This document shows, in pieces, positions 1-35,743 of a stretch of 35,743 nucleotides of DNA. The notes beneath the pieces are model-generated. The model was not told the DNA's origin. It ran no database searches and saw only the letters and a program-made list of their open reading frames with translations. Numbering within the stretch: the first letter of the stretch is position 1; each line of letters starts with the position of its first letter. The position numbers were made by a program, and so were the translations under genes. Origin of the DNA: Rhodopila sp. (GTDB lineage Bacteria > Pseudomonadota > Alphaproteobacteria > Acetobacterales > Acetobacteraceae); NCBI GenBank assembly GCA_025355085.1, contig JANXLQ010000032.1:1-35743 (forward strand). The letters run 5' to 3'.

Positions 1-74
1 GAAGGCCCGCCATCCACGAATCGCGATGCTGGTTTGGACAAAGACGTGGATGGCAGGCCTTCGCCTGCCATGAC
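1..74. repeat. REPIN-like inverted repeat, copy A (left arm cut by window edge)
   Basis: gaaggcccgccatccacg ... cgtggatggcaggccttcgcctgcca-tgacga; same architecture as 9995-10082 and 16047-16133; right arm carries hairpin GGCAGGC-CTTC-GCCTGCC. Confidence 0.7.
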
Positions 75-225
75 GAGAAGGGGCCGGAACATTGGGCCGG
101 TCGATACTATGCCGAATGGGCTGTCGATTAGCCTGGACGCACTGGTAACCAAGCGTGCGGGATGTCGATGAGGCGGCAAGCCGGGATGCATCCTCCCATC
201 ATGACATCATGACGGGAGGCAATTT

Positions 226-1080
226 TTACAGCCCCAGGTCGCGTTTCACCTGCACCCAGCGGTCGAGGATGGGCAGAATTTTGTCTTCTTTTTCTGCCGG
301 CAGGCTGAACACGACGCGATCGATGCCGACTTCCTGACAGAAGCCGAGTTTGGTCAGGTCGTCCGGCACGCGGAAGATGCTGATGGGAAGGGACGCCGGG
401 TCGCGGCCGGCCTCGATCGCCATTTCGCGGAATTTCTTTATCACCACGCCGACGCCGTCATGTTCAAGCCGGTCAGCGCGGGGAATCCAGCCGTCACCGT
501 AACGGATCGCACGTTTCGCGGCATAGGGGAATGCGCCGCCGACGATGATGGGCGGATAGGGTTTCTGGAAGGGCTTCGGCCATTGGCTCATGGGACCGAA
601 TTTGACGAATTCGCCTTCGTAGGACGGTTCGTCCTTGGTCCAGATCGTCTGCATCGCCTCGATCCGTTCGCGCGCGAGCTTGTGCCGGGTGCCGAAGGCG
701 GTGCCGTGGTTTTCGATCTCGTCGCGGTTCCAGCCGTTGCCTACGCCGAACAGGAAGCGGCCTTGGGAGATTTGGTCGATCGACGATACCAGCTTCGCCG
801 TGACGATCGGATCGCGCTGCCCCACCAGACAAATGCCGGTGCCGATCTTCAGCGTCGTGGTGGCAGCGGCGGCGGTGTTCAGGGCGATGAACGGATCGTA
901 AATGTCGTAGTACGGCCGGGGCAGGGGGCCGCCGCCGGGATACTCGGACAGGCGGGATGACGGCACATGCGTATGCTCCGGCACCCATAACGACTCAAAC
1001 CCCCGTTCCTCCAATGCGCGGCCCAGCGCGGCCGGCTGCATGGAGTCCGTGGTGAAAAACATAACGGCGCCGATTTTCAT
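226..1080 (-). CDS. LLM class F420/flavin-dependent oxidoreductase
   Basis: 284 aa; luciferase-like N-terminus MKIGAVMFFTT, GFESLWVPEHTHVP, SQGRFLFGVGNGWNRDEIENHG. Confidence 0.85.
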   Translation of the reverse strand: MKIGAVMFFTTDSMQPAALGRALEERGFESLWVPEHTHVPSSRLSEYPGGGPLPRPYYDIYDPFIALNTAAAATTTLKIGTGICLVGQRDPIVTAKLVSSIDQISQGRFLFGVGNGWNRDEIENHGTAFGTRHKLARERIEAMQTIWTKDEPSYEGEFVKFGPMSQWPKPFQKPYPPIIVGGAFPYAAKRAIRYGDGWIPRADRLEHDGVGVVIKKFREMAIEAGRDPASLPISIFRVPDDLTKLGFCQEVGIDRVVFSLPAEKEDKILPILDRWVQVKRDLGL

Positions 1081-1096
1081 TGTGCGTGGTTCCTTG

Positions 1097-2107
1097 TCAG
1101 GCGGAGCGGACGGCGGGGAAGACTTCTTCGGATATCAACTGCATCTGTTCCATCGCGAGGCTGGCCGGCATGCCGACCCAGTGAATGCCGAACAGCATTG
1201 TATTGACGCCAAAACGGCGTTTCAGGACCAGGATTTGTTCTATGACCTCGTTCGGCGATCCGAACAGGAAGCGGTCGTTCATCAGGTCTTCGAAGTCGCC
1301 GCTGAATGCGTCGCCGGCGGGCATGACTTTGTCCTGACCCCAGTCCTTGTAGATTTTGTATTTGGCTTCCAGTGACGGTTTCGCGAGGCGAATGGCCTCG
1401 GCGCGGTTGCGGGCGACGAATACCTCTCGCATCATCGGCAGTTCATCGGGGAACGGCTTGCCGCAATCGTCGAGGGCGCGCTTATAGACCTCCATCTGTT
1501 GGGCGATGGTGTCGATCTTGTTGTGCGGGTTGATGAACCATGTGTCGGCCATGCGGGCGGCGCGGCGGATACCGACATTGGCGTTGGCGCCGATCCAAAC
1601 GGGAGGCATCGGCTTCTGCACCGGCATGGTCGTGCAGTTGGCATTGTCCAGCTTGAAGTAGCTGGCGTCCATGTTGACGAAATCTTCGGTCCACAGGCGT
1701 TTTACGGCGGTCAGGCATTCCTCGAATCGCGGGCCGGATTGCTTTTGGGTCGTGCCGAACGCGTTGAACTCGACCTCCCGGTAGCCGATGCCGGCGCCGA
1801 AGATCAGCTTGCCGTTGCACATGATGTCGAGCGAACCCAGTTCCTCCGCGACATGCAGGGGGCTGTGCAGCGGCAGCAGCACGACGCCGGGCAGCAGGCG
1901 CAGTTTCGGTGCGACCATGGCGACCTGGCAGAGATAGGGGATCTGCTGGATGTACTGGAATGGGTGGGAACTGTAGTGGGAACCCTTGCCGATCAGGTCG
2001 TAGCCCAGTTCCTCGGCCCGTTTGGCGGCGTCGAGATCTTCTTGCAGGCGAACCCGCATATCGTCGCCCTGCGGATACTGGCCGCGGATCATCAGGCCGA
2101 AGCGCAT
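1097..2107 (-). CDS. LLM class flavin-dependent oxidoreductase
   Basis: 336 aa; luciferase-like monooxygenase pattern (GKLIFGAGIGYREVEFNAFG, PPVWIGANANVGIRRAARMADTW). Confidence 0.85.
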   Translation of the reverse strand: MRFGLMIRGQYPQGDDMRVRLQEDLDAAKRAEELGYDLIGKGSHYSSHPFQYIQQIPYLCQVAMVAPKLRLLPGVVLLPLHSPLHVAEELGSLDIMCNGKLIFGAGIGYREVEFNAFGTTQKQSGPRFEECLTAVKRLWTEDFVNMDASYFKLDNANCTTMPVQKPMPPVWIGANANVGIRRAARMADTWFINPHNKIDTIAQQMEVYKRALDDCGKPFPDELPMMREVFVARNRAEAIRLAKPSLEAKYKIYKDWGQDKVMPAGDAFSGDFEDLMNDRFLFGSPNEVIEQILVLKRRFGVNTMLFGIHWVGMPASLAMEQMQLISEEVFPAVRSA

Positions 2108-2196
2108 CGTGTTCCCTCCTTATTGTTGGCGGAAGGGTGACATTCCGGGCGCTTGTGTCAAGGATGCCGGTAGGTCAATGTCAACCTGGACCGGTA

Positions 2197-2490
2197 TTAC
2201 GTCCCGGCAATCCGCAATCGGTTCCCACCGGCACCCTCCATCGCGTTCCGCAGTGCTGACAACAGCGCCACGATGGATGGGGCGGCGCGGGGCGGGCGTT
2301 GCGCCGCCGCACGCTCCGGCGTTTGGTAGAACCAGCGCAGCGGTCGCAGATCGGGATCGGCGCGGGCAACCGTGAAGAGGCCGTTTGGCGTTTCAATGGC
2401 AAGGCCGGTGTCGCGCACCGTGACCTTGCCCTTGACCTCCCACAGCTTCAGGCAATCCAGCAGCAGAGACCTGAACTGTGCATCCGTCAT
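2197..2490 (-). CDS. hypothetical protein (start MTDAQFRSLL chosen inside the 2529 ORF)
   Basis: small ORF in the same orientation as the hydantoinase and LLM genes; no family recognised. Confidence 0.5.
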   Translation of the reverse strand: MTDAQFRSLLLDCLKLWEVKGKVTVRDTGLAIETPNGLFTVARADPDLRPLRWFYQTPERAAAQRPPRAAPSIVALLSALRNAMEGAGGNRLRIAGT

Positions 2491-2500
2491 AAATCCCAAC

Positions 2501-3928
2501 CTACAGGCGGGGAGCGGTGAACATTTCATCCGCGATTTTGCGGTGTTGCCATTTGCCGTCGTCCAGGCTGCCTTTGAAGGTGCCGTTTTCGACGACGATT
2601 TTGCCTCGCAGCACGGTCAGGCACGGCCATGCGGCCATTTTCCGGCCTTCCCAGGGGGTGTAGTCGGCTTCGTGCAGGTCCTCGGCGCGAATGACGCGCT
2701 GGTCGGCCGGGTCCAGCACGCAGATGTCGGCATCCGAGCCGGGGGCGAGGGCGCCTTTGCGGGGGTAAAGGCCCATGATCTTGGCGGCGTTGGTGGAAAC
2801 GAGATCCACATAGCGTTGTAACGAATAGCCGCGTTTGCTGACCATTTCAGTGTACATCAGGGCGATGCGAGGCTCCACCCCCGCATTGCCGCCGGTGGTG
2901 TCGTCGATGCGGACGCCTTGGAGTTTTTGGGCCAGGGTGCAGCAGATTTCATCGGTGGCGACGCAATTGATCGATCCGTCCAGTGTGCCTTGCCACAGGG
3001 CCGCGTGGTCTTCGGGGCCTTTGAGGGATGGGTAGGTGTGGTAGATTTGGCCGTTCGGCTTTTTGTAGTCCTCGCTGTTGTACAGCATGTATTGGTGCAA
3101 GGATTCGCCGTAGATCGGGGTGCCGCGCCGTCTGGCCTCGTGGATGGCGGAGACGCCGGTGGCGGCGGAGACGTGCATCATGTATAGTGCTGTGCCGGGA
3201 ACTTTCTCGGCCAGACGGATGACCCGGCGGAACGATACGTCTTCGGACAGCGTGTTGTGGACCTCGGCCATGTTCTCGAATCCGGTGCGTCCCTCGCGGA
3301 TCAACTTGCCATACATGTGCATGACTATGTCGTTGTCCTCGGAGTGGATCACGCCGAGGCCTTTGTTCGCGGCCAGAATCTGGAAGATTTCCCAGATGTC
3401 GCCGAAATCGACCATCCGGCCCTTGCGGCTGGGGGTGATGTCGGTGGTGAATATCTTCACGGTTGCAAAGCCGGCCTGGATCGCCTCGCCGATCTGCCCG
3501 GGCAGGTCGATCGGTAAGGCGCCCTCCACCATCAGGTGCTGCGCGTAGTCGCAGGCGGTGTGGCCCTTCCAGTCTTCCTCCCGCTTTTCGATGGCATCCC
3601 GCACATCCTTGCCCTGCTGTGCTCGGGTGAAGTCGATCATCGTCGTGGTGCCGCCATGCACCGCGGCCTTGCTGACGATGTCGGGCGGCGCGGTCAGGGT
3701 GGCCGAACCGTCGGGACCGGGAAGGTGCCATTTGCAGTGAACGTGGGGGTCGATGCCGCCGGGGATGACGATCTTGCCGCGCGCATCAATGACCCGCGTG
3801 CCCTCGGGGATCGCGATACCGCCCGGTGCCGCGATGGCCGCGATCGTCCCGCCGGAGATTAAAATGTCATGCGCACCAACGCCCTGAGGCGTTACCACCG
3901 TGTCGCCGCGGATCACCAGATCGATCAT
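2501..3928 (-). CDS. dihydropyrimidinase/D-hydantoinase-like amidohydrolase
   Basis: 475 aa; GGIDPHVHCKW metal motif, GGTTTMIDFTRAQQG, VKIFTTDITPSRKGRMV, C-terminal SDADICVLDP typical of cyclic amidohydrolases. Confidence 0.85.
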   Translation of the reverse strand: MIDLVIRGDTVVTPQGVGAHDILISGGTIAAIAAPGGIAIPEGTRVIDARGKIVIPGGIDPHVHCKWHLPGPDGSATLTAPPDIVSKAAVHGGTTTMIDFTRAQQGKDVRDAIEKREEDWKGHTACDYAQHLMVEGALPIDLPGQIGEAIQAGFATVKIFTTDITPSRKGRMVDFGDIWEIFQILAANKGLGVIHSEDNDIVMHMYGKLIREGRTGFENMAEVHNTLSEDVSFRRVIRLAEKVPGTALYMMHVSAATGVSAIHEARRRGTPIYGESLHQYMLYNSEDYKKPNGQIYHTYPSLKGPEDHAALWQGTLDGSINCVATDEICCTLAQKLQGVRIDDTTGGNAGVEPRIALMYTEMVSKRGYSLQRYVDLVSTNAAKIMGLYPRKGALAPGSDADICVLDPADQRVIRAEDLHEADYTPWEGRKMAAWPCLTVLRGKIVVENGTFKGSLDDGKWQHRKIADEMFTAPRL

Positions 3929-4126
3929 CGTGCCCCCTTATTGGTCTTGCTGCCTCATCGTCGCCGGTTCGTGGCGTACAGGCAAGCGGGCAACGTCAAG
4001 AATCTGTTTGCGCCGGGCGATCAACACATTAGAAGCGCCGGTTCGAAGCAGAAAAAACCGACCATTCGAGGTCCGGGAGATGACGTCCATGCCGCCTGCC
4101 AATCCGCGCGCCATCAGGCCAACGGC

Positions 4127-4669
4127 GTGACCGCCGCTTCGCAACCGGAAACCTTTGCCGTTTCGGCAACCGTTCCAACGGGCATTCTCGGTTCGGTGCA
4201 AAAGGCCCTGGATGGCGTCAATCTGGTTATGGCGGTTGGCAGCGCTGTCGCCATCCTGCTCGCCGCTATAGTCCTGACGTGGGAGGTTGTCGGCCGTTAC
4301 TTCCTTGGTTCGGCCGGCGACTGGCAGGACGAATTGTCCACGTTCCTGTTGATCGGCGCCACGTTCGCCTCTGCCGCCTGGACACAGGCAAGGCGTGGTC
4401 ATGTTGGGATCGAGGCTTTGGCACACGTCCTGCCGCCCGGCATCAACCGGGTTCGTTGCTTCCTGGCCGATCTGATTGCGCTGCTGTTCTGTGGGTTTTT
4501 TGCCTGGAAGTGCTGGGAATTACTGTTCGAGGCATGGGAGGAAGGCCAAACCACGCCATCATCCTGGGGGCCGCCGCTTTGGATCCCCTACGCGTGCATG
4601 GCGTTCGGGATGGGACTGCTGACATTGCAACTGCTGGTGCAGACACTCCAACTAGGGCGCCGCACATGA
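4127..4669 (+). CDS. TRAP transporter small permease subunit (DctQ-like)
   Basis: four hydrophobic segments, LTWEVVGRYFLGSAGDWQDELSTFLLIGATF; GTG start proposed at 4127 inside the 3869 ORF; ATGA overlap with the large permease. Confidence 0.8.
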   Translation: MTAASQPETFAVSATVPTGILGSVQKALDGVNLVMAVGSAVAILLAAIVLTWEVVGRYFLGSAGDWQDELSTFLLIGATFASAAWTQARRGHVGIEALAHVLPPGINRVRCFLADLIALLFCGFFAWKCWELLFEAWEEGQTTPSSWGPPLWIPYACMAFGMGLLTLQLLVQTLQLGRRT

Positions 4670-6000
4670 GCACTCTGCAAATCGGTCTTTCGTACGGTGC
4701 GGCCACGCTGGTCTTTTTGTTCTCCGGCATTCCGATCGCTTTCGCGCTGGGGGCGGTGGCCACGATCTTCATGATGCTGTTCATGCCGGCGGCGATGCTG
4801 AATACCGTCGCGCAAGCGGTGTACGAGGAACTCGCCAGTATCACACTGCTGACGATCCCGCTGTTTATCCTGAAGGGTGCCGCGATCGGAAAGTCGCGGG
4901 CCGGCAAGGACCTTTACGACGCGCTGCACACCTGGATGCACCGGGTGCCGGGCGGCCTCGGGCTGGCGGTCACCATTGCCTGCGGGTTGTTCGCGGCGAT
5001 GGCCGGGTCGTCCCCCGCAACGTGTTCGGCCATCGGCAGTTCGGGGATTCCGGAAATGCGGCGGCGCGGTTACTCGCCCGGATTCGCGGCGGGATTGATC
5101 GCGGCGGGCGGAACACTGGGCATCCTGCTGCCGCCGTCGATCGTGCTGATTCTGTACGCCGTCGCGGCGGAGCAATCGCTCGGGCGGCTGTTCCTGGCGG
5201 GGCTTGGCCCGGGCGTGTTGCTGATGGGGTTGTTCGCGATTTATGCGGTGCTGCACTGGCGGGTGGAGTATCGCGCGGCGGAGGCGAAAGGCGAACCGCA
5301 CGCGATCCTGGTGAAAGATACCTACACGATGCGGGATCGTTTCGCAGCAGTGCCGAGGGTGCTGCCGTTCATGGTCCTGCTGATCGGCGTGATGGGCGCG
5401 TTGTACGGCGGTATCGCGACGCCGTCTGAGACAGCCGGCCTAGGCGCGGTGATGGCATTGGTGCTGATCGCGGTGGTGTATCAGGCGTTCAAGCTGTCCG
5501 ATCTGGTGCCGATCTTCACCGGCACACTGGGCGAGGCCGGCATGCTGCTGATGATCATCGGCATGAGCCTGCTGTATTCCCAGGTCATGAGCTACCTGCA
5601 CATCAGTCAAGGCGCAGCGGCCTGGATCGTGGGAATGCATCTGTCGAAGTGGCTGCTGCTGACAGCGATTTTGCTGATGGTGGTGGTGCTGGGATTCTTC
5701 CTGCCGCCGGTGTCGATCATTCTGATGACGGCGCCGATTATTCTGCCCCCGTTGAAGGCAGCAGGGTTCGACCTGGTGTGGTTCGGGATCGTCATGTGTG
5801 TGGTGATGGAGATGGGGCTGATTCACCCTCCGGTGGGGTTGAACATCTTTGTCATCAACCGGATAGCGCCGGATATTGGGCTGGGGCCGATTATTTGGGG
5901 AACGCTGCCGTTCGTTATTCTGATGGCGGTCGGGGTGGTGATTCTGTCGGTGGTGCCGGGGATCGCGATGTGGCTGCCGAACGCGGTTTATGGCGGGTAG
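4666..6000 (+). CDS. TRAP transporter large permease subunit (DctM-like)
   Basis: polytopic; FALGAVATIFMMLF, SGSSPATCSAIGSSGIPEM-type region, GLIHPPVGLNIFVINRIAPDIGLG near C-terminus; ATG overlaps the dctQ stop. Confidence 0.88.
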   Translation: MSTLQIGLSYGAATLVFLFSGIPIAFALGAVATIFMMLFMPAAMLNTVAQAVYEELASITLLTIPLFILKGAAIGKSRAGKDLYDALHTWMHRVPGGLGLAVTIACGLFAAMAGSSPATCSAIGSSGIPEMRRRGYSPGFAAGLIAAGGTLGILLPPSIVLILYAVAAEQSLGRLFLAGLGPGVLLMGLFAIYAVLHWRVEYRAAEAKGEPHAILVKDTYTMRDRFAAVPRVLPFMVLLIGVMGALYGGIATPSETAGLGAVMALVLIAVVYQAFKLSDLVPIFTGTLGEAGMLLMIIGMSLLYSQVMSYLHISQGAAAWIVGMHLSKWLLLTAILLMVVVLGFFLPPVSIILMTAPIILPPLKAAGFDLVWFGIVMCVVMEMGLIHPPVGLNIFVINRIAPDIGLGPIIWGTLPFVILMAVGVVILSVVPGIAMWLPNAVYGG

Positions 6001-6012
6001 AGGCTAGATCGT

Positions 6013-6045
6013 GCCGGCAGACGATTCATCGAACTGTCTGCCGGC
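6013..6045. terminator. bidirectional terminator-like hairpin between convergent genes
   Basis: perfect 10-bp stem GCCGGCAGAC-(13 nt)-GTCTGCCGGC between dctM and the minus-strand TOPRIM-like gene; no strong T tract. Confidence 0.6.
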
Positions 6046-6049
6046 CTGA

Positions 6050-6664
6050 TCAGCCACGCATCCTGGTCTTGAGGGTTGTTACGAAGTGAGCGGCCCGGGG
6101 CGAACCGGCTATGACTTGACGGGGATCGATCCTGGCCAATAATTTGAAGGAATGCTCGCCCTTCCCATAAGGCGCCTTGGTCTTGCAGGCACCGGAAGAC
6201 TCTGCCAGAGCCTGATAGACAGAGTTCTTCGATATGGATTCGATATCCCTGCTTGGGTGGGGAAGCTTCGCCGGGTTAAAGCCCTGGCCGAAAAACGTCG
6301 CAAGCGTAGCGTGGTCGGTCAGAAACCAGCTTTCCATGCACTGCACCATCAAGTGGCAATCGTCATCCGAGGCGTTTGGCGGAGACTCCCAATGATCGCC
6401 GGTCCGATTCAGAAGATGCCGCCAAGGCGAACGGCCGACAATCGCATCTTCACTATCGACAAGTAGCATGGCTGCCTGGGTGCCTTGCTTTAAAGCAGTA
6501 CAAAAATCCTCGTACGCCTGTCTGCGGCCGCCGCATGCGACAATCCGAGGCATATGGCCTTCAAGGCCAGCGCGTCTTAAAAACGTTGCAAATCCTTCGC
6601 GGCAGGCCGTTCGAAGGAATTTCGAATCACCGCCGCCCTCCACATAAAGGCGCATCCCTACCAT
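6050..6664 (-). CDS. TOPRIM-like / DUF4276-like protein, partner of the AAA ATPase
   Basis: 204 aa; N-terminal MRLYVEGGGDSKFL and LLVDSEDAI resemble TOPRIM E and DxD motifs; start overlaps the end of the upstream ATPase gene. Confidence 0.65.
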   Translation of the reverse strand: MVGMRLYVEGGGDSKFLRTACREGFATFLRRAGLEGHMPRIVACGGRRQAYEDFCTALKQGTQAAMLLVDSEDAIVGRSPWRHLLNRTGDHWESPPNASDDDCHLMVQCMESWFLTDHATLATFFGQGFNPAKLPHPSRDIESISKNSVYQALAESSGACKTKAPYGKGEHSFKLLARIDPRQVIAGSPRAAHFVTTLKTRMRG

Positions 6665-7860
6665 CGTGTTCCGCCGATCTCACCCCGTGTCCAAAGTTCA
6701 CCAAGGCGATAGCGGTCCAGCCAGACCTCCACGTCACTTTGCGATAATCGGTGCAGCGTCGTCGCACCTTCATGTTTCTCGCAGATCAGCACCACTTCCG
6801 GCGTATCGGTCATGGCATCCACCAGAACATCCGAATGCGTCGTTACGATGATCTGGCAACGGGTGGAGGCGTCTCGCAGCAATTCCGCGAGGGTTGGCAA
6901 AATGTCGGGGTGCATGCCCAACTCAGGTTCCTCAATGCACACCAAGGGCGGCGGGTTGGGGTCGCACAGAACGGCGAGTAAGCACAGATAGCGCAAGGTG
7001 CCGTCTGAAAGGCGTGTAGCCGGAATGGTCATTTTGCCTTCGTGGAAGAACACCTGAACGGTGCCGCCTTCGATCTGCACATCGAAGTCGTCGATCCCGT
7101 TGTATAATTTGCGAAGTGCGTCGAGGAGGCGCGCTTTCGATGCCGGGTCCCGGCGCAGCCGGTTGAGTACAAGGCCGAGATTGCTGCCATCCGACTCTAG
7201 CCATTTGTTCGGCAGATCGACTTTTTGCGGCATACGCGGCGCGGTATAGCGCCCGAATGTCCATTCCCGGTACAAACGGATATTCGGTAAAATTTCCGCA
7301 AGATACGTGATTTCGGGGTATTGGTCAGGATCGCGGCGTTGTGCCAGGATTGAGCGCTCCACATCGATCGCTTCGCGCTTGAGGATGCGTTTTTTTCCAG
7401 CGATGTTTAAAACCGGGCGTCCACGCTCAAAACGATAATAAAAATACGGCCCGATCTGACCATTATCCGGCTTGTCATTCTCGATTCGCTCATCCACGAT
7501 TTCAAAGCGCTGTGCCACTTCGGTAAAAGAAAGGACATATCTAAGGCTTGTTGGTCCCTTTGGATTCGAAATGACCGCATTGATGGTCGCCGTGGGCATT
7601 TGCTCTGCCCCTTTCCAAAGCCAATCGCGGATACCGCCGCCTTCGCGCACCGGCGTGGACAGCGATCCCGGAGCGTGCTTGAGCAGATCGATTGCTTCCA
7701 ACAAATTGGATTTTCCCGATCCATTCGGGCCAATAACTAAATTGAGCGGCCCAAGCGCAATCGGCTCCAGGTTGGCCCCGAAGCTAAGAAGGTTCGAAAG
7801 TGTCAGTTGTTCGACCAACATGGTGATTTTCCTACCGGCGGCACAGCATAATGAGATCAC
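6658..7860 (-). CDS. AAA family ATPase (AAA_21/RecF-like)
   Basis: 400 aa; Walker A GPNGSGKSN, ABC-like signature LSDGTLRYL, Walker B LVCIEEPELGMHPD, H-loop IIVTTHSDVLVD. Confidence 0.85.
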   Translation of the reverse strand: MISLCCAAGRKITMLVEQLTLSNLLSFGANLEPIALGPLNLVIGPNGSGKSNLLEAIDLLKHAPGSLSTPVREGGGIRDWLWKGAEQMPTATINAVISNPKGPTSLRYVLSFTEVAQRFEIVDERIENDKPDNGQIGPYFYYRFERGRPVLNIAGKKRILKREAIDVERSILAQRRDPDQYPEITYLAEILPNIRLYREWTFGRYTAPRMPQKVDLPNKWLESDGSNLGLVLNRLRRDPASKARLLDALRKLYNGIDDFDVQIEGGTVQVFFHEGKMTIPATRLSDGTLRYLCLLAVLCDPNPPPLVCIEEPELGMHPDILPTLAELLRDASTRCQIIVTTHSDVLVDAMTDTPEVVLICEKHEGATTLHRLSQSDVEVWLDRYRLGELWTRGEIGGTRW

Positions 7861-7988
7861 TGTTGTGGAATAGCGCTACCTGACGCCCTTACGCCATCCC
7901 CAACCCGATCGTTTGCTTGATCCTGGCCCGCTCGCATTCCGCTGCGGCGGGGGCATATCGGCTGCTCCAATGACCCCGCCCGGCGCGC

Positions 7989-9266
7989 TTATCCCTCTTT
8001 AATGTCTCTGTGAACATCTTCCCGAAAACCCATCTCGATCAAAGAGGTGCCGAAACCTGAGGACAGCGGGCCATTTGACCGGTCGGCGGTGAGATAGCCT
8101 GGCAGGGCCGCCTTGGCCTCCGGATGCCCCCGGACAGCGAAATTCCCTGTCAGGTCCATGGTCCCGTGCGCGCCTCGGGTATTGATCCGGTCCATCGCGA
8201 AGTCAGCCGGCGTTACGCCCCAAATCGCGGCTGCATCGTCCGCATGTGCGTGCGCGAGGCTGGACCATTTCGCCGTTGCCGCCTTGTGGCCGTTCGCATG
8301 GCATGTGTCCTTTTCCGAACCGCCGGCCGCGGTGACATCGTCGGGGTTGTGGATGAACGCGCTCCGAACAGGCGCGGAGTCGTTCTCCCTGGCTTGAATT
8401 GTTTCCTGTGTCACCTCAGCCGACGGGCCGGAATGGGCCGTCTCATGCCGCGTCCTGTTGGACCGGGGCGGCGGGATTGCCACGACCGCCGGGCCGGCCG
8501 ATGGAGCCGCCGTGTTCACATTGAACCCCAGCACACCCAGCAACGTCTTATCGACCGGTGTCATAACGCCATTCATTCCGGGATGAGTCAGGTATCCGAA
8601 CGCGTCGCCATTGGACGTCGGGGCCCAGTCGGCGGTGTCGCCTACGGGGGCGAATTGTCCCAGGTTCGTTTTGCCGCCGTCGAGTGAAAAATAGCCTCCG
8701 GTATTCGGCGCCGCCAGCACGCCCGGCGCCGTGTAATCGACCAGTTCCAGTGGACCGTCGGAATAGATACGACCGAGCGCGTGGGCGATTTCATGTTCTG
8801 CGAGACCGATGAATCCGAACAGGCCGGGCGCACTTTGGTTATTGGGGTCGAAGCTGTAACTATAAGCCGAACTGAAACTAATCTGCCCGTCGGGTGGCGT
8901 TGCGGCGGGCGACAGCAGACCCAAGGCTTTCTCCTGTGCCGGGGCAATGTAATAGCTGCCGATCTGTGGGGGCGCGGTTGCCGGCAGGAATGCCAGTGCC
9001 TGCCTAGCCTCCGGGTTGCTTGCGTTGGCCGTCAGGGTCGCGACAAGATTGGCGTAGGACATAAAGATGCCGCCCAAAGGGGAGCCTTCCGCCACATTGC
9101 CAGACCCCAGGGGCACACCGCCGATTTCATCCCACCCGACGTTAATGTTGACCGTAATTGGGTTGGCGATCAACGCATCCAGCACCCCGGCAACATAACT
9201 CAACGCGGCGCGAAATCCAGCCGGCGCGGACCCGGTGCTTGGTTCATAGTTGAATTGAATTTGCAT
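7989..9266 (-). CDS. NF038122-like metalloprotease
   Basis: start MQIQFNYEPSTGSAPAGF at 9266; HEIAHALGR zinc-protease motif; the upstream extension in the ORF track is low-complexity and non-coding-looking. Confidence 0.7.
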   Translation of the reverse strand: MQIQFNYEPSTGSAPAGFRAALSYVAGVLDALIANPITVNINVGWDEIGGVPLGSGNVAEGSPLGGIFMSYANLVATLTANASNPEARQALAFLPATAPPQIGSYYIAPAQEKALGLLSPAATPPDGQISFSSAYSYSFDPNNQSAPGLFGFIGLAEHEIAHALGRIYSDGPLELVDYTAPGVLAAPNTGGYFSLDGGKTNLGQFAPVGDTADWAPTSNGDAFGYLTHPGMNGVMTPVDKTLLGVLGFNVNTAAPSAGPAVVAIPPPRSNRTRHETAHSGPSAEVTQETIQARENDSAPVRSAFIHNPDDVTAAGGSEKDTCHANGHKAATAKWSSLAHAHADDAAAIWGVTPADFAMDRINTRGAHGTMDLTGNFAVRGHPEAKAALPGYLTADRSNGPLSSGFGTSLIEMGFREDVHRDIKEG

Positions 9267-9774
9267 AGTATCCCCTTTCTTGCAATGGTCCGAGGGGGTA
9301 TCTTTCCGTCCGATGATTTCTAAATGCGAAACAAGATTTTGTGTTCTGGTATGGGAAAAACAAATAAAGTTATTTCTAATTGTTTCTTTTCGAATTATTT
9401 TATTATTGCTCGTAATGCTGCAAAGCGGGCGGCCTTCATCCTGATGCCCGGCTTGCTCGCCGCCACTCGGTTTTTTTTGGTCTCGACCTGGCTGAAATGT
9501 TCGAAAATCCGTTCCGCCAGGGCGGTCTTCGAAATACACTCCCGTCAGTAGTGCAAGCGGCCCGACGGGGCAGGCGAACGCTGAGGACGATAGCCTGCGG
9601 GATGCTGTCGTCGAGGTGGCTGCTAAACGCAGACATTCTCTGGCCGATTTCAGGGAATGCGGATTCGATTCACGATCGCCACATGTATATAAAGCATAGC
9701 CTAAATATTATTGCTTCAGGTTGTTTTCGTTGCATTTCGTTATGGACTGGCTCGTCCGGGGGGTTACGATCAGC

Positions 9775-9809
<35 letters not shown>

Positions 9810-9813
9810 GGAT

Positions 9814-9866
9814 TTTTACCACGGAGACAGAACGAGGTACACAGAGGACCACGGAGAAGCACAGAT
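9814..9866. repeat. 'ACCACGGAGAC...ACACAGAGGACCACGGAGAAG' repeat-like sequence
   Basis: internally repetitive accacggaga / cagagg motif directly after the microsatellite; recalls a sequence often seen in intergenic repeats of many bacteria (from memory, not checked). Confidence 0.4.
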
Positions 9867-9994
9867 GCATCTGCTGTTCGGATAGGGCGGAACGACCATT
9901 TTATGGCATGGATCGCTCGCCATTTCCCGCCAACAGCGTTGCGCGCGAGACGGCAGTTCTCATTCTGGTAATCGTTGCTGCAATTATGTTCCTC

Positions 9995-10082
9995 GTTATG
10001 GTGCGCGAAGGCGCGTCATCCATGTTTTTTGGCGGCCTGGAACAGATAAAGACGTGGATGGCACACCTTCGCGCACCATGAC
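9995..10082. repeat. REPIN-like inverted repeat, copy B
   Basis: left arm atggtgcgcgaaggcgcgtcatccatg; right arm cgtggatggcacaccttcgcgcaccatgac. Confidence 0.8.
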
Positions 10083-10163
10083 GACGTGGGACACAGTCGC
10101 CGCTTTACCAAAATGAGAACTGCTGAGCAGCACAGGACCGGCTCGCGCGTCAGGGCATCTTCG

Positions 10164-10172
10164 TGCTATAAT
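10164..10172 (+). promoter_or_regulatory. extended -10 promoter element (TGcTATAAT)
   Basis: TGC-TATAAT about 30 bp upstream of the ATG at 10200; no clear -35. Confidence 0.45.
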
Positions 10173-10199
10173 GGCGGTTGTCAGGCCGGAGGCATATCG

Positions 10200-10577
10200 A
10201 TGCAGACACCTAAACGGCTGCGGCGCGAAATGCGTCAACTCGCGATGAAGGCTGAGGAAGCGGAGCTGCGCGCCGCACTGCAACCCCTCGCCGGCGACTT
10301 CAAGCGTTGGGAAGCCGGCGCCATCGACAGTTTCGATCTGAAAGCCCTGATCCACGATTTCCATCAGGGGCTGGCACGGGAAATCTATCTCCGCTACGAT
10401 ACGCCCGATCCGGAGTTCCTGGTCGCAAACGCGGTCGCTTCGGGGTTGCTTAATTCCGAGACCATCTCGCCCGCGATCATGGCAGAACTGGAACCGCTGA
10501 TCGCCAGACGGAAGGCGTCGCGGACAGAATCCGATCATGGAACGATGGATGTCATGGAACCGAACGGTTCGGCATGA
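10200..10577 (+). CDS. hypothetical protein
   Basis: ATG at 10200 with upstream ggagg; ATGA overlap with the next CDS; charged helical protein. Confidence 0.6.
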   Translation: MQTPKRLRREMRQLAMKAEEAELRAALQPLAGDFKRWEAGAIDSFDLKALIHDFHQGLAREIYLRYDTPDPEFLVANAVASGLLNSETISPAIMAELEPLIARRKASRTESDHGTMDVMEPNGSA

Positions 10578-11695
10578 CCGAGACGTTCGACATCGCGGTC
10601 ATCGGTGCCGGCATGGCCGGGGCGACGGCTGCGGCGTGCCTTGCCGCCGATAAACGGGTGATCCTGATTGAAGCCGAAGATGTCGCCGGTTTTCACACGA
10701 CCGGCCGCTCCGCCGCGATCTGGATACAGAACTATGGGCCGCCGGACGTGCGCGAGCTTACCCGGTTGTCGCGAGGGTTCTACGAACATCCGCCGGCCGG
10801 GTTCTCCGATGTTCCCTTGATCCGCCGGCGCCCGGTTGTGCTGTTGGCGCGAAAATCCCAACTGGCGGAACTGGACACCGCACTCGTGACCGGCACCGGC
10901 ATTCGCCGCTTGCCGATCGCCGAGGCTCACGCCCTGATACCCGCACTGCGGCCCGGATACCTCGCGGGCGCTGCGTTGGAGGACGACGCGTTCGACATGG
11001 ACGTGTCAGCGATCCATCAGGGCTTCCTTCGCATGCTCCGAACCAATGGGGGCGTCCTGGCATTGCGAAACCGGGCGCAACGGATCGAACGGCGCGCGGA
11101 TATCTGGCATATCGACACCACGACCGGCAAAGTGGTTCGCGCCGCTATCCTGGTCAACGCGGCCGGTGCCTGGGGCGATGAAGTGGCAGTCCTGGCCGGC
11201 GCCCGTCCGCTGGGTTTGCAACCGTGCCGCCGTACGGCCGCGATTGTCGATCCGTCACCCTACGATGTGTCGGACTGGCCGATGATCATCGATGTGGGGG
11301 AAGAATGGTACGCCCGCCCCGAAGCCCGCACCCGCCTGATGGTTTCGCCGGCCGACGCCACTCCGACCCACCCGCACGATGTGCAACCAGAGGAATTCGA
11401 TGTCGCCGCCGGCATCGATCGTATGCAGCAGGCGTTGGATATCCCGGTCCGCCGGGTGGAGCATAGCTGGGCCGGGTTACGGACCTTCACCCCGGACGGC
11501 AGCCTTGCGTTCGGCTGGGATTCGCGCGTGGAGGGCTTCTTCTGGTGCGTCGGGCAGGGTGGCTATGGCATCCAAACCGCCCCCGCCGCCGGCCGTTTTG
11601 TTGCGGATGCGGTGCTGGGCAAATATCCTGGTGAGGCGGCCGGATTGGTGCCGGTCGTTGCGCCGGCACGTTTTACTGAGGTGAACTCATTGTAA
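10574..11695 (+). CDS. FAD-dependent oxidoreductase, DAO family
   Basis: GxGxxG Rossmann motif FDIAVIGAGMAGATAAACLA; C-terminal GQGGYGIQTAPAAGRFVAD typical of DAO/glycine oxidase-like proteins. Confidence 0.85.
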   Translation: MTETFDIAVIGAGMAGATAAACLAADKRVILIEAEDVAGFHTTGRSAAIWIQNYGPPDVRELTRLSRGFYEHPPAGFSDVPLIRRRPVVLLARKSQLAELDTALVTGTGIRRLPIAEAHALIPALRPGYLAGAALEDDAFDMDVSAIHQGFLRMLRTNGGVLALRNRAQRIERRADIWHIDTTTGKVVRAAILVNAAGAWGDEVAVLAGARPLGLQPCRRTAAIVDPSPYDVSDWPMIIDVGEEWYARPEARTRLMVSPADATPTHPHDVQPEEFDVAAGIDRMQQALDIPVRRVEHSWAGLRTFTPDGSLAFGWDSRVEGFFWCVGQGGYGIQTAPAAGRFVADAVLGKYPGEAAGLVPVVAPARFTEVNSL

Positions 11696-11771
11696 CGGGA
11701 TCGCGGCCGCCACACCAAAATGAGAACGGCTGATGACGGATTGAGGGAGGACGTGTGAACGCGTGCTGGTA

Positions 11772-12416
11772 TTACTCATCCGCATTTGTAACAATCCGGT
11801 CCATCGGAATGTCATGCGGCTGCGGATAGATGGTGCGCAGCCGGGATGCGGTGAACCCGATGCCGATGGTGTGCGGACGCGCCGGCATCATGGCGAGTGT
11901 CCGGTCATAGAAGCCGCCGCCGTAGCCCAGCCGATAACCCGCCGTGTCGAAGCCGACCAGCGGCACCAGCAGGGTGTCGGGCTGCACTGCTTCGCCCTCG
12001 GCCGGGAAGGGAATGTTCCAGACACCCAGCGCCATTCGGATGCGCGGCCTCCAGGGCCGGAAAATCATCGGCTGGGCTGGCCCGGCAACCACTGGAAGAG
12101 CCAGCGACATGCCTTCTTTATGCAATAACCGCACGAGGGCGCGCGGATCGTATTCGCCCTTGAACGGCCAGTAAAAACCGAGCAACCGGGCTGGCGTCTC
12201 GGCCAGTATGGCCTTTAGCCGCTCGGTGATCCGCGTTTGTGCGGCTGCGCGATCAGAGGGTGAAAGTGCCAGCCGGCGCTCGATCAGGACTTGCCGTTTG
12301 GCCTTGCGCCACAGGCGAACATCGGCCCAGTCGTTTGATGGGGCGGGTGCGTCGTTGAGGCCAGCGTCCACCTCATGCAGGAAGCACGCGGGGGAGCTGA
12401 ACTCGCCGGATGACAT
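11772..12416 (-). CDS. 5-formyltetrahydrofolate cyclo-ligase
   Basis: GYRLGYGGGFYDRTL and the R/K-rich N-terminus, typical 5-FCL motifs. Confidence 0.88.
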   Translation of the reverse strand: MSSGEFSSPACFLHEVDAGLNDAPAPSNDWADVRLWRKAKRQVLIERRLALSPSDRAAAQTRITERLKAILAETPARLLGFYWPFKGEYDPRALVRLLHKEGMSLALPVVAGPAQPMIFRPWRPRIRMALGVWNIPFPAEGEAVQPDTLLVPLVGFDTAGYRLGYGGGFYDRTLAMMPARPHTIGIGFTASRLRTIYPQPHDIPMDRIVTNADE

Positions 12417-13642
12417 TAGATGACCGCCTCCGCCCGCAAGGCGGCGATGGCGGCCGGGTCGTAGCCGATCTCGGCCAGTACGGCGTCGGTGTCAGCGCCG
12501 GCCAGGGGCGCGATCGTGTCCAGTTTCCCGCCGCCGTGGGCCATTTGAAAGCCGGAGCCCATCAGGCGGATCGGACCATATGGACTGTCCACGGTCTGCA
12601 TGACGTTGCGGGCCGCGACCTGCGGGTGGTCGATGATGTCCTCGATTTTCCAGATGCTGGCGCAGGGGGCGCCGGCGTCGTTCAGGCGGCGCTCCCAGCT
12701 TTTCGCATCGTCGGCCGCGAGGGCGGATTCGATGATGGCTCGCAGGGCTTCTTCGTTTTCCTTGCGCAGGAACCAGTCGCCGAAGCGGGGATCGTCGAAC
12801 ACGCCGGTGCGCCCGAGCGCGGTCATCAACGCGCGATATTGCTTCTCGTCGTTGACGGCCAGCAGCAGGAAACTTCCCCTGGCGCGGAACAGGTTGGCTG
12901 TGACCTTGCGGCTGATCGCCTGGTTGCCGGCCTGAAGCTGGCGGTGGCCGGCGACTGTGAAATCGGCGACCTGTGTGGTCAGGAACGCGAGGCTCGCCTC
13001 CAGCATCGAAACGTCCAGAAACTGACCGCGACCGGTGTGGGTCCGCTGGAAAAGCGCCGAGGAGATCGCGAACGCGCCCGTCGCGCCGGACAGCACATCG
13101 CACACCGCGAATCCTGCTCGGGTTGGGCCCATTTCTTCGTGGCCGGTGATGGCCATGATGCCGGACATTGCCTGGATCTTGCCGTCGTAGCCGGCCTCGT
13201 TACTGGCCGGGCCGGTTTGGCCGAAGCCGGAGATGGCGCAGTAGATCAATCGCGGGTTGATCGCGGACAGGGCTTCGTAACCGAGGCCGAGACGATCCAT
13301 GACGCCGCCTCGGAAGTTTTCCATTACCACGTCGGCTTTGGCGGCCAGCTTCAGGACGATGTCTCGGGCGGCCGGCTTTTGCAGGTCTAGCGTCAGGCTT
13401 TTCTTGTTGCCGTTCACCGCGATGAACGACGGTGCCATGTTGCGGCCGGCCCACTCACGGGACAGCGGCGTGCGGCGCATGTCCTCGCCGCCTCGGCGTT
13501 CGATTTTGATGACGCCGGCGCCGAGAAGGGCCAGTTGGTAGCTGGCGTATGGGCCGGCGAGCACCTGGGTGAAGTCCAGGATGCGTACGCCGGAGAACGG
13601 GCGGCCCTCCTTGGACGAATTGTCTTTCGACGTGCCGGTCAT
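12416..13642 (-). CDS. CaiB/BaiF family CoA-transferase
   Basis: GVRILDFTQVLAGPYASYQLALLGAGVIKIERRGGEDMRR; ADVVMENFRGGVMDRLGLGYEAL; start 13642 gives ATGA overlap with the upstream gene. Confidence 0.9.
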   Translation of the reverse strand: MTGTSKDNSSKEGRPFSGVRILDFTQVLAGPYASYQLALLGAGVIKIERRGGEDMRRTPLSREWAGRNMAPSFIAVNGNKKSLTLDLQKPAARDIVLKLAAKADVVMENFRGGVMDRLGLGYEALSAINPRLIYCAISGFGQTGPASNEAGYDGKIQAMSGIMAITGHEEMGPTRAGFAVCDVLSGATGAFAISSALFQRTHTGRGQFLDVSMLEASLAFLTTQVADFTVAGHRQLQAGNQAISRKVTANLFRARGSFLLLAVNDEKQYRALMTALGRTGVFDDPRFGDWFLRKENEEALRAIIESALAADDAKSWERRLNDAGAPCASIWKIEDIIDHPQVAARNVMQTVDSPYGPIRLMGSGFQMAHGGGKLDTIAPLAGADTDAVLAEIGYDPAAIAALRAEAVI

Positions 13643-14577
13643 GCTGCTTTGACTACCCGGTTCGGGCGGGCGAGTTCCTTTTGACGGTCGAATTCTTCGC
13701 GGCGGCGCAGTAGTTCGACCTCGCCGATCTGTTCCAGGTTCAGGTAGTCCAGCTTCCATTTGCCGTCTTCATTCCAGCGCAGCGGCGACTGCATGGTGGT
13801 TTGCGGGCCGGGGGCGGTTTCCAGCAGATGCAGCGCCAGGGCCAATGTTTCGTCCTGGGACGCGGGATCGTGCGGCTTGCCGGCGCTGTTACCGAGCGGG
13901 AAATCGCTGAACAGGAAGCGCGGGGCGGCGGCGTGCTCGACGATGTCTTTGGCGCAGCCCATCAGGACGGTGGGGATGCCGTTTGCCTCCAGATGACGGG
14001 CGACGAGGGTGCTGGTCTGGTGGCAGACCGGGCAGTTCGGCACGACGATGGCGGCGTCCACGCCATCCTCACGCAACCGAGCCAGGATTTCGGGTGCGTC
14101 GGTTTCGACGGTGACGCGGTGGCTGCGGTTGGTTGGGGCGCCATGGAAACGCATGGCAACCGACCCGATTCGTCCCTGTGCGGCGGCGCGGCGGAGGGCT
14201 GGCAACGGGAACCATGTGCCGCTGTCGGTCGCTGTGGTGTGGGTGCGGTCGTAGCCGATGTGGGAAATCCGCAGGTCGTGGTCCACCGACGTATCGCCGG
14301 AATAGACGGTGTAGAATTTGGCGCTGCCGTTATACGCGGCGCCGGGTCCCTGGTCGCCCTTGTTCGGCTGATAGGGCGCGGCGGTGGTGACGATCGCGAC
14401 TTTGGACTGGTTCAGCGGCTTGCTCAACGGCGTGAACGGCGCGGCGAGGTAGTGCGCCCAGCGGTACGGCGTGGTGTAGCCGATCGCGGTGTAATATTCG
14501 CGGGTGCGGCGCATGTAAGGGATTGGGGAGTCGTAGTCCGGCGCAAAACCGAGCAGAGCGTCGAGGGTCTGGTCCAT
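13639..14577 (-). CDS. glycine/betaine/sarcosine/D-proline reductase (GrdB)-like protein, cysteine form
   Basis: DLRISHIGYDRTHTTATDSGTWFPLPAL, NCPVCHQTSTLVARHLEANGIPTV, FLFSDFPLGNSAGKP. Confidence 0.7.
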   Translation of the reverse strand: MDQTLDALLGFAPDYDSPIPYMRRTREYYTAIGYTTPYRWAHYLAAPFTPLSKPLNQSKVAIVTTAAPYQPNKGDQGPGAAYNGSAKFYTVYSGDTSVDHDLRISHIGYDRTHTTATDSGTWFPLPALRRAAAQGRIGSVAMRFHGAPTNRSHRVTVETDAPEILARLREDGVDAAIVVPNCPVCHQTSTLVARHLEANGIPTVLMGCAKDIVEHAAAPRFLFSDFPLGNSAGKPHDPASQDETLALALHLLETAPGPQTTMQSPLRWNEDGKWKLDYLNLEQIGEVELLRRREEFDRQKELARPNRVVKAA

Positions 14578-14689
14578 GGGGTCCTCCGATTACTGGTGTG
14601 GCCAGCGTTGGGCGGAAACGTCGCATGGCCGGGTGGATTGCCGCAAGGTCTCGGCATGTGCTGAACAGGGCGATCCGGTGAAGGTCGTC

Positions 14690-14745
14690 TCGCACCATGA
14701 CGACGCGGGACGCAATCGCCGCTTTGCCAAAACGAGAATTGCTGG
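14690..14745. repeat. partial dispersed repeat (right end plus tail of REPIN-like element)
   Basis: tcgcaccatgacgacgcgggacgcaatcgccgctttgccaaaacgagaattgctg matches 10071-10134 with few differences. Confidence 0.65.
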
Positions 14746-14972
14746 TTTTGCTGGAGTGTGCGGGCCGGCCGCTGGCGGCGACTTTGCTTTCGGTTTGCGG
14801 GCGGTGGGTACGATGCGATCGATGCTGACGCCGCTTGAATTGTGATCCGGCATCGTTTGCCGGCGCACTGCAAACGGGGGGCGGGATAGAAGCTGCCGGT
14901 GCCAACAACCATCATGGCGGGTGAAAATGCGGCATCCATTCCGGATCGGCGCGCTAAGTGTTGGGCATCGCG

Positions 14973-15809
14973 TTAACCGGCGGCGATATTATCCAGCAGC
15001 CGGACGTTGCCAAGTTTAGCCGCCGCGATCAGCCTTGCCCCGGGCTGCGGCCGGTCGATCGGCGCGAGGGTCGCGCACTCCACTAACGCCAAATAATTGA
15101 TATCGAAACTTTTTTCAGTGAGGCCCAACCGAGCCTCTTGCAGAACATCGGGGATTGCCGCCCCGTTGGCGATTTGGGCGGCGGCGGCGCGCATTACGGC
15201 GATCAGCGCCGGTGCGGTCGCTCTTTCCGGCGCGGACAGGAAGCGGTTTCGCGACGACATCGCCAGTCCGTCGGGTTCGCGCACGGTCTCCACGCCGGCG
15301 ATTTCCAGCGGCAGCAGCAAATCGGCGACCATTCGCTTCACGACCTGCAACTGTTGCCAGTCCTTTTCGCCGAAATAGGCCCGGTCGGGCCGGACCTGTC
15401 CGAACAATTTGGCGCAAACTGTTGCCACCCCTCGGAAGTGACCGGGACGAGCATCGCCTTCCCAGCGTTCGGAAGGGCCGCCGACGACGATGGTCGTGGC
15501 TTCCCCGGCGGGATACATCGTCGCGACATCCGGCAACCAGACCAAGGCGCAGCCTTCCGCCTCCAACGCCGCGAGGTCGCCGGCTTCGTCTCGCGGATAC
15601 CGGGACAGGTCCTCGGTCGGGGCGAACTGCAAGGGGTTGACGAAAATGGAGGCTACCGTTGCGGACCCGGCCGCGACACCGGCCCGCACCAGCGTTCGAT
15701 GACCTTCATGCAGCGCCCCCATTGTCGGGACGAAGGCCAGAGATTCGGCCTTCAGGCGAAGCTGGGCGCAGGCATGGCGCAAATCTGGAAGGGTGCGGAC
15801 GATCAACAT
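14973..15809 (-). CDS. panC: pantoate--beta-alanine ligase
   Basis: FVPTMGALHEGHRTLV, SIFVNPLQFAPTEDLSRYPR, FGEKDWQQLQVVKRMVADL, MSSRNRFL; start at 15809. Confidence 0.95.
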   Translation of the reverse strand: MLIVRTLPDLRHACAQLRLKAESLAFVPTMGALHEGHRTLVRAGVAAGSATVASIFVNPLQFAPTEDLSRYPRDEAGDLAALEAEGCALVWLPDVATMYPAGEATTIVVGGPSERWEGDARPGHFRGVATVCAKLFGQVRPDRAYFGEKDWQQLQVVKRMVADLLLPLEIAGVETVREPDGLAMSSRNRFLSAPERATAPALIAVMRAAAAQIANGAAIPDVLQEARLGLTEKSFDINYLALVECATLAPIDRPQPGARLIAAAKLGNVRLLDNIAAG

Positions 15810-16046
15810 GTGGCGAATTTGGTCCAGACCGAGGCCGTGGGCAACATGGCACTTCCGCAAAGATGCGATGGCCGTGATCTCGTGGTTCGGGATTGGGGTG
15901 AAACCGGCCTCCCTGGTTCTTGCGACGATGGGCGCAGGCTTGGTTTCTGAGCCATTACGACGCATGGCGAGGCAAACATTCTGGAAGGTGTTTCCCCGCT
16001 CCTCATGGCGGCAAGGTTTGGCAAAGTAGCGATGGTGTCTCCGATC

Positions 16047-16133
16047 GTCATGGTGCGCGAAGGCGCACCATCCATGTCTTTTGGCATCTCGGACCAGCAA
16101 AAACGTGGATGGCGCGCTTTCGCGCACCATGAC
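16047..16133. repeat. REPIN-like inverted repeat, copy C
   Basis: GTCATGGTGCGCGAAGGCGCACCATCCATGTCTTTTGG ... AAAACGTGGATGGCGCGCTTTCGCGCACCATGAC; arms pair over about 35 nt and each arm has its own hairpin. Confidence 0.85.
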
Positions 16134-16215
16134 GATGAACGTGCGAGACGACGTTCATCCGATTGCCCGGGGCCTGTATTGTCCATCGCAGCGGTCTTGG
16201 TTTAATCCAATCCCC

Positions 16216-17904
16216 ATGGCAAAGGCAGAATCGACCCAGGCAGCCGCGCGATCCTGGTTGCGCCGAGAACAACGTGCCGGCACCAAAGCCGCTCGGCCCG
16301 TGCTGATGTGGCATGTGCTGGGGTCGATCGCGGCGATTGGACAGGCGTTCGCCGCTGCCTCTGTGCTGACAGCGGCATTTACCGGGTCGCTGCTCGATGC
16401 GAGGGCACTGGCAGCGTTTGGCGCGCTTGCGGTGTTGCGTGCGGTGTTTTCGTATCTGACCGAGCGGGCGGCCTTTGCGGCTGGGGCGGCGGCGCGGCGG
16501 CGATTGCGCACGGATGCGCTGTCGCGGTTGCTCCAGGCTGGCCCGGCATTGTTGCGAGGCAGGCATTCCGGCGATCTGGCGACCATTGTGGTGGACAAGA
16601 TAGAGGCATTGGACGGCTTGTTCTCCCGCTACGTGCCGGCTGCTACCTTCGCGGTGGCAGGACCTTCGATCGTGTTGCTGGCGGTGCTGTATGCCGACCC
16701 CCGGGCGGCGCTGGTGCTGTTGGGCTGCGGGTTGCTGGTGCCGGTGGGCATGGCGATCGCGGGCATTGGGGCAGCCGCCGCCTCACGCAATCAGTTCCTG
16801 GCGATGGCGCGATTGCAGGCACGATTCCTTGACCGGGTGCGCGGTATCGCGACGATCGTGCTGTATGGACGGGCTGAGGACGAGGCCGCATCGCTGGGCC
16901 GGGCCGCCGCCGAACTGCGCGTGCGGACCATGCGGGTTCTGCGAGTCGCCTTCTTGTCGTCCGTGGTACTGGACCTGTCGGCGGCGTTGGCGACGGTGTT
17001 GCTCGCGATCCACTATTTCGGCCTGCTGCAACAAAGCGGTGATGTCGATGTCCTTTGGCCCGCGCTGGCGGTGCTGCTGCTGACGCCGGAGTTCTTCGCC
17101 CCACTGCGAACCTTCTCGGCCGCCTATCAGGACCGCCTGCATGCCACCGGGGCAGCGGAATCGCTGGTCGATCTGCCACCATTGCCCGAACCGGCCCCGG
17201 CCCGCGAAATCCGCAATGTAGCCGCTCAGGGCATGACCGTCGCGTTCGACAACGTGCGGCTGACCTGGGACACGTCCCGCGGGCCGGCGCTGGATGGATT
17301 GTCGTTCCGCGTCTCGGCGGGGGAAACGCTGGTGCTGGCGGGTCCGTCGGGTTCGGGCAAGTCCTCGGTCATCGAAATCCTGTTGGGATTCATCCACCCC
17401 GATAGCGGACGGGCGACCATCAACGGTGCCGACATCACCGATTTGGTCCCGCAGGCGCTGTCCCGGCTGACCGCGTGGATCGGTCAACGGCCGGTGCTGT
17501 TCTCCGGCTCCATCCGCGACAACATTCTGTTCGCCCGTCCCGAGGCCACCACCGACGAAGTTATCGCCGCCGCGACCGCCGCCCGGTTGGACGGGTTCAT
17601 CGCCGGGTTGCCGGCTGGCCTGGATACGAAGATCGGTGAGGGTGGCTACGGCCTGTCCGGCGGTCAGGCTCAGCGAATCGCCATCGCCCGGGCCTATCTG
17701 AAGAACGCCCCGCTGCTGCTGCTGGATGAACCGACTGCCCATTTGGATCCGGCGACGGAACAAGAAGTTTTGGATAGCCTGCGCCGTCTGGCGTTGGGGC
17801 GCACCGTGATCCTGGCCAGCCATTCCTCTGCCGCTCATGGCTTTGGCGGCAGGCGGTTGGATATGCGGGACGGTAAGGCGGTTTCCGCACGGGGGGCAGC
17901 ATAA
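16216..17904 (+). CDS. cydD: thiol reductant ABC exporter subunit CydD
   Basis: TM domain plus NBD; Walker A GPSGSGKSS, signature LSGGQAQRIAIARA, Walker B LLLLDEPTAHLD; adjacent to cydC. Confidence 0.88.
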   Translation: MAKAESTQAAARSWLRREQRAGTKAARPVLMWHVLGSIAAIGQAFAAASVLTAAFTGSLLDARALAAFGALAVLRAVFSYLTERAAFAAGAAARRRLRTDALSRLLQAGPALLRGRHSGDLATIVVDKIEALDGLFSRYVPAATFAVAGPSIVLLAVLYADPRAALVLLGCGLLVPVGMAIAGIGAAAASRNQFLAMARLQARFLDRVRGIATIVLYGRAEDEAASLGRAAAELRVRTMRVLRVAFLSSVVLDLSAALATVLLAIHYFGLLQQSGDVDVLWPALAVLLLTPEFFAPLRTFSAAYQDRLHATGAAESLVDLPPLPEPAPAREIRNVAAQGMTVAFDNVRLTWDTSRGPALDGLSFRVSAGETLVLAGPSGSGKSSVIEILLGFIHPDSGRATINGADITDLVPQALSRLTAWIGQRPVLFSGSIRDNILFARPEATTDEVIAAATAARLDGFIAGLPAGLDTKIGEGGYGLSGGQAQRIAIARAYLKNAPLLLLDEPTAHLDPATEQEVLDSLRRLALGRTVILASHSSAAHGFGGRRLDMRDGKAVSARGAA

Positions 17905-19535
17905 TGGGCGGGCCGTTATTCCGGATCATGGGGCTTTGGGGTCGCCAAACCGGCTGGCTGCTGGCGGGCCTGGGCGTGTCCCTGGCCGCGTTGGCCGCAG
18001 GGGTCGGGCTGATGGCGGTTTCCGGGCTTGCCGTTGGTGCGGCGCTGTTGGCCAGTGGACTGGCGATACCGGCCTTGCTGCGAGCGTTGGGCATGGCCCG
18101 TGTCGTGTTGCGGTACAGCGAACGGCTGGTGACCCACGGTGCGATGTTCCGGGCATTGGCGGATATCCGGGTGTGGTTTTTCAGTCGCCTCGCCCGCAGC
18201 TCGGCCGGCGGCCTTGGTTTCAGGCAGGCCGGCGACGTGCTGGCTCGGTTGGTTGGCGATATCGACGCGCTGGACGGATTGTACCTGCGTATTCTGCTGC
18301 CGCTCGCCAGCGCGGTCCTGTTGCTGCCCGTGTTGGTTCTGCTGCTCGGACACAGTTCCCCCGGGTTGGCGACAGAAATAGGCGCGTTGTTCGCCGCGGC
18401 GGCATTCGTGCTGCCCTGGCTGGCGGCCCGGGCGTCGGGCCGGGCAGGGACGGGGTTGGCGGTTGAGGCCGGGGCGCTGCGGGTCGCCGCACTGGATGCG
18501 TTGACCGGATTGCGGGAGGTCCGGGCGTTCGCCGCCGAGGGCCGGATGCTGGCGGCGGTGCAGGGAAAAGAGGCGGCTTTGCTGGCGGCCCAGCAAGCCA
18601 TGGCCGGCCGGACCGCTTTGGCGGGTGCGGCGTCGTTCCTGTGCGCGCAAATCGCGGTGCTGGCGGTACTGATCGATGCCGGCGCCAGTCCGGCGGCGTC
18701 CATCGCGGCGGCTTTCCTGGTGTTGGCGGCGTTCGAAGCTGTGGGCGGGCTGACCCGGGCCGGTGCTTTGGCCGGTCATGCGTCCGCCGCCGCCAGGCGT
18801 GTGCTGGAGGCAGCCGATGCGCCGGTGCCGGTGCCCGATCCCGCCGATCCCGCCGCGATGCCGGTGGCGGCCGGCCTGTCGTTCGAGGGTGTTGAATTCC
18901 GTTGGTTGCCAGACCGCCCGATGGTGTTTGAGAGTCTGACGCTGGAGATTCCTCAGGGTGCGAGGGTGGCGCTGTTGGGTCCGTCGGGTTCGGGTAAATC
19001 GACGTTGGCGGCGCTGGCGCTGAAAGTCGTGGCACCCCGGTCCGGGCATGTTCTGTTAGGTGGGGTGGATATTGCAACGTTGCCCGCTGCGCTGGTGCGG
19101 GCACGCATTGGGTGGCTGGGTCAGGCGACCCATCTGTTCGACGATACGATCCGGGAGAACTTGTTGCTGGCCGACCCGGACGCGGACGAGCCGGCGCTGT
19201 GGGCAGCGCTGGATGCGGCACGGGTCGGGGAGATGGTGCGGGCGTTGCCTGACGGTATGGATACCTGGGTGGGTGAAGGCGGAACGCGGTTCTCCGGTGG
19301 GCAAGGGCGGCGGCTGGCTTTGGCGCGGGCGCTGCTTTCTCCCGCTCCGATCCTGATCCTGGATGAACCCTGCGCCGGGTTGGATGCCGAAACGGAACGC
19401 GCGTTCCTGGAGACGTTGAATGAAACGGCGCCGGGGCGGACGGTTATTCTGATTACCCACCGGCTGACCGGGGTGGAGCGGTTGGACCGGATTTTCCGGC
19501 TGTCGGGTGGGAAGGCGGTCGCGGCGGCGGGGTAG
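17904..19535 (+). CDS. cydC: thiol reductant ABC exporter subunit CydC
   Basis: RVVLRYSERLVTHGAMFRALADIRVWFFSRLA typical of CydC; Walker A GPSGSGKST, FSGGQGRRLALARALL, ILILDEPCAGLD. Confidence 0.88.
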   Translation: MGGPLFRIMGLWGRQTGWLLAGLGVSLAALAAGVGLMAVSGLAVGAALLASGLAIPALLRALGMARVVLRYSERLVTHGAMFRALADIRVWFFSRLARSSAGGLGFRQAGDVLARLVGDIDALDGLYLRILLPLASAVLLLPVLVLLLGHSSPGLATEIGALFAAAAFVLPWLAARASGRAGTGLAVEAGALRVAALDALTGLREVRAFAAEGRMLAAVQGKEAALLAAQQAMAGRTALAGAASFLCAQIAVLAVLIDAGASPAASIAAAFLVLAAFEAVGGLTRAGALAGHASAAARRVLEAADAPVPVPDPADPAAMPVAAGLSFEGVEFRWLPDRPMVFESLTLEIPQGARVALLGPSGSGKSTLAALALKVVAPRSGHVLLGGVDIATLPAALVRARIGWLGQATHLFDDTIRENLLLADPDADEPALWAALDAARVGEMVRALPDGMDTWVGEGGTRFSGGQGRRLALARALLSPAPILILDEPCAGLDAETERAFLETLNETAPGRTVILITHRLTGVERLDRIFRLSGGKAVAAAG

Positions 19536-19700
19536 GGTGGGCATTTAATCCATGTGGGACTTGCCCAATTCGGCCACCTGGTGGTGTTCGTCCGGGAACT
19601 TGAATCCGCCCTGTTATTCGTACGTTTCAGTCTCCGCCCCGGCCATTGGGTGCCTATCGGCACCGGCCAGGGCGAATGCAGCCAACATCTTCTGGTTGAG

Positions 19701-20831
19701 TTATCCGATCTCGGCGGCCAGTTTGTTCAGGTAATACGCCGGGTCGCCGAACAGCCGCTCCGTCACCATGCAGCGCCGGAAGTAATGCCCAACCGCGTAT
19801 TCCTCGGTCATACCGATGCCGCCATGCATCTGCACCGCACTTTGCGAGACATACCGCCCGGCCTGTCCGATCCCGACCTTTGCCAATGCGATATCATGGG
19901 CGCGGGATGCTTCGTCCGGGTTGTCGATCGACATGGTCGCCAGCATCGCCATGCTGCGGCCTTGCTCCTGCATCATGAACATGTCGGCCATACGATGCTG
20001 CACCACCTGGTAGGTGCCGATCGGATTGCCGAACTGAACGCGGGTTATGCTGTATTCCAGCGTCATCTCGTTCATCGCTTCCATCGCGCCGACGGTTTCC
20101 CCGGCGATGGCGGCGATGCCCGCCTCGACCACGCGTTGGATGATGGCCATGCCGCCACCGACTTCGCCGAGAAGCTCCACATCGGTCACGTTCGACAGGG
20201 AGATATCCGCCGCCCGTGTGTCGTCGCGACTGACGTAGCCACGTCGCGCCACGCCTGAGGCACCGGCATCGACGATGAACAGCGTGATGCCGTCTTCCTC
20301 GTAACGGTCTCCGCTGGTCCGGGCGCTGACGATGATCTTATCCGCTGCTTCGCCATGTGAAACGACGGTCTTCGATCCGTCCAGCACCCAACCGGCCGCC
20401 GTCTTTTTCGCCGTGGTTATGACATCGGACAGGTCGTACCGAGCCTGCCGTTCACTGTGGGCGAACGCCATTTTGAGGCTGCCCTCGGCGATGGCCGGGA
20501 TCATCGCGGTCTTCTGCGCCGCCGATCCCGCAATGTTCAGCGCGGTTCCGGCCAGCACGACCGTCGGGAAAAACGGTTCCAGCACCAGCACGCGGCCGAA
20601 CGCCTGCATTACCAGCATGACTTCCTGCGCGGTGCCGCCGAAGCCGCCGTATTCCTCGGCGAACGGCAGTCCCAGCAGCCCCTGTTCGGCGAACTGTGCC
20701 CAGACGGCGGGGGAATACCCCTCGGGCAGCGCCATGTAGCCCTTGCGCTGCGCGAAACTATAGGTGTCGCCCAGCATGCGCGACACACTCTCAACCAGCA
20801 GGCGCTGGTCGTCGGTCGGATCAAAATCCAT
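19701..20831 (-). CDS. acyl-CoA dehydrogenase family protein
   Basis: 376 aa; PFAEEYGGFGG, QLAQ-type C-terminus MHGGIGMTEEYAVGHYFRR. Confidence 0.88.
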   Translation of the reverse strand: MDFDPTDDQRLLVESVSRMLGDTYSFAQRKGYMALPEGYSPAVWAQFAEQGLLGLPFAEEYGGFGGTAQEVMLVMQAFGRVLVLEPFFPTVVLAGTALNIAGSAAQKTAMIPAIAEGSLKMAFAHSERQARYDLSDVITTAKKTAAGWVLDGSKTVVSHGEAADKIIVSARTSGDRYEEDGITLFIVDAGASGVARRGYVSRDDTRAADISLSNVTDVELLGEVGGGMAIIQRVVEAGIAAIAGETVGAMEAMNEMTLEYSITRVQFGNPIGTYQVVQHRMADMFMMQEQGRSMAMLATMSIDNPDEASRAHDIALAKVGIGQAGRYVSQSAVQMHGGIGMTEEYAVGHYFRRCMVTERLFGDPAYYLNKLAAEIG

Positions 20832-22036
20832 TACAGCCCCAATACCGCTTTAGTCAGGATGTTCTTCTGAATCTCATTCGTGCCGCCGTAGATGGAGGCT
20901 GCCCGCAGCATGAGGTAGCTGCCGGTTCCGGCGCTGCCGGCTTCCATCAGATCGTCGGGTTCGTTCATCTCCGCCAGTTCCTGCGCCCAGATCGGGGTCG
21001 CCATCGGGCCGGAAACATCGACCGCGAGTTCCGATGTGGCCTGCAGCAGTTCGGTGCCCTTCACCTTCAGCACCGACGACAGCGGGTCCGGCTTGCCCGC
21101 ACCCTTTGCTTTGTCGGACGCCGAAACGACGCGGTACTGGGTGATTTCCAGCGCCTTCATATCGACCTGCAACTGTGCGACCCGCTGGCGGAAAATCTGG
21201 TCCTCGATCAGCGGTTTGCCGCCGAAATTAACATCCTTGGCCATTGAAACGGCGGTGTTAACCCGTTCGCGCGATTTGCCGAGGCGTGCGATGCCGGTGC
21301 GTTCGTTGCCCAGCAGAAATTTCGCGACATCCCAGCCTTTGTTTTCTTCGTAGATACGCATCGACACCGGCACGCGCACGTCGTCGAAGAACACCTCGTT
21401 CAGATGATGGCCACCGTCGATCGAAATGATCGGGCGCACCGTGATGCCGGGCGTCTTCATATCGATCAGCAGGAACGAAATTCCCTCTTGCCGTTTGCGG
21501 GCGTTGGGGTCGGTGCGAACCAGCACGAAGCACCAATCGGCGTTATGCGCGGTGGAGGTCCAGATTTTCTGCCCGTTCACCACGTAATGATCGCCGTCCC
21601 GCTTCGCGGCTGTCTTTAGCGAGGCCAGATCGGACCCGGCGCCGGGCTCCGAGAACCCCTGGCACCACCAATCGTCCAGGTTCGCGGCGCGCGGCAGGAA
21701 GCGCTTCTTCTGTTCCTCGGTCCCGAACTGGATCAGCACCGGCCCCAGCATGGTGATATTGAAGGACAGCAGCTCGGGGGCAGGGGCCATCAGATTTTCT
21801 TCGAGGAAGATCATCTTTTGGATCGCGCTCCAGCCCGGGCCGCCCCATTCCTTCGGCCAGGACATTGCTGCCCAGCCCTTCGCGTTGAGGATTCGCTGCC
21901 AACGCACGGTATCTTCCTTGCGTGGCGGGTGTCCGAGTTTCATGCGGTCGCGAGTGTCCGCGGGCAGGTTTTCGCGAATAAAAATGCGAACTTCCTCGCG
22001 GAAGGCGAGCTCTTCCGGGGTAAAGCGAAGATCCAT
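20831..22036 (-). CDS. acyl-CoA dehydrogenase family protein
   Basis: 401 aa; WPKEWGGPGWS, GFSEPGAGSDLASLKTAA, YGGTNEIQKNILTKAVLGL; TAATG overlap with the downstream paralogue. Confidence 0.92.
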   Translation of the reverse strand: MDLRFTPEELAFREEVRIFIRENLPADTRDRMKLGHPPRKEDTVRWQRILNAKGWAAMSWPKEWGGPGWSAIQKMIFLEENLMAPAPELLSFNITMLGPVLIQFGTEEQKKRFLPRAANLDDWWCQGFSEPGAGSDLASLKTAAKRDGDHYVVNGQKIWTSTAHNADWCFVLVRTDPNARKRQEGISFLLIDMKTPGITVRPIISIDGGHHLNEVFFDDVRVPVSMRIYEENKGWDVAKFLLGNERTGIARLGKSRERVNTAVSMAKDVNFGGKPLIEDQIFRQRVAQLQVDMKALEITQYRVVSASDKAKGAGKPDPLSSVLKVKGTELLQATSELAVDVSGPMATPIWAQELAEMNEPDDLMEAGSAGTGSYLMLRAASIYGGTNEIQKNILTKAVLGL

Positions 22037-22217
22037 TGGGGGTTCCCTCCTACTGACTGGTAACTCTAAGCGGGCCGGCAGCGGTGTGCAATCCGGGGAG
22101 CGACGGGCTTATTCGGCCGGTGGGTCTCCTGGCGGCGAAACAGGGAATTAGGAGCGCACCGGCTGTTGCGCTAACAAGGCGGCTCTTTCACAGCGATTCG
22201 CACCAGGGAGTTCAACG

Positions 22218-22685
22218 ATGCGGAGTTTGCAACATGTACGCGGGCTGGCTTTGGCCGCCTTCGTTACCGCATCGATTGGCAGCCTTGTTGCCGTCGCCCC
22301 CACAGCCGCTTCGGCTCAGAGTATTGGCAAAACGATGACGACACCATCAGGCTTACAAATCACGGACACCAAGGCCGGTACAGGCGCCACACCTAAGACG
22401 GGGCAAACCTGTGTCATGCATTACACGGGCTGGCTCTATGAAAACGGCGTTAAGGGCAAGAAGTTCGACAGTTCGCTCGACCGTGGCCAGCCGTTTGAAT
22501 TTTCCATCGGCAAGGGCCAGGTCATCGGCGGCTGGGACGAGGGCGTTGCCACGATGCAGGTCGGCGGTTCACGGACGCTGATTATTCCGCCCGCACTTGG
22601 TTACGGCGCGCGCGGCGCCGGTGGAGTCATTCCGCCGAACGCGACATTGATGTTCGATGTCGAATTGCTGGGCGTGAAGGGCTAG
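22218..22685 (+). CDS. FKBP-type peptidyl-prolyl cis-trans isomerase, probably exported
   Basis: signal-peptide-like N-terminus; [74 protein letters not shown]. Confidence 0.93.
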
Positions 22686-22695
22686 GTTTTCGGTC

Positions 22696-22736
22696 GCGGC
22701 CGGGTCCGGGCGTTATTTTGCGTCCGGGCTGGGCCG
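22696..22736 (+). terminator. possible hairpin terminator after the FKBP gene
   Basis: GCGGCCGGGTCCGG ... CCGGGCTGGGCCGC forms a 14-bp stem with one mismatch and GU pairs; no strong U tract. Confidence 0.4.
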
Positions 22737-22906
22737 CTGGTCTTTGGGATGTTCGGTGCTGTGTCCGTTAACTGGCTCGGGAACGCTGCAACGGCGGTGG
22801 CCTGTCGCCGCCGGCATTTCGTTCAGCAGTTTTTTGAAGGTCGATGAAGACGATGGTTGACCGGCGCGCTTCGACCGTGAGTTTTTGACTTACTGTCCGC
22901 TGTGAA

Positions 22907-22981
22907 TGGCTCGGGAGGTAGGATTCGAACCTACGACCGATCGGTTAACAGCCGATTGCTCTACCGCTGAGCTACTCCCGA
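22907..22981 (-). tRNA. tRNA-Asn (GTT)
   Basis: TCGGGAGTAGCTCAGCGGTAGAGCAATCGGCTGTTAACCGATCGGTCGTAGGTTCGAATCCTACCTCCCGAGCCA; complete cloverleaf with encoded CCA. Confidence 0.95.
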
Positions 22982-23019
22982 ACAGACCCCACGGCTGCGC
23001 TTGCCGGGAGGGCGCCTAT

Positions 23020-23871
23020 CTAGTGTCCCAAGCCGGTCCGGTCAACTGCCGAAAGTGGGTTCAGGAGAAACTCTGTCATCAAACGGGCGCAAATCGTTGC
23101 GTGCGAGAACGGCAATCCGTGCTTCGCATGGCCGATGACATGCAATCTGGCCCCCGGCACCAGGTCTCGGAACGCGGCCATCGCCGGTACCGGGATGAAA
23201 GGGGAGCCGTCGGGGTGCAGCAGCAACAGCGGCGGGCGAAGCGTTGGCAGCCTGTCCACGAGATCCGCCCCGACCAGCGCATCGAGCATCCGCAACACCG
23301 TCTCGGGGCACGCGGTGGCCTGCTGCGCCTCAAACCAGCGGGCCATGTCGCCGGAGATCGCGCCGGGATGGAAGCGGGCGCGCATCATGTAGGCGGACCA
23401 ACCTTCCATGCCTTGGTCCGCGATCATTTGCCGCCAGCCGGCAACCGATTGGATGGAGGCCCCCAGATGCGCCCCATTGCTGATCGTCAGCGTGCGCACC
23501 CGCTCTGGCGCGCGCAGGGCGGCGTTCAGCACGATGGTGCCGCCGATCGATTCGCCCAGCAGGTGCGCTTGTTCGACTCCGGCGGCGTCCATGACCGCGA
23601 ACAGGTCGCCGGTCAGGCGGTCCATGTCGATCGCGACTCGGGCGTCGGGGCGATCGGACGCTCCGTGGCCGCGCATGTCGAATCGCAGGATACGGTGGGT
23701 ATGGATCAGGGCAGGCAACCAACCGGCGAAAATATCCCGATCGGCGCCGACGCCGTGGTGCATGACGATTGTTTCAGGTGCGGGCAGCCAAGGCGGAGTC
23801 AGGTCGATCAGGGACCATGCCAAGGTGCAACCGGCTACGTTTGTGCGTTGGGCCGTCATGATTCCCTCCAA
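23020..23871 (-). CDS. alpha/beta hydrolase
   Basis: LRFDMRGHGASDRP, HLLGESIGGTIVLNAAL nucleophile elbow, ETIVMHHGVGAD. Confidence 0.85.
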   Translation of the reverse strand: MEGIMTAQRTNVAGCTLAWSLIDLTPPWLPAPETIVMHHGVGADRDIFAGWLPALIHTHRILRFDMRGHGASDRPDARVAIDMDRLTGDLFAVMDAAGVEQAHLLGESIGGTIVLNAALRAPERVRTLTISNGAHLGASIQSVAGWRQMIADQGMEGWSAYMMRARFHPGAISGDMARWFEAQQATACPETVLRMLDALVGADLVDRLPTLRPPLLLLHPDGSPFIPVPAMAAFRDLVPGARLHVIGHAKHGLPFSHATICARLMTEFLLNPLSAVDRTGLGH

Positions 23872-24069
23872 TTGTTGGCCGGGGCGGTAACAGGTGCGTT
23901 GTCCCGGCGGTGCGATGCTGTATTATACCTTCCGTCGGTGCGTTCGCCTGGTAAAGCGAGTGCCCCGAGCTGCGATTAGAGGTTTGAGTTTCGCAGCTTC
24001 TTAGAGTAGGTCAGGTTGAGTTGGACTGAACCAGCGCCCCGATGCTGGGTGAAGGTCCGATTGGCGTAT

Positions 24070-24154
24070 GCGGGCGTGGTGGAACTGGTAGACGCGCCGG
24101 ACTCAAAATCCGGTTCCGTGAGGAGTGTCGGTTCGATTCCGACCGCCCGCACCA
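24070..24154 (+). tRNA. tRNA-Leu (CAA)
   Basis: GCGGGCGTGGTGGAACTGGTAGACGCGCCGGACTCAAAATCCGGTTCCGTGAGGAGTGTCGGTTCGATTCCGACCGCCCGCACCA; long variable arm, encoded CCA. Confidence 0.95.
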
Positions 24155-24183
24155 CCTTTTTTCTGGCGACGTTCGATGTCGCG

Positions 24184-25263
24184 TTACGGCGAGATGCCGA
24201 GCAGCCTGGCTGCGGTTCCTCCTAAAATCGCGATGCGCTGTTCGTCGGTTAAACCGGGCGTGTTCAGTACAAGATCGACCTCTGTGCTGGTCCATGGGAA
24301 GGGGTAGTCCGTTCCCATCATGATTTGGCCGGGGCCGGTTTCTGCGATCAGATGACGCAACGCTTCCGGCGTGAACACGATTGTATCGAAAAAAAGTTGT
24401 CCGTCTTTCAGATATGCCGTGGGATTTTTCTTCGGCAACGGGCCGACCTTGCCGGGGAAGCACCTTGTGACCGCATCCGAGCGGTTGGCATAGGACGGCA
24501 GGAAACCGCCGCCGTGGGCCGCGCAGATTTTTAGCCCCGGAAAGCGGTCGAGCGTGCCCTCGAAAATCAGGTGCGACAGCGCGATCGTAGTTTCCAGCGG
24601 ATTGCCGATCGTGTTCGTCAGCAAACCGTTGCCGCCCAGCCGGCCGCTGGGTTCCAGCTCGCGGGTACCGAGCGGGTGCATGAAGACGAGAATGCCAAGC
24701 TCTTCGCATTTGGCCCAGAAGGGATGGAAGCGTGGATTGGCCAGTTCCTCGCCAGCGACACTGCCGGCAACGCCGACGCCGCGAAAGCCGAGTTTTTTGA
24801 CCGCGTATTCCACCTGTTCGGCGGCGAGTTCGGGGAATTGCAGCGCCGCCGTCGCGAAGGCAACGAAGCGGTCGGGACTGGCGGCGCAGAATTCCACCAA
24901 TGTCTCATTCTGGACCTTGATCAGTTCGGCAGCCGCATCGCGTTCGGCGCGATACCAGTAGGGGTTGATCGACAACGCTTCAACGTCGATGCCCTGGGCG
25001 TCCATCGCCGCGAGGCGTACGCTGGTATCGGCCATCATCAGGCCGGGTGCTTCGAGCGGATGGTCGATCAGTGCCGCGGCGGCCGGGACGATGCAATGGG
25101 CGTGGATATCGATTGTCTTGACACGTTTGCCGTTGACCGCGACCTCTCGCCGGCGTGGCTGCGGCTGGGCGCCGGAGGGGCCGGGCGTTACGCTGGCGAT
25201 CGCACAGCCGACGAACGCGAGGCCGGCCATGGTATTGGTGAGTAGGTCGCCGATTATTGGCAT
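24184..25263 (-). CDS. amidohydrolase family protein (ACMSD-like)
   Basis: KTIDIHAHCIVP, ICAAHGGGFLPSYANRSD, IMMGTDYPFPW; start MPIIGDLL at 25263 with gggagg upstream; hydrophobic N-terminus. Confidence 0.85.
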   Translation of the reverse strand: MPIIGDLLTNTMAGLAFVGCAIASVTPGPSGAQPQPRRREVAVNGKRVKTIDIHAHCIVPAAAALIDHPLEAPGLMMADTSVRLAAMDAQGIDVEALSINPYWYRAERDAAAELIKVQNETLVEFCAASPDRFVAFATAALQFPELAAEQVEYAVKKLGFRGVGVAGSVAGEELANPRFHPFWAKCEELGILVFMHPLGTRELEPSGRLGGNGLLTNTIGNPLETTIALSHLIFEGTLDRFPGLKICAAHGGGFLPSYANRSDAVTRCFPGKVGPLPKKNPTAYLKDGQLFFDTIVFTPEALRHLIAETGPGQIMMGTDYPFPWTSTEVDLVLNTPGLTDEQRIAILGGTAARLLGISP

Positions 25264-25378
25264 TTTCGCCTTTCCTCCCTGTTTGATTTGGTGAGGGCAG
25301 AAGCCTAGCACGGTGACCGGCATGATCAACGCCGGCTGGACATTTTGCCAGCCGTCCGATGATGGCGCTCCCTCATTT

Positions 25379-25663
25379 CTATTTAGCAATGCCGGTGAAC
25401 TCTGCCGCGGTTAGCCGCGCCAAATCGGCCGATGTCGAGGCAAATACCGCATTGGGTGAGCCGCCGGCCGCCCAGATTGCCGGATAACGCTGCAAGTTCC
25501 GATCCAGCAGCGTCATTGGCGCCATCGGGTGCCCAACCGGAGGCACGCCGCCCGGTGCGGTTCCGGTATGGAGCCACACAAACTCCGCGTCCGCGCGTTT
25601 GATTTTCTGGGCAGGCAGCCTTCGATACCGGGTCCGATTGTAGCGTCTCGGCTCGAAGGCCAT
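25379..25663 (-). pseudogene. YbaK/EbsC (aminoacyl-tRNA deacylase-like) C-terminal fragment
   Basis: GTAPGGVPPVGHPMAPMTLLDRNLQRYPAIWAAGGSPNAVFASTSADLARLT matches the C-terminal half of the family; the N-terminal half is absent. Confidence 0.6.
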
Positions 25664-25758
25664 GTTATCATGCGGATCATGGCCGGTTTTGGTTAGGCTG
25701 TTTCCCGAACCTGCGGCTGAGAAGGCCGGAACGATCCAGAGGCGAAAGACCCAGCCGT

Positions 25759-27087
25759 ATGCATAAACGCCGTCATCGCCACCCCACTCATCACATGATT
25801 GCCGCGCGAATCGCCGTCCATAAGGCCCCGGGCAAACCTCCCGGTAAGGGTCTGTGGGCGGCGCTTGGGCCGGGGCTGATTACCGGTGCGTCCGACGACG
25901 ATCCTTCCGGCATTGCCACGTATTCCCAGGCGGGGGCGCAGTTCGGCTTTTCGATGTGCTGGGTCATGCTGTTCACCTTTCCGCTGATGGCGGCGATTCA
26001 AGAGATCAGTGCCCGCATCGGACGCGTGACCGGGCAGGGGATCGCCGGCAATATCCGCAAGCACTACCCGAAGTCGCTGCTGCGCGTGATTGTCGCCCTG
26101 CTGCTGGTCGCCAACATCATCAACCTGGGTGCCGACCTGGGGGCGATGGGCGACGCCGTCGCGCTGTTGATCGGGGGTTCGCCGCGTCTGTATGTCGTTG
26201 CGTTTGCTTTGGGGTGCGCCGGGCTGGAAACATTCTCTCGCTACGAACGCTACGTTGTGCTGCTGAAATGGAGTTCGGTCTTCTTGCTGGCTTATGTCGC
26301 GACCGCGCTGGTAGTGGACACGCCGTGGGGTTTGGTGGCGCGTGATACGTTCATCCCTACAATCCGCCTGGACACCGGCTACGTGGTGGCCATTGTCGCC
26401 GTGCTGGGCACGACGATCACGCCGTACTGCTTCTTCTGGCAGTCCTCGCAGGAAGCCGAGGACGAACGGATCGACCCCCACGCCCAGTCCCTGTTGGACG
26501 CGCCGGAGCAGGCGAAAGTCCAAATCGGCCGCATCCGGTTGGATACGTATGTCGGCATGGGATACTCCAACATCATCAGCCTGTTCATTATCATTACGAC
26601 GGCGGCAACGCTGAACGCGCACGGCATCACCAACATCGAGACATCCGCGCAGGCGGCGGAGGCATTGCGTCCGATTGCCGGGGCGTTCACCTTCGCCCTG
26701 TTCGCGGTGGGGATCATCGGCATCGGGTTGCTGGCGATTCCGGTGCTGGCCGGTTCCTGCGCCTATGCGTTGGGGGAGGCTTTGGACTGGCCCACCGGTC
26801 TCGATCGCCTGCCGCTGGATGCCAGGGCGTTCTATGGCACGATCATCGTGGCGACGCTGATCGGCATTGTGATCAACTTCGTTGGGTTGGACCCGGTGAA
26901 GGCGCTGTTCTGGGCGGCCGTGATCAACGGCGTGGTCGCCGTGCCACTGATGATAGTCATTATGATCATGGCGATGGCGCCGAAGGTGATGGGGCAGTTC
27001 ACGCTGTCTCGGACGCTGTGCACAATGGGGTGGTTGTGTACGGCGGTGATGACGGTGGCGGTCGGGATCATGTTCGCGACGTGGTAG
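25759..27087 (+). CDS. NRAMP-family divalent metal transporter (divergent)
   Basis: LGPGLITGASDDDPSGIATYSQAGAQFGF; ETFSRYERYVVLLKW; TM6-like region GTTITPYCFFWQSSQEAEDE. Confidence 0.85.
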   Translation: MHKRRHRHPTHHMIAARIAVHKAPGKPPGKGLWAALGPGLITGASDDDPSGIATYSQAGAQFGFSMCWVMLFTFPLMAAIQEISARIGRVTGQGIAGNIRKHYPKSLLRVIVALLLVANIINLGADLGAMGDAVALLIGGSPRLYVVAFALGCAGLETFSRYERYVVLLKWSSVFLLAYVATALVVDTPWGLVARDTFIPTIRLDTGYVVAIVAVLGTTITPYCFFWQSSQEAEDERIDPHAQSLLDAPEQAKVQIGRIRLDTYVGMGYSNIISLFIIITTAATLNAHGITNIETSAQAAEALRPIAGAFTFALFAVGIIGIGLLAIPVLAGSCAYALGEALDWPTGLDRLPLDARAFYGTIIVATLIGIVINFVGLDPVKALFWAAVINGVVAVPLMIVIMIMAMAPKVMGQFTLSRTLCTMGWLCTAVMTVAVGIMFATW

Positions 27088-27206
27088 GGGCAAGAAGTGC
27101 AAGGGGCTGACAATAGAAAAAGGACGCCCCGGTCGTGTGCGAGGTTCGTAGTGTGGCAGCCCGAGCCTGCCGGTCGCTTGGTGAGGGGAGGCCGCTGTCA
27201 AAGATG

Positions 27207-27236
27207 TGGCATTGAAAAGCGCATCTTTTGATGCCA
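27207..27236. promoter_or_regulatory. palindrome upstream of vapBC, candidate VapBC operator
   Basis: TGGCAT-TG-AAAAG-CGCAT-CTTTT-G-ATGCCA, near-perfect 30-nt inverted repeat 36 bp before the vapB ATG. Confidence 0.6.
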
Positions 27237-27271
27237 TAAATTGTGCCTAAAGCCAGCACAGGAATGCCTTC

Positions 27272-27469
27272 ATGCGCACGACGGTGGCTCTCGACAACGA
27301 TCTCATGGCGAAAGCCCGCGCCTATACCGGCCTGCAGGAGACGTCCTCGTTGTTGCGAGAGGCTTTGAAGGCACTGGTCGAACGCGAAAGCGCACGCCGT
27401 CTCTCGCTTCTGGGCGGCAGCCAACCTGATCTGGAGCAGGTGCCAAGGCGTCAACCAGACGCGGCATGA
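27272..27469 (+). CDS. vapB: VapB-family antitoxin
   Basis: MRTTVALDNDLMAKARAYTGLQETSSLLREALKALVERESARRL; overlaps vapC by ATGA. Confidence 0.85.
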   Translation: MRTTVALDNDLMAKARAYTGLQETSSLLREALKALVERESARRLSLLGGSQPDLEQVPRRQPDAA

Positions 27470-27837
27470 TCCTCGTCGATACCTCGATCTGGATCGATCG
27501 CCTGCGCCAGAGCGATCCGCACTTGGTGACTTTGCTCAATCAGGGGCAGGTGCTGACCCATCCGTTCGTCATCGGGGAGCTTGCAGTCGGCAATCTGCGT
27601 GCCCGGGATACGATACTGGAGGCGTTGCTAAATCTCGCCACTGCACGCACTGCCACCGATGAAGAGGTAAGGCTGTTCATCGACCGCAACGCACTGTTCG
27701 GTCTGGGGATTGGCTATGTCGATGCGCATCTGCTCGCCTCCGTCCGGCTGACAGAGGGTTGTTTGCTGTGGACCCGGGACAAGCGGCTCCAATTCGCCGC
27801 AGAGCGCTTGTCGCTCTCGGCGCGGACGGAACACTGA
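27466..27837 (+). CDS. vapC: VapC-family PIN-domain toxin
   Basis: MILVDTSIWIDRL, ELAVGNL, GIGYVDAHLLAS, LLWTRDKRL: PIN acidic residues conserved. Confidence 0.9.
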   Translation: MILVDTSIWIDRLRQSDPHLVTLLNQGQVLTHPFVIGELAVGNLRARDTILEALLNLATARTATDEEVRLFIDRNALFGLGIGYVDAHLLASVRLTEGCLLWTRDKRLQFAAERLSLSARTEH

Positions 27838-27874
27838 GCCGGCTTCATATCGACCCGCCGTGGTGCCGCCCAAA

Positions 27875-28306
27875 TCACCCCACCAGCCGCCGGGCGATCC
27901 CGATGATTCTGTGTGCTTCCGACCACAGGCCGTAGGGTTCCAGCGCATCCATCGGTGCCCAAACAGCGTTGGTCACATCGGTGGCGGCAACAGGTTCCCC
28001 CGCGACCCAGCGGGCGGCGAAATCCAGGATCGTGTAGTGGAACCGCACCCGCCCGTCCTCGTCCCGCCGGATCGTATCGACGTGGGCGCAGAAGTGCATC
28101 GGGCCGACGGCCAGGCCGCATTCTTCCATCAGTTCGCGCCGGGCTGCTTCTTCGCACGTTTCCCCCACGTCCTGCGCTCCGCCGGGCAGCGTCCAGCTTC
28201 CGACGTTCGGCGGCTTGCCGCGCTGGCACAGCAGCACATCGCCGCCCTTGATCACAACGATGCCGATCCCGACGAACGGCCGAGAGGGATACTCGCGATC
28301 GGTCAT
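27875..28306 (-). CDS. NUDIX hydrolase
   Basis: Nudix box GGAQDVGETCEEAARRELMEECGL; start 28306 gives ATGA overlap with the upstream gene. Confidence 0.92.
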   Translation of the reverse strand: MTDREYPSRPFVGIGIVVIKGGDVLLCQRGKPPNVGSWTLPGGAQDVGETCEEAARRELMEECGLAVGPMHFCAHVDTIRRDEDGRVRFHYTILDFAARWVAGEPVAATDVTNAVWAPMDALEPYGLWSEAHRIIGIARRLVG

Positions 28307-29343
28307 TGCCTGCCGGCATTCGGTTCGGGTTCCACCAACCCCATGACGTCGATATCCGGAAACAACGATCTCTCCTTCCAGGAGTCTATTTGGTACGTCC
28401 ATCCCGCCAGGCGCGCATTCAGCCGGTCCGCTTCCGCCTTCGCCTCAATCGAACCTGAAACCGCGAACCGCGCCCAGACATCCTGGTCAGCGTGGCGCAC
28501 AGTCACCGTTACCGCAAGTCCGTCGTTGGTGGTGAACACGACGTGCCTTGCGTCGATACCCGGTGCGCCGGCATCGGGCTTCATGTCACTGAACGTCAGC
28601 AACTCCAACGCGCGGGCGACACCATCGACTTTGTAGCCTTTCAGTTTCGGACGGTTCACTGGCTGGATCGCCCCAAATCGGCCATCCACCCTTTCGAATA
28701 CCAATTTGCCGTCATCGATGTTGACCGACGATATGCGGGTCCGGACAATGTTCATGAGACTGCGGTCCAGCCATTGCGCGGGATCGGGATCGACCTGCAA
28801 ACTTCCCTTGGCCAGCCACGATTGGTGATCTTGCGGACGGCGGACATAGACGTCTCGCAGCGCGTCTCCCGGCACGGCCGTGCCGGTACGCACGCGGCGG
28901 TGTCCAATGATCGTGGCCAGAATGGGGGTGCCGTTATCATCCATCACCCGCAGCAGGTCGGCGGACGAGTTCACCGCATTCGGATCGTCCAAACCCAGCC
29001 GGGCGAACTGCGCCGGATCGCTGGTCCGGGCCTCCACCAGCCGCAATTCCGTCAGCTCCGTCAACAACGCATGCACCTTGGCGTCCCGCACCGGATAGTC
29101 GCGTATCCCGGCGATGCCCCAATGCCCGTCGGGGCGTTTTTCGATAATGGTCCGGATGCCCCGGTGAGTGATCTCGATCTGTGCGGCGGTTGCCAATTTG
29201 GCTGCGAAATGGGGGAACATCAGCGTTCCTGCCGCAATTTCCGTCTTTACCGGCAGTCTGGTCCGGGTGCCGTAGTCCCAGCCGACCGCGACCGCGGAGA
29301 TACCTAACCCCACAAGGGCACCGGCTGCCATTGCCCTCAACAT
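28303..29343 (-). CDS. DUF4340 domain-containing protein
   Basis: N-terminal TM, IRTIIEKRPDGHWGIAGIRDYPVRDAKVHALLTELTELRLVEARTSDPAQFARLGLDDPN. Confidence 0.8.
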   Translation of the reverse strand: MLRAMAAGALVGLGISAVAVGWDYGTRTRLPVKTEIAAGTLMFPHFAAKLATAAQIEITHRGIRTIIEKRPDGHWGIAGIRDYPVRDAKVHALLTELTELRLVEARTSDPAQFARLGLDDPNAVNSSADLLRVMDDNGTPILATIIGHRRVRTGTAVPGDALRDVYVRRPQDHQSWLAKGSLQVDPDPAQWLDRSLMNIVRTRISSVNIDDGKLVFERVDGRFGAIQPVNRPKLKGYKVDGVARALELLTFSDMKPDAGAPGIDARHVVFTTNDGLAVTVTVRHADQDVWARFAVSGSIEAKAEADRLNARLAGWTYQIDSWKERSLFPDIDVMGLVEPEPNAGRQ

Positions 29344-29499
29344 GCGGGTGCCCTCATGGGCTTGTCCTTGCGCGCCGCCGCCGTTGCGCGATGCCCATCC
29401 CGATCGCCAGCAGCGTCAGCAAGGCCGGCCGCAATGCGGGACGGGGTGGGCAATTTTTTCCGCGCCAACAAGGCTGATGCTGCGCAGGCAAGCCGGCTG

Positions 29500-30756
29500 T
29501 CACTCCAGCGTTGCGGATCGGCCGCGCAACAGTGCGTCGAATGCCGCGAACACTTTCTGCATTTGCGGTTGTTTGTAAGGAAACAGGGTTGGCGGGTCCA
29601 TCAGATGCACAATCGCGGCGGAATCCGCTTCAAACACCAACAGCCGCCCATCCTGTGTTTCGGCGCAATCGATGGAGTAATAATCGAACCCGAGACGATC
29701 ATGCAACGCCGTGAATGCGGCGGCGTGACGCCGGGCAAAGCCGTTGTCGAAGGTGGTCATCGCCAGGGCTTCCTCGGCGCGTTTGTCGGCGGATTCCGTC
29801 ATGTCGGCATTCAGGTAATGTACCATCCAGTGACCGGAGATCGCCATGTGGCAAAGAAAGGGTTGGCGGTCGATGAAGGCGACGCGGGACTTTCGGAACA
29901 GGCCGTCCGGTCCGCTGTAATCCTCGAACGCGGTTATGAAGAAATCGCGTTCGAAGGAAAAACGAAGATAGCTGGCCAGTTCCGCCGGGTTTTCCACCCG
30001 AGATAATCCGGCCCCGGCATGCGATGCGTACGGGCGGATCAGGCATGGATAAGGCACCGATGGGGTGTCGAAGCCTTTGATCGGGCGGCCGGATGTGAGG
30101 TGGCCGTCCAGCATTGCCCTGGACACGGCAACGGCTGCCGGGCTGCAAATGCCTGGCACGCCGGCCAGCGACCGGGACAGGGTATCGCGCGCCAGGGCGG
30201 GCAGAAACGCCGGGTCGTTCAAGGCCGGTCTCGGCCAGACCGCATACAACCAGCGCAACCTCGCGAGGGTGGCCGGATCGGCCTCCCCCAACGCGAAAAA
30301 CGCAATGTCGTGGTCGGGGATGACGGCCGGCAAAGGCCGATCCGGGAGAATGTAAAGCAGATCCAGGCGGATATTCAATGCGTTGGTGAGGAAGTCGAGC
30401 GGCGTGTTTGTCATCAGGTCGCCGGGGCCGGCAAGAGCCAGCAGACGCAGCGTACAGGCGCTGCCGTTGCTGGACCCGGCCACGCGATAAATCTGGCCCG
30501 CTGCCAGGGCGGCGTCTTGCAGGTTCAGTCCCTCTGCCCGGCGGAATGAAAGCTGAGCGGCGATGGCGGCATCGTAGGCCCGGGCGGCTTCCTCGGCGTC
30601 CGGATGGTTGCACTCGCCATGGCGGCGAATACGATCCATCAGGGCATCGTGATCGGCACCCCCATAGGCGAATGTGGTCAGATCGGCGGTACCGAGCACC
30701 AGGGGGGGCAGGAGTGTGCCGGTGAGCACCGGTATGGCCTGGTCGATGAACGACAT
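29500..30756 (-). CDS. ATP-grasp-like protein of unknown function
   Basis: 418 aa; PCLIRPYASHAGAGLSRVENPAELASYL, FEDYSGPDGLFRKSRVAFIDRQPFLCHMAIS, DRLGFDYYSIDCAETQDGRLLVFEADSAAIVHLMD resemble ATP-grasp elements. Confidence 0.55.
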   Translation of the reverse strand: MSFIDQAIPVLTGTLLPPLVLGTADLTTFAYGGADHDALMDRIRRHGECNHPDAEEAARAYDAAIAAQLSFRRAEGLNLQDAALAAGQIYRVAGSSNGSACTLRLLALAGPGDLMTNTPLDFLTNALNIRLDLLYILPDRPLPAVIPDHDIAFFALGEADPATLARLRWLYAVWPRPALNDPAFLPALARDTLSRSLAGVPGICSPAAVAVSRAMLDGHLTSGRPIKGFDTPSVPYPCLIRPYASHAGAGLSRVENPAELASYLRFSFERDFFITAFEDYSGPDGLFRKSRVAFIDRQPFLCHMAISGHWMVHYLNADMTESADKRAEEALAMTTFDNGFARRHAAAFTALHDRLGFDYYSIDCAETQDGRLLVFEADSAAIVHLMDPPTLFPYKQPQMQKVFAAFDALLRGRSATLE

Positions 30757-30853
30757 ATTGTTTCCGTCCGGGGTTGTGACCGGCAGTGTCGCACCTAAAG
30801 GTTAATGAATCGTTTACGAGTGCATTTGCGTTTGTCAGCGAAGGAACTCACGG

Positions 30854-31126
30854 TTGCAGGAACCAGACAGTCACTTGACCGAGAAAGAGCGTTTGCGCCG
30901 TTATTGGCCGGGCCGGACCCGGGGGAAGTCGCGCGAGGGTAACTGGTATCCGAACTCCGACGGCTTCACTCTGGTCGTATCGGACAAGGGCGGCGGCGAG
31001 TGGACGGTGTTCGTTCAAAATCGGGAGAATGGCCTGCCGCAGCGGGGAAGAAAGGCTTATCAGACGCTGGAGGCGGCAAAGATGGCCGCATTCGATGCGT
31101 CGATGTGGGCGAAGCGGAACCTCTGA
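30854..31126 (+). CDS. hypothetical protein (TTG start)
   Basis: 90 aa, GNWYPNSDGFTLVVSDKGGGEWTVFVQN; plausible small conserved ORF. Confidence 0.5.
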   Translation: MQEPDSHLTEKERLRRYWPGRTRGKSREGNWYPNSDGFTLVVSDKGGGEWTVFVQNRENGLPQRGRKAYQTLEAAKMAAFDASMWAKRNL

Positions 31127-31240
31127 TCCCGGCCCGTCATTGCGATAAGGGCGGTGAGGACGCAATGTCCGCGGGACGGCGTCGCCTTGCCCCCGGTATA
31201 AGCGATGCCGCCCACGAAAACCGCCCCGGAGGACCTTGCC

Positions 31241-32158
31241 ATGCCCATCGACTATGAGAAAAGAGACGGGGTCGCCTACATCACCCTGAACAACCCGGCC
31301 AAGGCTAACATCCTGGACAAACACACCTCCGACGCGATCTCGGAAGCGTGGATCGATCTGTGGGAGGACCGGGACATTCGGTGCGCGATCCTGACGGGGA
31401 AGGGGGACCGGCATTTCTGCGGCGGGCACAATCTGCAGCCTCGTGCGGACTTGACGGCGGAGGACCGCGAATACCTGCGGACGCAACGGATATTCTGGCC
31501 GTTGGCGGGAACGGTGCATGGGCAGAAGACGGGTGTGGATGGGCGGATGGGGGATCATTACCCCAGGGTTTGGAAGCCTGTCATTGCCGCGATCAATGGC
31601 TGGGCGGCGGGGGCGGGGATGTACATGCTACTCACCTCCACCGACATCCGCATCGCCAGCGCCGAAAATGCCATGTTCAAGTTCGGTCTGTTGACGCAGG
31701 GATGGGTTGGCAATGGACCGGGACCGAGCATGCTGGTGAAGCAGCTTCGGTATGTGGATGCGATGAAGATCCTGCTGACGGATGAGGCGTTCGACGCGGC
31801 CGAGGCGCTGCGGGTCGGCCTGATCAATGAAGTCGTTCCGCACGACCAACTGATGGTCCGCGCGGAAAAGCTGGCTCGGCATATCTGCACGCTGCCCCCG
31901 GCGGCGGTGCGGATGATGAAGGAGTTCGTGATCCGGTTTGGGCAGTTGCCCGACGATCAGGCGTGGCATGTGCAGAACATGATGAACTCGATGCTGATCC
32001 AGACGACGATGGATGCCGAGGAAGGGCGCAAGGCGTTCAACGAGAAACGTCCGACGAACTTTACGGGAACGCTGCGCAAGCGCGGGGAGCCGTGGCCGGA
32101 ACCGTCCGAGGAGGATGCGAAGCGGTTGGATGAGGCGTATCGGAGCGGGGAGTTTTGA
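31241..32158 (+). CDS. enoyl-CoA hydratase/isomerase family protein
   Basis: crotonase fold: VAYITLNNPAKANILD, AILTGKGDRHFCGGHNL, INGWAAGAGMYMLL; ggagg RBS. Confidence 0.92.
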   Translation: MPIDYEKRDGVAYITLNNPAKANILDKHTSDAISEAWIDLWEDRDIRCAILTGKGDRHFCGGHNLQPRADLTAEDREYLRTQRIFWPLAGTVHGQKTGVDGRMGDHYPRVWKPVIAAINGWAAGAGMYMLLTSTDIRIASAENAMFKFGLLTQGWVGNGPGPSMLVKQLRYVDAMKILLTDEAFDAAEALRVGLINEVVPHDQLMVRAEKLARHICTLPPAAVRMMKEFVIRFGQLPDDQAWHVQNMMNSMLIQTTMDAEEGRKAFNEKRPTNFTGTLRKRGEPWPEPSEEDAKRLDEAYRSGEF

Positions 32159-32222
32159 GGGGAGTCGCTCTGACCGTCGATCCAGCTCGGATTGCGGGCA
32201 TACACGCTTGGCCGGCACCCAG

Positions 32223-33884
32223 ATGAGACAATTGTCCACCGACGTTCTGATCGTGGGCGCTGGCGGGGCGGGCCTTTATGCGGCCATCGAGGCAGCAAGG
32301 CGCGGTGCGAAGGTCCTGTTGCTGGATCGCAGCCTCATCGGCCGGGGCGGGGCAACCATCATGGCGCAGATGACCGTCGCCGCGGCGGTTGGACCCGAGG
32401 GTACCGACCACTGGCAAAACCATCTCAATGATACGCTCGCTGCGGGCCGAGGTCTCTGTGACCCTGACCTCGCGCGCCTTTTGTGCGAAGATGGCGTCGA
32501 GGTCATCCGAGAAATGGATCGTTGGCGGGTCGGCTGGGCACGCGACGGAGCGCAGTTCGCAGTGGTGCAGGCCCCCGGCCATGATCGGCCGCGTTGCGTG
32601 TATGTGGATTTCCTGTCCACCGGCCCTGCCGTATCGAAAACGCTTCGCGCCGTGGCACAGCGCACCCCTGGCATCACCCGGCTCGGTGATGCGTTGGTCA
32701 CCGACCTTATTACCACGAACGGTGCCGTGACCGGTGCGGTGGCACTGCACGTCGAAAGCGGCCAGGCGCTGAGCATCGCCGCGAATGCCACCATTATCGC
32801 CACCGGTGGCCTTACGAGCCTGTACCGGCGTAACAGTGCCAGCGCCAACATGACCGGGGACGGCTACGCGCTGGCATTACGCGCCGGGGCAGACCTGATC
32901 GATATGGAATTTGTCCAGTTCTTCCCAATCGGTCACCTCGCGCCGAGGCTGATCGGCATGGACCCCATCATGTGGGATCCGTTTCGCTACAAACTCGGCG
33001 GACGGCTGCTCAACGGGTTGGGTGAGGAGTTTGTCGAACGGTACGGAAGCACCGATTCGGGCCGCTATGTCGTGACGCGCGATCTGGCGACCTATGCCAT
33101 CACCAAGGAAGCGGCGGCCGGTCGCGGTTCGCCAAATGGCGGTGCGTGGCTGAGTTTCCGGCATATCCCGCCGGCCCAACTGCGCACCGCCTTCGGTCCG
33201 GTCATTGACCGGCTCGCTGCCAACGGTATCGATTTGGCGCGTGACGACGTGGAAGTGTCCCCGATCGCCCACTATCACATGGGTGGCATCCGGGTGGACA
33301 AACACATGGCCACAAGCGTCGCCGGTCTTTACGCGGCGGGGGAGGCAGTGGGGGGCGCTAACGGGGCCAATCGTTTATCCGGTAATGCGATCACCGAAGC
33401 CCTCGCGTTTGGCCGGGCGGCGGGACGCAGCGCAGCCGAACAATCAACCGGCCCGGGCTTGGACGCCGATGCGGCGCGGGCAGCCGCGCAATTGATCGTC
33501 GCCGAAGGGGTGCCCTGTAACACCGCCGCGTTGTTCGTCCGTCTCCAGGCCGTGATGTCGGATCACGCCGGCCCCTTTCGGACTTCATCAGGCCTTGCCG
33601 CCGCACTGAACGAAGTGCATGCCTTGCTAGCCGAGGCTGGTCCCGTGCCGCCCGGCAAACCCCGGCCACATGATCTGGCTCGTACCGACTGGTTCGTCCT
33701 GCGTCAGGCGCTGCTCGTTGCTCAATGCGTGATCCTGGCTGCCGCTGCCCGCACGGAAAGCCGCGGCGCCCACCAGCGCGAGGACTATCCGCATCTGGAC
33801 AACGACTGGACCCGTAACCACATACTTCGTCTGACCGCTGGTGGATTGCATCTCTCCAGCATCCCGGTTCCGGTGGTCCCATGA
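32223..33884 (+). CDS. SdhA/FrdA-like FAD-binding flavoprotein
   Basis: TDVLIVGAGGAGLYAAIEAARRGAKVLLLDR, GDGYALALRAGADLIDMEFVQFFPIG, HYHMGGI, NRLSGNAITEALAFGRAAG, RTESRGAHQREDYP. Confidence 0.88.
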   Translation: MRQLSTDVLIVGAGGAGLYAAIEAARRGAKVLLLDRSLIGRGGATIMAQMTVAAAVGPEGTDHWQNHLNDTLAAGRGLCDPDLARLLCEDGVEVIREMDRWRVGWARDGAQFAVVQAPGHDRPRCVYVDFLSTGPAVSKTLRAVAQRTPGITRLGDALVTDLITTNGAVTGAVALHVESGQALSIAANATIIATGGLTSLYRRNSASANMTGDGYALALRAGADLIDMEFVQFFPIGHLAPRLIGMDPIMWDPFRYKLGGRLLNGLGEEFVERYGSTDSGRYVVTRDLATYAITKEAAAGRGSPNGGAWLSFRHIPPAQLRTAFGPVIDRLAANGIDLARDDVEVSPIAHYHMGGIRVDKHMATSVAGLYAAGEAVGGANGANRLSGNAITEALAFGRAAGRSAAEQSTGPGLDADAARAAAQLIVAEGVPCNTAALFVRLQAVMSDHAGPFRTSSGLAAALNEVHALLAEAGPVPPGKPRPHDLARTDWFVLRQALLVAQCVILAAAARTESRGAHQREDYPHLDNDWTRNHILRLTAGGLHLSSIPVPVVP

Positions 33885-34231
33885 CCTTAACCGCCAGTCT
33901 GTTGGTCCGTCGTGGTGGACCTGACGACCCTGCGTCCCATGATCGCTACGAGGTGGTGTTCGAGCCCGGACAGTCCGTGCTGGATGGGCTGCGACTGATC
34001 CGGGCAACGACGGACCCGTCCCTGAGCTTTCGTTTTGCATGCCTGAACGCAAATGCATGCAAGGAGTGCCTTATGTTACTGGATGGCAAGGTGATCTACG
34101 CTTGTACCGCCAAGCTGGAGGCGCGCGAAATGCGCCTTGATCCACTTCCTAACAAGCCTTTGGTGCGCGACCTGACCACAGCCATCGCTCCTCCGGATGA
34201 GCGCATGGTTGCGGACGGGCAGAAGGCATGA
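33881..34231 (+). CDS. standalone 2Fe-2S ferredoxin-fold protein (SdhB/FrdB N-terminal-domain-like)
   Basis: 116 aa; LSFRFACLNANACKECLMLLDGKVIYACTAKL; ATGA overlap with the flavoprotein. Confidence 0.8.
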   Translation: MTLTASLLVRRGGPDDPASHDRYEVVFEPGQSVLDGLRLIRATTDPSLSFRFACLNANACKECLMLLDGKVIYACTAKLEAREMRLDPLPNKPLVRDLTTAIAPPDERMVADGQKA

Positions 34232-34305
34232 GGGGGAGTGACATTGCAGGGGTTCGGTCTGCCGCGGCGGCCAGCCGGTCGATCCGGCGCAGTCACCGAC
34301 CGGTA

Positions 34306-35730
34306 TCAGAATAAGGCACTGCCGTTGCGCAGTCGGCCTATCTCCTCCGCCGACAACCCCAGCACCGTCCGCAACACCATGTCCGTATCGGCACCCAACT
34401 CCGGCGCCGGTTCGTTGGTCCGTCCGAACGAGGCGCGCCATGGCAGTCCGGGTATCACACCCGTGCCGTGTCCGTCCCAAAAGCCGCGTGCCCGAAGATG
34501 CTCACTGTCAACAAGGTCCGCCGAACGAGCCAGCGGACTGGACGCGACCCCGGCGCGGATAAAGGCTGTCAAAGCGTCGTCCGGAGATGGGGACTCTACT
34601 GGCACCGGATCGATTGCAACCCAGTCATCCGAACCGGCACAGCGAGAAACGGCTCCGCTCTCCGGCAGGCGCGGTGCAGCCGGCAGTTGCCCGGCCAACA
34701 GCGGGTCCGCCATGGTCCACAGCATTGCCTCAATCATCGAGAAATCTACCCTGGCAACGACACCGGAGCGCCGCCGCGACACTGCTGCCGCGGTAATGAA
34801 CGCCAGCATTAGCCCGCACATCGGATCGAGCCATGCCATGCCGACCCGCGGCGCCCGATCCGGATGGCGGTTCAGCCCGGCGAACCCGGCGTAACATTGC
34901 AGCAACGTCCCATAGGCCACGGCATGCGATTCCGGACCGGTGCGCCCGAGTCCGGAGGCGGACACGTAGATTAGGCGCGGGTTGATCGCTCGCAGTGCCT
35001 CGGCGCCCAGGCCGAGGCGGTCCATTACGCCGGTGGCGAAGTTCTCGACCAGCACATCGGCGTTTGTTGCCAGGGCTTTGGCAATTTCAATGGCCTCGGG
35101 TTTCTTTAGGTCCAGGACAATGGCTTTCTTTGCCTGTCCGAGTACCGAGTGCAGTTCGGAGGCGCGTCCGGGGTCACCCTTGCCGGGGGCCTCGATCTTG
35201 ATGACCTCGGCACCCATTGCGGCGAGGTAACGGGTGGCGGTCGGGCCGGCGATCACCCAACTGAAGTCGAGGACGCGGATGCCGGACAGGGGAAGCGGAC
35301 CTGTGGGCGTCAAACTGGCCGCATGTTTGTCGCGGTTCGATTCTGTTTGTTCGTCGAACAGACTCCCGGCTTTCGCGCCCGGCGGTGCCGCTTCAGCCAA
35401 AGTCGTGGGTGGCCGGGCCAAGCCCGGCCATGACGCATGGACAACTGGCTGTGCCGCATGGACAACCGGCTGTGCCGTATGGACAACCGGCTGTGCCGTA
35501 TGGACAACTGGCCATGACGCATGGACAACTGGCCATGACGCATGGACAACCGGCTGTGCCGTATGGACAACTGGCCATGACGCATGGACAACCGGCTGTG
35601 CCGCATGGACAACCGGCTGTGCCGCATGGACAAGAGGCAGTGCTGTCTCGCCTAATTCAGCGACAATACCCTCGGTCCCTGTCACCGTAACGGTGTGAGT
35701 CGTGCCGTGTCCCTCTTCAAGTGAAGGCAT
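34306..35730 (-). CDS. CaiB/BaiF family CoA-transferase with repetitive N-terminal extension (ORF may continue past the window edge)
   Basis: LSGIRVLDFSWVIAGPTATRYLAAMGAEVIKIEAPGKGDPGR, NADVLVENFATGVMDRLGLGAEAL; core could start at a TTG at 35313; N-terminal (VVHAxxP)n repeats. Confidence 0.8.
   Translation of the reverse strand: MPSLEEGHGTTHTVTVTGTEGIVAELGETALPLVHAAQPVVHAAQPVVHASWPVVHTAQPVVHASWPVVHASWPVVHTAQPVVHTAQPVVHAAQPVVHASWPGLARPPTTLAEAAPPGAKAGSLFDEQTESNRDKHAASLTPTGPLPLSGIRVLDFSWVIAGPTATRYLAAMGAEVIKIEAPGKGDPGRASELHSVLGQAKKAIVLDLKKPEAIEIAKALATNADVLVENFATGVMDRLGLGAEALRAINPRLIYVSASGLGRTGPESHAVAYGTLLQCYAGFAGLNRHPDRAPRVGMAWLDPMCGLMLAFITAAAVSRRRSGVVARVDFSMIEAMLWTMADPLLAGQLPAAPRLPESGAVSRCAGSDDWVAIDPVPVESPSPDDALTAFIRAGVASSPLARSADLVDSEHLRARGFWDGHGTGVIPGLPWRASFGRTNEPAPELGADTDMVLRTVLGLSAEEIGRLRNGSALF
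35410..35430. repeat. REP-like palindrome, second family
   Basis: TGGCCGGGC-CAA-GCCCGGCCA perfect 9-bp stem; minus-strand reading MAGLGPATHD resembles a common alphaproteobacterial dispersed palindrome (from memory). Confidence 0.75.
35435..35644. repeat. 21-bp tandem repeat (minisatellite), 10 units
   Basis: units g[c/t]atggacaac[t/c]ggc[tgtgcc/catgac] read directly; last unit degenerate. Confidence 0.95.
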
Positions 35731-35743
35731 CGGATGTTCTGTG

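Follow-up and report, generated by a model that had tools for sequence, protein, structure and literature searches.

The name HEC, for Hma-embedded candidate, was reportedly defined in a 2024 preprint by Payne et al. According to a 2026 paper that cites the preprint, several HECs showed antiviral activity (PMC12988326). HEC-04, in which an ABC ATPase and a TOPRIM domain are fused, is reported in another paper to protect against T4 and T5 (PMC12111858). HEC-04 (IbfA) stems from the same discovery series as HEC-01 and shares with it the combination of ABC ATPase and TOPRIM, but it is a single protein, whereas HEC-01 consists of two genes, HEC-01A and HEC-01B. Within the literature that we searched, HEC-01 appears only where it is listed for a genome (PMC12724379), and DUF4276, the family of HEC-01B, goes unnamed.

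Other described systems resemble HEC-01 in layout or in parts. In PARIS, a tested example of ATPase/nuclease logic (PMC12839542), AriA and AriB are also separate genes for an ABC-type ATPase and a TOPRIM nuclease, but AriB belongs to DUF4435 rather than DUF4276. Class 2 OLD and GajA likewise combine an ABC ATPase with TOPRIM, and their metal ligands and lysine occur in the order seen for the candidate residues of HEC-01B. OLD proteins of classes 1–3, however, are single fused chains, and Gabija has in addition a helicase, GajB, which HEC-01 lacks. WonAB, PD-T4-4 and Septu (PtuAB) are, like HEC-01, two-gene systems of an ABC ATPase and a small nuclease, but their nuclease is of the PD-(D/E)xK or HNH type; for WonAB, a tested example of the same logic with another nuclease, protection is abolished when either activity is lost (PMC12137116).

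We analyzed a window of 35,743 nucleotides from Rhodopila sp. (contig JANXLQ010000032.1 of assembly GCA_025355085.1), in which an earlier note had picked out two overlapping open reading frames as a split ATPase/TOPRIM-like pair that is not obviously PARIS, Gabija or RloAB. Both frames are present as two genes, in different reading frames with a stop between them, and the start of the second overlaps the stop of the first by 7 nt (Table 1). On sequence grounds the pair belongs to HEC-01, a candidate anti-phage system that is already catalogued. The PADLOC model for HEC-01A (PDLC04177) matches the ATPase at 8.8e-185 and 612 bits over profile positions 3–393 of 393, the model for HEC-01B (PDLC04201) matches the small protein at 2.1e-77 and 257 bits over positions 1–200 of 202, and the two genes are adjacent in the order A before B. 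For the ATPase, the highest-scoring model other than those of HEC-01 is the generic AriA (129 bits, E=7.5e-38), and an NCBIfam search of the pair returned generic ATPase matches only, all under their cut-offs. The pair is thus not an uncatalogued system. The note's proviso of a match to an already characterized subtype applies in part, since the HEC-01 models fit both genes. For Rhodopila sp., this is an ordinary stand-alone copy of it.

Table 1. Positions of the HEC-01 genes and of their main motifs in the window. Residue numbers of HEC-01A follow P0002, in which M has number 2.
Feature	Position	Strand	Remarks
HEC-01A	6658..7821	minus	ABC-type ATPase, Pfam AAA_21, 387 aa, most likely ATG start at 7821
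HEC-01B	6050..6664	minus	DUF4276, 204 aa, predicted TOPRIM nuclease
HEC-01A Walker A (P-loop) GPNGSGKSN	7705..7731	minus	G32, N34, G37, K38, N40 invariant in 73 homologs
HEC-01A Walker B / D-loop CIEEPELGMHPD	6904..6939	minus	E299, P300, E301, G303, H305, D307 invariant
HEC-01B TOPRIM motif 1 VEGGGD (E9, D13)	6626..6643	minus	E9 73/73; position 13 D 56/73, E 3/73
HEC-01B TOPRIM acidic pair LVDSE (D70, E72)	6449..6463	minus	D70 and E72 both 73/73
HEC-01B CHLMVQCMESW, holds E111 (proposed metal-B ligand)	6326..6358	minus	C103, L105–V107, M110, E111, W113 73/73
HEC-01B YGKG, holds K168 (proposed OLD K562 equivalent)	6158..6169	minus	Y166 73/73, K168 71/73

The list of open reading frames had HEC-01A begin with a GTG at 7860. 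Because the N-termini of homologs lie near the ATG at 7821, and because an AGGA ribosome-binding site stands eight bases ahead of that codon, the ATG is most likely the start. The note's impression that the ATPase gene is less GC-rich than its neighbors is confirmed: the genes of the pair have a GC content of 0.55–0.56 and a third-position GC of 0.60–0.62, whereas the 11 further window genes that were compared have a third-position GC of 0.69–0.82.

HEC-01A matches Pfam AAA_21 (E=3.9e-38), which Pfam describes as a putative AbiEii-type toxin domain. The Walker A, signature (LSDGT), Walker B and H-loop (TTHSD) motifs that had been read from the sequence are all present, and S273, G275 and H330 are invariant among the 73 homologs in addition to the residues in Table 1. 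The label 'AAA ATPase', on the other hand, does not fit. HEC-01A belongs with the ABC-type ATPases (SMC/Rad50/OLD-like), not with AAA+, and its AlphaFold2 model (pLDDT 91.9) finds its best Foldseek matches in SMC/Rad50 heads and in PtuA. Since the key residues are invariant in 73 homologs, the motifs quoted for both proteins are features of their families and not chance resemblances.

The small protein matches DUF4276 (E=7.7e-23), which Pfam lists as a family of unknown function. The segments YVEGGGDSKFL and LLVDSEDAI, in which the note had seen the TOPRIM glutamate and DxD motifs, do hold a glutamate and a pair of acidic residues where they were expected, and G10 is also invariant in the 73 homologs. 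A strict DxD, however, is not found: the second acid is a glutamate, and the motif reads D-S/A-E in all 73, so we call HEC-01B TOPRIM-like by fold and not by strict motif match. Its AlphaFold2 model, built with the 73 homologs (mean pLDDT 96.0, pTM 0.91), has strands at residues 4–8, 40–43, 64–70 and 103–106 that alternate with helices. E9 directly follows strand 1, and D70 and E72 lie at the end of strand 3, the layout of a TOPRIM domain. In a Foldseek search against the PDB, the five best matches are C-terminal TOPRIM regions of OLD proteins from Burkholderia and Xanthomonas, with probabilities of 0.89–0.99 and E-values of 0.009–0.07, none of which reaches 0.001; full-length Thermus OLD ranks eighth, and the remainder are scattered. 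These E-values are modest, yet the top five agree, and we take the match to the OLD TOPRIM domain as valid. As judged from the model, the TOPRIM fold that the note had expected for the 204-aa protein is well supported.

Sequence comparison points less directly to OLD. When PDB sequences were searched, neither HEC-01B by itself nor the 73-row profile had a relevant match. In profile-profile alignments, E9 falls on the TOPRIM glutamate of DUF4435 and D70-x-E72 on its DxD (E=3.1e-5, 73% probability); the same residues also fall in register with OLD, but at a probability of only 6%, so the link to OLD rests on fold rather than sequence. In the OLD protein of Burkholderia, the metal ligands include E400, E404, D455, D457 and E508, the last on the first helix of the helical domain that follows the TOPRIM core, and K562 is the catalytic lysine (PMC6755086). 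E9, D13, D70, E72, E111 and K168 of HEC-01B occur in the same order, with spacings of 4, 57, 2, 39 and 57 residues as compared with 4, 51, 2, 51 and 54. From this order and from the predicted fold, we infer that the HEC-01B residues are equivalent to the two-metal site and lysine of Burkholderia OLD. DUF4276 thereby gains a proposed active site that can be tested, that of an OLD-type TOPRIM with ligands E9, D70, E72 and E111 and lysine K168.

The two genes are consistently found together. When 84,980 species genomes were scanned with an alignment of HEC-01B, 95 stretches were confirmed. We retained 80 of these, and one more came from viral contigs. A match to the ATPase lies directly upstream and in the same orientation in all 81 of these loci, so the co-occurrence on which the note had made its reading depend is seen. 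HEC-01A and HEC-01B overlap by 4 or 7 nt in most of the loci and the gap in the others does not exceed a few tens of bases; three loci have a broken ATPase frame, and in two more a contig end truncates it. In all, 14 phyla are represented among the sequences of the tree. The minimum number of phylum changes would be 13, whereas the ATPase tree requires 19. A Castellaniella copy and a Comamonadaceae copy show no difference at all, which suggests recent transfer. No close relative was found in the phage and plasmid collections. The one contig from the viral collection (L102) carries HEC-01 directly before PglX, and its ATPase is nearly identical to a copy on a Burkholderiaceae chromosome (L069); for both reasons, the contig is perhaps, and likely enough, a fragment of a host genome or island.

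Several relatives lie inside BREX operons. BrxC is the gene immediately upstream in 11/63; PglX is immediately downstream in three that were checked, one pair is preceded by PglX, and in one PglZ comes next. Independently, a 2026 survey described TOPRIM-linked OLD-ABC pairs in BREX loci and proposed a backup suicidal role for them (PMC12839542). Because this survey very probably includes pairs like HEC-01, the link to BREX is not ours to claim as new; in such operons a PARIS-like backup role of HEC-01 is directly testable.

The copy in the window is placed differently. It stands alone among metabolic genes, as the note had stated, rather than embedded in a defense operon: it sits between a TRAP transporter (DctQ, DctM) and one open reading frame, and those neighbors in the window that could be assigned are metabolic or transport genes. 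Ten window proteins, the nearest neighbors included, were scanned, and no convincing defense protein, and no defense island around the pair, was found among them; matches of neighbors to mad3, for example that of one ABC exporter, are probably generic ABC-ATPase matches. No PglZ was found in the genome.

Within the genus, the pair comes and goes. Among about 30 genomes, four others hold intact copies and one (G010) a remnant, and the neighborhoods of the copies differ except in G011 and G028, which share one. To either side of the site, G010 shows synteny with the window (about 77–87% identity), but only about 300 bases separate its amidohydrolase gene from its FAD oxidoreductase gene (contig C92, about 9341–9643, L017); the TRAP genes are likewise absent there. 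What this interval retains of HEC-01B is a stretch of 134 bases that matches its 3′ end; HEC-01A is represented by a match of 26 bases (E=0.002), likewise to its 3′ end, and the two follow each other as they do in the window. As 3′ fragments of both genes remain in order, the pair most likely once stood at this site and decayed. In G046 (contig C220, 3326–5119, L018), a HEC-01 pair lies between ybaB-like and recR-like genes, names that were read from the sequence and not from a family search; its HEC-01B runs across two frames, owing either to mutation or to an error in sequencing. The earlier idea of a mobile cassette therefore finds agreement in the patchy occurrence and changing neighborhoods, but no mobility gene was seen beside the pair.

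The same genome encodes two further DUF4276 proteins, each following an overlapping ATPase gene. These pairs, on contigs C358 (4601–6381, L020) and C249 (7197–9178, L021), match other HEC-01 submodels with high scores (PDLC04175/04188 and PDLC04184/04209), and their ATPases are only about 26% identical to that of the window, so the genome holds three divergent HEC-01 pairs. What is new here is modest: a proposed active site for DUF4276, a decayed locus in a congener, and a genome with three copies that diverge from one another.

Taking the analysis as a whole, we think it probable that HEC-01 is a system in which an ABC-ATPase sensor controls a suicidal TOPRIM nuclease, because of the full-length HEC-01 matches, the fixed pairing, the OLD-like model, the invariant residues and the BREX neighbors of relatives. 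HEC-01A, an ABC-type ATPase of the OLD/AriA/PtuA kind, would form a dimer that binds HEC-01B, a small protein predicted to be a TOPRIM nuclease whose two-metal site resembles that of OLD, and holds it inactive. A phage product or event would be sensed by HEC-01A through ATP binding and hydrolysis. HEC-01B, once freed or activated, would then cut host nucleic acid, DNA or RNA, and the infection would be aborted. The glutamate as second acid, the Foldseek E-values above 0.001 and the lack of a defense island in the window count against this model.

A less likely course of events is a DNA-directed defense like that of class 1 or 2 OLD, in which the ATPase loads the TOPRIM nuclease onto phage DNA, which is nicked or degraded without suicide of the host. 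Among solved structures, HEC-01B comes closest in fold to the DNA-cutting C-terminal domains of OLD, which share its order of ligands and lysine, and the heads of SMC and Rad50 are closest to the HEC-01A model; against this, the DUF4435 (AriB) profile aligned better to HEC-01B than the OLD profile did, and in RNase M5 and AriB a comparable two-metal TOPRIM site acts on RNA (PMC12409363). The two-metal site consequently settles neither substrate, and we regard DNA and RNA as about equally likely for HEC-01B.

It is rather improbable that phages are not the target and that the pair is a toxin-antitoxin-like or housekeeping module for nucleic-acid processing. The AbiEii-type annotation of AAA_21 and the metabolic surroundings in the window would suit such a module, as would the archaeal OLD-family ATPase Cran1, which is reported to act in the cell cycle and not in defense (PMC12796447). 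Nevertheless, the pair is present, intact or residual, in only 5 of about 30 congeners, its neighborhoods change, it has decayed in one congener, and it recurs inside BREX operons; defense fits these observations better than housekeeping does. PARIS proper deserves hardly any credence: the split layout is the same and the generic AriA model does match the ATPase, but the HEC-01A model outscores it, AriB is absent among the 50 Foldseek matches listed for HEC-01B, and no DUF4435 match was reported for the 73 homologs at E<=10 by a program whose filters drop most weak matches.

Three other assignments were considered and rejected. No helicase adjoins the pair, whose neighbors are DctM and one open reading frame, as Gabija would have; the fused chain of OLD classes 1–3 is replaced by two genes; and no reverse transcriptase, as in a retron, was found among the neighbors scanned. 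The note's description of a split pair distinct from PARIS, Gabija and RloAB is borne out. Extending the sensor-nuclease model, we suggest, quite tentatively, that DUF4276 may be a split OLD-like class of TOPRIM whose partner ATPase senses phage counter-measures. HEC-01 might then, in many bacteria, back up BREX as a suicide switch, and in hosts such as this one it might stand guard by itself, and a single genome could hold three divergent versions with different triggers.

Some further features of the window were seen. The open reading frame adjoining the ATPase gene (7989–9233) has a zinc-metalloprotease-like motif, HEIAHALGR, and no Pfam match at E<=0.001. Related, partly palindromic REP-like repeats, 76–88% alike, occur at 9988–10125, 14688–14744 and 16017–16140, and the low-GC region in which the pair lies has one of them at its border. 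Near the end of the window, a tandem repeat (35424–35646) lies in an open reading frame with PVVHAAQ/PVVHASW repeats.
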